Shown here one piece after another: positions 1-64,000 of a DNA stretch of 64,000 nucleotides (positions within the stretch are counted from its first letter, which is position 1; every line of letters begins with the position of its first letter). The stretch comes from Mucilaginibacter sabulilitoris. GTDB lineage: Bacteria > Bacteroidota > Bacteroidia > Sphingobacteriales > Sphingobacteriaceae. The stretch covers positions 2,790,001 through 2,854,000 of the forward strand of contig NZ_CP139558.1 of assembly GCF_034262375.1 (NCBI RefSeq), given 5' to 3'. Under the pieces are notes generated by a model that was given only the letters and a program-made list of their open reading frames with translations, was not told where the DNA came from and made no database searches. The translations under genes and the position numbers were made by a program.

Positions 1-1412
1 TTAGCTGCTTGCTTTAGTGAAAGCCCCTTTGATAACAGGTGGTTACTGCGTACCAGCAACGTTTGTCGTGCAAATTGGTCGACCCTGGTCAGATGGTCCT
101 GAAAAGCATTGTAATGACGGCCTTTTTCGTATAGTTCGCAAAAATTAAGGATTGCCGCATTTATGCAAAAGCCGACATATCCCATCGTAGAGCATATAGA
201 AGTTGCTGACGGGCCGATTGCAACCGGAACAGCGGAGATAGCATATACGATGGTGGGAACCATGATCATTCCAACACCTAATCCCTGCATAAAAAGCGGA
301 GCATAAAAATTATTTTCATCTGCCTCCGTAGCGAACAGAAAAAACATGATTGCATGAAAGATCAGCAATAACATAAAGCCGGGAAACCAGATAAACCTGA
401 TGTTCTTTTTTTGAAGGATCATCGCACAGGAGATGATGACCCCTGCCACCAGACCTGCAAGGTTGAAACTATTTATATAGCTGATATGAATAGGATCAAG
501 CTTCAGCACGCCGGCAAAAAATGAGTTGGTGACATTAGCGGCGAAACGACAGATATAGAGAACAAATATGAGAAAGGCGGCGAACTTAAAATTTCGAAAA
601 CGAAATATTTTAAGATGGAGATAGGGATGTTTTAAACCTTTTTGACGTACAATATAGATCAGGGTACTTACTATGATAGCGACAGCGCTATAATAAATCC
701 GGGGATCACCGATCCAGTAATATTCCTGCCCGTAAATCGTTATGTATCCCAGCAAAGTGAGCACAATACTCCAGAACACAAAGCTCTGCCAATCCAATTT
801 ATATAAGTGAAGACGCACGTTTAAGCGAACGTTGTTCATACACAGCATGATCAGGCACAGGCACGGCAGGTAGGAGAATAATGCCCCTTTATACACCAGA
901 TTGAAATTATAGGAGTCGATCAGATCGGCAGTCACCAGATTGGTGAAGGGAAGAATACAGATCAGCATTCCGAAGAATACGGAGAAACTAATCTCACGGG
1001 CCCTCTCGCTATGCAGGCGTGTAAACATCAGGGAAAGGGAAAGATTTACCGTACTGGAAAACAACATGCCCTGAAAAAACCGGATCGGAAACCATAGATA
1101 AAGATCATTGGTCAGGTAACAAACCAGCGTTGTGATCAGGGCCAGCATGGTAAATAGGATAAAATATTCTTTTGCCGCCAGAAAGTAAAAAAAACGCCGT
1201 TCCAAACTGTAGAAAGCAATATACCCGGCATAAAACAATGCTACGGAAAACTGTATGTCTGCCGGTTCACCTCCATAATAACCCGCCGCTGCATTAATAT
1301 TTGCAAATGGCAAAAAAAACAGGACAAGAGTGGGCAGGATCAGCGAAAAGAGAATGATCTTAACAGCCCATCCCGGAACCCATCTTTTAAAAATCGGAAT
1401 ACCTCTATCCAT
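1..1412 (-). CDS. MFS drug efflux transporter, DHA2/EmrB-like (partial, C-terminus off window)
   Basis: Reading the minus strand from the ATG at 1412 gives about 470 open codons to the window edge without a stop, so the gene continues outside. The protein is strongly hydrophobic, with many predicted membrane segments separated by short basic loops and an RFFQG motif near residue 118, like the EmrB/QacA-type major facilitator pumps of Bacteroidota. Its start overlaps the end of the EmrA-like gene by 8 bases, which indicates translational coupling. It is inferred to be the inner-membrane proton-driven pump of a three-part efflux system with the next two genes. Substrate unknown. Confidence 0.82.
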   Translation of the reverse strand, partial: MDRGIPIFKRWVPGWAVKIILFSLILPTLVLFFLPFANINAAAGYYGGEPADIQFSVALFYAGYIAFYSLERRFFYFLAAKEYFILFTMLALITTLVCYLTNDLYLWFPIRFFQGMLFSSTVNLSLSLMFTRLHSERAREISFSVFFGMLICILPFTNLVTADLIDSYNFNLVYKGALFSYLPCLCLIMLCMNNVRLNVRLHLYKLDWQSFVFWSIVLTLLGYITIYGQEYYWIGDPRIYYSAVAIIVSTLIYIVRQKGLKHPYLHLKIFRFRNFKFAAFLIFVLYICRFAANVTNSFFAGVLKLDPIHISYINSFNLAGLVAGVIISCAMILQKKNIRFIWFPGFMLLLIFHAIMFFLFATEADENNFYAPLFMQGLGVGMIMVPTIVYAISAVPVAIGPSATSICSTMGYVGFCINAAILNFCELYEKGRHYNAFQDHLTRVDQFARQTLLVRSNHLLSKGLSLKQAA

Positions 1413-2472
1413 GGCGGCGCTGATTTTTGGGTACATAAACGTTTACGTTCATCCCAACCTTGAGCATCGCCAGTTGTGTTTTTTGCGCATCTACCCTGAT
1501 TCGTACCGGAACGCGCTGAACAATCTTCACATAATTACCGGTAGAGTTATCCGGTGGCAGTAAAGAAAAACTGGAACCAGTTGCCGGCGACAATGAAATG
1601 ATGGTGCCTTTAAACTTCTGGTCGGGAAATGCATCGGCAACGAATTGTACGGTATCACCTATCCGCATGTTGGCAATCTGGGTTTCTTTATAATTGGCTA
1701 CCACCCATTTATCAGTTTCGTTGTCAACTATATAAGCCAGCACTTCACCAACATTGATCATTTGGCCCACCTCTACCGTACGGCGCCCCATTCTGCCATC
1801 ATAGGATGCCCGTATAACGGTATATTCTACATCAAGCATATTTCGGTCAAGCAAGGCTTTTAACCGTACGATCTCTGCCTTTAAAACAGTCATTTCGGCA
1901 GCAATGTCATTTATCTTTGATTCTGCCGCTCCATAATTTTCCCGGGCAGCCTGGTAGTCGCTGTTATTCACGTCCAGTGTTGCCTGCACATTTTCCAATT
2001 GTTGTTTAGTTGCAGACTCTTCCTTATAAAGGCGTGAATAACGGTCAAAATCAAGTTGCTGTTTCCAAAGCTTTGCTGCGCTGGCTTTAATTTGCGCTTT
2101 TGCCGAGCCCGCATTTTTTTGCATGGTATAAGTGTTGCTTTCTAAAACCCTTAGTTGTGCCTCGGCTTTTTGTATGGCCGCTTTGGTTTGTGCGACCTGT
2201 AACGTGTATTCCCTGTTATCGATAACCAACAACGTGTCGCCTTTTTTTACCGGTTGATTTTCTTCAAACTTTACGGCAACTATAAAGCCACCTGCGCGGG
2301 AAATAACCGGATTAACATATTCCTGTACCTGCGCGTCGTTGGTTTGCTCATACTTATAATAACCCCAAAGCGTAAATGCCGCCCAAATGGCTAAGGCTAT
2401 CATAGTGACACCGGCTATCCAGCCGGTGATTTTGGTAATGATACGATCTGTTACGGTATATTTCTTTTTCAT
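1405..2472 (-). CDS. HlyD/EmrA-family membrane fusion protein
   Basis: A 355-residue periplasmic adaptor that would link the inner-membrane MFS pump to the outer-membrane channel. One membrane anchor lies at about residues 15-38, followed by a lipoyl-like half (TNDAQVQEYVNPVISR), a long coiled-coil hairpin at about 85-215 and a beta-barrel half. The signature LLPPDNSTGNYVKIVQRVPV, typical of EmrA, is present near residue 300. It lies 2 bases downstream of the TolC-like gene and overlaps the pump gene, so the three are one operon. Length and domain order are those of the family. Confidence 0.92.
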   Translation of the reverse strand: MKKKYTVTDRIITKITGWIAGVTMIALAIWAAFTLWGYYKYEQTNDAQVQEYVNPVISRAGGFIVAVKFEENQPVKKGDTLLVIDNREYTLQVAQTKAAIQKAEAQLRVLESNTYTMQKNAGSAKAQIKASAAKLWKQQLDFDRYSRLYKEESATKQQLENVQATLDVNNSDYQAARENYGAAESKINDIAAEMTVLKAEIVRLKALLDRNMLDVEYTVIRASYDGRMGRRTVEVGQMINVGEVLAYIVDNETDKWVVANYKETQIANMRIGDTVQFVADAFPDQKFKGTIISLSPATGSSFSLLPPDNSTGNYVKIVQRVPVRIRVDAQKTQLAMLKVGMNVNVYVPKNQRRHG

Positions 2473-2474
2473 GT

Positions 2475-3791
2475 TTAAAGTACCCCGGTTATGTTCTGAA
2501 GTAAATAATATTTGTTTTGCGCCATAAGGCGTGCTGCAGCCAGTTCAAAGCGCGTTTGCAGTACCTGTACATCGGCATCAAGCAGATCGGTAATTAATGA
2601 GGTTTGGTTGAAGTAGGTATTTTTGATAATACGGGCATTTTCCTGGGCATGGGCCACATTCACTTCTGCCACATCAATTTGAACTAACGATTCTTTATAC
2701 CGCAAATAGGCTGCTCTGACCCCTTGCCTTACCTTATCTTCGGTATCTTTGTGCGTAATTTCTTCTTTCTCCATCTCCAGCTTCGCTGCGCTCACTTTAT
2801 GTGTATTTTGGTAAAGCTGCGAGAGGGGCATTGTTACTCTTATACCGGCAACACCAAGTGAATACCAGGCCGGATTATATGGAAAAAGAAATATCTGGGG
2901 ATTGGCGTATGAAAAATCGCTGTATAAGCCCACTTTAGGTTTATAGTTAGCCTTAACCTGGTTTAGACGAACCTTGCTGACCTCTGTTTTCTTTTCAGAA
3001 ATGTGGTAAGAAAAAGAGTGCTCCATGGCTTCAGAAAGATAGTTTTCATAGGATAGGCCCGGCTGATCAACCTGATCAGATTCCGTTGGGACGATCATGC
3101 GGTCGTCCGGTTCGCCCATTATAATATTGAGTTTTTGCGTAGCGATAAGAATATCATTTTCTATGGTTACCAGGGCCATCTTCCGCCTGGACAGATCGAG
3201 CTCAACACGCAGCACATCGCTTTTAAGCACCACGCCGTTTTTTTGCAGCGCCTTTATTTCAAGCAACTGCTTTTCCTGGTCGGCGATGTCCTTGATGATC
3301 AGTTTCCGGAATATCATCGTTTTCTGAAGATCAAGGTAAAGGGTGGCAGTTTTATACCTGATGGCAGAAATTGCATCATGATTTTGTATCACCGTTATCT
3401 GGTACAATAACTTATTTTCTTCAATTTTAAGGTTCAGTTTATTGCCATTATAAAGGTTCAGGTAAAAGTCGGCCCCGGCCTTGTACAATGTATGGATGAT
3501 CTCATGTTCCTGGGTGTGCGCCGAGAAAAGACCATTCTCATAAATAGGCATATTGGTAGCTTTTTCAATACTTCCCAACAAGCCGATATCCGGCAATCTT
3601 TCCATTCTGGCGTCTTTGATCTCTTCATTAGCTATGGAACTCGTTTTTCGCGTAATTTCAATCTGCCTGCTGTTTTCCTCAGCTTTACGCCAGGCTTCTG
3701 TTAAGGTAAGGGGCGGGGTTTCTTTTAACTGGCTGTAGGCGTTATTAACCGCCAACAAGGCTACAAATGCTATGAGTATCTTACTATACAT
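2475..3791 (-). CDS. TolC-family outer-membrane efflux channel
   Basis: Outer-membrane factor of the tripartite efflux system. The reading frame is open to an ATG at 3866, but the ATG at 3791 is preferred because it opens directly into a signal peptide (MYSKILIAFVALLAVNNAYSQ region) with a plausible cleavage after Ala-Tyr-Ser; this gives 438 residues. Two repeats of long amphipathic helices (OEP domains) follow, for example the LTLTEAWRKAEENSRQIE segment and the C-terminal LLDADVQVLQTRFELAAARL segment. It is the first gene of the emr-like operon and is divergent from the AraC regulator, which likely controls it. Confidence 0.9.
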   Translation of the reverse strand: MYSKILIAFVALLAVNNAYSQLKETPPLTLTEAWRKAEENSRQIEITRKTSSIANEEIKDARMERLPDIGLLGSIEKATNMPIYENGLFSAHTQEHEIIHTLYKAGADFYLNLYNGNKLNLKIEENKLLYQITVIQNHDAISAIRYKTATLYLDLQKTMIFRKLIIKDIADQEKQLLEIKALQKNGVVLKSDVLRVELDLSRRKMALVTIENDILIATQKLNIIMGEPDDRMIVPTESDQVDQPGLSYENYLSEAMEHSFSYHISEKKTEVSKVRLNQVKANYKPKVGLYSDFSYANPQIFLFPYNPAWYSLGVAGIRVTMPLSQLYQNTHKVSAAKLEMEKEEITHKDTEDKVRQGVRAAYLRYKESLVQIDVAEVNVAHAQENARIIKNTYFNQTSLITDLLDADVQVLQTRFELAAARLMAQNKYYLLQNITGVL

Positions 3792-3873
3792 ATTGGCGGC
3801 AAAATTATGTCTCCTGTAATTGACTCGTTTAGCATAAGTTGCCAATCTTTTCATCATTTCGGCCAATTTTAAT

Positions 3874-3881
3874 TAATTTTG
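3874..3881 (+). promoter_or_regulatory. Possible -7 promoter box (TAATTTTG)
   Basis: Matches the Bacteroidota -7 consensus TAnnTTTG and lies 12 bases before the ATG of the AraC gene at 3894, so the transcript would have a very short leader. No clear -33 TTTG element is seen at the usual distance, so the call is weak. Confidence 0.3.
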
Positions 3882-3893
3882 CAATGAGATGAT

Positions 3894-4694
3894 ATGTTAA
3901 TGACAAAAATTGGACTTACAGCTTCCCTGCCTGAAATTGACAACAGGCCCGATTCGGTTTTCGTAATGCATGAAAGATCAGAGAAACTGATTCCCTTTCA
4001 TAGGCATACCAAAGGGCAGTTGAGTTATGTGGAAGGAGGGTTAGCCTATATCACCACCGAAAACAAAACATATGTGGTGCCCGCGAGGCATTATTTTTGG
4101 ATTCCGCAGGGTTTGGTTCACGAATTGCGGGTTGGGATTTTTGCCACGGCTTTAAGATCCCTTTATTTTTATTCGGCCGATGATCATGCTAATGAATTTT
4201 ACAGTAAGCTTGGTATTTATCCGGCCAGCGAACTGCTGATCCAGATGATCAATTATACGGAGCGTTGGGATGAACGGCACCTCAGTAATGGGGATCATAA
4301 TTTCGAGTTTCTGGTAGCCATGAAAAATATGCTGCCCACTTTGAATAAAAGATCGCTGCCAATTATGTTACCCAACACCGAACATGTATTAATGCAAAAG
4401 ATCATGAAGTACATTCAGGATCATATTGGCCAAAAGTTAATTATAGCTGATATAAGTGAACATTTTGCGATGAGCGAACGTTCATTGTCACGCTTGTTCC
4501 AGGCACAACTGCATATTTCGTTTCTTCAATATGTTAAGACGCTTCGTATGATAACGGCTATAGAAATGATCGTTAAAACACAAAAACCTATTGCTGATAT
4601 TGCTTTTGAGGTTGGATACGCTGCTGTCGCATCATTTAGCGATACGTTTTATGATTTTACTTCATCGCGCCCCTCTGATTTGAGAAGGCGCTAA
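3894..4694 (+). CDS. AraC-family transcriptional regulator
   Basis: A 266-residue DNA-binding regulator. The N-terminal half is a cupin-like ligand domain (HRHTKGQLSYVEGG, residues about 36-50, then the YFWIPQGLVHELR segment). The C-terminal hundred residues hold the double helix-turn-helix, with SERSLSRLFQ in the first and IADIAFEVGYAAVASFSDTF in the second. It is divergent from the efflux operon with about 100 bases between them, an arrangement that usually means regulation of the neighbour. Start could be the ATG at 3894 or the one at 3900 (MTKIG). Ligand unknown. Confidence 0.88.
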   Translation: MLMTKIGLTASLPEIDNRPDSVFVMHERSEKLIPFHRHTKGQLSYVEGGLAYITTENKTYVVPARHYFWIPQGLVHELRVGIFATALRSLYFYSADDHANEFYSKLGIYPASELLIQMINYTERWDERHLSNGDHNFEFLVAMKNMLPTLNKRSLPIMLPNTEHVLMQKIMKYIQDHIGQKLIIADISEHFAMSERSLSRLFQAQLHISFLQYVKTLRMITAIEMIVKTQKPIADIAFEVGYAAVASFSDTFYDFTSSRPSDLRRR

Positions 4695-4697
4695 GTG

Positions 4698-4844
4698 TTA
4701 AATTAATAGCGCATGGGAGCGGGGTTCTTCATTAAACACTACATAAGTAATCGTTTGTTTGCTTAAATCCAATTTGATTTCTATGCCTTTGATTTGGTTA
4801 AGACCTGATTCTTCGTCAACGCGCTGGTGGAAAAAGCTATTCAT
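4698..4844 (-). CDS. Small protein, 48 residues, coupled to kinase remnant
   Basis: A short open frame beginning MNSFFHQRVDEESG and ending PRSHALLI. Its ATG overlaps the stop codon of the upstream histidine-kinase remnant in an ATGA arrangement (4841-4844), so in the intact ancestor it would have been translated with the kinase. The composition is protein-like (mixed charged and hydrophobic residues; an IKLDLSKQTITYVVF strand-like stretch). No family is recognised. It may itself be only the tail of the decayed gene read in a shifted frame. Confidence 0.4.
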   Translation of the reverse strand: MNSFFHQRVDEESGLNQIKGIEIKLDLSKQTITYVVFNEEPRSHALLI

Positions 4845-5431
4845 TTCCGTCGCTTTTTTTCCAGCTGCTTATTCTCACTCATTTCCATGAACAAGAAGTC
4901 ATCAAGTATATCCATGGCATGTGGAGAGGAATATAACAGGAGGTTCAAGATATCCTGCATCTCATTGATTGTTCCGTTTTCCTTTAACATGGTTGGTAAG
5001 GGCTTGAACGTTTCCAACAGGGTTCCTTAGATCGTGAAACGCTCTTTGATAATGTTGCTTGGTTTCGTCCACGATTTCTGCCAATCTTAAAGTAATCTTT
5101 TGCAGTGTAATTACACCTGAAAAGTCCATGCCATAGTAGACAGGCAAATAATCATTATCGGTTTCTTGCGCTATATGTTCATTTGTTCGTATAGAAACTG
5201 AGTATGTTTTGCTTTTGGCCCCGGTTTGTAACCCCCATCCCTTAGCGGGCATACTTTGGATTTTTCAACATCAAAATAATAAACCATTGCCTGGTTGTAC
5301 CGATGTGTCTTTTTACCCTGTACTCTTTTGTATAATGCCAGGTGCCTGCCGGACATACGGGCATATCCGCATTCTGCATCTTTATTTATATGATATAATT
5401 GAACTATCGTCGTGTCAATGCGCTCTGGCAT
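4841..5431 (-). pseudogene. Sensor histidine kinase remnant (PAS/HisKA region, frameshifted)
   Basis: Three minus-strand frames join into one recognisable protein. The first piece, from about 5431, runs to a CPLRDGGYKPGPKAK segment; a second frame continues as SVSIRTNEHIAQ and into the phosphoacceptor helix AFHDLRNPVGNVQAL, where the His of the HDLRNP motif is visible; a third frame carries the rest of the dimerisation helix pair (NEMQDILNLLLYSS, then ILDDFLFMEMSE) to a stop at 4841. At least two frameshifts are needed. No start codon with a full sensor domain and no catalytic HATPase domain are present. It is a decayed gene that is probably not functional. Confidence 0.65.
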
Positions 5432-5956
5432 GGACTGTCTGTTGGTAAGGATTTTTCTCTCTTTAAGATTATTTGCAGCGTATCATTATCGACAGGATAA
5501 TTTTGTATAAAACAAAGGATAATTTATACAACTTATGGATTTCCCTATTAGCTAAGTTTGTAATGAGCCTGTTATCTGAATATTAACCATTAAAAATCTA
5601 TATTGCTATTATAACCAATAATTGCCATCAATTAAAAACGGCTATTGTGTAATTGTAAATTGTTTTGAATTGACATATAGTCTGTTAGCTCATTTTGGTG
5701 AAAGGTGAATTTATTGTATCAGAAAACTTTACCTGAGTAATTTAGCTAACGTTCTTTTGCTGACAATAAATCACCACGTTCTAACAAGCGATTTTTGTTG
5801 TTGAGTTTTTTCTGGCGTATATCGAATATTATCATAATGGTGCGATAAATAGCTGTGGCTTTGCCATGCCTGTTCAACAATGCGCAATATTGACGGGCAA
5901 CTTATTTGCAAAGGAATATCAGATGGAGACTAAACTAAAATTATCATAATTATAAC
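5432..5956. other. AT-rich intergenic region, no gene recognised
   Basis: About 525 bases upstream of the aldolase gene, with no open frame of convincing composition on either strand. Presumably holds the promoter of the aldolase and SusC genes, but no complete TTTG-N19-TAnnTTTG promoter was found. Confidence 0.5.
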
Positions 5957-6889
5957 ATGACCGAAAACGCAAAAAAATTTATACCCGTAATGCTTACACC
6001 ATTTACTGACAATGGTGTAATTGACTTTAATTTGCTTACCAAGCTTACAGAATTTTATCTCGCAGCCGGGGCGAAAGGTCTGTTTGCAAATTGTTTATCA
6101 AGTGAAATGTTTGAGTTATCAGATGAAGAACGGATTGCCATTACAGAACATGTTGTTAGGATTTCAAACGGAAAGGTACCTGTAGTAGCCACAGGAACCT
6201 TTGCCCGTACACTTCATGAACAAACAAATTTTATTAAACGAATATACAATACCGGCATTCAGAGTGTGATTTTGACTTCGGGGATATTGGTAAATGAAGA
6301 TGAACCCGATCAGGTTTTGGAAGACAAATTTTATGACATCCTCAACGCTACTGATCGGATACCATTTGGACTTTATGAATGTCCGGTCCCTTATAAAAGA
6401 TTAATTGCTCCGGAGTTGCTCAAAAAGTTTATGGTAACCAACCGGCTTAATTATTTTAAAGATACTTCGCTGGATATTGAGCAGGTTAAACAAAAAGCGG
6501 CAGTGGGTATAGGCTATGACTTTGGTTTGTACGATGCGTATATCGTTCACGCGGTTGAGTCATTAAAATCGGGTTCTGCAGGTTTGTCATGTATCCAGGG
6601 TAACTTTTTTCCGGAGCTTATTGTATGGCTTTGTGACAACTTTGATAACAATTCATTACAACAGCAAGTGCAACTTGTCCAAAACTTCCTCACAAATCAT
6701 ATGGACGTTATGCATGATATATACCCGACGGCAGCGAAATTGTATTTGAATTTTAGGGGACTTGATATCACCGGTTTTTCAAGGAGAAAAACAGGCGCGA
6801 TAACCAACCAGCAGATGGCAAAACTGCAAAAACTTTATAAAGATTATGCTAATCTGGAAAGTGCGCTATCGCTCACCAGTGTATTGTAA
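5957..6889 (+). CDS. Dihydrodipicolinate synthase/N-acetylneuraminate lyase family aldolase
   Basis: A 310-residue class I aldolase of the DapA/NanA family, expected to cleave or form a 2-keto-3-deoxy acid such as sialic acid in the cytoplasm. The Schiff-base lysine is in YFKDTS (K168) and the catalytic tyrosine is probably Y140 in YECPVP. The usual GTTGE/GSTGE loop reads ANCLSSEM here, so substrate preference cannot be read from it. It is the first gene before susC/susD and the BNR-repeat gene, which suggests degradation of an imported acidic sugar. DapA itself (lysine synthesis) is less likely from this context. Confidence 0.8.
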   Translation: MTENAKKFIPVMLTPFTDNGVIDFNLLTKLTEFYLAAGAKGLFANCLSSEMFELSDEERIAITEHVVRISNGKVPVVATGTFARTLHEQTNFIKRIYNTGIQSVILTSGILVNEDEPDQVLEDKFYDILNATDRIPFGLYECPVPYKRLIAPELLKKFMVTNRLNYFKDTSLDIEQVKQKAAVGIGYDFGLYDAYIVHAVESLKSGSAGLSCIQGNFFPELIVWLCDNFDNNSLQQQVQLVQNFLTNHMDVMHDIYPTAAKLYLNFRGLDITGFSRRKTGAITNQQMAKLQKLYKDYANLESALSLTSVL

Positions 6890-7056
6890 AATATGATTAA
6901 CCAACATAAAAGAACAGAAAGTTTCACCAAAATTAAATCTATGAGCGAAAAAATTACCTGATAACCAATTGAATCCTGCTTAATCAAAGCATTACCAATT
7001 ACTTTGAATCAAGCCCCCAATTAATAAAAAAACGTAAACATTAATAATCATAAAAC

Positions 7057-10000
7057 ATGAAATTTTATTGTGATGGGAGAGGTACGCCCTTTCCAAAGGT
7101 ATCTTATTACTCAATCCGGACGAAGCTTTTATGCTGCCTGCTTGTGCTTTTGTCGTTAAATTCAAACACTTTTGCCGTTGCGAACTCTTCTGTAACGGCA
7201 CTTAGCAATTCTTTTGATGATATCAAAGTACATGGCGTAGTTACAGATTCAAAAGGTACTACTTTACCGGGTGTGAGCATCAAAATTAAAGGCACCAACA
7301 AAGGTACCATAACCGATATGAACGGTGCTTATTCCATAACTGCCCCTGCATCCGGCGTATTGGTCTTTACGTTTATCGGCTTTGCTTCGCAGGAATTAGC
7401 TGTTAAAGCCGAAAACACGGTAAACGTTAAGCTGCTGGAGGCAAGTAACTCATTAGATGCCGTAGTGGTGGTTGGCTACGGCACACAATCAAAAAGATTG
7501 GTGACCGGTGCAATTTCAAAGGTTGATTTAGCACAAACCAGGAGTTTACCAAACACCAATGTTACCGAAGCTTTAAGAGGTCGGGTTGCCGGTGTTCAGT
7601 TTACATCAAACGGACGCCCGGGGCAAAACGGATCTATCCTCATTCGCGGGCCACGGTCATTAAGCGGCGGTAATGATCCCCTGATTGTTGTTGACGGGAT
7701 ATTTTTTAATGGGAACTTAAGCGATATTAACCCTAATGACATCGAATCTATTGATGTTTTGAAAGATGCGAGTGCCGCTGCAATTTATGGTTCAAGGGCA
7801 GCCAATGGCGTAATCCTGGTTACATCAAAAAAGGGAACTTCAGACAAACCGGTAGTTACGCTTAATTCTTATTATGGAGTTTCGGAAATAGCCCGGACAA
7901 TAAAATTATTATCGCCAGAGCGCTATATTGAAAAAACATTAGATTATTTAAAAGAATCCGGGCAAGCGGTTAAACCCGATATAGCTGATAACCTTACTTC
8001 TGTTGAAGCGGAAAACTACCGTGCGGGAAAAAGCCTCGATCCCTGGCAGGAAGCTACCCAGGATGCCAGCATTTCTTCGGTTGATCTGAGCGTCGCAGGC
8101 AAATCAGGAAAAACATCATTTTATAATTCGGCCTCTTATACCAATGAAAAAGGGCTGATGTATAATGACAATCAAAAGCGCATTACTCTCAGAAGCAATA
8201 TTGAAAACCAGGTTAATGACTGGCTGAAAATCGGTATGACAGCAACGTTTGTCAACCGCGATTTGTCGGGCATAAGTGCCGATCTGAATAGCCTTTATTA
8301 TAGCAGCCCTTACGGTAACTGGTTTTATCCAGACGGGCAGCCCACGCAGTTTTCTGTAACCACCGAAACCATTTCGGGTAATCCTTTACGGTCGTCAATA
8401 TTAACCACCAATTCAGAGGTTTCCCAAAACCTGTTCAGCAATTTCTATGGTATTGTTAACATCCCTGCCATCAAGGGATTATCTTACCGGGTAAATTTTT
8501 CTCCAAATTACCGTTGGGATCATAATTACAACGCGGTACGGCAGGATATCCACGTGACCAATAATACCAAATCGGCAAGCAAGTTTAACCAGCAATCTTA
8601 TGATTATGTGTTGGAAAACATTGTGACCTATAACAGGCGAATAAATGATGACCATTACTTTGATGTTACATTGCTTTACGGCCGTAACCGTAACCGTTTT
8701 GAAAATACTACCGCTACTGCATCGCAATTAAGTACAGATGCATTGGGATATAACAGCCTTACTTTTGGCGGCATACAAACTGTAGCCTCCGCAGCCCAGG
8801 ATGTAAACGGTATTTCTTCCATGGCGCGTATCAATTATAATTACAAAGAGAAATATCTGGTAACCCTTACCGCCAGGCGTGATGGCAGTTCGGTATTTGC
8901 GAAGAATAATAAGTATGCTACGTTCCCTTCTGCCGCTATCGGGTGGATTGCATCTGAGGAAGGTTTTTTGAAGGATAGCAAAACAATCAGTTTGTTAAAA
9001 TTCAAGCTGTCTTATGGTGCTGTAGGTAACCAGGCTATCAGCCCATATCAATCCATCAGTTTGTCCAATACAAACAACTATGTGTATGGCAATCCGGGAA
9101 TTACTGCACTGGGCGTTTATCCGGCAAATATGGCTAATGACAATTTGAAATGGGAAACTACCTATACTTCCAATCTGGCCGTTGATTTTGGTTTGTTCAA
9201 TAACCGCATAAACGGTACCGTTGAGGTTTATAACAGCGATACAAAAAACCTGCTGGTGCGCAGAATTATTCCGGTGATGACCGGTTACACTAGCGTTCAG
9301 GCTAATTTGGGTGCTACTAACAATAAAGGTATTGATATAGCCATTAATACCGTAAATGTTAAAAGCTCAAAATTTGAATGGCTGTCGAACTTCACGGTTT
9401 CCATGAACAAGAACAAGATTGTTCATTTGTACCGTTCAGATGTTAACGGCGATGGTAAGGAAGATGATGACCTGGCCAACAATTGGTTTATCGGGCATCC
9501 GATCACTTCTTATTTTGACTATGTTTTTAATGGCATTTACCAGCAGGGCGATGCTATACCCGCGAACTCCCAACCCGGTTTTGTGCGTTTAAAAGATTTA
9601 AACGGCGATGGGGTAATTAATGCCAGTGACCGCACGATTGTTGGTTCAGGCGGGCAGCCGAAGTTCAGGGGAGGTATAGGTAATACCTTTAACTATAGCG
9701 GTTTCAGCCTTTATGTATTTGTTAATGCCATGCTGGGCTGGACCTCTGATTTCATCCTGCTTGATCCGAACTCTACCCGTAGCGAAAACTCACCGGGCCG
9801 CGCCTTGAACCAGATTGATGCGGGCTGGTGGACTCCGGAAAACAAATCAGCCACCCGACCATCATTGGTTTATACCAATACCGCCGGGCACAATTATTAT
9901 GTAAGCCGAAATTTTGCCAGGATCCAGGATGTTTCATTGAGCTACAATTTCCCCAAAAAAATAACCGACAGGTTAAAACTGGGTAGCTTAAGAGCCTACG

Positions 10001-10146
10001 TCAGCGGTAAAAACCTATACACATTTACCAATTACCCGGGCTCTGATCCTGAAATTATTACGGCCACCGGTACCGCCGCAAACATTAAAGCAAATATGTA
10101 CCCGCTGGCCCGTACAATCTCCTTTGGTTTCAACGTGGGTTTTTAA
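7057..10146 (+). CDS. SusC-family TonB-dependent outer-membrane transporter
   Basis: A 1029-residue TonB-linked porin for oligosaccharide or other ligand import, forming the channel under the SusD lid. After a signal sequence (about residues 22-45) comes a carboxypeptidase-regulatory-like domain (VTDSKGTTLPGVSIKIKGT), then the TonB-box and plug region (DAVVVVGYGTQSKR; PLIVVDGIFF; DIESIDVLKDASAAAIYGS) and a beta-barrel ending in GFNVGF with a terminal Phe. It follows the aldolase gene by 167 bases and precedes susD by 30 bases. Ligand inferred from the neighbours to be a sialic-acid-like sugar. Confidence 0.95.
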   Translation: MKFYCDGRGTPFPKVSYYSIRTKLLCCLLVLLSLNSNTFAVANSSVTALSNSFDDIKVHGVVTDSKGTTLPGVSIKIKGTNKGTITDMNGAYSITAPASGVLVFTFIGFASQELAVKAENTVNVKLLEASNSLDAVVVVGYGTQSKRLVTGAISKVDLAQTRSLPNTNVTEALRGRVAGVQFTSNGRPGQNGSILIRGPRSLSGGNDPLIVVDGIFFNGNLSDINPNDIESIDVLKDASAAAIYGSRAANGVILVTSKKGTSDKPVVTLNSYYGVSEIARTIKLLSPERYIEKTLDYLKESGQAVKPDIADNLTSVEAENYRAGKSLDPWQEATQDASISSVDLSVAGKSGKTSFYNSASYTNEKGLMYNDNQKRITLRSNIENQVNDWLKIGMTATFVNRDLSGISADLNSLYYSSPYGNWFYPDGQPTQFSVTTETISGNPLRSSILTTNSEVSQNLFSNFYGIVNIPAIKGLSYRVNFSPNYRWDHNYNAVRQDIHVTNNTKSASKFNQQSYDYVLENIVTYNRRINDDHYFDVTLLYGRNRNRFENTTATASQLSTDALGYNSLTFGGIQTVASAAQDVNGISSMARINYNYKEKYLVTLTARRDGSSVFAKNNKYATFPSAAIGWIASEEGFLKDSKTISLLKFKLSYGAVGNQAISPYQSISLSNTNNYVYGNPGITALGVYPANMANDNLKWETTYTSNLAVDFGLFNNRINGTVEVYNSDTKNLLVRRIIPVMTGYTSVQANLGATNNKGIDIAINTVNVKSSKFEWLSNFTVSMNKNKIVHLYRSDVNGDGKEDDDLANNWFIGHPITSYFDYVFNGIYQQGDAIPANSQPGFVRLKDLNGDGVINASDRTIVGSGGQPKFRGGIGNTFNYSGFSLYVFVNAMLGWTSDFILLDPNSTRSENSPGRALNQIDAGWWTPENKSATRPSLVYTNTAGHNYYVSRNFARIQDVSLSYNFPKKITDRLKLGSLRAYVSGKNLYTFTNYPGSDPEIITATGTAANIKANMYPLARTISFGFNVGF

Positions 10147-10176
10147 ATCAATTAAAAGTTTTTCAAAATAAAAAAC

Positions 10177-11805
10177 ATGAAAAAGATTACTATAACATTA
10201 GGTTGTTGCATGCTCCTGCTTGGCGCTGCCACCTCCTGTAAAAAATCTGTTCTGGATGAAAAAGCTATTGCTCAATTATCATCAGATGTGAATTTTAAAA
10301 CGAAGGTGGGGTTTGATAACGCCATAACCGGACTGATTTTTGCTGCCCGTGATGAGTTTAACGGCGAAGATTTGGGCAGATGGTATGATATGGACTTAGG
10401 TACAGACATAGGGACTACCGGTCAGGAACAAACAACCAACTTCCGTAATTATACTACATTTCTTGTGCCTTCTTCGGCTGCTGCCAGCAGCTATTGGAAC
10501 TGGGCTTATACCCAAATGATACTGCGGGCCAATACCATTATTGAATATGCCGAAAAACCGGAGTCGGCTGGCATTTTTGCAAATGATGCAGAAAAAAATT
10601 CCTACATAGCCGAAGCTAAATTTTTCAGGGCCTATACCTATAATACGCTCGCCAACTTATATGGCGGAGCTGTTATTGTTGATCGTACCTACCAGTCTCC
10701 GAAAACTGATTTTACGAGGTCTACCCGTCAGGCAACTTATGATTTTGCACGCGCTGATGCGGAGTTTGCGTCGCAGTGGTTACCAGTTACGGTTACTCCG
10801 GCCCGTGAAGGTCATATTGTAAAGGGCGCAGCAGATCATCTGTTAACAGAAATTTATCTCTCCTTACAGCAATATGATAAGGCCATTGAAAGTGCCTCTA
10901 AAGTAATTGATGGCGGTACGTATCATTTAATGACCAATCGTTTTGGCGTGAACGCTAATTTACCGGGAGATGTATATTCGGATCTGTTTATTGAAGGGAA
11001 CCAGAACCGTAGTGCTGGCAATATGGAATCTATTTATGTTTGGGAATTTGAAAACCTGGTAACCGGCGGCGGCGGCTCTACCGGTAGAAACAATACCATC
11101 CGCGGATGGGTACCGGCTTTGTGGAATTTAAAAGACCCGGCCGGGGCCAGCGGTATGAGCATTGTTGATAGTTTAGGGCGCGGCGTAGCTTATGTGCGGC
11201 CAACCACTTATTTCCTGTATAATTTGTGGAAGGATAATGCCCAAAATGATATCAGGAATTCTAAATATAATATTCGCCGTACATTGTATTATAATAATCC
11301 GGCTTCTACTTATTTTGGCAAACCCGTCGAGCCGCGGACTACCCAGGAAGATACGATGCGTAATGTGTACCCATACCTGAGAAAGTTGGAGGGGAAACCA
11401 TGGCAGGGGGATAATACCTCAGGAGGTACCGGTAAAGACTTTATCGTTTACAGACTGGCAGAAACCTACCTGCTCCGGGCCGAGGCTTATATGAAAAAGG
11501 GCGATAACACAAAAGCTGCGGCAGATATCAACGCGGTCAGGAACAGATCAAACGCCAAATCAATTTCTCCGTCTGATGTTACAATGGATTATATTTTAGA
11601 TGAAAGAGCAAGGGAACTGATCACAGAGGAGAGAAGAAGGTTAACTTTGAGCCGGGTTGGAAAACTGGTGGAAAGAACTAAAAAGTATCAAACCAGGGCA
11701 GATGTGGTTTCCACCATTCAAAACTTTCATGAATTATATCCAATTCCGCAATCAGCAATTGATGCAAATTTTAGCGCTAAACTGGAGCAGAACCCTGGTT
11801 ATTGA
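10177..11805 (+). CDS. SusD-family outer-membrane lipoprotein (RagB/SusD)
   Basis: A 542-residue surface glycan-binding lipoprotein that works with the SusC protein. A signal peptide ends in a lipobox before Cys21 (GAATSCKKS). The body has the SusD TPR-like helices (AEAKFFRAYTYNTLANLYG; VYRLAETYLLRAEAYMKKGD; DERARELITEERRR). It ends in the family's conserved C-terminus (LEQNPGY then TGA). The stop codon at 11803-11805 abuts the group II intron, and the last codons serve as the intron's predicted binding site, yet the protein is intact. Confidence 0.95.
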   Translation: MKKITITLGCCMLLLGAATSCKKSVLDEKAIAQLSSDVNFKTKVGFDNAITGLIFAARDEFNGEDLGRWYDMDLGTDIGTTGQEQTTNFRNYTTFLVPSSAAASSYWNWAYTQMILRANTIIEYAEKPESAGIFANDAEKNSYIAEAKFFRAYTYNTLANLYGGAVIVDRTYQSPKTDFTRSTRQATYDFARADAEFASQWLPVTVTPAREGHIVKGAADHLLTEIYLSLQQYDKAIESASKVIDGGTYHLMTNRFGVNANLPGDVYSDLFIEGNQNRSAGNMESIYVWEFENLVTGGGGSTGRNNTIRGWVPALWNLKDPAGASGMSIVDSLGRGVAYVRPTTYFLYNLWKDNAQNDIRNSKYNIRRTLYYNNPASTYFGKPVEPRTTQEDTMRNVYPYLRKLEGKPWQGDNTSGGTGKDFIVYRLAETYLLRAEAYMKKGDNTKAAADINAVRNRSNAKSISPSDVTMDYILDERARELITEERRRLTLSRVGKLVERTKKYQTRADVVSTIQNFHELYPIPQSAIDANFSAKLEQNPGY

Positions 11806-12482
11806 GTGTCGCGAGCAAATCAGAGGTTCGCAGAACCACTGATTGCGAGCTGTATAAAAGATGAGGGACGGCCCCTCGGTATCGGCTTACAGGAGCGGGT
11901 ACCAAACCGCCGCTAAGCTGCTTTGGTTAAGTGCCTTGGTAGTGAGCGTTAGCGGAAAAGGCATCATTAAAGGTGTCAGGTAAGTGTTAAGAAGGTGAAC
12001 GCAAGTGAACCACTGATGAGGCATCGAAAGGATTAGACGATGTCAAAACCGGGTAACAGTAGCGACCCAGGGACAAGCAAGGCGGGAACCTGTTTACTGG
12101 CTTTGCGGCATCCGGTGTATAAGTGGCACGAGCTTAACACAGGCTTTTGTATGGAACGCGAGAACCTGTCGCCATCATGTTAAGGGAAAACCTCAAGTCG
12201 GTGCACCGGCAAGAGGGAAAGTACCGATGGATGGCACGGGGGCGGAACATCCCGTATTAGTAATGAAGTTCCTGTAATGGGAATGGAGCGAAGGGGATGT
12301 ATTAACAGGCTTTCTATATCCGGCGCAAAACTGAGCGATCAGGAGGTAGCAAAGGATGAAAGCAAAACACGCGGAGTCAAGGACAGACCCCGGTGTATTA
12401 GTTAATAAGAGCCGTGTGATGGGAGACTATCAAGCACGGTTCTATGAGGGACTTGGGGTGAAATTCCCCAGGTCTACTCGAC
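11806..12482 (+). mobile_element. Group II intron, ORF-less (677 nt), inserted after the susD stop
   Basis: A structured non-coding stretch with every hallmark of a bacterial group II intron, resembling the chloroplast-like class. It begins GTGTCGCG, has a 34-nt domain V (12409-12442), and a domain VI hairpin with a bulged A at 12476, 7 nt from the 3' end, and ends CTACTCGAC. Predicted EBS1 TTAGTAA (12257-12263, in a hairpin loop closed by GGAAC/GTTCC) pairs with exon bases TTATTGA (11799-11805). Predicted EBS2 CCAGGG (12067-12072) pairs perfectly with exon CCCTGG (11793-11798). No reverse transcriptase frame is present, so mobility would need a protein supplied in trans. Splicing would leave 22 bases between susD and the next gene. 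The pairings were read by eye, not folded by program. Confidence 0.9.
12409..12442 (+). ncRNA. Group II intron domain V
   Basis: The catalytic hairpin of the intron. Lower stem GAGCCGTG pairs with CACGGTTC, an upper stem GATGG pairs with CTATC, and a GAGA tetraloop (GNRA type) closes it. The AGC catalytic triad is at 12410-12412 and a two-base bulge lies on the 3' side. All parts needed for activity appear intact by inspection. Confidence 0.88.
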
Positions 12483-12504
12483 AAGAATTAAAGTGAATAT
12501 AGAT

Positions 12505-13548
12505 ATGCCGAGAAAAATAATAATGCTATTGCCTTTATGCATGCTTTTGGCGACCGCCACAGGTTTAAAGGCACAAGAGCAATGGAAGGTTGTGAAGCAG
12601 GAGCTGGTTTTTGATAACCCTCCGTTTAAACAATGCCATGCCTCTACCATTACCGAAATAAAAACAGGGGAGCTTTTGCTCGCCTGTTTTGGTGGTTCGC
12701 AGGAGGGTAAAAAGGATGTGAGTATATGGTTCACTAAACTGAACAAAGAAGACAAAGGTAAACCCGAAATTATAGCCGATGGTGTGCAGCATGATAGCGT
12801 CCGTTTTGCATCCTGGAATCCCGTACTGTTTAAAACAAAAAAAGGTAAGGTGTTTTTATTTTATAAAGTAGGCCCTAATCCGAGGGAGTGGTGGGGAATG
12901 TTCAAAACATCTGACGATGAAGGCAAAACCTGGTCGCAGGCAACCCGGCTTCCAGAAGGAATTTTAGGGCCGATAAAAAACAAGCCGATTCAGTTGGCCA
13001 ACGGTACTATTTTGGCGCCTTCCAGTGTCGAAGAACAAGACGGCCGTTGGAAGGTTCATTTAGAAAAGTCGACCGATATGGGCAAAACATGGGAGTTTAT
13101 CCCTGTTGATACCACATCGTTTGACGTTATTCAGCCCAGTATTTTGTCATATGGCAACAAAAAGTTGCAAATTTTATGCAGGAGCAGACAGGGTAATGTG
13201 ATCCAGGCCTGGTCGGAAGATAATGGCGATACCTGGGGTAAGCTGTCTAAAACCGAATTATTGAACCCCAATTCCGGTACAGATGCAGTAACCCTGAAGG
13301 ATGGCAAACAACTGATTGTTTACAATCCTGATGTGCCCGGTAAAGACTGGTTTAATGGAAGAGCAAAGCTGCGGGTAGCCTGTTCTGCGGATGGATTGAT
13401 CTGGAAAGATATTGCTGTTTTGGAAAACGGAACCAAAGAAGAATACAGCTATCCGGCTATTATTCAAACAAAAGATGGTCTTATTCACATCACCTATACT
13501 TTCGACCGTAAAAACATCAAGCACGTGGTTTTACAGGAAGGGAAATAA
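12505..13548 (+). CDS. BNR-repeat sialidase-like exported protein
   Basis: A 347-residue beta-propeller of the BNR_2/exo-alpha-sialidase-like group. The ATG at 12505 is chosen over the in-frame GTG at 12493 because it starts directly at a signal peptide (MPRKIIMLLPLCMLLATATG). Three Asp-box repeats of form SxDxGxTW are visible at residues 136-143, 189-196 and 237-244. The classical N-terminal RIP motif of GH33 sialidases is not seen, so true sialidase activity is unsure; it may act on another acidic sugar. After intron splicing it would lie 22 bases behind susD, as an operon member. Confidence 0.82.
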   Translation: MPRKIIMLLPLCMLLATATGLKAQEQWKVVKQELVFDNPPFKQCHASTITEIKTGELLLACFGGSQEGKKDVSIWFTKLNKEDKGKPEIIADGVQHDSVRFASWNPVLFKTKKGKVFLFYKVGPNPREWWGMFKTSDDEGKTWSQATRLPEGILGPIKNKPIQLANGTILAPSSVEEQDGRWKVHLEKSTDMGKTWEFIPVDTTSFDVIQPSILSYGNKKLQILCRSRQGNVIQAWSEDNGDTWGKLSKTELLNPNSGTDAVTLKDGKQLIVYNPDVPGKDWFNGRAKLRVACSADGLIWKDIAVLENGTKEEYSYPAIIQTKDGLIHITYTFDRKNIKHVVLQEGK

Positions 13549-13567
13549 ACTATAAATTTTACGGAGA

Positions 13568-13603
13568 AAAAGGCCGCATCATGAATAAATGATGTGGCCT
13601 TTT
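13568..13603. terminator. Bidirectional hairpin terminator
   Basis: A 15-bp stem (AAAAGGCCGCATCAT with ATGATGTGGCCTTTT, one G-T pair) and a 6-base loop between convergent genes; A- and T-tracts flank it so it can work both ways. Confidence 0.8.
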
Positions 13604-13610
13604 ACAGTTA

Positions 13611-14927
13611 TTACCAGCTAATTCTGACAAGAAATATTTGTAGATACGTGCCATGGGCATTGGTTATATACCTGTTATAAGTAATCATATCACCTTTATT
13701 TGACCAGCTGACGCTACCTATTGCTTTCGAGGCATGGTCGTGAGAGGTAACTTGCTCCGACTTGCCGGTTGCTATATCAGTAATAAATACGTTGTTGTTT
13801 GAAAGAAAGGCGGCATACTTTCCATCCGGTGAAAAATTGAACGGCCCCTGAATGGGATTTTCAACGTAAGTTAACTGCTTTGTACTACCGCCATTTGGCG
13901 AAATGCCAAAAAGCTGCACAATACCGTGATGATCCTTATTTAAAAAGCCAATGACCATGCCATCGGGTGTGGTTCGCAGCCAATGGCGGGGGCCTTCTAT
14001 ACCGTTGGTGGTATAGGTAAGCCTGCGCTGAGTTATATCATGCGGAACCTGCGGTGGTGTATGGATGGTGCCTTGAATGCCGGATAAAGCGGATTTGGTA
14101 AAAACATCCGGTAAATCAATAACGAACAGTTCCGCTTTGCTTTTGCCGTTTAGGTCATAAACCTTACCCTGAAAGGCAATCGCTCTGTTCTGATGGGTTT
14201 GATCGGCCCTGGTATAGCCGTTTACCCCGATCCATCCTTCGTCAAAAGCAATATCAATTTCATCTGAACCCCATTGAGGGGATGGTGATAGGTTGGCCGC
14301 AATAAAACTGAACATTTTACCGCTATGATTTTCCATCGTATGATCATGATCAACTTTTACCTCATAGCCAGGGATCATAACACCTACCGTTCTTTTAAAG
14401 GGCTGTGTGGAAAGCTCTTCCATAACGTAATCATTATAGGTGAAACTTAACCACTGGCCATCTCCGCTCCATAAATGGGCATGTGTACCGCCGCGCAGCG
14501 CGCCTGGTGTAAACGGCTCGGTTATATGACGTGCGTCCAGAAAAATTGGCTCGTACGGCTTATTAATGTCTATAGCAACGGCAGTTCTTCTGTTAAATGC
14601 ATAAGGCCTGGTTTGGTCAGCATTGCTGATACCATGAATAAAAACCACTGTATCGCAAACGGGCGAAAAACTTGCCGCACCAACCCCTGGGCCGAAGACT
14701 GACTGCTTTATTGTGCGGTAAATTTCTTTAACTGAACCAGATCGGGTGTTCACGATTTCAATACTCCCGGTACTGCCTATTTGAGTATCATCATTCCTGG
14801 TGTCATAAACCAGCCATTCGTCATTTGGCGAAAAGCATTGTGTATTATGTAAGCAGTGGCCGTAATTGCCGTTGGTTAATCGCTGTTCTGTAATTTGCAT
14901 ATATGGATCGTATGGCCTGAATTGCAA
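13611..14927 (-). CDS. DUF3748 (YidR-like) beta-propeller protein
   Basis: A protein of up to 438 residues resembling E. coli YidR (DUF3748), with TolB/WD40-like propeller repeats. Recognisable family features are QRLTNGNYGH near the N-terminus, TPGALRGGTHAHLWSGDG, SFTYNDYVMEEL, PRHWLRTTPDG and GGSTKQLTYVENPIQGPFNF. The ATG at 14900 (MQITEQRLT) is an equally good or better start than 14927, because family members begin at this point. No signal peptide is seen. Function unknown; here it is encoded directly behind a sodium symporter and beside NanA-like and BNR genes, so a role in acidic sugar use or sensing is an inference from context. Confidence 0.8.
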   Translation of the reverse strand: MQFRPYDPYMQITEQRLTNGNYGHCLHNTQCFSPNDEWLVYDTRNDDTQIGSTGSIEIVNTRSGSVKEIYRTIKQSVFGPGVGAASFSPVCDTVVFIHGISNADQTRPYAFNRRTAVAIDINKPYEPIFLDARHITEPFTPGALRGGTHAHLWSGDGQWLSFTYNDYVMEELSTQPFKRTVGVMIPGYEVKVDHDHTMENHSGKMFSFIAANLSPSPQWGSDEIDIAFDEGWIGVNGYTRADQTHQNRAIAFQGKVYDLNGKSKAELFVIDLPDVFTKSALSGIQGTIHTPPQVPHDITQRRLTYTTNGIEGPRHWLRTTPDGMVIGFLNKDHHGIVQLFGISPNGGSTKQLTYVENPIQGPFNFSPDGKYAAFLSNNNVFITDIATGKSEQVTSHDHASKAIGSVSWSNKGDMITYNRYITNAHGTYLQIFLVRISW

Positions 14928-14952
14928 CGGATTTGATGCTAAGATAATATAC

Positions 14953-16521
14953 TTAAGCCGGCTTAACTGTAATTTTAGCCTTAATCCAGCTTATACACAC
15001 ACCAACCAAAAAAATAGAAAGTGTACCAATAACAATGATCATGTTTTTGTGGAAAGGGCTTTTAAGAAAAGCATATCGGTCTGGTATAATTGCCGGAAAC
15101 GTCATCCATATGATAACCAATGCACCGATAACAGTTGCGGTAATGGCTTCGGTGTTTTTACTCGCTTTGGAGATCATACCCAACAAAAACAGCCCCAGCA
15201 TACCACCCGCGAAAATACCCGACAATTCCCACCAGATGTCAAGTACGCTTTTCACACCGATCATGGCGAGTCCGGTTGCCATGCCAAGCAAGCCGAAAAC
15301 CGTGGTGCCCATATATAAAACACGTATCCCTTGTTTTTCTGAACTCTTTTTATTGAAATATCTTTTGTAAATATCCTCCGAGAATACGGTGGCCGAGGAG
15401 TTCATGCTCGAACTGATGGTACTCATGGCTGCTGAGAGAATGGCCGAAATGATGAGCCCTAAAAGCCCTACCGGAATCTTTTTAACCATAAAATCGGGCA
15501 TGATTTTATCCCCGTAATCTGATGGCTGCAGGGAAGCCGACATGGCGCTTATTTTACTTCCTGAACTGTGCGAAGGCAGTTTTTCAATAGCCGCGGTTAA
15601 CTTGACCTGGGCCAGTAAATCAGGATGTGTTTGATAATAGGCAAACAGCGAAGTCCCTATTATAAAAAAGAGTAAGGATGCAGGAATGTAAATATAAACA
15701 CAGAGCCAAACCGACTTTGATGCCTCTTTAACCGAAGTGGCCGTGTGGTACCGCTGTATATAATTTTGGTCCATTCCAAAATTATTCAGGTTGATGAAAA
15801 AGCCGTAAAACAAAACAACCCAAAAAGTAGACTCGGTGAGGTTGGGCGAGAAACTTCCCAGGCTTACCTTGTGTTGTGATAAACCTATATCTACAATTTT
15901 CCTGATACCACCGGGTATATCTTGTATGATAATATACAGGATGAGCAGCGCGCCAAATGTTTTGATAATGCCCTGAACAACCTCGGTCCATATAACGGCT
16001 TCAATACCCCCTAAAACTGTATAAATGATAATGCATATACCCATCACGATCATGATAGATGCCATGGAATAGCTGGTAAGGGCCTGTAAACTTATAGCGA
16101 TACCGAAAAATACCGAACCCATACGGGCCAGCTGGGTAAGTAAAAAACACGATACGGCATAAGTTCTGGCCCATTTGCCAAACCGGTGTTCCAGGTGCGA
16201 ATAGGCAGAGATAGAACCCGTGCCGCGATAAAACGGTATGAAATACTTGGTGGCAAACCAGGCAGCTATCGGCATGGAAATACTGAATACATAGGAATTC
16301 CAGTTACTGCCGAATGCCTTGCCGGGCACCCCTAAAAAGGTATTGCTGCTTAAAAATGTAGCGTAGATGGATAGCCCGATGGCCCATCCCGGAATTTTTC
16401 CGGATGCCTTCGTAAACTGAGCCGAACTTTTATTTTTTCTGGAAAAATAAAATCCCACGCCGATCATTGCGACTAGGTACAGTATAATGATCAAAATGTC
16501 TAAAGTATGTAAATTACTCAC
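14953..16521 (-). CDS. Sodium:solute symporter (SSS family)
   Basis: A 522-residue inner-membrane transporter with about 13 hydrophobic helices. SSS-family features include GFYFSRKNKSSAQFTKASGK after helix 1, GWAIGLSIYATFLSSNTFLG in helix 2, YTVLGGIEAVIWTEVVQG, DQNYIQRYHTA and the ILSAAMSTISSSMNSSATVF helix 9 with sodium-site Ser residues. Sialic-acid symporters (SiaT/NanT of this family) are close relatives. It lies 25 bases upstream of the DUF3748 gene on the same strand, so the two are likely co-transcribed, and it would import the sugar released by the outer-membrane system. Confidence 0.9.
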   Translation of the reverse strand: MSNLHTLDILIIILYLVAMIGVGFYFSRKNKSSAQFTKASGKIPGWAIGLSIYATFLSSNTFLGVPGKAFGSNWNSYVFSISMPIAAWFATKYFIPFYRGTGSISAYSHLEHRFGKWARTYAVSCFLLTQLARMGSVFFGIAISLQALTSYSMASIMIVMGICIIIYTVLGGIEAVIWTEVVQGIIKTFGALLILYIIIQDIPGGIRKIVDIGLSQHKVSLGSFSPNLTESTFWVVLFYGFFINLNNFGMDQNYIQRYHTATSVKEASKSVWLCVYIYIPASLLFFIIGTSLFAYYQTHPDLLAQVKLTAAIEKLPSHSSGSKISAMSASLQPSDYGDKIMPDFMVKKIPVGLLGLIISAILSAAMSTISSSMNSSATVFSEDIYKRYFNKKSSEKQGIRVLYMGTTVFGLLGMATGLAMIGVKSVLDIWWELSGIFAGGMLGLFLLGMISKASKNTEAITATVIGALVIIWMTFPAIIPDRYAFLKSPFHKNMIIVIGTLSIFLVGVCISWIKAKITVKPA

Positions 16522-16673
16522 AAGGCTTTGATTGGTTTGGAGGCTGAGGTTTACTGGTACAAGGCAGCCGTGACAAACATATTTGTTTTAACAGAACATG
16601 AATTATTTATTCTTGGCCATGTATTATACAATATTATCCCAATCAAATAACTACAAGAAAATAGCAAGCTTGA

Positions 16674-17552
16674 TTAAATGTTTTTCCGGTCAAGATATGT
16701 CCTTCTGTATTTATCGGGGGTGGTTTGTTTGATCCTGCCAAAGTAACGGTAGAAGTTTGCTAAATTCCCAAAACCACATTCAAAACATATCGCATGGATA
16801 GATAACTTATCCTCTATGAGTAATCTGCAGGCATTGCTTATCCTTATTTCCATTAAAAAATCATGGTAAGACTTGTTGGTAACCCTTTTGAAATAACGGC
16901 AAAATGAGGTGGCGCTCAGGTTGGCTACATTGGCGATTTCTTCCAACGGGAGGGCGTTTTTATAATTGGCTAATGTATAAGTGTAAATTTTATTAAGCCT
17001 GAATGATTCTGCAGCATTAGATTGATAAAAGGTATTGGACGATGCGATACTCACCAATTCATTGCTTTGGGAGAGTTCGTTAATGATAGCCAGCAATGCA
17101 ATAATTCTGTCCATGCCTGATGAACTCACCGCTTCTTTCATTAAGTGAAGCACATGCTCTTTGGTTTGGCCTTTGATGTATAGTCCTTTTCTGGCATTTT
17201 CAAAAAGCTGGCGAAACGGCAATGCTTCCGGAATGGATAAAAATTCTTTCCCGATAAATTCAGGTAAAAACTGAATAACGATAGCTTCCGTTTTAATTTC
17301 CGGATCACTTTGGTAAAACTCCTCTTTACATCGCCAGGTATGGGGCAGGTTTTCACCTAACAATATCATTTCATTCTCATCGAAATTGCTCACATTGTCC
17401 CCAATAAATCTTACCCCTTTACCTTTTATAACATAATGAAGCTCCAGTTCGGGATGATAATGCCATAATTTTCCAAAATTTGGCTGTACACGAAGATTAG
17501 CACTGAAAGAACATTGCAGGTCATGTGCAACTTTATAAAAATGTGGTTTCAA
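16674..17552 (-). CDS. AraC-family transcriptional regulator
   Basis: A 292-residue regulator with an N-terminal cupin-like sensor (LWHYHPELELHYVIKGKG; HTWRC) and a C-terminal AraC helix-turn-helix pair (LEEIANVANLSATSFCRYFK; SIHAICFECGFGNLANFYRYF). The frame appears to start at a TTG codon (TTG-AAA-CCA), since no in-frame ATG precedes the sensor domain. It is transcribed in the same direction as, and upstream of, the symporter gene, and is a candidate controller of the whole 6-17.5 kb sugar locus. Confidence 0.87.
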   Translation of the reverse strand: MKPHFYKVAHDLQCSFSANLRVQPNFGKLWHYHPELELHYVIKGKGVRFIGDNVSNFDENEMILLGENLPHTWRCKEEFYQSDPEIKTEAIVIQFLPEFIGKEFLSIPEALPFRQLFENARKGLYIKGQTKEHVLHLMKEAVSSSGMDRIIALLAIINELSQSNELVSIASSNTFYQSNAAESFRLNKIYTYTLANYKNALPLEEIANVANLSATSFCRYFKRVTNKSYHDFLMEIRISNACRLLIEDKLSIHAICFECGFGNLANFYRYFGRIKQTTPDKYRRTYLDRKNI

Positions 17553-17867
17553 AATTGTTAAATGCTTTTTTAAGTATCGTTATCATATGTTTAAAAAAAG
17601 AATAATAGTCCCCAATTTACAAAATTGTTCAATATGATGATGATGATAATAATATACATGTTTCAAATGATTTTCGCACATAACGCATTAAGTGCATAGT
17701 TGTGGACCATTGAAGGAATATAGTGGAAATGGATTTCAAGGAATATAAAAATCCTACATGGGCAGCTTTCGGGAATATTGAGAAGTTATAATCAATTTCA
17801 TCCATTCGTCTACTTATATATCAGGTTCAGCAATGTTTTCCGGTAAAAAATAGCTAAAAGCCTCAAT
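17553..17867. other. Intergenic, no gene recognised
   Basis: AT-rich sequence with a short imperfect GAT/ATG triplet run near 17630-17650. No coding frame or clear promoter was identified. Confidence 0.5.
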
Positions 17868-17946
17868 TTAAAAATCAACCGACTCAACCTGGGTTTTGTA
17901 TTTGCCAGTAGACATTCCGGTAATCTTTTTAAAAATCTTGGAGAGT
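17868..17946 (-). pseudogene. AraC-family C-terminal remnant
   Basis: A short minus-strand frame reading LSKIFKKITGMSTGKYK then to a stop at 17868. This is the last recognition helix and tail typical of AraC-family activators. Nothing upstream in the same frame resembles the rest of the domain, so this is a fragment left by deletion. Confidence 0.45.
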
Positions 17947-18196
17947 CCTCATTTCGTACCATCCATTCGATGCGATAATTTGACGGCACAAGGTTCCGGT
18001 AACCGTCAGTCATTTTTCCCGATTGCGAACCAAGCATCTCGGAATTTCCAAACGATCATTTATGATCCGCAGGTTAAAATTAGTAGATATTTGACTAATA
18101 TTCTTGTTTGAGTTGTAGGTCGCAAGTAATATTAAGCTTAGTAATAATTATAAGAAGCGCAGGTTTTACAGGGTGAGTTTTTTATCCCGGCGGAAG

Positions 18197-18225
18197 TAAC
18201 CAGTCGGTTATCATGCTTACATTTG
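18197..18225 (+). promoter_or_regulatory. Promoter of the monooxygenase gene with adjacent inverted repeat
   Basis: TACATTTG at 18218-18225 matches the TAnnTTTG -7 box and predicts a start of transcription about 17 bases before the ATG at 18248. Just upstream is a small inverted repeat TAACC-AGTC-GGTTA (18197-18210), which could be a regulator site. No -33 TTTG is seen. Confidence 0.45.
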
Positions 18226-18247
18226 CATTATAACAGGGAATTTATCT

Positions 18248-19270
18248 ATGAAAAAAATAGGATTTTTATCATTCGGACATTGGTCTGATCATCCTGCTTA
18301 TAACACGCGTACGGCAGGCGACACCCTACTTCAATCCATTGATCTGGCTGTTGCTGCGGAGGAACTGGGTTTGGATGGTGCCTATTTCCGGGTGCATCAT
18401 TTTGCGCGTCAGTTGGGGTCTCCGTTTCCTTTATTATCTGCGATCGGTGCGAAGACCAGCAAAATAGAGATCGGAACCGGCGTTATCGATATGCGGTATG
18501 AGAACCCGCTGTACATGGTGGAGGATGCGGGGGCTGCTGATCTGATCTCGGGGGGCCGTTTGCAACTGGGGATCGGCCGGGGTTCGCCGGAACAGGTGAT
18601 CAACGGCTGGCGGTATTTTGGTTATGAACCTGCTGAGGGAGAGACCAACGCAGATATGGGACGCCGGAAAGCTTTGGAATTTCTGGATAAGCTGGAAGGT
18701 GCCGGGTTTGCGCAGCCAAACCCTTACCCGATGTTCTCGAACCCGCCGGGCTTACTACGTTTGGAACCGCATTCGGAAGGGTTACGGGATCGGATCTGGT
18801 GGGGTGCGGGTTCTAATGCAACGGCGGTATGGGCGGCGGAACAGGGTATGTACCTGCAAAGTTCTACCTTAAAGTTTGACGAAAGTGGAGAGCCATTTCA
18901 TATCCAGCAGGCTAAGCAGATCAGGCTGTATAAAGCGGCCTGGAAAAAAGCCGTGCATGAGCGGGAACCGAGGGTTTCGGTGAGCCGCTCTATTTTCGCG
19001 TTGGTCTCCGAGCAGGACAGGTATTACTTCGGACAACAGGTCAAGGGGGCGGATAGTTTCGGTTATATTGAAGCGGATAAACGGGCGGTCTTCGGCAGGA
19101 GTTATGCGGCAGAACCGGATCAGCTGATCGGGGAACTTGCCCTGGATGAAGCGATTCAGGAAGCAGATACTTTATTGCTGACCATCCCGAATACCTTGGG
19201 TGTTGATTACAATGTACATGTGCTGTCGGCTATTCTGGAACATATTGCTCCAGCACTGGGTTGGCGATAG
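18248..19270 (+). CDS. LLM-class flavin-dependent oxidoreductase
   Basis: A 340-residue luciferase-like monooxygenase, a TIM-barrel enzyme that uses reduced flavin and oxygen on an unknown substrate. Visible features are the N-terminal strand KKIGFLSFGHW, the LGLDGAYFRVHHFARQLGSPFPLLSAIGAKTSKIE region and the RLQLGIGRGSPEQVING flavin-site segment (about residues 104-120). The gene looks clearly more GC-rich than its neighbours and stands beside an IS3-family remnant, which suggests horizontal acquisition. It has its own promoter box. Confidence 0.88.
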   Translation: MKKIGFLSFGHWSDHPAYNTRTAGDTLLQSIDLAVAAEELGLDGAYFRVHHFARQLGSPFPLLSAIGAKTSKIEIGTGVIDMRYENPLYMVEDAGAADLISGGRLQLGIGRGSPEQVINGWRYFGYEPAEGETNADMGRRKALEFLDKLEGAGFAQPNPYPMFSNPPGLLRLEPHSEGLRDRIWWGAGSNATAVWAAEQGMYLQSSTLKFDESGEPFHIQQAKQIRLYKAAWKKAVHEREPRVSVSRSIFALVSEQDRYYFGQQVKGADSFGYIEADKRAVFGRSYAAEPDQLIGELALDEAIQEADTLLLTIPNTLGVDYNVHVLSAILEHIAPALGWR

Positions 19271-19436
19271 CCAGGTTAAACCTGGATTGGGGAATACCTT
19301 TGTTAAATCTGACGCCGGTAGCAGTCCTGTAAACTGGTGTCGTCAGCCGCCGGGTTGCTTCTTTTTTCTTTTTCGTGGTAAAATATCTGCTTCGACTAAC
19401 CCCTCCGGGCTTTCTTTTGCTTACTCACCATTCTGA
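19271..19436. other. Intergenic, origin unknown
   Basis: Sequence between the monooxygenase gene and IS-related remnants; contains an imperfect inverted repeat around 19310-19350 (CTGACGCC with GGTGTCGTCAG) but no recognisable gene. Confidence 0.35.
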
Positions 19437-19595
19437 CTACGGATTATTGTTCATGATAAATGGTGTTAAGCGGCGCAGCGGCTTTTCTGGATATACCGGA
19501 TTGGCTGCACTGTCGGTATAATATTCATACTTGCCATTTACTTTCACGCAAAAGACTTTTCCGATGGAGTTTGCCGTGAGTGTGTCATCTTTCAT
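19437..19595 (-). CDS. Small ORF, 52 residues, unknown
   Basis: A short open frame (MKDDTLTANSIGKVF to FIMNNNP) whose ATG overlaps the stop codon of the IS3 transposase remnant. The composition is protein-like, with a GKVFCVKVNGKYEYYTD segment. It may be a real small gene, or the tail of a gene cut by the element. No family recognised. Confidence 0.3.
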   Translation of the reverse strand: MKDDTLTANSIGKVFCVKVNGKYEYYTDSAANPVYPEKPLRRLTPFIMNNNP

Positions 19596-19933
19596 GATCT
19601 TCTCCGGCGGATCAATAAGCCGTGAAAGCGTAACAGATCATACAGCAAGTCCCGTCCCATCTTTATCTCGTGCTTTTCCATCTCCGGAATGAGCATGTGT
19701 AATAGTTTTCTGGTTCCCAGCATAGGAACAGCAGCACCGAACTCACCCACCAATGTCAACACAACCATATGTGCGATACTTGTCCTTGAAGCCTTATGAT
19801 GAGCTAAATAGTAAGCCTGACGGCTTACACCAAACAGTGCACAAACAGTTACCAGGGGATATTCTGGCCGCTTTTGCCGCATTCTTAAGACTGTTTGGTA
19901 CCACGCGGTGATGGCGCCGATCATAAGCTGCAA
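19592..19933 (-). mobile_element. IS3-family transposase (OrfB) N-terminal remnant
   Basis: A 113-residue frame matching the start of IS3/IS150-type OrfB: VCALFGVSRQAYY (helix-turn-helix), GTRKLLHML, then MGRDLLYDLLRFHGLLIRR. It ends by frameshift or truncation before the DDE catalytic domain, so it cannot transpose. No OrfA or terminal inverted repeats were recognised. Confidence 0.75.
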
Positions 19934-19938
19934 TAGCT

Positions 19939-20142
19939 CTAAAGTTTTGCATCCGAAATCTGTTGCAAGATGTAACCTAATTCTTTGCTCAGATTGAACT
20001 TGTAGGTGCCAAGAACAAAATTGACTTGATTATTATTCTTACTATCTAAAATAGATGTAGCCAATGCGGGCTCTATGATATAGGCCGTTGACGCTTTGAA
20101 TTCAGTCCAATAATCAAGTTTGATTGTCGGGCTGTAAGCATT
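19939..20142 (-). pseudogene. Truncated gene of unknown family
   Basis: An open minus-strand frame without a start codon, reading DYWTEFKASTAYIIEP and later FNLSKELGYILQQISDAKL to a stop at 19939. An in-frame stop precedes it at 20143-20145. It abuts the IS3 remnant, so it may be the 3' end of a gene truncated by the insertion. Function not recognised. Confidence 0.3.
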
Positions 20143-20171
20143 TCAAGAAAATTAATGATCAAGCCATTAGT

Positions 20172-20585
20172 TTACATTTGATGGGTATTAAAGCTGTTGG
20201 CAGCGTTAACATAGGTGGCAGGATGCAGTTTTCTGAACATGAGGTAAGTAACACTAATAATGGTAAACGCTATGATGGCATCAATGGTAGCAGGGAAACC
20301 GAGCACCACAATTTTAGAGAAAAAGGCAAAGATGATATCAAAGAAGATGCCTGCAAATACCCATTCTTTTAATCTCAACAGTCTGTTGGGAGTTAACAGT
20401 ACCGCTACACCCGAAAGTTTGGCGACGCCAAGAATATAAATAAAGTGCGGAGGGTAACCTAATTTTACCGTAATGTCCCAAACTACCGGGTTCCTGGTAA
20501 GTTCGTAAAAACCACTTGCACCAAACCATAATGAAATTAATGATGCCCCTGTCCAATAAATTGCTTTTGATGTTTTTGAGTTCAT
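20172..20585 (-). CDS. DoxX-like family membrane protein
   Basis: A 137-residue protein with four hydrophobic helices and the DoxX-like pattern: a first helix ending GASGFYELTRNP, then LGYPPHFIYILGVAKLSGVAVLL and LKEWVFAGIFFDIIFAF. Such proteins are small inner-membrane proteins of uncertain role, sometimes tied to redox or detoxification. It stands alone between the IS remnant and the methyltransferase gene. Length is normal for the family. Confidence 0.85.
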   Translation of the reverse strand: MNSKTSKAIYWTGASLISLWFGASGFYELTRNPVVWDITVKLGYPPHFIYILGVAKLSGVAVLLTPNRLLRLKEWVFAGIFFDIIFAFFSKIVVLGFPATIDAIIAFTIISVTYLMFRKLHPATYVNAANSFNTHQM

Positions 20586-20849
20586 GATATTGTTTTTTTT
20601 GATTGATGACTCAAAAATGCATCGAAGGCGTAGAAAATCATTGTTGTTTTAAGCCAAGACGGACAAACTGGCAAGCAGACCGGACAATATTAGGTGTCGA
20701 TATTATCTTCCGGGAGGGATTGTTCCCACAGATCATGGGCGGTACCCGGTTCAACCGGATAATCATCTACCGCATTCCGGAAGCTGGTGATCAATGGTTA
20801 CGGAATGTCCAGGGATGAGGGCGCGATTATAACACCTGCCTCGGCTTAG
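20586..20849. other. Intergenic, no gene recognised
   Basis: Contains open frames on the plus strand (for example 20603-20818), but their composition and lack of any family resemblance make them unconvincing. Nothing else seen. Confidence 0.4.
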
Positions 20850-21650
20850 CTATTTCTTCACTGCATAGCCCATATACAAAATATTCATATCGTTGCTTTC
20901 AACCAAAATGAAATTCTCTCCAAGTTCAGCAAAGGTCCATACTCCTTTTGCTCTTTTTCGCAAATAGTTTAACATTGTGGGTATTGAAACATTCGGAGAT
21001 GAACCTCTGTGTTCTTTCCAGTCTAAATTGTTTTTGGCTAATAAGGTTTTTAACTCTTCGGGCTTAATAAACATATCCCAGTTGTGCAGGTTTGGAGGCA
21101 TAAAAGCCCAGCGTTTCCATTCCTGCCAAATTTTAATGGCTACCAATTTGCTAACAAAAGTTCGATTTAGTGTATCGTAAAAGAATAATCCGTTAGGTTT
21201 TAGTACCCTTGATATTTCGGAAATTACTTTAGGCAAATCCATAACATGTTCCAGCACATCACAACACACCACACAATCGAAAGATTGATCGGGGTAAGGC
21301 AAATTTTCTGCAAAACCCTGGTCGTATTTTATGTTTAAGCCACTTTGTTTAGCATGATTTATGGCTGTATTCCTCGAGTTTTCAGAAGGTTCTATGCCTG
21401 TTGTTTTAAAGCCTAATTTGCATATTTCTTCGGTAAGTATACCTCCGCCTGAGCCAACTTCCAAAGCTGTCATCCCCTCCGGATTTATGGTTAGCCTGGT
21501 AAGTACTGTATTTAAATAGCCAACCCGACAAGGGTTAACGCTGGTTTTTAAAAGGTTCAGTACGGTGTCGGGTTTCCACCAGATATCGCCATCTGCATTG
21601 TAAAGATCGTTGTCTATTTTTTTATAAACTTCGGTTGAGATTTTTTCCAT
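20850..21650 (-). CDS. UbiG-like class I SAM-dependent methyltransferase
   Basis: A 266-residue methyltransferase. Motif I is ALEVGSGGGILTEE (about residues 61-74), the acidic motif II region is GIEPSENSRNTA, and DCVVCCDVLEHV is motif III/post-I. The N-terminus (NDLYNADGDIWWKPD) resembles UbiG, the O-methyltransferase of ubiquinone synthesis. Bacteroidota use menaquinone, so the substrate is probably something else. A stand-alone gene. Confidence 0.82.
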   Translation of the reverse strand: MEKISTEVYKKIDNDLYNADGDIWWKPDTVLNLLKTSVNPCRVGYLNTVLTRLTINPEGMTALEVGSGGGILTEEICKLGFKTTGIEPSENSRNTAINHAKQSGLNIKYDQGFAENLPYPDQSFDCVVCCDVLEHVMDLPKVISEISRVLKPNGLFFYDTLNRTFVSKLVAIKIWQEWKRWAFMPPNLHNWDMFIKPEELKTLLAKNNLDWKEHRGSSPNVSIPTMLNYLRKRAKGVWTFAELGENFILVESNDMNILYMGYAVKK

Positions 21651-21996
21651 TTTAGTTTTGTTTATAGTTGATTGTCTATATTGATGATGCTAAACCCAGA
21701 TCAGGCGGAAGCGTAATCCGAAATAAGCTGTTCTTACACGTATACCGTAAAATTAGATTTGTGGTTAAATCACTAAAAGAAAGGGCGGGCATGACAGGAT
21801 TATTTGGTATATCTAATATACGAAATACTTAACTATCAGTGAAATAGACAATAAGTATTAAACTTGTGGATATAGGGGTTTTAAATCAGAATAGATGATC
21901 TACATTCCCCCCACTATCATAAGCTGAATGAGACCTGGTGTGATGGTATTTTCCGAATCGTTACAATGGGGTAACCGCCTGTTAACCTGTGGTAAA
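21651..21996. other. Intergenic, no gene recognised
   Basis: About 345 bases between divergent genes. No convincing open frame or RNA structure seen; it must hold the promoters of both neighbours. Confidence 0.4.
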
Positions 21997-22004
21997 TATC
22001 TTTG
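21997..22004 (+). promoter_or_regulatory. -7 promoter box (TATCTTTG) next to start codon
   Basis: Matches TAnnTTTG and ends 6 bases before the ATG at 22010. If active, transcription would start at or near that ATG, giving a leaderless or nearly leaderless mRNA. This argues against the upstream in-frame GTG at 21989 as the start. Confidence 0.4.
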
Positions 22005-22009
22005 TGGCT

Positions 22010-22924
22010 ATGAAAATATTTAAGGCCGTTGCGTTTATCATTTTAACAAGTTCAATATTTTGTACTACAAGCCACGCGCAAACCACTAGGGTTGATAGCT
22101 TGGTAAAGCAGTTACATCAGCCACTCGACAAGTATATCATGGTAACCGCTCATCGCGGCGATTGGCGCAATGCTCCCGAAAACTCTTTACTGGGGTTCAA
22201 ATACGCTATAGCTATGGGGGTGGATATTATTGAACTGGATTTAAACAAAACGAAAGATGGGGTGATCGTCATCATGCACGATCAAACTATTAACCGCACA
22301 ACGGACGGAAAAGGAAGCCCCGGCGATTATACCCTGGCCGAACTAAAGAAATTCCACCTGAAGAACGGTCTGGGGAGGGTTACTGTTAATACCATACCAA
22401 CCCTTGAGGAAGTGATGCAATTAATAAAGGGTAAAGTTTTGGTAAATCTTGATAAGAGTTATCCTTACTATAACGAAGCTTATCAGATATTAAAAGCAAC
22501 AGGCACATTAAAACAAGCCATTTTTAAAACAGCCGAAGATTACGAAACAGTAAGGAAGCAATATCCATCAATTATTGATAGTATTACATTCATGGCTGTG
22601 GTTGACCTGGATAAACCCGGGGCCAAACAGGTTATCGAAAATTATCAGCGCCATATTAAACCGGTAGCTTTTGAATTGAACTTCCGTACAGATACTTCGG
22701 CAATCCTAAAAAATAATAAATTTATTAACAAAAATGGCTCCCGTATCTGGATCAATTCGCTGTGGGCCAGTTTAAATGCCGGCCATGATGATGATACTGC
22801 TGTTGACCTCGGAAATACTGAAAATAGCTGGGACTGGATTATAGCGCATGGTGCAACCATCATACAAACAGACAGGCCACATGAAATGCTGCAATACCTC
22901 AGGAAAAAAGGACTGCACAAATAA
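22010..22924 (+). CDS. Glycerophosphodiester phosphodiesterase (GDPD family), exported
   Basis: A 304-residue enzyme that hydrolyses glycerophosphodiesters to glycerol-3-phosphate and an alcohol, probably in the periplasm. A signal peptide (MKIFKAVAFIILTSS to SHAQ) precedes the TIM-barrel. Catalytic and metal residues are visible: H48 and R49 in TAHRGD, E75 and D77 in IELDLN, and H90 in MHDQT. The ATG at 22010 is chosen because it begins the signal peptide and lies just after a promoter box. Its neighbour downstream is the second SusC locus, some 800 bases away. Confidence 0.9.
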   Translation: MKIFKAVAFIILTSSIFCTTSHAQTTRVDSLVKQLHQPLDKYIMVTAHRGDWRNAPENSLLGFKYAIAMGVDIIELDLNKTKDGVIVIMHDQTINRTTDGKGSPGDYTLAELKKFHLKNGLGRVTVNTIPTLEEVMQLIKGKVLVNLDKSYPYYNEAYQILKATGTLKQAIFKTAEDYETVRKQYPSIIDSITFMAVVDLDKPGAKQVIENYQRHIKPVAFELNFRTDTSAILKNNKFINKNGSRIWINSLWASLNAGHDDDTAVDLGNTENSWDWIIAHGATIIQTDRPHEMLQYLRKKGLHK

Positions 22925-23083
22925 AAAAGGTGAACAGGATGAAGCTTAGGCCCACACAATTCGGCCGGTAGAAGCTGACTTGTTAACCTGATCGGCCCAA
23001 TACAGTATACATTTTACCCCGCTACTGCAAGCAGGGCGCTTGTGGTAGCGAAGGAAGCTTTTTGTTTGAAGAAATAATTGTCA

Positions 23084-23311
23084 TTATCGATCGATAAAGC
23101 TTTTTCCTTTCTTCAGAATATTTTCTCCGCTATTATATATCGTAGTAGAATCTTCATTGTAAGCCCTGCTCTCAATATACAGTTTGTCCAACATTACTGT
23201 CGTTTTTTGTCTAATATGTATCGAAGTTGGATGTTCATGAAGATAATTCCACTCTCAAATCTCCGATGGAATATCATCGTTTTCTTTTTTAAATTCCAAT
23301 AATTCGGTCCT
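23084..23311 (-). pseudogene. Possible decayed small gene, unknown
   Basis: A minus-strand frame reads TELLEFKKENDDIPSEI, an in-frame TGA, then EWNYLHEHPTSIHIRQK and MLDKLYIESRAYNEDS to a stop at 23084. The composition is protein-like on both sides of the stop, suggesting a gene broken by one nonsense change. No family recognised; chance cannot be excluded. Confidence 0.25.
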
Positions 23312-23369
23312 TAAAGATTTACCTATTAATTTATTCGAAAGATTTTTATAATATACAATGTCTATAGAA

Positions 23370-23400
23370 TTTGTAGATTTTAAAATAAAATTTATATTTG
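23370..23400 (+). promoter_or_regulatory. Bacteroidota sigma-A promoter of the second susC locus
   Basis: A full match to the Bacteroidota consensus: TTTG at 23370-23373 (-33 element), 19 bases, then TATATTTG at 23393-23400 (-7 element). Transcription would start near 23406, leaving a leader of roughly 330 bases before susC at 23738. That long leader holds a strong hairpin at 23617-23641. Confidence 0.65.
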
Positions 23401-23609
23401 CAGCATAACACCCATACTGATGAATGCATTACATCCACATAAAGGATCAGATCTTCTTCTCATCATGTCGCGAATGCCGATACAGGCAAACGTCTGTTGT
23501 TGTTAAAACAACTTTCTTCATTTTATTTTCCGGGCAGGCACAAATAAGGTTAACCTTTATTTAACACCTGCAACTTAAAACAAACATAACACAATGAAAT
23601 AATCTTTGA

Positions 23610-23641
23610 TAAAAAAAACCGGCAAGGAAGCCTTGCCGGTT
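23610..23641 (-). terminator. Intrinsic terminator on the minus strand, antisense to the susC leader
   Basis: An 11-bp stem AACCGGCAAGG with CCTTGCCGGTT and a 3-base loop. On the minus strand it is followed by eight T residues, the classic intrinsic terminator form; on the plus strand there is no T-tract. No minus-strand gene lies to the right, so it would end an antisense RNA starting near the 5' end of susC. Confidence 0.65.
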
Positions 23642-23737
23642 ATACCGATGCAAAATCAGTGTCGTAACGCCAATCACTCAACTGATCTTCATCTCATTTA
23701 CTAATGAATTTAATCATCAAATAAACTTTTTAAAGAT

Positions 23738-26700
23738 ATGGAATATTATATCCATGAAAAAAACACTACCCTAAAGTTTCTTAAAATACTCTTACTGTTT
23801 TTTTTGCCGCTAAGGCTATTTGGCCAAATAGCACCTCAACCAACTATTAACTCCAAACTGGATGGCGTAGTACTCGATTCGCTTACAAAACAACCCATTC
23901 CAGGAGCGGTTATCCGTATAAAAGGTACTACCAATACTGCCGCTGCAGATTTAAACGGGAAATTTCAGCTGGTTACCGGCCAGCGTTTCCCTTATACTCT
24001 TGCCATAAGCTATATAGGTTATAAAACAAAAGAGGTTATTGCCAATGGCAGCCCCATAACTATACGCCTAACCGAAACCGTAAACCAGCTTAATGACGTA
24101 GTGGTTGTTGGCTATGGAACCCAAAAACGTAGCGATATCACCGGTTCGGTAGCATCCATATCAAAAAATATCTTAAACCAGCCGGCCGCGTCATTTGATA
24201 ACCTGTTGCAGGGCTCGGTATCAGGGGTTGCGGTAACACAAAACTCGGGTCAGCCGGGTAGTTCTGCAACTATCCGTATAAGGGGTGGCAATTCTATATC
24301 ATTCGGTAACGCGCCGCTTTATGTAATTGACGGTTTTATTATTTATAATAATAACGATAATGTAAACATTGGTTCAAACGGGCCGAGCGTAAACGCGCTT
24401 TCAACCATAAATCCAAGCGATATTGAATCAATAGAGGTGCTGAAAGATGCGTCGGCAACAGCTATATATGGCTCTCGCGGGGCTAATGGCGTGGTTATTA
24501 TTACTACCCGCCGTGGTAAAAAGGGCACCAACAACGTAAATTTTAACACCTACATTGGTCAGCAAAAAGTATCTAAAAAGCTCAATCTGTTAAATGGTTC
24601 ACAGTGGGCATCATTAATAAACGATATAAACTTAAGTGATAACGTAGCCAAAACCTATACTGACGAGCAGATAGCCGCCTTTGGTGCCGGGTCCGATTGG
24701 CAAAGCGCTGCTTTGCGCAATGCGCCGCAGTATAACGGGGAGTTATCCATTTCTGGAGGAGATGAAAAATCGAGATATCTTATTTCGGGCAATTATTTCA
24801 AACAGGACGGTACATTGTTAAATACCGGTTTTGAACGTTACAGCGGCCGCGTAAATCTGGAGCGAAACATTAATGACAAATTTTTGGTATCGGCCAATAT
24901 TTTTGCCAGCCGCTCAAAGCAAGACAAGCTTTACGGCAGCGGTTATAATAGCATTGGCTTTGGCGGAGCTTTTGCCAATTTGGTAAATACAAGTCCAATT
25001 GCTCCAATCCGCAACAGCGACGGCAGCTTTAACACCAGCAACCCCTTCAATGCCACGCCCACTAACCCCCTGCAGGACATTACATCTACCACTAATACCG
25101 CTTTTCTTACCCGCACTTTAGGTAACATCGCGGGCGAGTATAAGTTACTTAATGATTTGACGCTGAAAGTAACAGTAGGAGCCGACCTGTTGAACACTAC
25201 CCAGAATTATTATGCCCCATCATACAGCGCTTCGCCTGCAGGAAGCACCAATGGCTATGCGGCACAGGGTTATGCATCTATAGGATCGGGTTATGCCAAT
25301 AGTTGGCTTAATGAAAATACATTAACATTTAACCATACTTATGCGGACAAGCATTACTTAAACATACTGGCCGGTTATACCACACAATATGAAAAGGCGG
25401 CCTCTTCAGTTGCTATTGCACAAAAGTTTCCGAATGATCTTACTTCATTCAACAATCTTTCTTATGCAGGCGTAGCTAATTTACCCACATCTACGGGCCG
25501 TAGTTCATCACTTAATTCATATCTGGCCAGGGTAAATTACTCTTTCGATCATAAGTATAATGTTACTTTATCTGAGCGTATTGATGGCTCATCAAAATTA
25601 GGAGCCAACAATAAATGGGGATTTTTCCCATCGGTAGGTTTGTCATGGAACGTGAATAAGGAACACTTCCTGGTCAATAACAAAGCTGTAAGCAACCTGA
25701 AAGTAAGGTTAAGCGCCGGACAAACCGGTAACTCTGAAGTGCCTGCCTATAGTTCATTGGCTACACTGGCCCCAACAAACTATTATCTTAACAGTACACT
25801 GGTTACAGGTATAGCTCCTTTGCAGTTGGCCAATCCCGATCTGAAATGGGAAACCACTACCCAATATGATGCCGGCTTTGATCTCGGTCTGTTTGATAAC
25901 CGGGTAAGCGTGGTATTTGACGCTTACTATAAAAAAACCACCGATCTGCTGCTTAATGTACCTCTGCCGCTATACACTGGTTACGCCAGTGCGCTGGAGA
26001 ATGTAGGTAGTGTTCAAAATAAAGGTATTGAGCTGAGCTTAAATACAGAAAATATCAAAACTACGGGTTTCTCCTGGAAAACTAATATCGTTATAGCAGC
26101 TAACCGAAATAAGGTACTTAATCTGGGTTCTGGCGTAAGCAGCTATTTCCCGCTGGCGCCAACAGGTCGTCAGTCGCCGGTTATTGTAAAAATAGGGGAG
26201 CCGGTAGGTACATTCTGGGGATACAAGACCAATGGTTTGTTAACTCAGGCAGATTTAACCAACAAAGTTCCGCTGCTTACGGGCGTGCCACAGCAGGTTG
26301 GTGATACAAAATATGTAGATACTAATGGCGATGGTACCGTAACAACCGACGACAGGCATAGCTTGGGTAGTGCGCAACCCAAATTTACAGGGAGTGTCAC
26401 CAATACCTTTAACTATGGCCGCTTTGATTTGTCGGTATACTTCCAGGGGTCTTATGGCAACAAAATTTTCAACCTCTTGCAGCAAACGCTGGAAAGGCCA
26501 ACGCTGTCTCTTAACGCTTCTGCAACACTGCTTAACAGATGGAGCCCCAGTAATCCTAACGGGACAGTGCAACGGGCAACTAATGCTCCAGTGCCTCAGA
26601 TAACGGACCGGTATGTGGAGAACGGATCATACCTGCGGCTGAAAAATGTGTCACTGGGTTACAACTTTAGCGGCGACCTGATCAAAAAGCTACATGCTAA

Positions 26701-26869
26701 GCAATTGCGGATTTATGTTTCGGCTCAAAACCTGGCCACCATTACCAAATACAGCGGTCTTGACCCCGAGGTAAACTTTTATGACAACGATAACACCAAG
26801 CAGGGTATTGATTATGGAAGCTATCCCGCCGTACGAACATTCCTTGCAGGTTTAAATGTCACATTTTAA
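23738..26869 (+). CDS. SusC-family TonB-dependent outer-membrane transporter
   Basis: A 1043-residue outer-membrane import channel. Order of parts: signal sequence (FLKILLLFFLPLRLFGQ), regulatory-like domain (LDSLTKQPIPGAVIRIKGT), TonB-box/plug region (VNQLNDVVVVGYGTQKRSD; APLYVIDGFII; DIESIEVLKDASATAIYGS) and barrel ending in GLNVTF with a terminal Phe. The protein may start at the ATG at 23738 or slightly further in. It is followed 11 bases later by susD. The locus has no glycoside hydrolase, so the ligand need not be a glycan. Confidence 0.95.
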   Translation: MEYYIHEKNTTLKFLKILLLFFLPLRLFGQIAPQPTINSKLDGVVLDSLTKQPIPGAVIRIKGTTNTAAADLNGKFQLVTGQRFPYTLAISYIGYKTKEVIANGSPITIRLTETVNQLNDVVVVGYGTQKRSDITGSVASISKNILNQPAASFDNLLQGSVSGVAVTQNSGQPGSSATIRIRGGNSISFGNAPLYVIDGFIIYNNNDNVNIGSNGPSVNALSTINPSDIESIEVLKDASATAIYGSRGANGVVIITTRRGKKGTNNVNFNTYIGQQKVSKKLNLLNGSQWASLINDINLSDNVAKTYTDEQIAAFGAGSDWQSAALRNAPQYNGELSISGGDEKSRYLISGNYFKQDGTLLNTGFERYSGRVNLERNINDKFLVSANIFASRSKQDKLYGSGYNSIGFGGAFANLVNTSPIAPIRNSDGSFNTSNPFNATPTNPLQDITSTTNTAFLTRTLGNIAGEYKLLNDLTLKVTVGADLLNTTQNYYAPSYSASPAGSTNGYAAQGYASIGSGYANSWLNENTLTFNHTYADKHYLNILAGYTTQYEKAASSVAIAQKFPNDLTSFNNLSYAGVANLPTSTGRSSSLNSYLARVNYSFDHKYNVTLSERIDGSSKLGANNKWGFFPSVGLSWNVNKEHFLVNNKAVSNLKVRLSAGQTGNSEVPAYSSLATLAPTNYYLNSTLVTGIAPLQLANPDLKWETTTQYDAGFDLGLFDNRVSVVFDAYYKKTTDLLLNVPLPLYTGYASALENVGSVQNKGIELSLNTENIKTTGFSWKTNIVIAANRNKVLNLGSGVSSYFPLAPTGRQSPVIVKIGEPVGTFWGYKTNGLLTQADLTNKVPLLTGVPQQVGDTKYVDTNGDGTVTTDDRHSLGSAQPKFTGSVTNTFNYGRFDLSVYFQGSYGNKIFNLLQQTLERPTLSLNASATLLNRWSPSNPNGTVQRATNAPVPQITDRYVENGSYLRLKNVSLGYNFSGDLIKKLHAKQLRIYVSAQNLATITKYSGLDPEVNFYDNDNTKQGIDYGSYPAVRTFLAGLNVTF

Positions 26870-26880
26870 TGAACTGAACC

Positions 26881-28359
26881 ATGAAAAATAACATACTAAA
26901 TAATATTTTACTCATAGCAGCAGGTACCGCGATACTATTCACGTCCTGCAAAAAACTGAATGAAAACCCCGATTCGGTTATTGTGGCCGACCAGTTTTAT
27001 AAAACGCAATCAGACGCGGTATCGGCAGTAAACGCTGCTTATAGTTCATTAAATAGTGACCCGGCCGGAGATTTTCCATTGTATGGCCGTCAACTAAACC
27101 TATTGGTAGAAAACGGCAGCGATAACCAGGTTTACAGCCCCAGCAATACCAACCCCGATGTACGGGCGCTGGGTACCACCACGTATATTTCGGCTAATAG
27201 CCGTGTGCAAAAAGTATGGCAGCAATTATATTATGGTATTAACAGGGCTAATATAGCCATTGACAAAATACCCACCATACAATTTGACACCATGCTACGC
27301 TCAAGACTTGTACGCGAAGCAAAGTTTTTACGTGGACTGCTTTATTTTGACCTGGTTAGGCTTTATGGAGCAATACCCCTGGTACTGCATGACCCTACTT
27401 CTATCAAACTGAATGAATTGCAAGTACCACGCACTTCTGTAGATAGTGTTTATGCACAGATTATAACCGATTTACAGGATGCCACCAACCTGCCCAAAAC
27501 ATACAGTGGTGCCGACAAGGGAAGAGCAACGGGCGGTGCTGCACATACACTGCTGGCCAAAGTATATGTAACCCGCCGCGAATGGGCTAAAGCACTTACC
27601 CAATTGCAAATAGTTATAAATGGCGGCTATGGCTATGCCCTGTTCCCCAACTATCGCGATGTTTTTCAAAAACCGACAAAAAATGGGGTAGAACATATTT
27701 TTTCGGCGCAGTTTGAGAGTAACCTGGGGGCTGTTAACAGTACCCAGAACCTGAGCCAGAGTTTTTCGTCATTTAACCCGGGTACGCTGCCTATAGATAT
27801 TCCGGCCGACAGCAGTTTATATAAGCTGTTTACCGCTGCGGATACCCGTAGAGCCGTTACCTTTTATAGTGAAGTGTACAATGCGGCAACGGGTAAAACA
27901 GTTGTTTATAATAATGCTTATACTCCATACTTTAACAAGTTTGTTGATTACAGCTTATCGCCTTTAACCACACAAAGCCAAAGCGGCATCAATTATCCGA
28001 TACTAAGGTATGCCGATGTATTGCTTTCATATGCCGAAGTGCTTAACGAAATAAACGGCCCCTCGGCCGAAGCTTATAATGCCATTAATGAAGTGCGCAC
28101 CCGGGCACACGTTGATAATTTGTCGGCAGGTCTAAGCCAGTCCGCATTCCGGGATTCAGTTTTTCTGGAGCGGCGCAAAGAGTTTATACAGGAAGGCCAT
28201 CGCTGGTTTGATCTGGTACGGCGCGGCAGTACTTACCTTGTTGATGCCCTGCATACATTGCCTGCAAAAGCTGCCGCCAGCGAAAAAAATAATTTGTATC
28301 CAATTCCATTGGTAGAAATTCAGCAAAACCCATTACTCACACAAAACCCCGGTTATTAA
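26881..28359 (+). CDS. SusD-family outer-membrane lipoprotein
   Basis: A 492-residue partner of the preceding SusC protein. The signal peptide ends in a lipobox before Cys (LFTSCKKLN, about residue 23). SusD features include LRSRLVREAKFLRGLLYFDLVRLYG, the PILRYADVLLSYAEVLNEI helix and ERRKEFIQEGHRWFDLVRRG, with the conserved end LTQNPGY. The bases encoding this end (CCCCGGTTATTAA) are a near-match to the target of the group II intron inserted at the other susD of this window, but no intron is present here. Confidence 0.95.
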   Translation: MKNNILNNILLIAAGTAILFTSCKKLNENPDSVIVADQFYKTQSDAVSAVNAAYSSLNSDPAGDFPLYGRQLNLLVENGSDNQVYSPSNTNPDVRALGTTTYISANSRVQKVWQQLYYGINRANIAIDKIPTIQFDTMLRSRLVREAKFLRGLLYFDLVRLYGAIPLVLHDPTSIKLNELQVPRTSVDSVYAQIITDLQDATNLPKTYSGADKGRATGGAAHTLLAKVYVTRREWAKALTQLQIVINGGYGYALFPNYRDVFQKPTKNGVEHIFSAQFESNLGAVNSTQNLSQSFSSFNPGTLPIDIPADSSLYKLFTAADTRRAVTFYSEVYNAATGKTVVYNNAYTPYFNKFVDYSLSPLTTQSQSGINYPILRYADVLLSYAEVLNEINGPSAEAYNAINEVRTRAHVDNLSAGLSQSAFRDSVFLERRKEFIQEGHRWFDLVRRGSTYLVDALHTLPAKAAASEKNNLYPIPLVEIQQNPLLTQNPGY

Positions 28360-28390
28360 TTAATCCAATCATTCATTAAAACAAAATACT

Positions 28391-28549
28391 ATGACACTTT
28401 CAGATGTAAACATTTTAATCAAGAAGATACTGGTGGGCATTATTGTCACCATAGTACCCTTCGCAATTATTTTCGGTGGATTGTGGTTTACGCCCAAACT
28501 GCTGAGCAAGACAGATAAAACCAAACAACACATACAAATTAAACAATAA
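28391..28549 (+). CDS. Small single-pass membrane protein, 52 residues
   Basis: A short frame, MTLSDVNILIKKILVG then a hydrophobic helix IIVTIVPFAIIFGGLWF and a basic, polar tail. It begins 31 bases after susD and ends 4 bases before the next small gene, so it sits firmly within the operon. No family recognised. Its size and its place between SusD and a membrane hydroxylase suggest a helper or complex subunit; that is an inference. Confidence 0.65.
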   Translation: MTLSDVNILIKKILVGIIVTIVPFAIIFGGLWFTPKLLSKTDKTKQHIQIKQ

Positions 28550-28553
28550 AGTT

Positions 28554-28760
28554 ATGCAAATGGAAAGCGCAACCAGGCAAAGGATCGTTAAGAACGCGTT
28601 CCTGAGCCTATTCATTTTTTTACTGCCAATCCTAGCCATGTTTATCACTTTTTATTTTACGGGTGAACGGCCGTGGGAAAAGAAAAAATACGAGCAACAG
28701 AAAGAAATTAAAACATCATTAAACAAAAAAAATAACACAGAAAATGGAAGCAACGATTGA
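28554..28760 (+). CDS. Small single-pass membrane protein, 68 residues
   Basis: Begins MQMESATRQRIVKNAF (or at the second ATG, 28560), followed by one hydrophobic helix LSLFIFLLPILAMFITFYF and a long Lys/Glu-rich tail. Its last 17 bases overlap the start of the desaturase-like gene at 28744, indicating coupling. Function unknown; it pairs with the 52-residue protein just upstream. Confidence 0.65.
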   Translation: MQMESATRQRIVKNAFLSLFIFLLPILAMFITFYFTGERPWEKKKYEQQKEIKTSLNKKNNTENGSND

Positions 28761-29690
28761 TTTTTTTAAAAGAGTGATCGAAAACCTGAACGGATTCGGG
28801 TTTCCGTTCCTGGTATTTTTTATAGGCGTACTGGAGTTTTCTTTTGGCCTTTACAGAGGTAAGTGGCCCAAAATGAACGCTTTGTAGATATAGCCTGCTT
28901 TACGCTGCCCCGTTTGATCATTCGCCCTGCGGTAGCCTATTTTGGACTGAAGTTTTTGCCCCAGGTACTGCCGGCTTTTAAAGACGAGTTTTCATGGGTA
29001 CCTTTTTGGTGGGGATGTGCCATTATAGCCGTGGCCGATGATCTTACACAATACTGGTATCACCGGTTGCACCATGAAATTCCCTGGTTATGGCGTTTTC
29101 ACCGTACCCATCATTCCGCATCATATATGGGTATGGCAATGGCCAGCAGGCAAAACGCCATCTACACGCTGTTTTTTTCACAAACTTATTTGACCACTGC
29201 CCTGGTTTATTTGGGTTTGGGCATACCTGCGGTTGTTGTGCGGGGTATTAAGGGTACCATAACTACGCTGGCGCATTCGAGCATTCCGTGGGATAAGCCT
29301 TTTTACCAATATAAAGTATTGCACCCTATAGCCTGGGTGCTGGAGAGGTTAATTTCTACCCCTGCAACACATCATGCACATCATGCCGCAAGTACAGATG
29401 ATGGTATTGGTTATTACAAAGGTAATTTTGGCAATATGTTTTTTTTATGGGATATTATATTCGGCACAGCACTTATTACACGTAAATATCCCAAAGCGTA
29501 TGGTATATCACACTATGAAGGCGACCAATGGTATGCACAGTTGTTATGGCCGATATTTAAATCGAAGGTAGAGGGCAGCGAACTTGCCAAAGACGGGCCG
29601 GTAGTTAGAACGGATGATAAAACAAGCGCTGATACGGCATCTGTATTGATAAAAGAAAAAGTGGAGGCTGTTCCAAATTTAGTTGTTTAA
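28744..29690 (+). pseudogene. Sterol desaturase/fatty acid hydroxylase family gene, split by a frameshift
   Basis: An integral-membrane di-iron oxygenase. The N-terminal part starts at the ATG at 28744 (MEATIDFFKRVIENL) and runs into a stop at 28885-28887 after GLYRGKWPK. The rest of the protein is in another frame (from 28863), beginning NERFVDIACF. Restoring one A in the CCCAAAA run at 28867-28873 rejoins them as GKWPKNERFVD. The histidine clusters YHRLHH, FHRTHH and THHAHH that bind iron are all intact. Either a real inactivating deletion, a sequencing error, or slippage. In the SusCD operon; a terminator follows 38 bases after the stop. Confidence 0.8.
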
Positions 29691-29727
29691 GCTAAAACGT
29701 ACGGATTCTGCACCCCGAGCCACCCAA

Positions 29728-29758
29728 AATCCTTTCATGAAAATGAGAGGATTTTTTT
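29728..29758 (+). terminator. Intrinsic terminator of the second susCD operon
   Basis: An 11-bp stem (AATCCTTTCAT with ATGAGAGGATT, one G-T pair) closed by a GAAA tetraloop and followed by a run of seven T. Confidence 0.88.
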
Positions 29759-29899
29759 GTTTAAAGGGTGCTGTAATAACACCAGCCATAGATTAAATAG
29801 CCCATGAAATTTACGGCTAAGGTATAAATCAGTCCGCGGGCATTTATTTTCTCTTTAAAATGTTTTATTTTTAAATTAAAATCTGCAACCTGGATTGCC

Positions 29900-30373
29900 A
29901 TGGTCTTTAATCTGTTAATAAAAAACAAGCATATTATACTGTATGCGGCGGTGCTGGCTGCGCTGCTGTTTTTATTGAAATGGCTCGAGCTGCATTTTAT
30001 AATTATTGATTACGCCTTTGAAGTATACATAGGCGCAATTGCAGTTGTCTTTACGGCGCTCGGTATCTGGCTTGCTTTAAAACTTACAAAGCCCAAGGTA
30101 CAAACCGTGGTGGTTGAAAAGGAGATTTATATCGGCAACACATCTGATTTTACTGTTAACCAATCTGAACTGGATAGACTTAACCTCAGCAGGCGCGAAC
30201 TGGAGGTATTACAGTTAATGGCCGAAGGCTTAAGTAACCAGGAGATTTCGGCCCGCTTATTTGTATCGCTGAATACTATTAAAACCCATTCGTCAAAAGT
30301 ATTTGAAAAAATGGAGGTTAAGCGCCGCACACAAGCTGTTGAAATGGCTAAACGCCTGTGTATTATTCCATAG
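29900..30373 (+). CDS. Membrane-anchored LuxR-type helix-turn-helix regulator
   Basis: A 157-residue protein with two N-terminal membrane helices (about residues 10-28 and 40-62), a linker, and a C-terminal LuxR/GerE domain: LSRRELEVLQLMAEGLSNQEISARLFVSLNTIKTHSSKVFEKMEV. It lacks a receiver domain, so the signal is probably sensed in or through the membrane. It stands upstream of a DUF4199 gene, a pairing common in Bacteroidota, and may control it. Confidence 0.85.
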   Translation: MVFNLLIKNKHIILYAAVLAALLFLLKWLELHFIIIDYAFEVYIGAIAVVFTALGIWLALKLTKPKVQTVVVEKEIYIGNTSDFTVNQSELDRLNLSRRELEVLQLMAEGLSNQEISARLFVSLNTIKTHSSKVFEKMEVKRRTQAVEMAKRLCIIP

Positions 30374-30490
30374 TAACCTTCATACTTTAGTATTAAATAA
30401 TACCCTGTTCTTCAAAATCACCCTAAAGTATGACCTGAGAAATTTTCCTATCGCTCAACTTTGTACTATCTGAACATTAAAGTAAATAAT

Positions 30491-31036
30491 ATGAAAAAGA
30501 ATGTACTGGTTTTTGGATTGATTGCAGGGTTTATTGTCACGCTGTGGATGACGATCTCGATTGCTGTTTGTTACAATAGCTCCAGCTTTGAAGGCAACAT
30601 GTGGATGGGTTACGGCTCTATGATTGTGGCTTTCTCTTTTGTTTTTGTAGGAATTAAAAATTTCAGGGATAAATACAACGGTGGTTTTATTACGTTTGGA
30701 AAGGCATTTAAAATAGGGTTGTATATAGCGCTCATTGCATCAACTATGTATGTGCTGGCATGGCTCATTGAATACTATTTATTTATTCCCGATTTTATGG
30801 ATAAATATACGACCCATGTAATTACCCAAGCCAAAAACCATGGCGCAAGTATAGCCGAACTTAATGAGCAAAAAGCAAAAATGGCAACCTACACTGAAAT
30901 GTATAAAAACCCGATCATGGTAATAGTGCTTACTTATTTAGAGATTTTACCTGTGGGTGTGATCATTGCTTTGATAGCCGCGCTGATATTAAAGAAAAAA
31001 CCCGGAGTTGAACAGGCAACACCTGTAGGCCAATAA
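30491..31036 (+). CDS. DUF4199 membrane protein
   Basis: A 181-residue integral membrane protein with four predicted helices (VLVFGLIAGFIVTLWMTISI; MIVAFSFVFVGI; YIALIASTMYVLAWLIEYY; VIVLTYLEILPVGVIIAL). The motif KNFRDKYNGGFITFGKAFK between helices 2 and 3 is typical of DUF4199. The ATG at 30491 is preferred to an upstream in-frame alternative (30461), since it opens the first helix. Function unknown. Downstream of the LuxR-type gene on the same strand. Confidence 0.82.
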   Translation: MKKNVLVFGLIAGFIVTLWMTISIAVCYNSSSFEGNMWMGYGSMIVAFSFVFVGIKNFRDKYNGGFITFGKAFKIGLYIALIASTMYVLAWLIEYYLFIPDFMDKYTTHVITQAKNHGASIAELNEQKAKMATYTEMYKNPIMVIVLTYLEILPVGVIIALIAALILKKKPGVEQATPVGQ

Positions 31037-31073
31037 TTATAGTAGGAAAAATGCTCATGAAAGCGTTAAAGAT

Positions 31074-31118
31074 CATTATCACCTGCCAAAATATAAAATT
31101 TCCCGGCAGGTGATAATG
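31074..31118. terminator. Inverted repeat between convergent genes, probable terminator
   Basis: A perfect 14-bp inverted repeat (CATTATCACCTGCC with GGCAGGTGATAATG) around a 17-base loop, between the convergent DUF4199 and cupin genes. A T-tract is weak, so termination is likely but not certain. Confidence 0.5.
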
Positions 31119-31171
31119 TTTATAATATTATAGTGAACGGATCTTTAAACGTGTTTACAAATGCGCAAATC

Positions 31172-31630
31172 TCAATTTTTATCGTCAAAATAATCGGGAG
31201 GGTATATTTGCTGCCGATATTTTTCGGTAATTGCAGGAATCTGTGTTGGATCGGCGCCGCTGATCTCTTCAAACATCCTGTCCAGGCCTGCCGGTATTAC
31301 AGTACACAGTAATCTGGCAGATTTACCTGTTATATTTTTAAAAGCGTGAACACCACCATCAAGCGGAATACGGATAAATGCACCCGTGTCCGCGTTAACT
31401 GGTCCGTTTTTCGTCATAAACTGAATTGTACCATCCGCCACATAAAAAATCTCCTCGATGTCCGGGTGTGCATGCGGTGCCGGGCCTCCACCGGGAGGTA
31501 CATTCATTTCAATGATAGCATAACGACCTTCCGTTGCATCACCGCTGACCAGGATACGGTACTGACCACCAGCTATAGCAAGATTCTTACCTTCATCACT
31601 GCCCGTTATGGTAATAGGGTTTTCTATCAT
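31172..31630 (-). CDS. Cupin-domain protein
   Basis: A 152-residue single-domain cupin. Metal-binding motif 1 is seen as PHAHPDIEEIFYVADG (about residues 52-67) and motif 2 as GGVHAFKN. Such proteins bind a divalent metal and act as small-molecule oxygenases, isomerases or sensors; which applies here cannot be told. The C-terminal part (GLDRMFEEI, PPDYFDDK) is as in stand-alone cupins. Monocistronic, convergent with DUF4199. Confidence 0.82.
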   Translation of the reverse strand: MIENPITITGSDEGKNLAIAGGQYRILVSGDATEGRYAIIEMNVPPGGGPAPHAHPDIEEIFYVADGTIQFMTKNGPVNADTGAFIRIPLDGGVHAFKNITGKSARLLCTVIPAGLDRMFEEISGADPTQIPAITEKYRQQIYPPDYFDDKN

Positions 31631-31748
31631 ATTTTATCAACGATAATAATCTTGCATTGTTTGCGGTAGCATCTTAAATCATCGCGCCCATAGCCGCTTA
31701 ACTCATTCAATCAATAGTTACAATGAGAAAAACGCAGGTGAAAAAGTA

Positions 31749-32468
31749 TTATAGTGTACGGATCTTAATGTTTCTCCATTCGCTTGATCCCGGATGTTGC
31801 TGTAACGCAATTTTACCTTTTGCTACCTTGGCAAAGTCAGCAAACATTTTATTGTTGAATTTACTTCCGGCTACAAGCTTGTTCCATTCGTCACTGCCTA
31901 TTTGACCTTCGTAAGTTTTTATACCATTAAGCCAGAAGGTAAGGTGGCCTTTGTTTTGTATCAGCTTAACCTGGTTCCACTCGCCAACAGGTTTTGGTTT
32001 AGAAACAGTAGCATCTCCAGACATGTCATATAAGCATCCCGCAAGGTGATTCTGCTTTTTGTTATCATCGGCATCTATGTTGTCCAATACCTGCATTTCC
32101 GGGCCGGTTAAATAGGTAGCCCCATATTTTGGGTCTTCCTGAATGTCGAAAATAATGCCGCTGTTTCCGCCTTTGGATATTTTCCATTCCAGGTTAAGTT
32201 CATAATTTTCGTACTCATCATTGGTTACTATATCACCGCCGCCGCTTTTGGGTTGAGTAGGATCAAAAACCAGAGCGCCGTCTTTCACCTGCCATTTTGA
32301 GCCTACGGTATCTCTAAGGTAAGTATGCCAGCCCTGGGTTGTTTTACCATCGAACAGTAATTTCCAGCCTTGTTTTTTTTCTTTTTTGGTTAACGTATTT
32401 GGCGTTTGCGCCATGCTTGCACTTGCTGATAATGCAAGCGCCGCAAAAATAATAAGTGTCTTTTTCAT
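31749..32468 (-). CDS. DUF1080 / 3-keto-disaccharide hydrolase family protein, exported
   Basis: A 239-residue secreted protein with signal peptide (MKKTLIIFAALALSASASMAQ) and one jelly-roll DUF1080 domain: GWKLLFDGKTTQGWH at about residue 35, the SKWQVKDGALVFD strand, ISKGGNSGIIFDIQED, and YLTGPEMQVLDN. Related proteins hydrolyse 3-keto-glycosides after a glycoside 3-dehydrogenase step. The neighbours are an oxidoreductase and a PQQ sugar dehydrogenase on the same strand, which fits oxidative sugar metabolism, though the gaps are 95 and 63 bases. Confidence 0.88.
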   Translation of the reverse strand: MKKTLIIFAALALSASASMAQTPNTLTKKEKKQGWKLLFDGKTTQGWHTYLRDTVGSKWQVKDGALVFDPTQPKSGGGDIVTNDEYENYELNLEWKISKGGNSGIIFDIQEDPKYGATYLTGPEMQVLDNIDADDNKKQNHLAGCLYDMSGDATVSKPKPVGEWNQVKLIQNKGHLTFWLNGIKTYEGQIGSDEWNKLVAGSKFNNKMFADFAKVAKGKIALQQHPGSSEWRNIKIRTL

Positions 32469-32563
32469 TAATTATGGATTTGGATGGTTGAAGGTAATGA
32501 ATAGTGTATGGTTCTCTGCAAACGTATCATAATTACATTAAAACTGTTACAAAGTGTATAATA

Positions 32564-33415
32564 TCATGATACTGCGTCTGTGGCAATTACACTCCAGTCG
32601 TCGTTGCCATGTCCTTTGGCAATCCAGTTGTCCATTACTGCCGCTATAGTGGGTATAAAGGAGAGTGTAACATCAGCTTCTTTTGCAGCAGCTGTCATCA
32701 AACCGGCGTCTTTCCGGGCCATATTTAATTCCCATGATGGCTGTTTGAAATCCCCGGTTGCTATCCTTTTAAGTCGTGCGGGCATACTTGCACCAGGGTT
32801 CCAGGAATCAAACAAAGCCAAAACATCATCAGACGAAATGCCCGAAGCCTTAGCAAATGCCAGCGTATCTGTTATGCCTGCAGTAAGCGTTAATAAAAAG
32901 AGGTTCCCGGTAAGTTTCATGCCTGCGGCTTTGCCTTCCTCCGGTCCCAGATTAATCACCTTTCCCGTCATTTTAGATAGTTCGGGTTCAACCTGTTTAA
33001 TTACAGCCTGGTTACCGGAAACAAGCATATTACCTGAGCTCTCCAATGCATTTTGAGGGCCCATAAACACCGGCGCATGCAGGTAAGTATAGCCCTTGGC
33101 TTTCCATGCCGCGGTTCTTTCTACAGCCCCTTTAGCCGAAGTGGTAGTATGATCAATAATGACAGCGCCCGGCTCAAATCCGGAACTTGCCATAGCCAGC
33201 ACTTCATCCACGGTATCATCATCTTTTAAAGTAACATGAATAATTGCAGCTCCTTTCACTGCTTCGGCTGCTTCATTAAACGCTTTGGCTCCATAGGTTT
33301 CCAGCGCTTTTGCTTTTTCGGCAGTGCGGTTCCATACCTGTACCTGGTCTCCTTTTTGGATCATGGCCCTGACAAAATTGGAGCCCAGCAGGCCCATCCC
33401 AAGAAATGCTTTCAT
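32564..33415 (-). CDS. NAD(P)-dependent oxidoreductase, beta-hydroxyacid dehydrogenase family
   Basis: A 283-residue enzyme of the 3-hydroxyisobutyrate/6-phosphogluconate dehydrogenase type. The Rossmann motif is at the very N-terminus (FLGMGLLGSNFVRAM), NADP-binding follows at VWNRTAEKAKAL, the substrate loop is IDHTTTSAKG, and the catalytic Lys lies in AAGMKLTGN (about residue 166). Acts in the cytoplasm; the substrate is unknown. It lies between the DUF1080 and PQQ dehydrogenase genes on the same strand. Confidence 0.87.
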   Translation of the reverse strand: MKAFLGMGLLGSNFVRAMIQKGDQVQVWNRTAEKAKALETYGAKAFNEAAEAVKGAAIIHVTLKDDDTVDEVLAMASSGFEPGAVIIDHTTTSAKGAVERTAAWKAKGYTYLHAPVFMGPQNALESSGNMLVSGNQAVIKQVEPELSKMTGKVINLGPEEGKAAGMKLTGNLFLLTLTAGITDTLAFAKASGISSDDVLALFDSWNPGASMPARLKRIATGDFKQPSWELNMARKDAGLMTAAAKEADVTLSFIPTIAAVMDNWIAKGHGNDDWSVIATDAVS

Positions 33416-33478
33416 TGCAGTAAATTTTTATGGTAAAGTTAAATACCGGGTTTATAATTGAACGAAGGTAATCGGGCT

Positions 33479-34708
33479 TTATTTCTTAGCAATACGGTAT
33501 AATCTGCCGTTATCTGTCACGGCATACAACGCCCCGTCTTTACCAGTAGTAAGCGCTCGCCAGCGTTCGCCTTTGTCTTTCAGTAATCTTTCTTCACCTG
33601 TCACCTTATTGTTCCTGATCACAAGCCGAGCTATATGCGAGCCGCCAAGGCCGCCAACAAAAAGGTTGCCTTTCCATTCGGCAATTACATTACTGTTGTA
33701 AAACGTAATTCCGGAAGGTGAAATGCTCGGGTCCCAGTAATAAACAGGTTGTGTAATGCCAGACTTTTGCTGTATACCTTCGCCAACTTTTTCGCCGCTG
33801 TATTCAATGCCATAAGTAACCAATGGCCATCCATAGTTTTTACCGGGGCGAATAATATTGATCTCATCTCCACCACGCGGACCGAATTCTGCCTCCCATA
33901 ATTCGCCGGTTTGAGGGTTCCACGCCATTCCTTCAGGGTTACGTAAACCGTAGGCATAAATTTCTGGCCGGGCCTTGGTTGTATGTGCAAATGGACCGTC
34001 CGCAACGGCTTTACCATCTTTGGTTATATGGATAACTTTTCCAAGCGAACAGTTGAGGTCTTGTGCTTTTACACGGATATCTTCCGCTCCGCGCTCGCCG
34101 GTACTTACGAACAGGTTACCCTGTTTGTCAAACAAAATGCGCGAACCATATTGAAGACTGCCCTTATAAGCAGGAGTGGCCCGGTAAATTACTGTGATGT
34201 TTTCAATTTTATTTTCACCGGCAGCTAATTTCCCTTTGGCAATAGCCAATAAAGAGCCGTCAGCTGTTTGTTCCGAATAATCCCAATAAACTATCCTGTT
34301 GGTTTTAAAATCGGGGTCGATGTTTACATCCAGCAAACCACCTTGTCCCTGCGCCAATACTGCCGGTAAACCGGTAATTTGCTTATCAGGTTTACCGTCG
34401 GCTTTTAGTATTAGCATAGTCCCCGCCTTTTGGGTGATCAGGAATCGGCCATCAGGCAATACGCAAATACCCCAGGGCTGTTGCAGCGTACTATTGATAA
34501 CGGTAACAGACAACGGTGTTTTCGTTTTTACACCCGATGCTCTGGTTTGACCCGCAAAAGCAGGTTTATATTGGCTGTTAGGGCCCTTTGTTTCAACAGG
34601 AGCATTGGTAGTATCTTTAACCATGTTTCCCGCACCGGCCTGGCAGGCTGTAACGGCAGTTAAAAAGGTAAGAGCAGTAAGCAGGGTTTTATTTTGGATA
34701 GGTAACAT
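33479..34708 (-). CDS. PQQ-dependent sugar dehydrogenase (soluble GDH type), lipoprotein
   Basis: A 409-residue beta-propeller of the glucose/sorbosone dehydrogenase family. A signal peptide with lipobox ends at Cys22 (TAVTACQAG), so it is membrane-anchored in the periplasm. Family features: QPWGICVLPDGRFLITQKAG, GGLLDVNIDPDFKTNRIVYWDYSE, ALRNPEGMAWNPQTGELWEAEFGPRGGDEINII and GKNYGWPL. It would oxidise aldose sugars using PQQ; whether the host makes PQQ is not known from this window. Confidence 0.9.
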   Translation of the reverse strand: MLPIQNKTLLTALTFLTAVTACQAGAGNMVKDTTNAPVETKGPNSQYKPAFAGQTRASGVKTKTPLSVTVINSTLQQPWGICVLPDGRFLITQKAGTMLILKADGKPDKQITGLPAVLAQGQGGLLDVNIDPDFKTNRIVYWDYSEQTADGSLLAIAKGKLAAGENKIENITVIYRATPAYKGSLQYGSRILFDKQGNLFVSTGERGAEDIRVKAQDLNCSLGKVIHITKDGKAVADGPFAHTTKARPEIYAYGLRNPEGMAWNPQTGELWEAEFGPRGGDEINIIRPGKNYGWPLVTYGIEYSGEKVGEGIQQKSGITQPVYYWDPSISPSGITFYNSNVIAEWKGNLFVGGLGGSHIARLVIRNNKVTGEERLLKDKGERWRALTTGKDGALYAVTDNGRLYRIAKK

Positions 34709-34751
34709 GGCATATAATTTAATGATCCGAATATAGTATTAATGCCCCTCT

Positions 34752-36128
34752 TTAAAAAGCTTCATTCAAACCCAAAAAGAATCCTCTTGAACCATATTTA
34801 CCCCAGGCGTAATCCAGGCATAAATTGGTACGCGTAGCCTTATTAAAGAGCACACGCAAACCGCCGCCGCCGCCCGGTTGCCATACCTGAAAAATGCCGG
34901 TGCCTAATTTATCATTGGCTGTTTGCAGGTTAAAAAAAGTAACCCCGCTCACAAACTTATTCCTTAATATCGGAAAGCGGTACTCTACTTCCGAGTAATT
35001 ATATTGAGTACCCTTAAAGTAAGTTACGGTATATCCTCTGCCGCTCCGGAAACTTCCGTCCCTGCCGGTTCCGGGTAATTCCAGGTACGGAAGGGCGCCG
35101 CTTATTAAGTATGAGCCCCAGTTCCAAAACGCTATAACATGTTCGGGGTTCCGTTCAGACAGGCTAAAGTATTTCCTGAAATCGGTAGTAAATTGTACTG
35201 CGCCTTTTGTGCTTCCCATCCAGGTTTGGTTAACCCTGAAGCCCGCATCAGCATAAATACCCTTATATGCCCGGTTTTGATTATCGCGGGTGGTATATTG
35301 CACATTAAAAAGCAATCCGTTTGAGCTGTACCGGTCGCGGGCAAATCCGTACCGGTCGCTGTAAATATTGTAAGGGGTAAGGTCGGTAGTTGATTTTTGG
35401 TCTTCAATTTTTCTCCTGATGTCAAAAGATACCCCGGCGCCAACAAACAGGTTCTTTTGAACTTCCTTATACACTTTTTCTCTGAAGTTAAAATAAAGGG
35501 AATGCAGGGCACGCCCCTTTCGTTCGGGATTGCTCAGTATCTCATCGGCCTCACTGTCTGTTGCGCCACGACCTATGCCCAACCCAAAATCGGGTGTAAC
35601 GGTTTTTGCGGCAACCAAACTGCCCTGAAAGTTCCACTTATTGCCATTGGTATACACGTTATGATTAACGTAAAAATAAATAATACCCTTGGTTGTAATG
35701 GAAGCAGATGTAGCTGCAACTGATAAAAGCGTATTCGGGTCAGTTCCCAATACTTTACCGGCTACGGCTTTAATCCCGATTTGCGATCCGATACTGGGGT
35801 TGGAGGCCACATTGGGTATTACAGTAATACCTGATGACTTTTTGCGTAACGAATCGGGCTTTTTGTGAGGATGAAAAATCAGGTTAAATAAATCGCCTAC
35901 ATCGAACTGCTTGTTCAGGGTATCAACTATAGGCTTTTTAGCTTTTGCAGCAACCTTATGTAAGGAGTCTGCTTTCAGGGAATCAACAGCAACAGGTTGA
36001 GTCTGGCCACAGGCATAATTATGCATGCCTGCAAGCAGGGGCAGTAGCAGGATTTTCCATAATGAATAAAACCTTCTGCCATTGGGGCTATGATTTACTT
36101 TCGGGGACAATGTACGTTTAAATTCCAA
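34752..36128 (-). CDS. BamA/TamA-family (Omp85-type) outer-membrane protein
   Basis: A 458-residue protein with a signal region (FYSLWKILLLPLLAGMHNYACGQ) and a C-terminal beta-barrel of the bacterial surface antigen (D15) type. No POTRA repeats are evident, so it is one of the short barrel-only members common in Bacteroidota. It ends in LGLNEAF with a terminal Phe, the usual barrel assembly signal. The FRSGRGYTVTYFKGTQYNYSEVEYRFPI segment matches the conserved barrel strands. Role unknown; may insert or display other surface proteins. Confidence 0.85.
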   Translation of the reverse strand: MEFKRTLSPKVNHSPNGRRFYSLWKILLLPLLAGMHNYACGQTQPVAVDSLKADSLHKVAAKAKKPIVDTLNKQFDVGDLFNLIFHPHKKPDSLRKKSSGITVIPNVASNPSIGSQIGIKAVAGKVLGTDPNTLLSVAATSASITTKGIIYFYVNHNVYTNGNKWNFQGSLVAAKTVTPDFGLGIGRGATDSEADEILSNPERKGRALHSLYFNFREKVYKEVQKNLFVGAGVSFDIRRKIEDQKSTTDLTPYNIYSDRYGFARDRYSSNGLLFNVQYTTRDNQNRAYKGIYADAGFRVNQTWMGSTKGAVQFTTDFRKYFSLSERNPEHVIAFWNWGSYLISGALPYLELPGTGRDGSFRSGRGYTVTYFKGTQYNYSEVEYRFPILRNKFVSGVTFFNLQTANDKLGTGIFQVWQPGGGGGLRVLFNKATRTNLCLDYAWGKYGSRGFFLGLNEAF

Positions 36129-36300
36129 TCTGTATTCGTTATAATATTATTTCAAAGGCAACAATTTAACCCTGAAGTTTCCGAAATGTTTTAATTTAAA
36201 GCGGTTTACAATGTCAGGAAATAAATTTAGAGGTGTTTAAATAAACTATTTAAACCAAAAGCTGTTGTGTGCTTATTAACCATCACTTAAATTTTAAACC

Positions 36301-36807
36301 ATGAATGATACCATGTTTGCGCGGGAATTTGCCAAAGAACTGGAGTCCGAGTTACCTGCCACGCTAAAATGCCTGGAACGCATCCCTCCCGAATTATTTG
36401 GCTGGAAACCGCATGAAAAATCTATGGAACTGGGTTACCTGGCGTTGCTTTGCGCCGAAATTCCACAATGGATAATTCATATTATCAGGCAACCCGAAAT
36501 TGATTTCGCCACGTACCAGCACAACACAGCTTCTAAAACACAGGATTTAGTTGACCATTTTAAAAACAATGTGGCCGGGGCTAAAGAAGCACTTTTAAAT
36601 GTTAAAGAAGGTGCTTTGGCCGAAACTTTTTATTTGAAGGCCAACGGCCAGGAATTGCTAAAATCGTCTAAGAGGGAGCAGGTAGAAATGTGTATTAACC
36701 ACATGGTACATCATCGTGGGCAACTTACGGTGTATATGCGGTTGAATGATATTGCTGTTCCGTCTATCTATGGACCTTCGGCAGATGATAAGAGTTTTAT
36801 GAGTTAG
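36301..36807 (+). CDS. DinB-family protein
   Basis: A 168-residue four-helix bundle. The C-terminal metal motif HMVHHRGQLTVYMRLN is clear. The first His, usually in helix 2, is not obvious (the segment reads ELGYLALLCAEIPQW), so the metal site may be altered. DinB-like proteins include bacillithiol- or mycothiol-type transferases and many uncharacterised members. The short SDR remnant follows on the same strand. Confidence 0.85.
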   Translation: MNDTMFAREFAKELESELPATLKCLERIPPELFGWKPHEKSMELGYLALLCAEIPQWIIHIIRQPEIDFATYQHNTASKTQDLVDHFKNNVAGAKEALLNVKEGALAETFYLKANGQELLKSSKREQVEMCINHMVHHRGQLTVYMRLNDIAVPSIYGPSADDKSFMS

Positions 36808-36889
36808 CATTAGGTATTATAATAATTGGATCTATCAAAAAAATCAGCCTAATGCTTTATTTTGCTGAAGTTTTTGAACGCCTGAATTA

Positions 36890-37102
36890 ATGAGCCAGTT
36901 TGACCCTTTTATAGCACATGTACAAAAAAAAATAGCTTTGTCTGATGAGGAGCTAACCGAACTTATTGCGGCATTTACGCCGGTTAAAAGATTAGGCAGA
37001 CCAGAAGAAATAGCTGCAGCCGCGCTTTATCTGGCCTCAGTCGATTCGGCCTTTATGATTAGTGCCGAACTTTTGCTCGACGGCAGTATCCGGTCATTAT
37101 AA
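36890..37102 (+). pseudogene. Short-chain dehydrogenase (SDR) C-terminal remnant
   Basis: A 70-residue frame whose second half is the classic SDR tail: RLGRPEEIAAAALYLASVDSAF then an ELLLDGS end, the region following the catalytic YxxxK. The Rossmann NAD-binding half and the catalytic residues are absent, so it cannot be an active enzyme. It is a 5'-deleted gene, possibly still translated. Confidence 0.72.
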
Positions 37103-37115
37103 TTAATAACTCAAT

Positions 37116-37147
37116 CTGGAATGACAGAGGTTACTCTGTTATTCCAG
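37116..37147 (+). terminator. Hairpin after the SDR remnant, possible terminator
   Basis: A 14-bp stem (CTGGAATGACAGAG with CTCTGTTATTCCAG, one G-T pair) and a GTTA loop just after the SDR remnant. The following TTAATTTGG is only weakly T-rich. Confidence 0.45.
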
Positions 37148-37334
37148 TTAATTTGGAGACAATACTATCAACATGACACTATGATAAAAGCGAACGCAGG
37201 CTGTTCGGTTTTGATACAATTACAGGTGGTGATTTATTGTAAATACTTAATAACCAATTTATTATAAACTGGCATTGGTATTGAACCTAATCTTTTAGTT
37301 AATCGCTTTTCAGCCTTAATTAATTGCAGCCATT

Positions 37335-39737
37335 ATGATCAGGAATTACTTCAAAACCGCCGTCCGTACCCTTTTGAAAAACAAAGGCTTTACGGTATTA
37401 AATGTTTTAGGCTTATCTGTGGGCCTGGCAACCTGTTTACTCATTGTATTTTATGTGGTTGATGAATTAAGTTACGACCACTACAATACCAAAGCCGACC
37501 GGATATACCGTATAACGGAAGAGGTAAAACTGAACGGCCGCGAGGGCTCTTATGCCAGTACAGAAGCGCCGTTGCTCAACGCTTTAAAGGATTTTCCTGA
37601 AATAGAAAAATCAACAAGGTTAATGCCTACATCGGCCCTTTTTTGGTCGGCCCAGAAATATTCTGTAAAAAAAGGCAACGAAAATATACAGGAAAAGAAA
37701 ATAGTTTTTGCCGAGTCGGGTTTGTTTGACGTTTTTACATTGCCTATGATTGACGGAAACCCGGCGACCTCCTTAAACGAACCACATTCAGTCGTAATTA
37801 CCGAAAGTGCTGCCATGAAGTATTTTAAGAAGATAGATGTGGTAGGACAAACCTTAACATTTAATGATACCAGTACTTATAAGGTTACAGGCGTAATAAA
37901 AAATATCCCTTCACAATCGCATTTTAATTATGATTTCTTTCTGTCTTTTTCCTCCTTACCTGAAAGCCATGTTACCAGCTGGGGGTATAGTGGCATGCGT
38001 AACTATTTGCTACTGAAACCCGGCGCGAATATTAAAAAACTGGAGACTCAGATCCAGAAAATGTCAATTAAAAATTCCTATTCTCCATCGGCCTGGAACT
38101 CTGGCGATAATTATTTGAGGGTGGTCTTAAAACCATTGCTCGATATTCATTTACGGTCTGATAGTCAATATGAACTTAGTAAAAACGGCAATATTCAGTA
38201 TGTATACATATTTTCAGTTATTGCCATATTTATATTGCTTATAGCTTGTGTTAATTTCATGAACCTTTCTACCGCGCGCTCATCAAACCGTGCCCGTGAG
38301 GTTGGGGTACGCAAGGTACTGGGTTCTGCCCGTAAAAACCTCATTGCCCAGTTTTTGATGGAGTCGACATTGGTGACATTCGTTTCAACCGTCATAGCGG
38401 TAGTTTTGGCCTGGGCGTTAATGCCTTTGTTTAATCAAATGTCGGGGAAGGAACTCATTTTTTCCCTGCAATCCATCTCCTGGTTAATGCCTTCATTATT
38501 AGTTATCATCCTGGTTGTTGGTTTCGTGGCTGGCTCATATCCGGCTTTTTACTTGTCGGCATTTCAACCTATCGAAGTATTAAAGGGTAAATTGTCAACT
38601 GGTTTTAAGAGCAGTTTTCTCCGGAGTTTCCTGGTTGTATTCCAGTTTTCTATTTCCATTTTTCTGATTATCGGAACAATTGTTATTTATAACCAGCTTA
38701 ATTATATCCAAAATAAAAGCCTGGGTTTTGATCGTAACCAGGTGCTGATTATTAAAAATACTACTGCATTAGGTAAACAAGCCAACGTGTTAAAGCAGGA
38801 ATTGAAACAATTGCCGGGTGTGGTAAACACTACTATGACATCATATCTGCCAACAGGCGATGACCGGAATATCACCGGCTTATTTCCTGATCGTGTTATT
38901 GATATTAAAAAGGATATGCTTGCAGAATTTTGGTCTGTTGACGAAGATTATATCAGCACCATGGGCATAAAAATGGTTGCCGGTCGCAACTTTTCCAAAC
39001 AAATGGCAGCCGATACTGCGGCGATAATTGTTAATGAGGCTTTTGTTCATAAAATGGGAGTAAAGGATCCGCTTAACAAAACGGTTTACCGTGATACCTA
39101 TGGCATACAACCATTTCTTATTGTAGGGGTAATGAAAGATTTTAATTTCTCATCGTTGCGCGATAAGATAACACCGGTTGTTTTAACGTACGCGCCCGAT
39201 AATGGGGCTATCAGCGTACGCATACATACGGCCGACGTAAACGGTTTGATGGCGCAGATTGAGCAAAAATGGAAAAGCTTTTCGCCCAATCAGCAATTTG
39301 CCTATTCCTTTATGGACCAGGATTTTGATGCCACCTACCGGTCTGAGCAGCGAGTGGGACAAATATTTATTTCATTTAGTACCCTGGCCATTGTCATTGC
39401 CTGTTTGGGGTTGTTTGGTCTGGCCGCTTATGCCGCCGAGCAGCGTAATAAAGAGATTGGTATTCGTAAAGTTTTGGGCGCCAGTGTTTCGGCCATAGTG
39501 GGTATGTTATCCATGGATTTTATCAAGCTGGTGTTTATTTCTATACTCATAGCCTCACCACTTGCCTGGTATGCCATGCAAAAATGGCTGCAGGATTTTG
39601 CTTACCGGGTTAATATGCATTGGTGGACCTTGGCCACAGCCGGTTTGGTTGCCATATTTATAGCTTTCATAACCATCAGTTTTCAGTCGATAAAAGCAGC
39701 TTTATCAAATCCGGTAAAAAGTTTAAGGAGCGAATAA
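37335..39737 (+). CDS. ABC transporter permease, FtsX/MacB type
   Basis: An 800-residue permease with two MacB-type periplasmic domains each followed by an FtsX domain. Features: MIRNYFKTAVRTLLKNKGFTVLNVLGLSVGLATCLLIV (N-terminal helix), the RSSNRAREVGVRKVLGSARKNLIAQFLMES FtsX coupling loop near residue 320, a second RNKEIGIRKVLGASVSAIVGMLS loop near 710, and a final SIKAALSNPVKSLRSE. Such proteins are mechanotransmission-type exporters or peptide/lipoprotein handlers and are abundant in Sphingobacteriaceae. No ATPase gene is next to it. Followed by a DUF2807 gene 65 bases later. Confidence 0.9.
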   Translation: MIRNYFKTAVRTLLKNKGFTVLNVLGLSVGLATCLLIVFYVVDELSYDHYNTKADRIYRITEEVKLNGREGSYASTEAPLLNALKDFPEIEKSTRLMPTSALFWSAQKYSVKKGNENIQEKKIVFAESGLFDVFTLPMIDGNPATSLNEPHSVVITESAAMKYFKKIDVVGQTLTFNDTSTYKVTGVIKNIPSQSHFNYDFFLSFSSLPESHVTSWGYSGMRNYLLLKPGANIKKLETQIQKMSIKNSYSPSAWNSGDNYLRVVLKPLLDIHLRSDSQYELSKNGNIQYVYIFSVIAIFILLIACVNFMNLSTARSSNRAREVGVRKVLGSARKNLIAQFLMESTLVTFVSTVIAVVLAWALMPLFNQMSGKELIFSLQSISWLMPSLLVIILVVGFVAGSYPAFYLSAFQPIEVLKGKLSTGFKSSFLRSFLVVFQFSISIFLIIGTIVIYNQLNYIQNKSLGFDRNQVLIIKNTTALGKQANVLKQELKQLPGVVNTTMTSYLPTGDDRNITGLFPDRVIDIKKDMLAEFWSVDEDYISTMGIKMVAGRNFSKQMAADTAAIIVNEAFVHKMGVKDPLNKTVYRDTYGIQPFLIVGVMKDFNFSSLRDKITPVVLTYAPDNGAISVRIHTADVNGLMAQIEQKWKSFSPNQQFAYSFMDQDFDATYRSEQRVGQIFISFSTLAIVIACLGLFGLAAYAAEQRNKEIGIRKVLGASVSAIVGMLSMDFIKLVFISILIASPLAWYAMQKWLQDFAYRVNMHWWTLATAGLVAIFIAFITISFQSIKAALSNPVKSLRSE

Positions 39738-39802
39738 ATAGTTGTAATCCAATCTGTAACTATTTATCTTTAAATAGCGTCTTTTATTAAAACAATCGGA
39801 TT

Positions 39803-40501
39803 ATGAAAAGAAAAGTCTTTATTCTATTGGCATCGGCTATTTGCATGGTGACCTTAAATACGTTTGCTCAAAGCGGCCAAAGCAGATCGGTATCGGGTTT
39901 TACCAGTATTGAATCTGGTGGCCCCTTTAATGTGCATATTAAGATCAACGGAACGGAAAGTGTTCGGCTCGATATAGATGATGATGTGGTTAACGATGTA
40001 AGAACCGAGGTTGTCAACGGCTCGCTGCAAATAGGCTTTAAGAACCGCTTTTCGTTTCACCGTAATATTAAAAGGGGCGATATTTATATCACTGCGAAAT
40101 CTCTCAGCGCACTTTCAAACAGTGGTTCTGGTAATATGGAGCTTGATGGCGTTTTAAGTGGCAGCAGCGTTAAAGTGATACTAAGTGGATCAGGCAATAT
40201 CAGGGCTGCGCTTAAATCAAGCGCACTGGAAACCAGGATCAGCGGATCTGGCGGGATAGACCTGAAAGGCAGCACCGGCGATACCGAAGTTAGAATATCC
40301 GGTTCGGGAGAAGTAAATGCTAAAGACCTAACCGCCGAGACGGTGACCGCGAGCGTAACCGGATCTGGTGGTGTTAACATCCGGGCCAATAAAACGGTTT
40401 CTGCACGTATCACGGGTTCCGGAGGTGTGTCATACTCGGGCAGCGCCACCATCGCCGAAACAAGATATACCGGCTCGGGTAGGGTTAATAAAGTGGACTA
40501 A
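39803..40501 (+). CDS. Head GIN domain (DUF2807) exported protein
   Basis: A 232-residue secreted protein. After a signal peptide (MKRKVFILLASAICMVTLNTFAQ) it has a right-handed beta-helix-like repeat rich in GSG turns (NSGSGNMELDG, LSGSGNIRAAL, ISGSGGIDLKG, ISGSGEVNAKD, VTGSGGVNIRA, ITGSGGVSYSG). These are the DUF2807 repeats with a rough period of 20 residues. Likely an envelope adhesin or binding protein; function unknown. Lies behind the ABC permease, with a strong terminator after it. Confidence 0.88.
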   Translation: MKRKVFILLASAICMVTLNTFAQSGQSRSVSGFTSIESGGPFNVHIKINGTESVRLDIDDDVVNDVRTEVVNGSLQIGFKNRFSFHRNIKRGDIYITAKSLSALSNSGSGNMELDGVLSGSSVKVILSGSGNIRAALKSSALETRISGSGGIDLKGSTGDTEVRISGSGEVNAKDLTAETVTASVTGSGGVNIRANKTVSARITGSGGVSYSGSATIAETRYTGSGRVNKVD

Positions 40502-40525
40502 TGCATTATATTCAACCAATACACA

Positions 40526-40556
40526 AAAAAGCCTTCAGTACTTGAAGGCTTTTTTA
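40526..40556. terminator. Intrinsic terminator after DUF2807 gene
   Basis: An 8-bp stem AGCCTTCA with TGAAGGCT and a 5-base loop, flanked by a run of A before and a run of T after, so it may act in both directions. Confidence 0.88.
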
Positions 40557-40596
40557 TTTTTCTGTCGGAGGTATTCATAAGCTCAACCCTCGTCAA

Positions 40597-40723
40597 TCAG
40601 TGATCGTAACTGATAACCCGCGTAATTTTCCACTCGTTGTTTTTGTATTGCCACACGTGCAGAAATTTTAAAAGCCTTCCCGGCCTTAACCATTACAATT
40701 TTGTTTAATAATTGTAAGACCAA
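40597..40723 (-). pseudogene. SnoaL/DUF4440 (NTF2-like) C-terminal remnant
   Basis: On the minus strand one frame gives LLNKIVMVKAGKAFK and, after a one-base shift at a T/A run, another gives FLHVWQYKNNEWKITRVISYDH to a stop at 40597. This is the C-terminal strand pair of DUF4440/SnoaL-like proteins. The N-terminal part is absent. Confidence 0.6.
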
Positions 40724-40870
40724 TGATTACCAAAATCCAACATTAAGCTTTTAGGACATACGTAAAATTACGCATAAAATAAGGTGTTTTTACTAAACTG
40801 TAAATCAGTTAATTATGTATCTTTATTTTATATAATACAGGTTTTACCTCCTTATTAAATTATAAGCCTT

Positions 40871-41221
40871 ATGATGTTATTATACAGCCGCCTTAAAGGT
40901 CACTGCCGTAAACTCCTATTGGCATCGGCCATAACCCTTACATTAAACAGTTGTTATACCACCAGGGTTGCTACACAGGCCCAACCCGGCTCCGAGGTTT
41001 CAAGCCGAACCGTTAACTCCTTTTTCTGGGGAATAATCCAAAGTCCTAAAAGGGTGAACACACCAATTTGCGATTCGCTGAATGTTAACGGGCTGGCCGA
41101 GGTAACAGTGCGGAATAATTTTGGTTATTCGCTTATCACAGTTATTACGCTGGGGATCTGGAGCCCAACCCGCGTAGAGTGGAAATGCGGCAAGCCTTGC
41201 CAAAAAGTAGGAACCCTATAA
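40871..41221 (+). CDS. Bor-like small lipoprotein
   Basis: A 116-residue protein with a signal peptide and a lipobox before Cys (TLNSCYTTRV, about residue 28). The remainder resembles the Bor/Iss lipoprotein family: FFWGIIQSPKRVNTPIC, then LITVITLGIWSPTRVEWKC at the end. Bor proteins are surface lipoproteins best known from phage lambda lysogeny and serum resistance; homologues in Bacteroidota have no proven role. It lies 12 bases upstream of the FAD oxidase gene, so the two are probably co-transcribed. Confidence 0.7.
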   Translation: MMLLYSRLKGHCRKLLLASAITLTLNSCYTTRVATQAQPGSEVSSRTVNSFFWGIIQSPKRVNTPICDSLNVNGLAEVTVRNNFGYSLITVITLGIWSPTRVEWKCGKPCQKVGTL

Positions 41222-41233
41222 AATAAGCAGCAG

Positions 41234-42748
41234 ATGAAAGTAATTAAAACAGGAGATAAGACCTGGGAAAACCGGCATGAAATATTTGTAGAGGATATTA
41301 ATGACCTGTATGAGTTAGCCAATGAGGATAACCTGGATGCTATGGATGGGTATAACGACGCTACCAGCGGGCTGCAGCAAATTATAGCTGATGCCATAGC
41401 TGCCAATACACCGTTACGAGCGTTGGGTGCAGGCTGGTCATGGATGAGGATAGCAACCGTGAATAAGGGCATAATGCTTGATACCAAACCCCTTAATACC
41501 GTATTTGATATTACCGCTGCCAGTGTTTCGCCTGCATATTCGGGTGATCCGGCACACCTGATCTTTGCACAAAGTGGTAACGGTATATGGGAACTGAACA
41601 AACATTTAAGGCAAAAAGGTCAGTCATTAAAAACTTCGGGCGCCAGTAACGGCCAAACCATTGCCGGAGCTTTTAGTACAGGTACCCACGGTGCGGCGTT
41701 TGACTTTGGCGCCACGCAGGATTTTATTGTGGGTATTCATCTCATAGTAGGAACCAACAGGCATGTATGGCTCGAACGAAAATCGGTCCCGGTAGTTTCC
41801 CAAACCTTTATTGACCGGTTAAAAACAGAACTGATTCAGGACGATGATCTGTTTAATGCCGCACTTATTGGGTTTGGAAGCTTTGGTATTATTCATGGTG
41901 TAATGATTGAAACGGAAGACCTGTTTTTGCTGGAAACTTACCTGAGGAGAATGCCTTATGACGATTCGCTGAGGGCTATCATGAATACCCTTGATTTTAG
42001 CAATGCCAACCTGCCTTGTGGTAACGAACGTCCTTTCCATTTTTCGGTTTACCTTAATCCGTATGATATGGATAAGGGCGCGTATGTCACTACCATGTAT
42101 AAACGTCCTTATGCCGATGGATACCAGCCACCGGTTGAAAATGTGAACGGAATTGGTCCGGGAGATGATGCGCCAACCTTTATTGGTGCGGTAACGGAGG
42201 CTGTACCCGCTTTGGTTCCGCTAATGGTTAACAAAGTGCTTGGGGCCAGTATAACGCCTTATGAAAAGCAGTTTGGTACCCTGGGAGAAATTTTTAATAA
42301 TACCACGCTGCGTGGTAAGTTGTTAAGTGCGGCTGTGGGCATTCCTCTTGAGCAGGTTACCCGGGTGGCCGACCTGATGCTGGAGATAAATGACACCATC
42401 GGGCCGTTTACTGGCTTGTTTTCATTCAGGTTTGTGAAGCAAACTAAGGCGACGCTGGGCTTTACCCGCTTTGAGCACACCTGTGTAATGGAGCTGGATG
42501 GAGCTTTCTCTGATCGTACTTATGCTTATTACACTAAAGTTTGGCAAAAACTGGAGGATGAACAAATTCCTTTCACTTTTCATTGGGGTAAGGTAAATGA
42601 ATTATCTCCCGAAAGATTAGCAAATATGTATGGTCCTGCAGTTGATTCGTGGATAGCGGCCCGCAACAAACTGCTCGATGCGGATAGTATGCGTGTTTTT
42701 ACCAATCCAATTATACAACAATGGGGCTTAGACAAAGTGATCGTTTAA
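41234..42748 (+). CDS. FAD-binding oxidoreductase (FAD_binding_4, aldonolactone-oxidase-like)
   Basis: A 504-residue flavoprotein of the vanillyl-alcohol/aldonolactone oxidase superfamily. The FAD domain is seen as LRALGAGWSWMRIATVNKG, the P-loop-like GASNGQTIAGAFSTGTHGAA (about residues 136-155) and FGSFGIIHGVMIETED. The C-terminal end has the ALO-type FHWGKVNELSPERLANMYG segment. It lacks a signal peptide and its substrate is unknown. Flanked by a Bor-like lipoprotein gene upstream and a secreted unknown protein downstream, all closely spaced. Confidence 0.85.
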   Translation: MKVIKTGDKTWENRHEIFVEDINDLYELANEDNLDAMDGYNDATSGLQQIIADAIAANTPLRALGAGWSWMRIATVNKGIMLDTKPLNTVFDITAASVSPAYSGDPAHLIFAQSGNGIWELNKHLRQKGQSLKTSGASNGQTIAGAFSTGTHGAAFDFGATQDFIVGIHLIVGTNRHVWLERKSVPVVSQTFIDRLKTELIQDDDLFNAALIGFGSFGIIHGVMIETEDLFLLETYLRRMPYDDSLRAIMNTLDFSNANLPCGNERPFHFSVYLNPYDMDKGAYVTTMYKRPYADGYQPPVENVNGIGPGDDAPTFIGAVTEAVPALVPLMVNKVLGASITPYEKQFGTLGEIFNNTTLRGKLLSAAVGIPLEQVTRVADLMLEINDTIGPFTGLFSFRFVKQTKATLGFTRFEHTCVMELDGAFSDRTYAYYTKVWQKLEDEQIPFTFHWGKVNELSPERLANMYGPAVDSWIAARNKLLDADSMRVFTNPIIQQWGLDKVIV

Positions 42749-42771
42749 GAGCTACAAAAACGCATTTAACA

Positions 42772-44103
42772 ATGGTGTTCTCGTATTGCCTGATGAGGTT
42801 GTGGATCGTAGCTGTGTTGAGTTTTGCAACCCTGTTAAGCCGGGCACAAACACCCGATCAGATCATCACTCAATTAAGAGAGGTAAACAATAAGGTTACC
42901 AGTGCACCTTGTAACAGCGGGGAAGGTATGCTCATATCAAACAAGGCGATGAATATTTTCTTATCAAACAAGATAAGTTCTTATCTTTCAGATGGTACCG
43001 ATCTGTCACTATATAAAAATTATGTGAATCTGAACGCGTCCGAAGGCCGTCTTTCTATCAGTCATAATTTTCATCAGCCAGTTGATTCCGACGATTATGT
43101 AAGGGGCTTTATAGTTATCAGTGCAAGGGTAAATGTTGCCAATACATATGCCGCACGCTTCTCCAATAAATACTTTAATAACCAGCTGGGGTTTACGCTG
43201 CAAAAAACGTGGATGGGTAAGCCAGTTACCCGTTATAACTCATGCGGTACTCAGAAACAGGCTATGGATGCTAAGAGGGCCATACTATTACATAGTCTTG
43301 AAACAGAACTGAAAAGGAAAGCCGCAGATTATGAACTTGCGCTGGACGCTGTTAATCAAACAGAAATACCGGGACAGGATATCGGCACAGCCAAAAACAC
43401 ACTACGGCGTGACTTTTACGCAGCGCTTCGCGCAGAATACTTCCGGAAATTTTCAGAAGCTCAGTCAGACCTACTGGTAGAAACCGATAATTACAGCCTG
43501 ATAACCGACAACTGGACAACATTTGGTGTTTATTTGTCGGTGATACCACAAAAGTTTCAGGTAAGTACCGAACCCAATACTACAATTACCCAGCGGCATA
43601 ATTACCCGGCCGAAGTTTTTTTAAGTCATACCCGCTTTTTTGAAAGCCCAAAGGTTGGGCGAGTTTTTTTCACGCTAAGCGGTAAGGGCTTTATTAACAA
43701 CGCTGTGCAAAGTGGCGCCCTTTACCAGGCAGATGTAAGCGGCCCAACGACTATTAATAACGAAACAGATGTGATAGCGGTTAATAAAGGCAATCGTTTT
43801 ATTGGCAGTTACAGGAACTTTTTTACGCCGGTAGTGGCAGGTAAATTAGTATATATTCCGGGTAATTCGCATGTGGGCGTGAGCTTCCGAATGGAGAAAA
43901 ATTTTGGCAGTTATCATGCGCTTAATTCCATAATAGGGGTACCCATTGTTTTGATTGACAGGAGAGGGGTACCGGCTATTAACTTTGAATGCCAGCTGTT
44001 ACTTTCAGATATGGGCAATTCTACTATTACAAATCAGCTTCCCGGCAACAAAACATCCGTAGGATTAACCGTTGGCATCCCATTCAGCAAAATTGTTTAT
44101 TAG
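42772..44103 (+). CDS. Exported protein of unknown function, 443 residues
   Basis: The ATG at 42772 is preferred over 42721 because it opens a signal peptide (MVFSYCLMRLWIVAVLSFATLLSRAQ) and avoids overlap with the FAD oxidase gene, leaving a 23-base gap. The N-terminal half includes TPDQIITQLREVNNK and Lys/Arg-rich helices; the C-terminal half looks like an all-beta envelope protein (for example LVYIPGNSHVGVSFRMEKNFG and TSVGLTVGIPFSKIVY). No family is recognised. Probably secreted or in the envelope, and co-transcribed with the flavoprotein. Confidence 0.75.
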   Translation: MVFSYCLMRLWIVAVLSFATLLSRAQTPDQIITQLREVNNKVTSAPCNSGEGMLISNKAMNIFLSNKISSYLSDGTDLSLYKNYVNLNASEGRLSISHNFHQPVDSDDYVRGFIVISARVNVANTYAARFSNKYFNNQLGFTLQKTWMGKPVTRYNSCGTQKQAMDAKRAILLHSLETELKRKAADYELALDAVNQTEIPGQDIGTAKNTLRRDFYAALRAEYFRKFSEAQSDLLVETDNYSLITDNWTTFGVYLSVIPQKFQVSTEPNTTITQRHNYPAEVFLSHTRFFESPKVGRVFFTLSGKGFINNAVQSGALYQADVSGPTTINNETDVIAVNKGNRFIGSYRNFFTPVVAGKLVYIPGNSHVGVSFRMEKNFGSYHALNSIIGVPIVLIDRRGVPAINFECQLLLSDMGNSTITNQLPGNKTSVGLTVGIPFSKIVY

Positions 44104-44112
44104 GGGTTGATT

Positions 44113-45015
44113 TTATGGGATCAGCAACTTGTGAAAAGCGGTACTATCGCCTTTAAAAATATTAAAGTCAACCTTTTGACTAATGCCGTTTATGCGGGCC
44201 TTATCCGAGTGTTGCCAAAACTGCCAGTTGGTTTTACTACTTATATTTAATACGGGTTGATAATAATGGGCTATCCATAAGGTATAATCATCAAAATATC
44301 CCTGCAGATAGTCCTGGTAAAAGCTGATATTGGTATAAATAATAGGTTTTACCCCGGTTTTATTTTCTATATACGTAACAAAAGAGGATAACTGCTCGCG
44401 CATTTTGGCAGGCGAAGTTTTATAAAGCTGCTCCACATCAACCACCATGGGCAAATCGCCTTTTTCAACTTTTACGGTTTGCAAAAAGAACCGGGCCTGC
44501 CACAGGCCGCTTTTATGTGGCAAAAAAAAATGATATGCTCCGCAGATAATACCGGCCTTGGGTGCCTCGCGCCAATTACGTTGAAAGTAGGGGTCCATGC
44601 TTAAAACGCCCTCGGTAGCTTTTATAAAGGCAAAAGTGATATGCACCCCATCGTCATTCATAGCCTTTACCTTTTGCCAGTTTATCTTACCCTGATAGGA
44701 CGAAACATCAATACCGTGAATAGTATAGCCCGATGGGATACGTACGTTAAAGTTTTTATATGTGCGGTATTTGGTATCCTGACCGATGTCTAAAATCCAG
44801 CGCCAGGTTGCGCTAAAGCTTCTTAACACATACCCATAATAAAAAGGCGAAAGCAGTATCAGCAATAAACCGGCAATAGCAATTCTCCAGTAAACAGCAG
44901 TGGTTTGCTCCTTTTTCTTTTGAGCTGCGGTTTTTCTTTTAGCGGGTGCTTTTGCTTTTTGCGGCACTTTATCTTTTTTAGCAGGTACAGGTGGTTTTTT
45001 AACAGGAGGCGGCAC
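44113..45015 (-). CDS. GH25 lysozyme-type muramidase, membrane-anchored
   Basis: A 300-residue protein. A basic Lys/Pro/Ala-rich cytoplasmic tail (residues 1-40) precedes one membrane helix (IAIAGLLLILLSPFYYGYV), then the GH25 domain: IHGIDVSSYQGKINW (catalytic-face Asp), AFIKATEG, GAYHFFLPHKSG, the VVDVE catalytic DxE motif and YTNISFYQDYLQG. It would cleave peptidoglycan in the periplasm. The start is a GTG lying 5 bases after a TAAGTTTG promoter box, so a leaderless message is possible. Convergent with the preceding gene, only 9 bases apart. Confidence 0.9.
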   Translation of the reverse strand: MPPPVKKPPVPAKKDKVPQKAKAPAKRKTAAQKKKEQTTAVYWRIAIAGLLLILLSPFYYGYVLRSFSATWRWILDIGQDTKYRTYKNFNVRIPSGYTIHGIDVSSYQGKINWQKVKAMNDDGVHITFAFIKATEGVLSMDPYFQRNWREAPKAGIICGAYHFFLPHKSGLWQARFFLQTVKVEKGDLPMVVDVEQLYKTSPAKMREQLSSFVTYIENKTGVKPIIYTNISFYQDYLQGYFDDYTLWIAHYYQPVLNISSKTNWQFWQHSDKARINGISQKVDFNIFKGDSTAFHKLLIP

Positions 45016-45019
45016 GGCA

Positions 45020-45027
45020 CAAACTTA
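45020..45027 (-). promoter_or_regulatory. -7 promoter box (TAAGTTTG) abutting the GTG start
   Basis: Minus-strand TAnnTTTG match whose last base is 5 bases before the GTG at 45015. Fits the near-leaderless pattern seen at several other genes in this window. No -33 box confirmed. Confidence 0.4.
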
Positions 45028-45058
45028 CAAAATTGCAGGTATGCATCTGCAATTGGGG

Positions 45059-45451
45059 TTATAATATATTATGAGGATTGTTTTTAAAATGGGTTATTTT
45101 TAACTGAAACATCTGCGCCATTTTCCCTGCCCGCCACTTGGCTTCGTCCGCTTTGTCACCGGTAAATAAGTCATCAACAGTAGCAGAAAATAAGTTGAGC
45201 CAGGTATCAAAATGTTCAGCATCAACCGGTAGCTGTGCATGAGGTGGAAAAGGGGCGCCGTTATAGGTATACTCTTCCAGCAAAACGGTTTGCCAAAAAC
45301 GGTACATTTTTTCCAGATGCGGAAGCCAATGCCCGCCTAAACGCTCATTAAAAATGGGAGCCAACAGGTGGTTAATAGCTACTTTATTGTAAAAAGTATC
45401 TACCAGCAACTTAATGTCGTCCAGAGTGGATATGTCTTGTTTATGGCCCAT
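45059..45451 (-). CDS. Truncated haemoglobin, group III-like
   Basis: A 130-residue globin. The group III pattern is seen as FYNKVAINHLLAPIFNERL, LEKMYRFWQTVLLEE, then HAQLPVDAEHFDTWLNLF with the His residues of the haem pocket, and the final KMAQMFQLKI helix. Trunc-globins bind oxygen or nitric oxide in the cytoplasm. It is monocistronic and divergent from the MarR-MFS-isochorismatase operon, sharing a 165-base intergenic region. Confidence 0.9.
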   Translation of the reverse strand: MGHKQDISTLDDIKLLVDTFYNKVAINHLLAPIFNERLGGHWLPHLEKMYRFWQTVLLEEYTYNGAPFPPHAQLPVDAEHFDTWLNLFSATVDDLFTGDKADEAKWRAGKMAQMFQLKITHFKNNPHNIL

Positions 45452-45572
45452 GTTTATCTTTTACAAAGTTGGGGCTTTTAAATGGTATTTATTTAATGAC
45501 TGCGTAATTTTTAAGAATAGGGGGTGATATAAGGTTATCCTTAAAATGACATTCTGTTAATAATGATCTCCG

Positions 45573-45602
45573 TATATTTGTAAGGTAAACTTACAAGTTT
45601 AC
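45573..45602 (+). promoter_or_regulatory. Promoter with overlapping palindromic operator upstream of MarR
   Basis: TATATTTG at 45573-45580 (a TAnnTTTG -7 box) is followed by the perfect palindrome GTAAACTT-AC-AAGTTTAC at 45585-45602, at the expected start of transcription. The 18-base inverted repeat is what a MarR dimer binds, so autorepression of the operon is the simplest reading. Confidence 0.65.
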
Positions 45603-45616
45603 TTGATTATTTAACA

Positions 45617-46048
45617 ATGGAAAAAGATATCCTATTGGCTTCAGAGCTCCGTACCGTAGTAACCAGACTAATTAAAAAATTGCGCAAACAGTCGTCAATG
45701 GCGAGTCAGTTATCGCTTACAGAACGGTCGACGGTAGCTTTGTTAGATCAGCATGGCGAATTGCTGCCCAATGAACTTGCCGCTATGGAGAAGATCACCA
45801 CGCAAAGCATGTCGCAAATACTCAATAAGCTGTTATTGCTCGGGTTTATAAACCGGCGCATATCTGAAATTGATAAGCGCAAGGCCATCATCAGTCTGTC
45901 AGATGCCGGCCGGGCCGTGTTATACCAAGTGCGTAACGAGCGCGACGAGTGGCTGAATAAAGCATTGGACGCTACCTGCACAGCAGAAGAAAAAGTACTG
46001 CTTAAAAAAGCTATAGGACCTTTAACCAAATTAGTTGATTTTGATTGA
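45617..46048 (+). CDS. MarR-family transcriptional regulator
   Basis: A 143-residue winged-helix regulator: LSLTERSTVALLDQHGELLPNELAAMEKITTQSMSQILNKLLLLGFINRR (helix-turn-helix), wing segment EIDKRKAIISLSDAGRAVL. It is the first gene of an operon with an MFS exporter (28 bases downstream) and an isochorismatase-like hydrolase, and has a palindromic site overlapping its promoter. Probably a ligand-relieved repressor of the exporter. Ligand unknown. Confidence 0.9.
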   Translation: MEKDILLASELRTVVTRLIKKLRKQSSMASQLSLTERSTVALLDQHGELLPNELAAMEKITTQSMSQILNKLLLLGFINRRISEIDKRKAIISLSDAGRAVLYQVRNERDEWLNKALDATCTAEEKVLLKKAIGPLTKLVDFD

Positions 46049-46076
46049 ACCCCGCCACAGGAGGGGAAGATAAGTA

Positions 46077-47336
46077 ATGAATATAAACACATTTAATGCT
46101 TTTAAAAGCCGCAACTACCGGCTTTATTTTGCCGGGCAATCCGTATCGCTCATAGGAACCTGGATGCAGAAAACCGCTGTAAGCTGGGTGGTTTACTCGC
46201 TCACACACTCGCAGTTTATGCTGGGTGTTACTTTATTCGCCAGTTTGTTCCCTTCGTTTTTATTTTCTTTTGTAGGTGGCGTTGTTGCCGACAGGTATAA
46301 TCGTTTCCGGTTATTGCTGGCTACCCAGGCGGCCTCAATGATACAAGCGGTATTACTTACCGCGCTGGTATTCTGGGGGCATTATGTGGTATGGGAAATC
46401 ATTGCGCTGAGCGCCATTTTGGGTGTTATTAACGCTTTTGATGTACCGGCCAGGCAATCGTTGGTATATGAGATGGTGAATAGTAAAGCCGACCTGCCAA
46501 ATGCCCTCGCGCTCAATTCATCAATGGTTAACCTATCGCGTCTTATCGGGCCCGGTATAGCAGGATTAGTACTCGAGAAATTTGGTGATACCGTGTGTTT
46601 CGGGGCCAATGCGTTAAGCTTTATAGCTGTAATAGGCTCATTGCTGATGATGAGGCTTCCAAAAACCGACTCTAAAAAACACGATAAAAACATCTTTTTC
46701 GAGTTAAAAGAAGGTTTTACCTATATCAGTAAAACGCCCTCTATTAAAGTTGTGCTGATTATGCTGGCCATGATCAGTTTAATGGTACTGCCTTTTAGTA
46801 CGTTGATACCGGTATATGCCAAGGACATTTTTAAAGGGACTGCGTCAACCTTTGGGGTGATTGATAGCGTGATAGGTCTGGGTGCATTTTCGGGAGCTAT
46901 ATTCCTGGCCTCGCTAAAACCGGGGCGCAATCTGAAAAAAATACTGGCTATTAATACCCTGATTTTTGGCGGCGGACTGGTTCTTTTTTCGCACATGCCC
47001 AGCTACCCACTGGCGCTGGTATTTGCAGCCATTACCGGTTTCGGGATGATGTCGCAGATTACCATCAGTAATACACTCATTCAAACCACGGTTGCTCCGG
47101 AGATGCGCGGAAGAGTGATCAGCTTTTATGCCATGGCTTTTTTTGGAATGCAGCCACTTGGCGGTTTGCTGGTTGGGTCGGTTTCACAATGGATAGGAAC
47201 TCCCGATACGGTGATGGCCGAAGGTGCGGTGGCTTTGTTGATAGGCTTACTGCATTTCCGGTTCCTGCGTAAACGCAAACTGAAAAAAGTAACAGCCCCA
47301 ACTTTAGAACAACAGCCTATAAATACACTTGCTTAA
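46077..47336 (+). CDS. MFS transporter (MFS_3, EntS-like)
   Basis: A 419-residue inner-membrane exporter with 12 predicted helices. The start NTFNAFKSRNYRLYFAGQSVSLIGTWMQ and the loop-2/3 motif GGVVADRYNRFRLLLATQ are typical of MFS_3, a subfamily that includes the enterobactin exporter EntS; FDVPARQSLVYEMV is another family mark. Following MarR and preceding an isochorismatase-like gene in the same operon, it may export a small aromatic or siderophore-like compound or drug; that is an inference. Confidence 0.9.
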   Translation: MNINTFNAFKSRNYRLYFAGQSVSLIGTWMQKTAVSWVVYSLTHSQFMLGVTLFASLFPSFLFSFVGGVVADRYNRFRLLLATQAASMIQAVLLTALVFWGHYVVWEIIALSAILGVINAFDVPARQSLVYEMVNSKADLPNALALNSSMVNLSRLIGPGIAGLVLEKFGDTVCFGANALSFIAVIGSLLMMRLPKTDSKKHDKNIFFELKEGFTYISKTPSIKVVLIMLAMISLMVLPFSTLIPVYAKDIFKGTASTFGVIDSVIGLGAFSGAIFLASLKPGRNLKKILAINTLIFGGGLVLFSHMPSYPLALVFAAITGFGMMSQITISNTLIQTTVAPEMRGRVISFYAMAFFGMQPLGGLLVGSVSQWIGTPDTVMAEGAVALLIGLLHFRFLRKRKLKKVTAPTLEQQPINTLA

Positions 47337-47351
47337 GAAAAATAAAAAACT

Positions 47352-47921
47352 ATGATAACTACATTAGATGAAAAAACAGCCCTTGTATTAATTGATCTGC
47401 AGAATATGGTAGTGCAGTTGCCATTAGCGCATCCGGTAGATGCGGTGATAGCAAACTCTGCTAAATTGCTGGCCGCTTTCCGCGCGGCTGAATTACCAGT
47501 AGTGATTGTAAATGTTAATCCGATAGGTTCTGCGGCGTCAAAAACGCGTAAGGATTCTAATAACAGGTCTTCGGGTGAAGCTTTACCAAAAGAAGCGCTC
47601 GAAATAACTCCGGAAATAAAAGTTGAGGACGGCGATATTTTTATAACCAAGCAAACCTGGGGCGCTTTTTACCAAACCCAATTGCATAATGAACTGCAGG
47701 AAAAAGGCATAACCGGCATAGTACTGGCCGGAATTGCAACCAGCATAGGCGTTGAGGGAACTGCCCGCTCGGCCAATGAGTTCGGTTATAATATCGCTTT
47801 TGCCAGCGATGCCATGACCGATTTGTTTCTCGACGCGCATACTAATAGCTTTAAATACATTTTCCCGCGTTTGGGAGAAGTTGGGACCACCGATGACATT
47901 ATTGAAAAGTTAATGAAGTAA
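47352..47921 (+). CDS. Isochorismatase-family hydrolase (cysteine-less type)
   Basis: A 189-residue alpha/beta hydrolase-like enzyme. The catalytic Asp is in ALVLIDLQNMV. At the place where nicotinamidase-type members have the catalytic Cys, the sequence reads GIATSIGVEGTARSA, with Gly. That resembles true isochorismatases (PhzD type), which use Asp and Lys without Cys. It lies 15 bases behind the MFS exporter in the MarR operon. A cytoplasmic enzyme; substrate unknown. Confidence 0.85.
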   Translation: MITTLDEKTALVLIDLQNMVVQLPLAHPVDAVIANSAKLLAAFRAAELPVVIVNVNPIGSAASKTRKDSNNRSSGEALPKEALEITPEIKVEDGDIFITKQTWGAFYQTQLHNELQEKGITGIVLAGIATSIGVEGTARSANEFGYNIAFASDAMTDLFLDAHTNSFKYIFPRLGEVGTTDDIIEKLMK

Positions 47922-47930
47922 TTTTGAAAT

Positions 47931-47971
47931 AAAACGGCGTTGGTGTTACTTATAAATCACGGCGCCGTTTT
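47931..47971. terminator. Bidirectional terminator between convergent genes
   Basis: Stem AAAACGGCG (47931-47939) with CGCCGTTTT (47963-47971), between the convergent isochorismatase and M15 peptidase genes; A/T tracts lie on each side. Confidence 0.7.
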
Positions 47972-47982
47972 AATGTTATATA

Positions 47983-48966
47983 CTATTTTGTTGAGGCACC
48001 ATTAGTATTTGGCGCAAGTTCAAAATGGAACAGGTCTTTCATGAAATTATAATTACCTCCCCAAGTTAGGCCCAGCTTAACCCCCATTTCTCCTAGTTTT
48101 TTAAGATCCTCGGTGTCATCCCAAACAATTTTACCATCACGGTATGGTACCAGGTCAAACGCAAGGCCTTTACTGTGCGAGCTATAAGCTCCTTTGAGCT
48201 TGGTAAGTCCGGCTTTATATAGCGAGTCTTGTAAAGCCGGCGACCTGTATCCTGAAGTAATTACCGTATTGATGCCCGCATCTTTTGCCTGGGCAATTAA
48301 TTTTTTAGCTAATTGCGCCACCTCAGGCTGCAAACCAACCATCGCCTCATTGTTTTTAGTTATAATGTCAAACAAGGCTTTGTTTGCAGCATCCTGCACT
48401 TTTTTCGGAGCTTTTGTTGATTTACCGAGCGCTGTAACCGTGTTTATTATTTTTTCCTTATCTGTTTTGGATGCATTGGGACTTGTGGCCAGTGCTGCAA
48501 TTTTATTGGTAGCTGAAACTCTTTGGGCTTCTGGAGCATCAGCCTTGAAAGCCAGCGCTATATAATTATTAATGATGCTTTCGCCCTTGTTTTCACTTTT
48601 TGAACCGGACTGGCTGTTTTTATAAGCTTGCAGGATTTCGCGGGCAGTCTTTTTTTCTGATGAATCTTTGCTTGATAGTTTTGAAGAAAGGCTAATTAAT
48701 GTTTGCAGTTCGGTGGCCTGTTTCTGTGCCTGGGCCTGGCTTTCTTTTTCGCGACGATCATAAACCATAGTGTAAGTTAAGCCTACAATAGCAATGAGTA
48801 CACTTGAAATAAAGGAAGATATAATTCCAAATTTGTCCCAGGCATCCTTGCCCGAATTGTCTTTTTCGAGCAGTTTATCTAATTTCTTTGAAATCGCATC
48901 AATCTGACTATCCGAGGTTTGATCTGGATCAGCGCCTTTTTTATTTTCAGATTTTCCGGTATCCAT
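47983..48966 (-). CDS. M15-family peptidase (D-Ala-D-Ala or L-Ala-D-Glu type), membrane-anchored
   Basis: A 327-residue protein with a cytoplasmic, charged N-terminus, one membrane helix (IISSFISSVLIAIVGLTYTMVY, about residues 48-70), a Lys/Gln-rich coiled-coil-like linker and a C-terminal M15 peptidase domain. Zinc and catalytic motifs are seen as TSGYRSPALQDSLYKAG, SSHSKGLAFDLVP and LFHFELAPN. It would trim peptidoglycan stem peptides in the periplasm. The linker region (NNYIALAFKADAPEAQRVSATNKIAA) is unusual and may bind another protein. Confidence 0.85.
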   Translation of the reverse strand: MDTGKSENKKGADPDQTSDSQIDAISKKLDKLLEKDNSGKDAWDKFGIISSFISSVLIAIVGLTYTMVYDRREKESQAQAQKQATELQTLISLSSKLSSKDSSEKKTAREILQAYKNSQSGSKSENKGESIINNYIALAFKADAPEAQRVSATNKIAALATSPNASKTDKEKIINTVTALGKSTKAPKKVQDAANKALFDIITKNNEAMVGLQPEVAQLAKKLIAQAKDAGINTVITSGYRSPALQDSLYKAGLTKLKGAYSSHSKGLAFDLVPYRDGKIVWDDTEDLKKLGEMGVKLGLTWGGNYNFMKDLFHFELAPNTNGASTK

Positions 48967-48992
48967 TTGTGATGTCAGCTATAGCATTGTAA

Positions 48993-49808
48993 TTACTTCG
49001 CTTTCTCATAAAAATTCTCAACGGCTTCCAGCGATTGCTTTTGATATTGAAGAGGAGAGCATCCGGCAAATTCGTTAAATGAGCGTATAAAATGTGACTG
49101 GTCGGCGTATTCGTTTTCATAGGCCAGATCGGTAAGTTTATCATGCCTGCCAAACCGCAGTTCGTTTAACGATGCCTGGAAACGCGAGATGCGTGAAAAC
49201 AACTTCGGCGAAACCCCCACATATTGCTTGAATTTGCGTTCAAAGCTCCGTTCGGAGAGTTGCAGCTCTGTTTGAAGATCCTTCATGGCAATACTACCCT
49301 TTGACTGTATAATACGTGTTATGGCAAATTGCATGGCTTTATCTTCGTGGCGGTTGTTCCGCATCAGCATAAAAAACAGGTAAGATGATAACAGTTCTAT
49401 CTGCTCTGGTATGGTACCGGCATCGGCTATCTGTTCGGATAGTAAAAAGCCATCGCGTTTTGCCTCCTGGTCAAGGCAGGTACAGCCATCTGTCAGTTCT
49501 TCGGCATCGTAGCCAAATATGGTTTTAATGGCGTTGGGGTAAAAGCAGATACCAATGGTACTAAAAGCTCCGCCAAAATGAATTTCGGCATGTCGTGTGG
49601 CCTGGCCGTATAAAAAAATATGTGGTAATTTTTTTCCGTATTGGTACATGGCACCCTTTTCGGGCGATTGGAATATTAAACCCGGGGCCCCCTCGGCAAT
49701 TGTACGGAATGACCGGGAAGGGATTTGCGTATCTCCGCTTTCCAGTGTCCAAAAGTATTGGATATAGTCTTTTAAATAATCGGGTGGCGGTATCTGACGG
49801 TATTCCAT
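48993..49808 (-). CDS. AraC-family transcriptional regulator (DUF6597-like N-terminus)
   Basis: A 271-residue regulator. The open frame reaches ATG 49844, but the ATG at 49808 (MEYRQIPPPDYLKDYIQYFWTLES) is the canonical family start and a TATATTTG promoter box overlaps the longer form, so transcription should begin just inside it. N-terminal sensor-like domain up to about 145; C-terminal helix-turn-helix: LQTELQLSERSFERKFKQYVGVSPKLFSRISRFQ, then YADQSHFIRSFNEFAGCSPLQY. Ligand unknown; possibly controls the alcohol dehydrogenase or the M15 gene. Confidence 0.87.
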   Translation of the reverse strand: MEYRQIPPPDYLKDYIQYFWTLESGDTQIPSRSFRTIAEGAPGLIFQSPEKGAMYQYGKKLPHIFLYGQATRHAEIHFGGAFSTIGICFYPNAIKTIFGYDAEELTDGCTCLDQEAKRDGFLLSEQIADAGTIPEQIELLSSYLFFMLMRNNRHEDKAMQFAITRIIQSKGSIAMKDLQTELQLSERSFERKFKQYVGVSPKLFSRISRFQASLNELRFGRHDKLTDLAYENEYADQSHFIRSFNEFAGCSPLQYQKQSLEAVENFYEKAK

Positions 49809-49845
49809 TTGGTATCCTCCTCCATGTTTTACTTTGGCAGCCATA

Positions 49846-49853
49846 CAAATATA
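49846..49853 (-). promoter_or_regulatory. -7 promoter box (TATATTTG) of the AraC gene
   Basis: A minus-strand TAnnTTTG match just before ATG 49844. The predicted transcription start (about 49840) lies downstream of that ATG and some 30 bases before the ATG at 49808, which decides the shorter start. Confidence 0.5.
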
Positions 49854-49901
49854 AAAAATATATCATATTATGTATCAGGTAATAACATCTTGGAGTAATG
49901 C

Positions 49902-49940
49902 AAAAAAGCGCCTTTCTGAGATTCAGAAAGGCGCTTTTTT
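49902..49940. terminator. Intrinsic terminator after the alcohol dehydrogenase gene
   Basis: A long perfect stem (AAAAAAGCGCCTTTCTGA with TCAGAAAGGCGCTTTTTT) and a GAT loop, with a T-run on either strand; ends the minus-strand dehydrogenase transcript. Confidence 0.9.
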
Positions 49941-49956
49941 GTCGCGGATGTTTTAG

Positions 49957-50997
49957 TTACAGCGTAGCCATATCAATCACAAACCTGTATCGTACGTCGC
50001 CTTTCAACATTCGTGCGTACGAAGCGGTAATATCTTTCATATCAATCATTTCTATATCAGAAACAATGTTGTGCTCGGCGCAAAAATCAAGCATTTCCTG
50101 AGTTTCAGGAATGCCTCCTATGCCTGAGCCTGCAACGCTTTTACGACCACCTAACAATGCAAATGGGTGAATAGAATATGGTTCTGACGGAACACCAACG
50201 CAAATATGAATACCATTTGTTCTTAATAACGACAGGTACAAATTCATATCATGCTCGGCAGAAACAGTATCAAGGATAAAATCAAATGAACCTTTAACGG
50301 CTTCAACCTGTGCCGGATCTGATGTTACCACAAAATGATGTGCGCCTAATTCTTTTGCGGCTGCTTCTTTTGATGCTGAGGTGCTTAAAACAGTTACTTC
50401 GGCACCAAAGGCTACTCCAAATTTTACGCCCATGTGGCCCAGACCACCCAGACCTAAAACGGCCAGTTTGTGCCCTTTGCCCACTTTCCAGTGACGTAAT
50501 GGTGAGTAAGTGGTAATACCAGCGCAAAGCAATGGCGCGGTAGCGGCCAATGGTAATTTGTCTGAAATGTGCAGTACAAACTCTTCACGAACTACTATAG
50601 TGTTTGAGTAGCCGCCATAAGTTGGTACCCCGTCCTTACCACGGCCGTTATATGTTTGCACGTTACCTTCAAGGCAGTATTGCTCCAGTCCGTCTTTGCA
50701 GTTTTCGCAAACTTGGCATGAGTCTACCATACAACCTACACCGGCAAGCTCATCAACCTTAAATTTCTTAACATGGTCGCCTACCTTTATTACTTTACCT
50801 ACTATCTCGTGACCCGGAACCATTGGGAATATTCCAGGGAACCAGTCATTTTTTATTTGGTGTAAGTCTGAGTGACAAACACCACAGTATAATATTTCCA
50901 GTTGAACATCATGCGGTCCAACTTCCCTGCGTTCAAAATCCCAGGGCGCTAAGTCTGTTTCAGCTGTTTGGGCTGCGTATCCTTTGGCTTGTATCAT
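49957..50997 (-). CDS. Zinc-dependent NAD(P) alcohol dehydrogenase (CAD family)
   Basis: A 346-residue medium-chain dehydrogenase. Catalytic-zinc ligands in CGVCHSDLHQIKNDW and the GHEIVG motif; structural-zinc cysteines in CQVCENCKDGLEQYC; nucleotide-binding LAVLGLGGLGHMGVKFG. The YjgB/cinnamyl-alcohol type usually reduces aldehydes with NADPH in the cytoplasm. Its own promoter box is at 51026-51033; an AraC regulator follows upstream on the same strand. Confidence 0.92.
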   Translation of the reverse strand: MIQAKGYAAQTAETDLAPWDFERREVGPHDVQLEILYCGVCHSDLHQIKNDWFPGIFPMVPGHEIVGKVIKVGDHVKKFKVDELAGVGCMVDSCQVCENCKDGLEQYCLEGNVQTYNGRGKDGVPTYGGYSNTIVVREEFVLHISDKLPLAATAPLLCAGITTYSPLRHWKVGKGHKLAVLGLGGLGHMGVKFGVAFGAEVTVLSTSASKEAAAKELGAHHFVVTSDPAQVEAVKGSFDFILDTVSAEHDMNLYLSLLRTNGIHICVGVPSEPYSIHPFALLGGRKSVAGSGIGGIPETQEMLDFCAEHNIVSDIEMIDMKDITASYARMLKGDVRYRFVIDMATL

Positions 50998-51025
50998 GTT
51001 TTTATTGGTTTTTGTTTTCGTTAAA

Positions 51026-51033
51026 CAAATTTA
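51026..51033 (-). promoter_or_regulatory. -7 promoter box (TAAATTTG) of the alcohol dehydrogenase gene
   Basis: Minus-strand TAnnTTTG match giving a leader of about 20-25 bases before the ATG at 50997. No confirmed -33 element. Confidence 0.45.
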
Positions 51034-51085
51034 TAACGGACAGCTTAAAGAACAGCTAAACGTTTCAAAGCAAAAATTATACTTT

Positions 51086-51973
51086 TCAAAGAGTTTTACG
51101 CAAAGCCATTGGTGTGAGGCCTGTGTGTTTTTTAAAAAAGTTGTTAAAGTACGATGCATAATCAAATCCGAGGCTACTGGCTATTTCCGTCACACTCCAG
51201 TCAGTATGGCTTAATAGTGATTTTGCTTCGGCCAAAACCCTGTCGTTGATATGTGCTGTGGTCGATCTGCCGGTAACCTCGCGCACGGCGGCATTTAAAT
51301 GATTTACGTGCACGGCTAACCTGTCGGCATAATCGCTGGCCTTTTTTAGCGCAAGGGTATACTGCGGCGAATCAACCGGAAATTGTTTTTCCAGCAAGCC
51401 TAAAAACAGCCTGGCTATACGCGACGCTGCTTTTTGAGGGGTAAAATAAGCCACGGCAGGCTGCATCTTAATAGCCTCATGTATCAGGAGGTTAAGGTGA
51501 TTGCGGATAAGCTCATATTTATACACATATTCGCTATCGAGCTCCTGCTGCATGCGTATAAAAATGCTTTTGAGATAATTGGTTTGTGCCTCATCAAGCA
51601 AATAAACAGGGTCGCCGCCGGCTTTAAACAGGTTTGATTCTTCCAGACTTTCCATGCGGTTGCCGGCTTGCAAAAACTCGTTGGTAAATACGCAAAAATA
51701 CCCTGACGACTGGTCAAAGTCGCCATCCCAGGAATAAGGAACCAGCGGATTGGTAAATACCAGCGCCGGCTTATTGATCTCGATTCCCCGGTTTGCATAA
51801 AGTAACTGGCTATTGCCATTTAATATTAAAGTGATCTTATAAAAATCGCGACGATTATAGGCGCTGAGGCTGCAATTATTTGAACGTGTTTCGGCTACCC
51901 TGAACTGAACGGGCTGTGTAGTTATATTTTCTAAATAATCATTGTTGATTTCGGCTATTTTTAACCCTTCCAT
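51086..51973 (-). CDS. AraC-family transcriptional regulator
   Basis: A 295-residue regulator if started at the ATG at 51973 (MEGLKIAEINNDYLEN); the frame is open to 51994. A TAACTTTG promoter box (51977-51984) overlaps the longer form, so the shorter start is favoured. Cupin-like N-terminal sensor (PALVFTNPLVPYSWDG; GYFCVFTNEFL) and a C-terminal AraC domain (LAEAKSLLSHTDWSVTEIASSLGFDYASYFNNFFKKHTGLTP). It is 89 bases upstream of the alcohol dehydrogenase gene on the same strand and probably regulates it. Confidence 0.87.
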   Translation of the reverse strand: MEGLKIAEINNDYLENITTQPVQFRVAETRSNNCSLSAYNRRDFYKITLILNGNSQLLYANRGIEINKPALVFTNPLVPYSWDGDFDQSSGYFCVFTNEFLQAGNRMESLEESNLFKAGGDPVYLLDEAQTNYLKSIFIRMQQELDSEYVYKYELIRNHLNLLIHEAIKMQPAVAYFTPQKAASRIARLFLGLLEKQFPVDSPQYTLALKKASDYADRLAVHVNHLNAAVREVTGRSTTAHINDRVLAEAKSLLSHTDWSVTEIASSLGFDYASYFNNFFKKHTGLTPMALRKTL

Positions 51974-51976
51974 GCT

Positions 51977-51984
51977 CAAAGTTA
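51977..51984 (-). promoter_or_regulatory. -7 promoter box (TAACTTTG) 3 bases before ATG
   Basis: Minus-strand TAnnTTTG match separated by only three bases (AGC) from the ATG at 51973. Suggests a leaderless message. Confidence 0.4.
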
Positions 51985-52058
51985 AACATTTCAAAGAAAA
52001 AAATGCTTAGATGTACAATGCCTCCCTGTTGCTGCTGCCAAGTGTTCGCTGCAATATG

Positions 52059-52400
52059 TTATTGGTTTTGTAATTCCCTTACTTCTGCATAGCCACCGAG
52101 CTCATAAATGGGGCAGGAGGCAGCAATTTGAGTGGCTTGGTCAAGGTCATCAGCCTTTAACAGCAGGAATCCACCAACAATTTCTTCTCCTACCTGGTGC
52201 ATACCTTTGGTTATAACAGTACCGTCACCAGTAATTAAACGCCCCTCCAATGTTAATGAGTTTCCGCCGGCCAGATTACCTGCTGAACCCCATTTGTTTA
52301 GCCATGTGGTCCAGTTTTTACGATGGACACTTATTTCTTCCTCGGTATGATCATCTAACCTTCCGTCCGGCTCCCTGAACAACACAATGTAATTTTTCAT
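52059..52400 (-). CDS. YciI-family protein (DGPF domain)
   Basis: A 113-residue protein started at the ATG at 52400 (MKNYIVLFREPDGR), as in family members; the frame opens at 52448. Features: WTTWLNKWGSAGNLAGGN, TKGMHQVGEEIVGGFLLLKADDLDQATQIAASCPIYELGG. YciI-like proteins form small ferredoxin-like dimers of unclear function and often pair with regulators or sigma factors. Divergent from a MarR-like gene, which may control it. Confidence 0.88.
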   Translation of the reverse strand: MKNYIVLFREPDGRLDDHTEEEISVHRKNWTTWLNKWGSAGNLAGGNSLTLEGRLITGDGTVITKGMHQVGEEIVGGFLLLKADDLDQATQIAASCPIYELGGYAEVRELQNQ

Positions 52401-52466
52401 GTTTATTTTTTTTTCTACAAGAATAAAACGAAATCGATATAAATACAATGGTTTATTAAATAATTG

Positions 52467-52474
52467 TATATTTG
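52467..52474 (+). promoter_or_regulatory. -7 promoter box (TATATTTG) 3 bases before ATG
   Basis: TAnnTTTG match directly before TTT-ATG at 52478. Supports the ATG at 52478 over the in-frame TTG at 52472 and suggests a leaderless message. Confidence 0.4.
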
Positions 52475-52477
52475 TTT

Positions 52478-53095
52478 ATGCAACCATTAGTTGAATTAAT
52501 TACCTCCTGGCAAGCGTATACCGAGCAATTTCCCGACGCCAGTGTTGAAGGTTTTTGTTATAGCTATCTGTTAAATGTTAAAAAACAAAGCCAGCATACC
52601 GATTTGCAGCTTGCCGCACAGTTGGGTAAAGCCAACAGTATATTTAAAACGTATTACAAACTTGTGCTGCGCCAAATGCCGGGTATTGAGCTGGACTGGT
52701 ATTATTTTTTGGATATTATAGGAACGAAGCATGAACTCAGAAAAACCGATATTGTTAGTTTTACTTTGCTATTGGAGCCTACAACGGGTATTGATATTTT
52801 AAACAGGATGCTCAAAGCAGGTTTAATTAGCGAAAGGGTAGATCCTGCTGATAAAAGGGCACGTTTAATAAAGCTTACCACTCAGGGCAATGCTCTTTTG
52901 ATACGCTTAAATTTACTATTTGGTCAGATTGCTACCCTGGTACTATCATCAGTTTATGCTGATGATAAAGCCGTTATTTCCCTGGCATTATCCAAGCTTG
53001 TTCATGAGCAAACCCCAATGGTAACAGCTAAGAGCGGTAAAGGGATTGAAAGCATAGAACAGGTTATAAAACAACTGTCAGAGAAATCAAGATAG
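52478..53095 (+). CDS. MarR-like winged-helix regulator
   Basis: A 205-residue protein with a C-terminal MarR-type winged helix: VSFTLLLEPTTGIDILNRMLKAGLISERVDPADKRARLIKLT. The N-terminal 60 residues are a helical extension (TSWQAYTEQFPDASVEGFCYSYLL) absent in short MarR proteins. Divergent from the YciI gene; may repress it. Ligand unknown. Confidence 0.82.
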   Translation: MQPLVELITSWQAYTEQFPDASVEGFCYSYLLNVKKQSQHTDLQLAAQLGKANSIFKTYYKLVLRQMPGIELDWYYFLDIIGTKHELRKTDIVSFTLLLEPTTGIDILNRMLKAGLISERVDPADKRARLIKLTTQGNALLIRLNLLFGQIATLVLSSVYADDKAVISLALSKLVHEQTPMVTAKSGKGIESIEQVIKQLSEKSR

Positions 53096-53230
53096 CTAAA
53101 ATCGCACCGGGTAAAAATTTTATAAATGACACTGTCCTGACTTTTTATCCAAATCAGTTAAAAGATTATTTTTCAAATCGCTTGCATTACTTGTATCATA
53201 CCTGTTACATTTAGGGAAATTATAAACCAA

Positions 53231-53332
53231 ATGCAGAAACACATCCTAATTGTTTATCTACTGGTAGCCTGCAGCGTGGCAGGTATCATGATTAAATCCT
53301 TTGTTAAAAACCGGTATTTTAAAAAAGGTTAG
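53231..53332 (+). CDS. Small membrane peptide, 33 residues
   Basis: Reads MQKHILIVYLLVACSVAGIMIKSF followed by a basic tail (VKNRYFKKG). One hydrophobic helix with positive residues inside, as in small membrane peptides. A palindromic hairpin follows within 10 bases. No homology recognised; a chance frame is possible. Confidence 0.4.
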   Translation: MQKHILIVYLLVACSVAGIMIKSFVKNRYFKKG

Positions 53333-53340
53333 CATTTCTT

Positions 53341-53371
53341 TCCCTTAGGGTTTTCATAGTTCCCTAAGGGA
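53341..53371. terminator. Hairpin after the small peptide, possible terminator
   Basis: Perfect 10-bp inverted repeat TCCCTTAGGG with CCCTAAGGGA around an 11-base loop. Lacks a T-run on the plus strand; a short T-tract lies on the minus side. Confidence 0.4.
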
Positions 53372-53399
53372 AGAACAAACCAAGTGATTTGTTAATTAT

Positions 53400-53410
53400 C
53401 CCCCCCCCCC
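53400..53410. repeat. Poly-C homopolymer tract (11 C)
   Basis: A run of 11 consecutive C (G on the other strand) in an otherwise AT-rich stretch, upstream of the 53640 gene by about 230 bases and of its promoter box by about 170. Runs this long are prone to slipped-strand changes in length. Confidence 0.9.
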
Positions 53411-53576
53411 AGATTTGGTTTTAAAGCAGTTGAGTTTGTGTCAGAATTAAAATAATCGGATGCTTAATGTTGTTTAAGTATTTATAATTTAATTGCACAG
53501 GACATCCAGGCGGTCACCCATCTTAAAATTTAACATCCATTTTATATTTCTAAACCTACGTCCCGCTAAAAAATCG

Positions 53577-53584
53577 TATTTTTG
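53577..53584 (+). promoter_or_regulatory. -7 promoter box (TATTTTTG)
   Basis: TAnnTTTG match; predicted transcription start near 53590, about 50 bases before the ATG at 53640. It lies inside the N-terminally extended frame from 53493 and so rules for the shorter protein. Confidence 0.5.
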
Positions 53585-53639
53585 CGCGTCTTTTCATCAT
53601 GTGACAGTTGCACAAACTACTAATAAAATCCCCGGGTGT

Positions 53640-55121
53640 ATGGAAATCATTCACAACAAATATATAGGTACAAAACAAAAAGCTCTTGCCATTAACCTCG
53701 ATCCTAAAATTTACGGTTCATTTGCTGAAATAGGCGCGGGACAGGATGTGGCGGCCAATTTTTTTAAAGCAGGAGCTTCATCGGGCACTATTGCCAAAAC
53801 CATGTCGGCCTATGACATGACCTTTTCTGATGCTATTTATGGTGTACAACAGGTAAAGCGTTATGTAAGCGAGCAGCGGTTAATCTCAATGCTCGACCAC
53901 GAGTACGGATTAATAATAGAGCGCCTGGCGGAACAACGCGGCGACACTTCAACCTTTTTTGCATTTTCGGGAACGTTCTCGGCGCTTAATTATCACAAAA
54001 CAAACGAAGGTCACGGCTGGATGGGGGTACGCTTTCAGCTGGAACCTAATGGTGTATTCCATGATGTAGTGCTGCACGTAAAATTATTAGACAACGATAA
54101 CAATCTGCAGCAGCAGGCTGTAGGGATACTGGGTGTTAATCTGATGTATGCCTGCTTTTATTATCATGAGGTACCAACGGTATTTTTACTTTCACTGATG
54201 GACAACCTGTCAAAAGACAGCATCCAGATTGATATGATCCGTTTTGAAGGCCCTCAGTTTAGCAAGGTAGATAACAGGCTGATGAGTTTGTACCTGGTAA
54301 AGTATGGCTTTTCAGATGCCGCGGTTTTTAGCCCGCAGGGGCAAAATCTGCAGCCTTCAGAGGTGTTGTACAAAAAACATATCGTGGTGATACGCGGGCG
54401 TTTCCGTCCGCTCATTAATGTGCATTTAGATATGCTCAATACCGGCGTAAAACAATTTATGCAGGAGCCCGATGTTGATAAAGAAAACGTTACAGTAATT
54501 ACAGAGCTCACCCTGCAGGCCCTGAAAGAAAGAAACGGGGGTGAAAATGCCGAAATTGATGAAAAGGATTTTCTTGACCGGGTTGATATTCTGAGTTCGC
54601 TGGGGCAAACAGTACTGATATCCAATTTTCATGAATATTATAAGCTGGTAGCCTACCTGTCAAAAATCACCAAACTAAAATTAGGTGTAGTATTGGGTTA
54701 TCCTAACCTGGAATATATTTTTTCTGAAGAACATTATAAAGATCTGGCAGGTGGTATCCTGGAGTCTTTTGCCACCTTGTTTAGCCGTAATGTAAAATTA
54801 TTTATTTATCCAACGCAACGCGATGGGATAATTTGCAACAGCCTGCGGTTTTATCCGCCGCCACATCTTATAGATTTGTACCGTTACCTGATAGCTAATA
54901 ACAAAATAGAGGATATAAGACATTATAACGAAAACAACCTTAATGTTGATACCGATAATGTGCTGCAGCTTATTAAGCAGGGCGCCAATGGATGGGAGGA
55001 ATATGTACCACCAGAGGTTGCCACCATTATAAAGGAGAGACAACTGTTTGGGTATTACCATCGCGATAATACCGACAAAGAGACCATGAACATAACCGGC
55101 GAGGATCTGGAGATATTATAA
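53640..55121 (+). CDS. Conserved Bacteroidota protein of unknown function, 493 residues
   Basis: Starts MEIIHNKYIGTKQKALAINLDP at the ATG at 53640; an upstream frame start at 53493 is disfavoured by a promoter box at 53577 and by the non-protein-like extension. A conserved-looking core near the N-terminus reads FAEIGAGQDVAANFFKAG and SGTIAKTMSAYDM. No signal peptide, membrane helix or well-known fold was identified, so it is probably cytoplasmic. Database entries for such proteins may carry misleading names. The palindromic repeat at 55189 may end its transcript. Confidence 0.8.
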   Translation: MEIIHNKYIGTKQKALAINLDPKIYGSFAEIGAGQDVAANFFKAGASSGTIAKTMSAYDMTFSDAIYGVQQVKRYVSEQRLISMLDHEYGLIIERLAEQRGDTSTFFAFSGTFSALNYHKTNEGHGWMGVRFQLEPNGVFHDVVLHVKLLDNDNNLQQQAVGILGVNLMYACFYYHEVPTVFLLSLMDNLSKDSIQIDMIRFEGPQFSKVDNRLMSLYLVKYGFSDAAVFSPQGQNLQPSEVLYKKHIVVIRGRFRPLINVHLDMLNTGVKQFMQEPDVDKENVTVITELTLQALKERNGGENAEIDEKDFLDRVDILSSLGQTVLISNFHEYYKLVAYLSKITKLKLGVVLGYPNLEYIFSEEHYKDLAGGILESFATLFSRNVKLFIYPTQRDGIICNSLRFYPPPHLIDLYRYLIANNKIEDIRHYNENNLNVDTDNVLQLIKQGANGWEEYVPPEVATIIKERQLFGYYHRDNTDKETMNITGEDLEIL

Positions 55122-55188
55122 ATGAATCGATTCCCCACTCATTACTTCATTTTCGGCGGAAGAGGGATGGGGATGATGCTTATCCAAA

Positions 55189-55219
55189 CCCCCTCTCTGC
55201 GCAAAGCGGGGAGAGGGGT
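55189..55219. repeat. GC-rich imperfect palindrome
   Basis: CCCCCTCTCTGCGC pairs imperfectly with GCGGGGAGAGGGGT around a short AAA loop. Looks like a dispersed intergenic palindrome or a terminator of the preceding gene. A second GC-rich stretch (GCCAGCGTAGCGCAGGCGGGG) directly follows. Confidence 0.5.
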
Positions 55220-55341
55220 GCCAGCGTAGCGCAGGCGGGGTGAGTCCACTATGCGCCTTGCAAAAATCTGCACATCCGCAATCTGCATATCATTCCCATT
55301 CCATATATTTGCTTTCAATAAAGTTCTTTACTTTTTTTCAG

Positions 55342-55520
55342 CAATGAGGTTTCCTGCCAGGTTTTTAGCAGGAATTAAAAAGGAACCGTGTGCAAATCAC
55401 GGGCTGTCGCGCAACTGTAAGTAACACAAAAAGTTGTTGTCATTAATAAGGTCCATTATCCTAACCAAAACAGGATGAGAAGGACGACAACAATGTTACA
55501 AGCCAGGATACTTGCCCCAA
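55342..55520 (+). promoter_or_regulatory. Cobalamin (B12) riboswitch
   Basis: The leader of metE holds the conserved cobalamin aptamer blocks: GGAACCGTGTGCAAATCACG, GGGCTGTCGCGCAACTGTAA (55391-55420), and the B12 box AGCCAGGATACTTGCC (55501-55516). About 150 bases separate it from the metE start. Binding of adenosylcobalamin is expected to shut down metE, sparing the costly B12-independent enzyme. Confidence 0.92.
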
Positions 55521-55673
55521 TGTATAAAAGACAATGCTTTCGCGTTTTGAAGCAGTAGTCAAAGAAAAAGGATAACCTGCCGGCTTTTATCAGCCTGTAT
55601 GTTATTGCTTTTACCTTTTATTACCATTTCCCGAAAGCATACCGAAAACCGTAAGGAGCATTAATTCAATTTA

Positions 55674-58007
55674 ATGTTTAACCAAAAAAGTTTTATGCGT
55701 ATGCTCAAAAACAACCTCGGGTATCCTCGTGTAGGTGCCCTCCGTGAACTCAAAAAAGCCAGTGAACAGTACTGGGCAGGCCTAAGCAGCCGAGATGAAC
55801 TGTTTGCCGTGGCCCGTAAACTCCGCGTGGGAAACTGGAAAACCCAGGCCGATGCTGGTATCGACCTCATTCCCTGTAACGATTTCAGTTTTTATGACCA
55901 GGTGCTCGATACCTCGTTAATGCTGGGTGTTATCCCCGAGCGTTATACGCCTGTATTAACCCAAAACAAAGCCAATACCGAGATCGATCTGTATTTTGCC
56001 ATGGCACGGGGTTACCAGAAAGACGGGCTCGACATTACCGCGATGGAAATGACCAAGTGGTTTGATACCAACTATCATTACATTGTGCCCGAATTTGTAC
56101 AAAACCAGCAATTTAGGCTGTTTTCTGAAAAGATCTTTGATGAATTTACGCTGGCGAAGCAGCATACGGGTACGACACCTAAACCGGTATTGATAGGCCC
56201 CGTATCATACCTGCTGCTGGGTAAAGAGAAGCAAGCGGGCTTTAACCGGATAAACCTGATTAAAAAAGTGGTGCCGGTTTATATTGAAGTATTAAAACGG
56301 CTTAAAGAATATGGTGCCGTTTGGGTTCAAATGGATGAACCCTTCCTGGCGCTTGACCTTACTTCTGAAGAAAAAGAAGCTTTTGTCTACGCTTATAAGG
56401 AAATCAGCAAGAGCTGCCCCGATTTAAAACTGCTGTTAACCACTTATTTCGAGAGCTTGCAGGATAATATAGCGTTGGCTGTAAACCTGCCGGTAAGCGC
56501 GCTGCATATTGACCTGGTACGGGCACCGAAACAATTAGATGAGGTGTTGACCTTGCTGCCCGAAAAACTCAGCCTGTCGTTAGGCGTTGTTGATGGCCGC
56601 AATATCTGGAAAAATGATTACATCAGGTCATTATCTCACCTAAAAAAAGCTATAGCTTTGCTTGGTGCCGGCAGGGTGATGATAGCGCCCAGTTGCTCTT
56701 TGCTGCATACACCGTTTGATCTTGACCTGGAAACCTCCATCAATCCCGAAATAAAAAACTGGATGGCTTTTGCCAAACAAAAATTGAACGAGGTTAATGA
56801 GCTTGCGCAAATTATTGAGGGTAATAACCAATTGCTGCAAAATAATTTGCAGGCTATATCGAGCCGTAACCTGTCAAAACTTATCCATAAACAGGACATA
56901 AAGCAACGTACGGCTGCTATTACCGATGCTGATGCTCAGCGTATCAGTACGTTTGGCGCGCGTCAAAAAATACAGCAGCAACGCTTTAAACTGCCCCTGT
57001 ACCCTACAACTACCATAGGCTCGTTCCCTCAAACAAACGATATCCGCTCGCTCAGGGCACGGCTTAAAAAAGGTGAGCTTAGTGCAGATCAGTACGATGC
57101 TGAGATAGAAAAGGCCACCATTGATGCCATACGCTGGCAGGAGGAGATAGGCCTCGATGTGCTTGTACATGGCGAATTTGAGCGTAACGACATGGTTGAG
57201 TACTTTGGTGAGCGTTTGGATGGATTTTTATTTACCAAAAATGGCTGGGTACAAAGTTACGGCAGCCGCTGTGTTAAGCCGCCGATAATTTATGGTGATG
57301 TAAGCCGCCCCGCGGATATGACGGTTCGCTGGAGCAGTTTTGCACAGGCCAACACCGACAGGCTGATGAAAGGTATGCTCACCGGTCCGGTTACCATATT
57401 ACAATGGTCATTTGTACGGGATGACCAACCGAGATCCGAAACTACCTACCAGATTGCCCTGGCCATCCGTGATGAGGTTGTTGCATTGGAAAAAGCCGGT
57501 ATTAAAGTGATACAAATTGACGAGCCTGCCATACGCGAAGGTTTGCCGTTGCGTAAAAAAGATTGGCAGGCTTATTTACATTGGGCCGTGCGGGCCTTCA
57601 GGATTTCGGCCAGCGGCGTTAGGGACGAAACACAGATCCACACCCATATGTGCTACAGCGAGTTTAATGACATTATTGGCAACATTGCCGATATGGATGC
57701 CGATGTGATCACGATAGAAACCTCGCGCTCACAAATGGAGCTGCTGGCCGCGTTTTCGGATTTTAAATATCCAAATGAAATTGGTCCGGGAGTGTATGAT
57801 ATCCACTCGCCACGGGTACCTACGGTTGAGGAGATGGTGAGCCTGCTCGAGAAGGCGTCTGTTTTACTTCCGCCAGCCAATTTATGGGTTAACCCCGACT
57901 GTGGTTTAAAGACGCGCAAATGGCCCGAAACCCAAACCGCGTTGATAAATATGGTGCAGGCAGCAAAACAACTTCGTCAGTTAGTTGTAGAAACAACAGT
58001 TTCCTGA
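55674..58007 (+). CDS. metE: Cobalamin-independent methionine synthase
   Basis: A 777-residue enzyme that transfers the methyl group of 5-methyltetrahydropteroyltri-glutamate to homocysteine, giving methionine, in the cytoplasm. The N-terminal half begins NNLGYPRVGALRELKKA; the C-terminal barrel has the zinc ligands H658 and C660 in IHTHMCYSEF and C743 in NPDCGLKTRKW. The start at 55674 is used; ATGs at 55695 and 55701 (MRMLKNNLG) are equally possible. A B12 riboswitch lies upstream and a terminator downstream. Length and motifs are complete. Confidence 0.96.
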   Translation: MFNQKSFMRMLKNNLGYPRVGALRELKKASEQYWAGLSSRDELFAVARKLRVGNWKTQADAGIDLIPCNDFSFYDQVLDTSLMLGVIPERYTPVLTQNKANTEIDLYFAMARGYQKDGLDITAMEMTKWFDTNYHYIVPEFVQNQQFRLFSEKIFDEFTLAKQHTGTTPKPVLIGPVSYLLLGKEKQAGFNRINLIKKVVPVYIEVLKRLKEYGAVWVQMDEPFLALDLTSEEKEAFVYAYKEISKSCPDLKLLLTTYFESLQDNIALAVNLPVSALHIDLVRAPKQLDEVLTLLPEKLSLSLGVVDGRNIWKNDYIRSLSHLKKAIALLGAGRVMIAPSCSLLHTPFDLDLETSINPEIKNWMAFAKQKLNEVNELAQIIEGNNQLLQNNLQAISSRNLSKLIHKQDIKQRTAAITDADAQRISTFGARQKIQQQRFKLPLYPTTTIGSFPQTNDIRSLRARLKKGELSADQYDAEIEKATIDAIRWQEEIGLDVLVHGEFERNDMVEYFGERLDGFLFTKNGWVQSYGSRCVKPPIIYGDVSRPADMTVRWSSFAQANTDRLMKGMLTGPVTILQWSFVRDDQPRSETTYQIALAIRDEVVALEKAGIKVIQIDEPAIREGLPLRKKDWQAYLHWAVRAFRISASGVRDETQIHTHMCYSEFNDIIGNIADMDADVITIETSRSQMELLAAFSDFKYPNEIGPGVYDIHSPRVPTVEEMVSLLEKASVLLPPANLWVNPDCGLKTRKWPETQTALINMVQAAKQLRQLVVETTVS

Positions 58008-58012
58008 CGGGT

Positions 58013-58047
58013 AAAACAGGCAATTTCCGTATAATTGCCTGTTTTTT
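58013..58047 (+). terminator. Intrinsic terminator after metE
   Basis: Stem ACAGGCAATT with AATTGCCTGT, loop of 7, then a six-T run; an A-tract precedes it. Separates metE from fabH by only a few bases of spacing. Confidence 0.88.
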
Positions 58048-58063
58048 GAAGAATTTAGTATTT

Positions 58064-59068
58064 ATGAAGTTAAAGAGTAGCGCAGTTATAACGGGTGTTG
58101 GTGGTTATGTTCCGGATAATATCCTAAGTAACAGCGATTTAGGAAAAATGGTTGAAACTAACAGTGAATGGATAGTTTCAAGGACTGGAATTAAGGAAAG
58201 AAGAATTTTAACCGACAAATCGCTTGCTACCTCTGACATGGCTAACTGGGCCATAAAAAATTTGCTTGAAAATACTAAAGTTTCTCCAGACGAAATTGAT
58301 TGCGTAATTATAGCTACCTCAACACCCGATCATTTGCTGTTATCAACCGCAAGTATTGTTTGTGATAAAGGTGGTTTAACCAACGCTTGGGCAACTGATG
58401 TTAACGCTGCCTGTAGTGGTTTTCTGTACGCGTTTACTATGGGTGCCAGTTTAATTGAAAGTGGCCGTTATAAAAAGGTTATTGTTGTTGGTGCTGACCA
58501 AAACAGCGCCATTATTAATTATAAAGACAGGAATACCTGTATCCTTTTTGGTGATGGGGCAGGAGCGGTATTAATTGAACCCACAACTGACGGTACCGGT
58601 TTAATTGACAGCGTTTTCAGGACCGAGGGTAAAGGCCGCGAGCATTTACTGGTGCCTGCAGGTGGTTCTAAAGTGCCTGCTACCGCAGAAAGTGTTGCCG
58701 CCAACAAGCACTATATTCACCAGGATGGCAGGGTAGTTTTTAAAGCCGCCATTAACGGTATGACAGATACCTGTAAAGCAATATTGGAGCGTAATGATCT
58801 TGCCATTAACGATATCAACTGGCTTATACCGCACCAGGCCAATTACCGGATCATACATGCGGTAGGCGATCATTTGGGTTTACCGGCCGAGAGGGTAAAG
58901 ATCAATATCGATAGGTACGGAAATACAACTGCTGCAACCATACCACTTTGTCTTTGGGACTTTAAAGACGACTTTAAATACAACGATAATATGATACTAA
59001 CCGCCTTTGGAGCCGGTTTTTCATGGGGCGCGACCCTGCTTAAATGGGGTAAGCTAAGAACTGCATAA
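58064..59068 (+). CDS. fabH: 3-oxoacyl-ACP synthase III (beta-ketoacyl-ACP synthase III)
   Basis: A 334-residue enzyme that starts fatty acid synthesis by condensing acetyl-CoA or a branched acyl-CoA with malonyl-ACP. The catalytic triad is visible: C117 in NAACSGF, H257 in IPHQAN and N287 in RYGNTTA. The frame is open to 57920 inside metE, but the ATG at 58064 (MKLKSSAVITGVGGYVPDN) is the family start and lies after the metE terminator. Bacteroidota often carry more than one FabH-like gene, so this may be a secondary copy. Confidence 0.93.
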   Translation: MKLKSSAVITGVGGYVPDNILSNSDLGKMVETNSEWIVSRTGIKERRILTDKSLATSDMANWAIKNLLENTKVSPDEIDCVIIATSTPDHLLLSTASIVCDKGGLTNAWATDVNAACSGFLYAFTMGASLIESGRYKKVIVVGADQNSAIINYKDRNTCILFGDGAGAVLIEPTTDGTGLIDSVFRTEGKGREHLLVPAGGSKVPATAESVAANKHYIHQDGRVVFKAAINGMTDTCKAILERNDLAINDINWLIPHQANYRIIHAVGDHLGLPAERVKINIDRYGNTTAATIPLCLWDFKDDFKYNDNMILTAFGAGFSWGATLLKWGKLRTA

Positions 59069-59099
59069 GCAGTAATAAATACAGCCTTAATTTTTAACT

Positions 59100-59186
59100 G
59101 GCCTGTCACCCTGAGCTTGTCGAAGGGCGCGTGCAGAGGCCTTTGCACACCATGGTTCGACGGGCTCACCATGACAGGCCTTTTTT
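59100..59186. repeat. REP-like palindrome with terminator after fabH
   Basis: Outer arms GGCCTGTCA and TGACAGGCC enclose the long imperfect inverted repeat GTCACCCTGAGCTTGTCGAAG with TTCGACGGGCTCACCATGAC; a six-T run follows. The same arm sequence recurs at 61347-61418, so this is a dispersed repeat family. It probably also terminates fabH. Confidence 0.8.
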
Positions 59187-59200
59187 ACAATATTAGTTTC

Positions 59201-59584
59201 ATGACCACAGAAGAAAGAATACAAGCATCCGAAACGCGGATATTTAAAACCGTGTTCCCTAATAATACCAATCATTACGATACGTTGTTTGGCGGTTCGG
59301 CCATGGCCATGATGGACGAGGTGGCCTTTATCACTGCTACCCGTTTTACCCGCAAAAGAATGGTAACAGTATCGTCAGACAGGATCGACTTTAACCGCCC
59401 TATTCCTGCCGGAACCATTATCGAACTTATAGGTTCGGTATCGCACATTGGTAATACCAGTTTAAAAGTACTGGTTGAAATATACATTGAAGAAATGTAC
59501 TCCTTTGTGCGCGAAAAAGCTATCACAGGTACATTTACCTTTGTAGCAATTGACGAGCACAAACATCCGGTAAGCGTTTTATAA
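59201..59584 (+). CDS. Acyl-CoA thioesterase, hotdog fold
   Basis: A 127-residue enzyme of the YciA/BACH type that hydrolyses acyl-CoA. Started at the ATG at 59201 (MTTEERIQASETRIFK), after the REP-like element; the longer frame from 59117 reads through the repeat. Features: FPNNTNHYDTLFGGSAMAMMDEVAFI (catalytic helix with Asn and Asp), SSDRIDFNRPIPAG and SFVREKAITGTFTFVAID. Cytoplasmic. Neighbour fabH suggests acyl-chain metabolism. Confidence 0.92.
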   Translation: MTTEERIQASETRIFKTVFPNNTNHYDTLFGGSAMAMMDEVAFITATRFTRKRMVTVSSDRIDFNRPIPAGTIIELIGSVSHIGNTSLKVLVEIYIEEMYSFVREKAITGTFTFVAIDEHKHPVSVL

Positions 59585-59619
59585 ACTGAAAGCCGAAGGC
59601 TTAAAGCGAAAAGCTTTAT

Positions 59620-59659
59620 AAAACAAGAAAAGCGAGGTTAACCTCGCTTTTCTTGTTTT
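59620..59659. terminator. Bidirectional terminator, 20-bp perfect palindrome
   Basis: Arms AAAACAAGAAAAGCGAGGTT and AACCTCGCTTTTCTTGTTTT are perfectly complementary with no loop; between convergent thioesterase and porin-type genes. Confidence 0.85.
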
Positions 59660-59664
59660 ATCCT

Positions 59665-60303
59665 TTACTTCAATATAAAAGTAAGCCCAACATTGATGCT
59701 TCCCCGTGAATTACGCACAGCAGAGTATTCATTCATTTTAAATATATCGGTTATACCTCCCTGGTTATCGTACTCAAGCAATAGTTTTAGATTATCGGCC
59801 AACTTTATTTTGGTGCCAATTCCAAGTGCTAATCCAAGATCTAAATTGTGAAAGTAATCCTTCACCTTAACATTTACATCAGGTGCCTCGGCACCTGCCA
59901 AATAACCGGCATAAGGCCCAAAATTTAAATACCAATTACGTTTTCTACCAAAATGCCAGTTTGCCATAACAGGCAGGGTAATATAGTTTAAATTAAAGCT
60001 GGTAGGATAAGCGTCACTGTTTCTTTCGCTGAAAAAACCATCGCCCCAGCCCTTTTGGTCGAAAAGCAATTTGGTTTTCAAGCTCCAGCGGTTTGAAAAG
60101 TAAAAATCAGCCGCCGCGCCAACATTCCATCCGGTTCGGTATGATTGAAATCCAGGTACGCTTGATGAGTTGACGTAATTACTCACGGTTGCAACATTCC
60201 ATCCGGTATTGAAACTAAGTTCAACATCGCCCTTTTTTTGCTGTGCGAATGTCATGGTAGAGGTACAAAGAACAATAATAATTGTGGTAAGAGTTTTATT
60301 CAT
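59665..60303 (-). CDS. Outer-membrane beta-barrel protein (PorT/OmpA-barrel type)
   Basis: A 212-residue protein with a signal peptide (MNKTLTTIIIVLCTSTMTFAQ), starting at the ATG at 60303 rather than 60327. The rest has alternating beta-strands typical of 8-stranded barrels: ELSFNTGWNVATVSNYV, AADFYFSNRWSLKTKLLFDQKGWG, YITLPVMANWHFGRKRNWYLNFGPYAGYLAG and a final GSINVGLTFILK. Function unknown, but common in Bacteroidota envelopes. Confidence 0.87.
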   Translation of the reverse strand: MNKTLTTIIIVLCTSTMTFAQQKKGDVELSFNTGWNVATVSNYVNSSSVPGFQSYRTGWNVGAAADFYFSNRWSLKTKLLFDQKGWGDGFFSERNSDAYPTSFNLNYITLPVMANWHFGRKRNWYLNFGPYAGYLAGAEAPDVNVKVKDYFHNLDLGLALGIGTKIKLADNLKLLLEYDNQGGITDIFKMNEYSAVRNSRGSINVGLTFILK

Positions 60304-60382
60304 ATACGTGTGCGGTTTAGGTGGCAAAATAGTTATTGCAGGGCGAAGTTATAAAATATTGATTGGCTCTCGGCTTTAAACT

Positions 60383-61243
60383 TTAATGCAAGCCCTTGCG
60401 TTTAAGCAGCCCCCCCGTAGTATCATCAATACTTTGTTGTACGATAAACGCCTTTGGGTCGATACCCAGTATAGTTTGTTTAAGGGAGGGGATTTCCAGG
60501 CGGGTGGCCACGGTGAAAACAATATCGCGCGGGTCGTTGATGTGCCCGTCTTTACCGTAGCCGCTTTTGCCTTGGTAAATGGTAACGCCGCGGCCCAGGG
60601 TTTCGGTAATGGCCTTACGTATGGCCTCGCTGTGGGTTGAGATGACCGTAATGCCCGAATACTGTTCAATACCGTTCAAAATAAAATCGATCATTTTAGC
60701 GGCTGCCATATAGGTAAGTATAGAATACATGGCAGGCTCCACACCTAAAAAGAAAGCCGCCAGGCTAAAGATCAACACATTAAGAAGTAAAATAAAATCA
60801 CTTACTTTTAATATCTGGGTTTTTTTGCTTACCAGTACCGCGGCAATTTCGGTACCATCAATTACGGCTCCGCCACGCATGGCCAAACCGCTGCCTGTGC
60901 CTATGAATACACCACCAAATATAGCCGTAAGCAGCTTGTCGTGCGTAACATCCGGAAATTTAATAATTACCAGTGTTACCGATAAAAGACCAATTGCTAT
61001 TGTGCTTTTAATGGCAAACTGCAGGCCCAGTTTTTTATAACCCAGCCACAAAAATGGAACGTTGATCAGGAATATAAGTATTGAGATAGATGCATTGGTA
61101 ATATCAGATATCAGCATGGATATTCCGGTTGCTCCGCCATCAATAAAATGGCTCGATAACAAAAAGCCTTTCAATCCAAATGCTGCAGATAATATGCCAA
61201 GCCCAATAGTAATCGCGTCTTTAATCCCTTTAATAACGTTCAT
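60383..61243 (-). CDS. YitT-family membrane protein (DUF2179)
   Basis: A 286-residue membrane protein with five to six N-terminal helices and a C-terminal DUF2179 domain (GRGVTIYQGKSGYGKDGH, IDPKAFIVQQSIDDTTGG). The ATG at 61243 is chosen since the track of codons upstream would need a TTG at 61249 and a TATATTTG box lies just before the ATG. Function unknown in Gram-negatives. Confidence 0.9.
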   Translation of the reverse strand: MNVIKGIKDAITIGLGILSAAFGLKGFLLSSHFIDGGATGISMLISDITNASISILIFLINVPFLWLGYKKLGLQFAIKSTIAIGLLSVTLVIIKFPDVTHDKLLTAIFGGVFIGTGSGLAMRGGAVIDGTEIAAVLVSKKTQILKVSDFILLLNVLIFSLAAFFLGVEPAMYSILTYMAAAKMIDFILNGIEQYSGITVISTHSEAIRKAITETLGRGVTIYQGKSGYGKDGHINDPRDIVFTVATRLEIPSLKQTILGIDPKAFIVQQSIDDTTGGLLKRKGLH

Positions 61244-61246
61244 CCC

Positions 61247-61254
61247 CAAATATA
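61247..61254 (-). promoter_or_regulatory. -7 promoter box (TATATTTG) 3 bases before ATG
   Basis: Minus-strand TAnnTTTG match separated by GGG from the ATG at 61243; another case of the near-leaderless arrangement. Confidence 0.42.
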
Positions 61255-61346
61255 ACAGATTAGGGCTAAAACGGGGAATAGTAAGTGGTTTTGTCGGGTT
61301 TTAAGTTTGGTTAGACGTTAAAAAGGGCTGTCAGTTTGAAAAGGCC

Positions 61347-61418
61347 GTCAGTCTGAGCTCCGTCGAAGACTCGAGCGCAGAGGCCATGCTCACCATGCTT
61401 CGACGAGCTCCGCCTGAC
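61347..61418. repeat. REP-like palindrome, same family as 59100
   Basis: Arms GTCAGTCTGAGCTCCGTCGAAG and the near-complement CTTCGACGAGCTCCGCCTGAC. The left arm is close to GTCACCCTGAGCTTGTCGAAG at 59105, so the two are copies of one dispersed element. Confidence 0.75.
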
Positions 61419-61445
61419 ATCTGCGCTCCTTCTCCTAGAAAAACA

Positions 61446-61531
61446 TGTCATTCCGAACGAGGCGCGAGGAGAGATCTTGTACGTCGAGTAATTCAGTCGT
61501 ACAAGATTTCTCGCTATCGCTCGAATGACAG
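61446..61531. repeat. Second type of intergenic palindrome
   Basis: Left arm TGTCATTCCGAACGAGGCGC through GAGATCTTGTACG, right arm CGTACAAGATTTCTCGCTATCG through CGAATGACAGG. A long imperfect hairpin unrelated to the 61347 element. Lies between the divergently transcribed YitT promoter and the aspartate kinase 3' end. Confidence 0.7.
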
Positions 61532-61587
61532 GGAAAAGGCAAAGGCAGTAGTACCCTCCCGGTAGGAGGGAAAAAAATCCATCGTTC

Positions 61588-62844
61588 TTACTTCACCACT
61601 ACCTGCGCGGTATTCCTGCTTATCTGCTCCATTAAAATGGTTTTTCCGACGGTTAGCTCCTTCAGTGCATTTTCAGGGTGATGCCTTACCGTGATGAGCG
61701 TAAGGCCGTTGTTGTATTTTACTTTAAAGTCCTGCTTTAGGCTGCTGAGCAGTTTTTCAAAGCGTTCTTTGTAAAAATCAAAACAAACAGAAAAACTCAG
61801 GGCCGATGTTTGCATTACGTTAACTTTTACCTGGTTTTGAGCAAACAGGCCAAAAATATCGCTCAGGTGATCTTCACTGATAAATGAATAATCTTTTGGC
61901 GTTACCGATAGCAGCACCTGGTTTTGTTTCAGGATAATTACCGGTTTTTCAAAACGGTTCACACCATCTTCCTTAATCACAGTTCCGGTGGCGCCGGGAT
62001 CAGCAAAGGGTTTAACCAATAATGGTATATGGGCGTTTTGCAGCGGCTTGATGGTTTTGGGGTGAATAACACTTGCCCCGTAATAAGTCATCTCGATAGC
62101 TTCAGAGTACGACAATTCATCAAATTTTACGGTATCATTGAAAAATTTAGGATCGGCATTCAAAATACCCGGAACATCTTTCCAGGTAGTAACCGATTCG
62201 GCTCCTAAACAGGACGCAAATATAGAAGCCGTATAATCAGAACCCTCACGACCCAACGTAGTGGTAAAGTTTTCTGATGTGCCGCCCAAAAAGCCCTGCG
62301 TTACCACTGCACCTTTTTCAAGCAAGGGAGGGATGCCTTTACTGATGCTGTCGCGGGTTTTATCCCATTGTACAATGCCTTCACGATAGGTATTGTCGGT
62401 ATGGATATAGCCACGCACATCAATCCACTGATTTTTTACGCCATCCTTATTTAAATACGCGCTGACAATGCGGGTTGACACCAACTCGCCGATGGACACC
62501 AGCTGGTCATAAATAAAATCATAATCATCATGCGGTTCGTCTTCAATCATCCAGTCAATCTCCACAAAGGTGTTGGCTATTTCGTCGAAAACAGGATGTT
62601 TGGGTTCAAACAACTCGTGCAGTATATCAAAATGGTATTGTTTTATACCATCGTAAATGAGGTGCATGTTGTCTGTCTGGTCAACATAGGAGCGGGTAAG
62701 GCTTTCCAGCGCGTTGGTGGTTTTACCCATGGCCGATACTATAATGAGCAGTTGATTGCCCGTATATTTTTTAACAACACTGGCCAGGTTAATGATACCA
62801 CCGACATCTTTAACCGATGCGCCTCCGAATTTAAAAACAAGCAT
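61588..62844 (-). CDS. Aspartate kinase
   Basis: A 418-residue enzyme that phosphorylates aspartate, the first step to lysine, threonine and methionine. The kinase domain is seen as VFKFGGASVKD near the start, then TTLGREGSDYTASIFA and KDVPGILNADPKFF, followed by two C-terminal ACT domains (about residues 300-400) for feedback control. It is a monofunctional form with no homoserine dehydrogenase domain. Its start abuts the stop of the RsiV-like gene (62845), so the two are co-transcribed. Confidence 0.93.
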   Translation of the reverse strand: MLVFKFGGASVKDVGGIINLASVVKKYTGNQLLIIVSAMGKTTNALESLTRSYVDQTDNMHLIYDGIKQYHFDILHELFEPKHPVFDEIANTFVEIDWMIEDEPHDDYDFIYDQLVSIGELVSTRIVSAYLNKDGVKNQWIDVRGYIHTDNTYREGIVQWDKTRDSISKGIPPLLEKGAVVTQGFLGGTSENFTTTLGREGSDYTASIFASCLGAESVTTWKDVPGILNADPKFFNDTVKFDELSYSEAIEMTYYGASVIHPKTIKPLQNAHIPLLVKPFADPGATGTVIKEDGVNRFEKPVIILKQNQVLLSVTPKDYSFISEDHLSDIFGLFAQNQVKVNVMQTSALSFSVCFDFYKERFEKLLSSLKQDFKVKYNNGLTLITVRHHPENALKELTVGKTILMEQISRNTAQVVVK

Positions 62845-63651
62845 TTATTTAGTGTATTTGGCCACAACCGAATTTGGCCGCAGTAATGATTTTATAGGTG
62901 AATAGGGGATAACCAAAGTGGTGATACCAGCCGCGTAAGGCTTATTTTCGTACTGGTTATATATAAATTTTAGCCCTGTGGGTGTAATGGAAAAATTATC
63001 GTTAAGAGCGAATTTATTGTCTTTAAAAAAGTAGTTATTTGCCAATGAGGCTGTATCGCTCAGTTTTTCATCCTTCCTGAATATTTTTTCGGCAACAGCT
63101 TTCAGCTTGTCCTGATACCCGGCTATAAAAAGATCATCGAGGGTGAGTTCTTTATTGGCTTTGGTATCCCAGTTTATAAAACCAGTGAACGATCCGCCAT
63201 GGGCGCCACCCTGGTAAGAGTAACCACCGACTTCAAGGGCGGCAAGGCTGGAATCCTGGAAGATGACCTTGGCATAGCTGTTCAGCGTAAAAAACATGTC
63301 CGAGCGTGCGTCGTTCTTTTTGAAATCAGCATAAGCCTGTAAAAATTTTTTGCTCATGAGCTCAATACTGCTGTCGGCTTTACCATCCATAGCAAACATG
63401 ATGGTAAGCTTATGCTTAACCGAATCATTAAGTGTTTGTTGATTGGTAAAAACAGGGTATTTTATCTGCACCACGGTACAAGCGCTATCTGGTTTATTGC
63501 CGCAATCGGCAGCACGCTCATGCAAGGTTTTATAGGTATAAGTGAGCGTATCGAAAGTAGCGGTTTCGGCTTTTTTTTCGGGTACTCCCCATTGACATGA
63601 TGTAAACGCAAAGCAAATGGCAATAAAACAGGTGATGCAGATGGTTTTCAT
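62845..63651 (-). CDS. RsiV-like lipoprotein (DUF4163/DUF3298)
   Basis: A 268-residue periplasmic lipoprotein with a lipobox before Cys (FAFTSCQWG, about residue 19). The DUF4163 segment is around YKTLHERAADCGNKPDSACTVVQIKYPVF, and the DUF3298 part contains VGGYSYQGGAHGGSFTGFINWD and LTLDDLFIAGYQDKLKAVAEK. These domains occur in RsiV and other lysozyme-binding anti-sigma or inhibitor proteins, but also alone. It sits 3 bases after the GNAT gene and directly before aspartate kinase in one operon. Confidence 0.88.
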   Translation of the reverse strand: MKTICITCFIAICFAFTSCQWGVPEKKAETATFDTLTYTYKTLHERAADCGNKPDSACTVVQIKYPVFTNQQTLNDSVKHKLTIMFAMDGKADSSIELMSKKFLQAYADFKKNDARSDMFFTLNSYAKVIFQDSSLAALEVGGYSYQGGAHGGSFTGFINWDTKANKELTLDDLFIAGYQDKLKAVAEKIFRKDEKLSDTASLANNYFFKDNKFALNDNFSITPTGLKFIYNQYENKPYAAGITTLVIPYSPIKSLLRPNSVVAKYTK

Positions 63652-63654
63652 AGG

Positions 63655-64000
63655 CTAATAATTTAATAGTTGTTCTTTTGATAACGAGGCATTAAGCCAC
63701 CCGGCCTCAATGCTGGCTTCATATTTTCTATAGAAGTTTAAAGCGGGCTCGTTCCAGTCAAGCACCTGCCATACCATACCGCTGTAGCCGAGTTCTTTGG
63801 CTTCGGTAATAAGGATATTAAACAATAGTTTGCCAACACCTTTACCGCGGTATTCTTCTGTAACTATCAGGTCTTCGAGATACAAACGGCAGCCTTTCCA
63901 GGTAGAGTAACGAATGTAATAAACAGCGAAACCTACTATTATGCCATTAGCTTCAGCCACAAAGGCCTTCCATACCGGTTTGGTACCAAAGCCGGCATCT
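63655..64000 (-). CDS. GNAT-family N-acetyltransferase (partial, N-terminus off window)
   Basis: The minus-strand frame is open from the window edge (reading DAGFGTKPVWKAF onwards) to a stop at 63655, so the start lies outside. GNAT motif A is clear: LYLEDLIVTEEYRGKGVGKLLFNILITEAKELGYSGMVWQVLDWNEPALNFYRKYEA. The pattern is that of diamine (spermidine/ornithine-type) acetyltransferases. First known gene of the GNAT, RsiV-like, aspartate kinase operon. Confidence 0.88.
   Translation of the reverse strand, partial: DAGFGTKPVWKAFVAEANGIIVGFAVYYIRYSTWKGCRLYLEDLIVTEEYRGKGVGKLLFNILITEAKELGYSGMVWQVLDWNEPALNFYRKYEASIEAGWLNASLSKEQLLNY

Follow-up and report, generated by a model that had tools for sequence, protein, structure and literature searches.

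A group II intron lineage lying within susD stop codons, whose 5' end appears to rebuild the stop

How could an intron that lies at the very end of a susD gene spread through that gene family and leave each protein intact? This question is raised by a locus in the window analyzed here, a stretch of 64,000 nucleotides from the genome of Mucilaginibacter sabulilitoris, which is a single contig of 7.55 Mb; all features given below by their position in the window lie on the plus strand. Read with the intron present, the host gene is an open reading frame at 10177-11805, whose product ends in LEQNPGY and matches the Pfam families PF07980 (E=3e-34) and PF14322, so that its first identification as susD is upheld. 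Its stop codon, TGA, is made of exon T 11803 together with G11804 and A11805 of the intron. Immediately upstream lies a motif common to the occupied sites, CAGAACCCTGGTTATT (11788-11803), which comprises the codons for Q-N-P-G-Y and the first T of the stop and has a PNY variant at copy L007. Downstream, the AA at 12483-12484 represents the remainder of an ancestral TAA stop, as judged from the AA or AG 3' flanks and from empty orthologues, and a gene for a BNR_2 repeat protein (12505-13548; ORF and Pfam) follows about 20 nt past the intron.

The element itself is an ORF-less group II intron of 679 nt (11804-12482), with bounds derived from orthologous empty sites and from the AA/AG flank common to its copies. 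A sequence-only reading of the window had recognized a group II intron, and the RNA is recognized by the covariance models: Rfam RF01999 (group-II-D1D4-2) matches the domain I core at 11863-11981 with 109.5 bits (gathering 36), and RF00029 matches domains V and VI at 12407-12482 with 61 bits (gathering 40). Domain V (12408-12443) is delimited by RF00029 and the fold, and domain VI (12446-12479) by the fold, with a bulged branch-point A at 12476, 7 nt before the 3' end; together, the two domains fold far more stably than shuffled sequence (z = -7.1). The intron terminates in GAC, in agreement with the AY found at group II 3' boundaries. Alignment with relatives further reveals a hairpin of variable length that separates the 5' end from the domain I core (11815-11846), and, in domain IV, the vestige of the start of a reverse transcriptase (RT) reading frame (12341-12358), where the AGGAGG and the ATG start codon of the lost gene are retained and the RT body is absent. 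Overall, the predicted ribozyme and the RT of its relatives place the element among group II introns.

Group II introns begin almost universally with GUGYG. The window copy begins with GAGUG (11804-11808), which does not bar it from the group, since exceptions to GUGYG are known (PMC4424553). In an alignment that includes relatives from S. multivorum and Bacillus, those with other targets begin with GUGUGCCACGAA, and susD members begin with GAGUGUCACGAA, GAGCGCCAUGAA and similar sequences of equal length. Upstream of RT genes, the recognizable starts read GAGYG in 10/10 members of the susD clade and GUGYG in 33/33 of the others, with an eleventh susD locus, which starts with AG, counted apart. 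The latter (L078:3438, Sphingobacteriales 50-39) is the sole member with such a start, AGGCG, which yields TAG; at its 3' boundary GA may remain, that is, a split TGA stop.

These starts bear on whether the second intron base changed from U to A, or whether a GA was inserted at the 5' terminus of an intron that splices two nucleotides upstream of a retained GUGYG-like motif, as C.te.I1 and fungal rRNA introns do. Splicing of that kind is documented (review PMC4424553), and the ORF-less copies do carry GUGUC two bases in. However, GAGUGUCACGAA aligns with the canonical GUGUGCCACGAA without gaps, RT-bearing members read GAGCG and have no GUGYG two bases in, and the bulged branch A is kept here, while the fungal introns that splice upstream have lost their branch-site motifs (PMC4424553). 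We consider upstream splicing unlikely, and a substitution at the second base is the reading that we retain.

We then examined how the intron could recognize its target, by means of a scan in which intron segments were compared with their own exons over all alignment columns and exon offsets, outgroups included. The best column pairs with exon positions -6 to -1 (GNTAYT); in the window it corresponds to AGUAGC at 12058-12063, located in the loop of a hairpin (12049-12071) supported by folds, and it is assigned as EBS1. The same column pairs with the targets of outgroups, namely GAUGGU with ACCATY in S. multivorum and AGUCGU with ATGAYT in a Bacillus relative. The base facing the third position of the Gly codon is U where the target mostly has a purine; where the target has a pyrimidine, the intron base is either G or A. 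This covariation, at exon -5, gives pairing at 25 of 26 sites (permutation p ~2e-5; median p 0.005 with one site for each of 13 lineages), L075 being the unpaired one. Opposite the third position of the Tyr codon, most introns carry G, which accepts both Tyr codons, and two introns that sit at TAT only carry A.

The sequence-only reading had proposed that both EBS1 and EBS2 pair with the susD end, at 12257-12263 and 12067-12072, respectively. Covariation between EBS1 and its exon is indeed found, at 12058-12063 instead; the loop at 12257-12263 is of the coordination type and essentially the same in aligned relatives with other targets. The segment proposed as EBS2 coincides in part with the 3' strand of the stem in the EBS1 hairpin, and the alignment-wide pairing scan gave no outstanding column for EBS2. 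A delta-delta' pairing beside the loop first read as EBS1 was considered and dropped after the column scan, and a search by eye identified no EBS3. As six EBS1 pairs alone cannot explain the specificity for susD, the remaining specificity presumably comes from the RT.

Regarding the distribution of the intron, the source genome holds seven copies, six of them identical over 677 nt and the seventh (L003) differing by one base, and a SusD C-terminus, N-P-G-Y or N-P-N-Y, precedes all seven. Two further relatives in this genome, RT-bearing, 3.8 kb long and 73% identical, are also found at susD ends, so that 9 of approximately 92 SusD genes are occupied. Across 150 genomes of the genus, all relatives with a recognizable 5' end lie at an N-P/S-(G/N)-Y stop, and a pattern made of the 5' region plus one T gave 12 matches in 400 genomes of the family, 12/12 at susD and including two genomes of another genus. 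Every intact relative found elsewhere, in further Sphingobacteriaceae and in one genome each of Muricauda, Chitinophagales and Sphingobacteriales, occupies the same place in susD. Thus, the earlier expectation that other copies would sit at susD stops, and not at unrelated sites, was borne out throughout, and, with 7/7 copies of the source genome and all intact relatives examined at susD stop codons, the placement is not due to chance. The lineage is rare; a loosened 5'-end pattern retrieved only G121 among 395 genomes of the phylum, although it is strict enough to miss even copies in the window's own genome.

Some loci depart from the intact form. L044 (G028) is a probable relic of approximately 97 nt at a susD stop, in which domains V-VI are fused to the 5' end, and L045 (G030) is another probable relic at a susD stop, with a decayed 5' end, GAACG; TGA is kept in both. 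L012 and L031 (G116, on a single contig) and L011 (G127) are ORF-less copies in genomes where no susD-clade RT was found; on contig 1 of G116, a different intron-type RT is present in eight copies, all with the same score and 33% identical to the query. At L237 and L241 (G671, contig 7), the first part of the intron is duplicated around an N, a pattern suggestive of an assembly join and not of two insertions.

The RT of the RT-bearing relatives contains the Pfam domains RVT_1 and GIIM, and HNH is absent. Across the 84,980 species genomes scanned, relatives of at least 58% identity, which come from Mucilaginibacter, Pedobacter, Muricauda, Chitinophagales and Sphingobacteriales, are all at susD among those with 5' flank sequence, and relatives of about 50% identity or less are at other sites. 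The RT tree groups the 11 susD rows in a single clade (SH-aLRT 100) with no non-susD row inside, and the susD intron lineage is, judged by its RT sequences, monophyletic. As the clade spans several families, the lineage is either old or has spread sideways. Within it, the two RT-bearing copies of the source genome, L040:3372-7167 and L041:3455-7250, are twintrons, 99.8% identical to each other over 3.8 kb, in which another group II intron, carrying an RT of its own, splits the susD-intron RT; the RT at L073 (Mucilaginibacter) exactly matches that of a genus-mate genome, G063.

Outside the susD clade, a related lineage in Bacillota interrupts other RT genes at the codons of their catalytic motif, RYADD (GAYGAY-T|; L080, L081, L082, L085, L087, L088, L090, L091, L093, L094, L096, L098, L100 and L101), with an EBS1 that matches ATGAYT in the one case aligned. 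By these sequences, it is another lineage apparently aimed at a conserved protein motif. Further relatives (L104, L149, L151, L138, L146, L086 and L097) follow the conserved motifs GNCYDN/GNCYGN, ADD or TDD, and a TraE-like sequence, in genes that we take to be transposase or conjugation genes.

The distribution and the RT also weigh on a rival account, in which the copies spread among susD genes by recombination and not by retrohoming, and are either relics that do not splice or a 3' UTR element domesticated to stabilize or regulate the susD operon mRNA. The position of the intron between susD and the next gene, a stop that is kept without splicing, and the existence of relics such as the one in G028 would all agree with it. 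Nevertheless, the similarity between copies ends at the intron ends, while the flanking susD sequences differ, and the intact RT frames, the RT clade, the target covariation and the near-identical copies fit recent retrohoming; a relic or 3' UTR element is accordingly an improbable account, and we continue with a homing intron.

The exact insertion point follows from the flanks. T 11803 and AA 12483-12484 are the two parts of an ancestral TAA that the intron splits; the intron does not sit exactly after the stop codon, as it had been placed at first. The 3' flank is AA in the ORF-less copies, the exceptions being two genomes that each have a single copy with AG, and likewise AA in RT-bearing copies, so that the joined flanks read TAT-TAA or TAT-TAG. 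At the L006 locus, three intron-free congeners read CAACAAAATCCAGGCTATTAATTTCAATAATGATATC, or close to it, which is the predicted empty site, in almost complete base-by-base agreement with the joined flanks; of the intron-free orthologues at the L003 locus, most have TAA and two have TGA; at three loci, the empty orthologues mostly have TAA. From the joined flanks and the empty orthologues it follows that the element starts with GA and measures 679 nt, and not the 677 nt first given. The boundary cannot shift, because the last base of the insert is C, and the stops used are TAA or TAG, because the 3' exon must begin with A. Regarding the QNPGY ends of the source genome, 8 are occupied, 12 are empty with TAA and 3 are empty with TGA, as counted with a pattern that skips TAG stops and sites with G as its last base. 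An insertion directly after a TGA stop and followed by AA, which would keep GUGUC as the 5' end, looks canonical in the window alone (TGA|GUGUC...GAC|AA) and in the ORF-less copies, where GUGUC is present, but it is already contradicted by the empty orthologues, which lack GA and read TAA and then the same flank, it would need TGA at all occupied stops in spite of the TAA that prevails at unoccupied ones, some 3' flanks begin with AG, and the RT-bearing members have GCGCC and not GUGYG past the TGA, so that we give it almost no credence.

With the intron inside the stop codon, exon T and intron GA form an in-frame TGA, and a full SusD protein is therefore expected even without splicing. The relics still retain this TGA. 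The sequence-only reading had envisaged an element that spreads through susD ends and leaves each protein intact; that core idea is supported, whereas the mechanism differs in detail, as insertion is inside the stop and it is the GA of the intron itself that rebuilds TGA. This regeneration of the stop suggests that the GA start may have been selected for sparing the protein when splicing fails to occur, and the lineage appears to have exchanged the near-universal 5' GU for part of a stop codon. Overall, we consider it probable that near-universal 5' splice-site bases have re-evolved as part of a host stop, in what would be a fail-safe invasion of a paralogous family that does not depend on splicing, with a guide that matches codon degeneracy.

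Taken as a whole, the best explanation is a monophyletic lineage that homes to susD stops, regenerates the stop with GA, is guided by EBS1 and is copied by its RT, and we give it a probability of about 0.9. With the site, the lineage, the 5' end, the EBS1 pairing and the single clade established as above, we infer splicing, mobility and action in trans from the sequences. The homing site would be ...CAR-AAY-CCN-GGN-TAY-T|AR, within the susD stop codon. Intron RNA and RT would recognize the susD end together, with EBS1 of domain I pairing with the last six exon bases and the RT assumed to recognize the upstream codons. The RNA would then reverse-splice between T and AR, and the endonuclease-lacking RT would copy the inserted RNA. 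Unspliced mRNA, with its stop of T plus GA, would still encode full-length SusD; removal of the intron would bring back the original stop codon as well as the former distance to the next gene. Having lost its RT gene, the 679-nt copy in the window is probably mobilized in trans. Group II introns that lack the endonuclease prime on replication forks (PMC4424553). In the source genome, 9/9 occupied susD genes are co-directional with replication; no strand preference beyond the susD baseline could be demonstrated in this genome, where 75/92 susD genes are also co-directional (p=0.14).

Such a lineage would exploit the host's own large multigene family, in which a conserved C-terminal motif offers many equivalent homing sites. 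It raises the questions of how much weight the second intron base carries in branching and splicing, and of how a ribozyme guide adapts to codon degeneracy. Moreover, a natural intron that inserts at susD ends is a candidate tool, susD being a family with a central role in glycan use in Bacteroidota. No description of susD-targeting group II introns was found in the literature searched.

Bacterial group II introns are mostly reported from outside conserved protein genes. RmInt1 of Sinorhizobium meliloti targets an insertion sequence, and introns of its type share with the susD lineage an RT/maturase without HNH endonuclease; unlike RmInt1, the susD lineage is directed at a gene family of the host, susD, and its introns start with GAGYG. 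The closest precedent in the literature searched is the groEL intron of Azotobacter vinelandii (A.v.I1), reportedly described by Ferat et al. 2003 and Michel et al. 2007. A.v.I1 interrupts a termination codon and is said to be part of a lineage marked by a large insertion at the 5' end (PMC4465626). The two have in common an insertion within the termination codon of a conserved gene (here T|AA or T|AG), and the 5' insertion described for the lineage of A.v.I1 recalls the variable hairpin that precedes the domain I core in the susD family; the two families may be related. A.v.I1 occupies one essential gene, whereas the susD intron has a multigene family of about 92 targets. The introns of Thermosynechococcus elongatus reportedly (PMC2882425) also include ORF-less copies beside RT-bearing relatives in one genome, as well as nested introns; there, the ORF-less copies are mobilized in trans, as we suppose for the susD copies, but the sites of the latter, unlike those in T. 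elongatus, are the stop codons of one gene family. Finally, C.te.I1, the fungal rRNA introns (PMC4424553) and the susD introns all depart from the GUGYG 5' boundary: the former splice upstream of a GUGYG that is kept, whereas in the susD introns the terminal GUGYG itself is altered and the length is unchanged.
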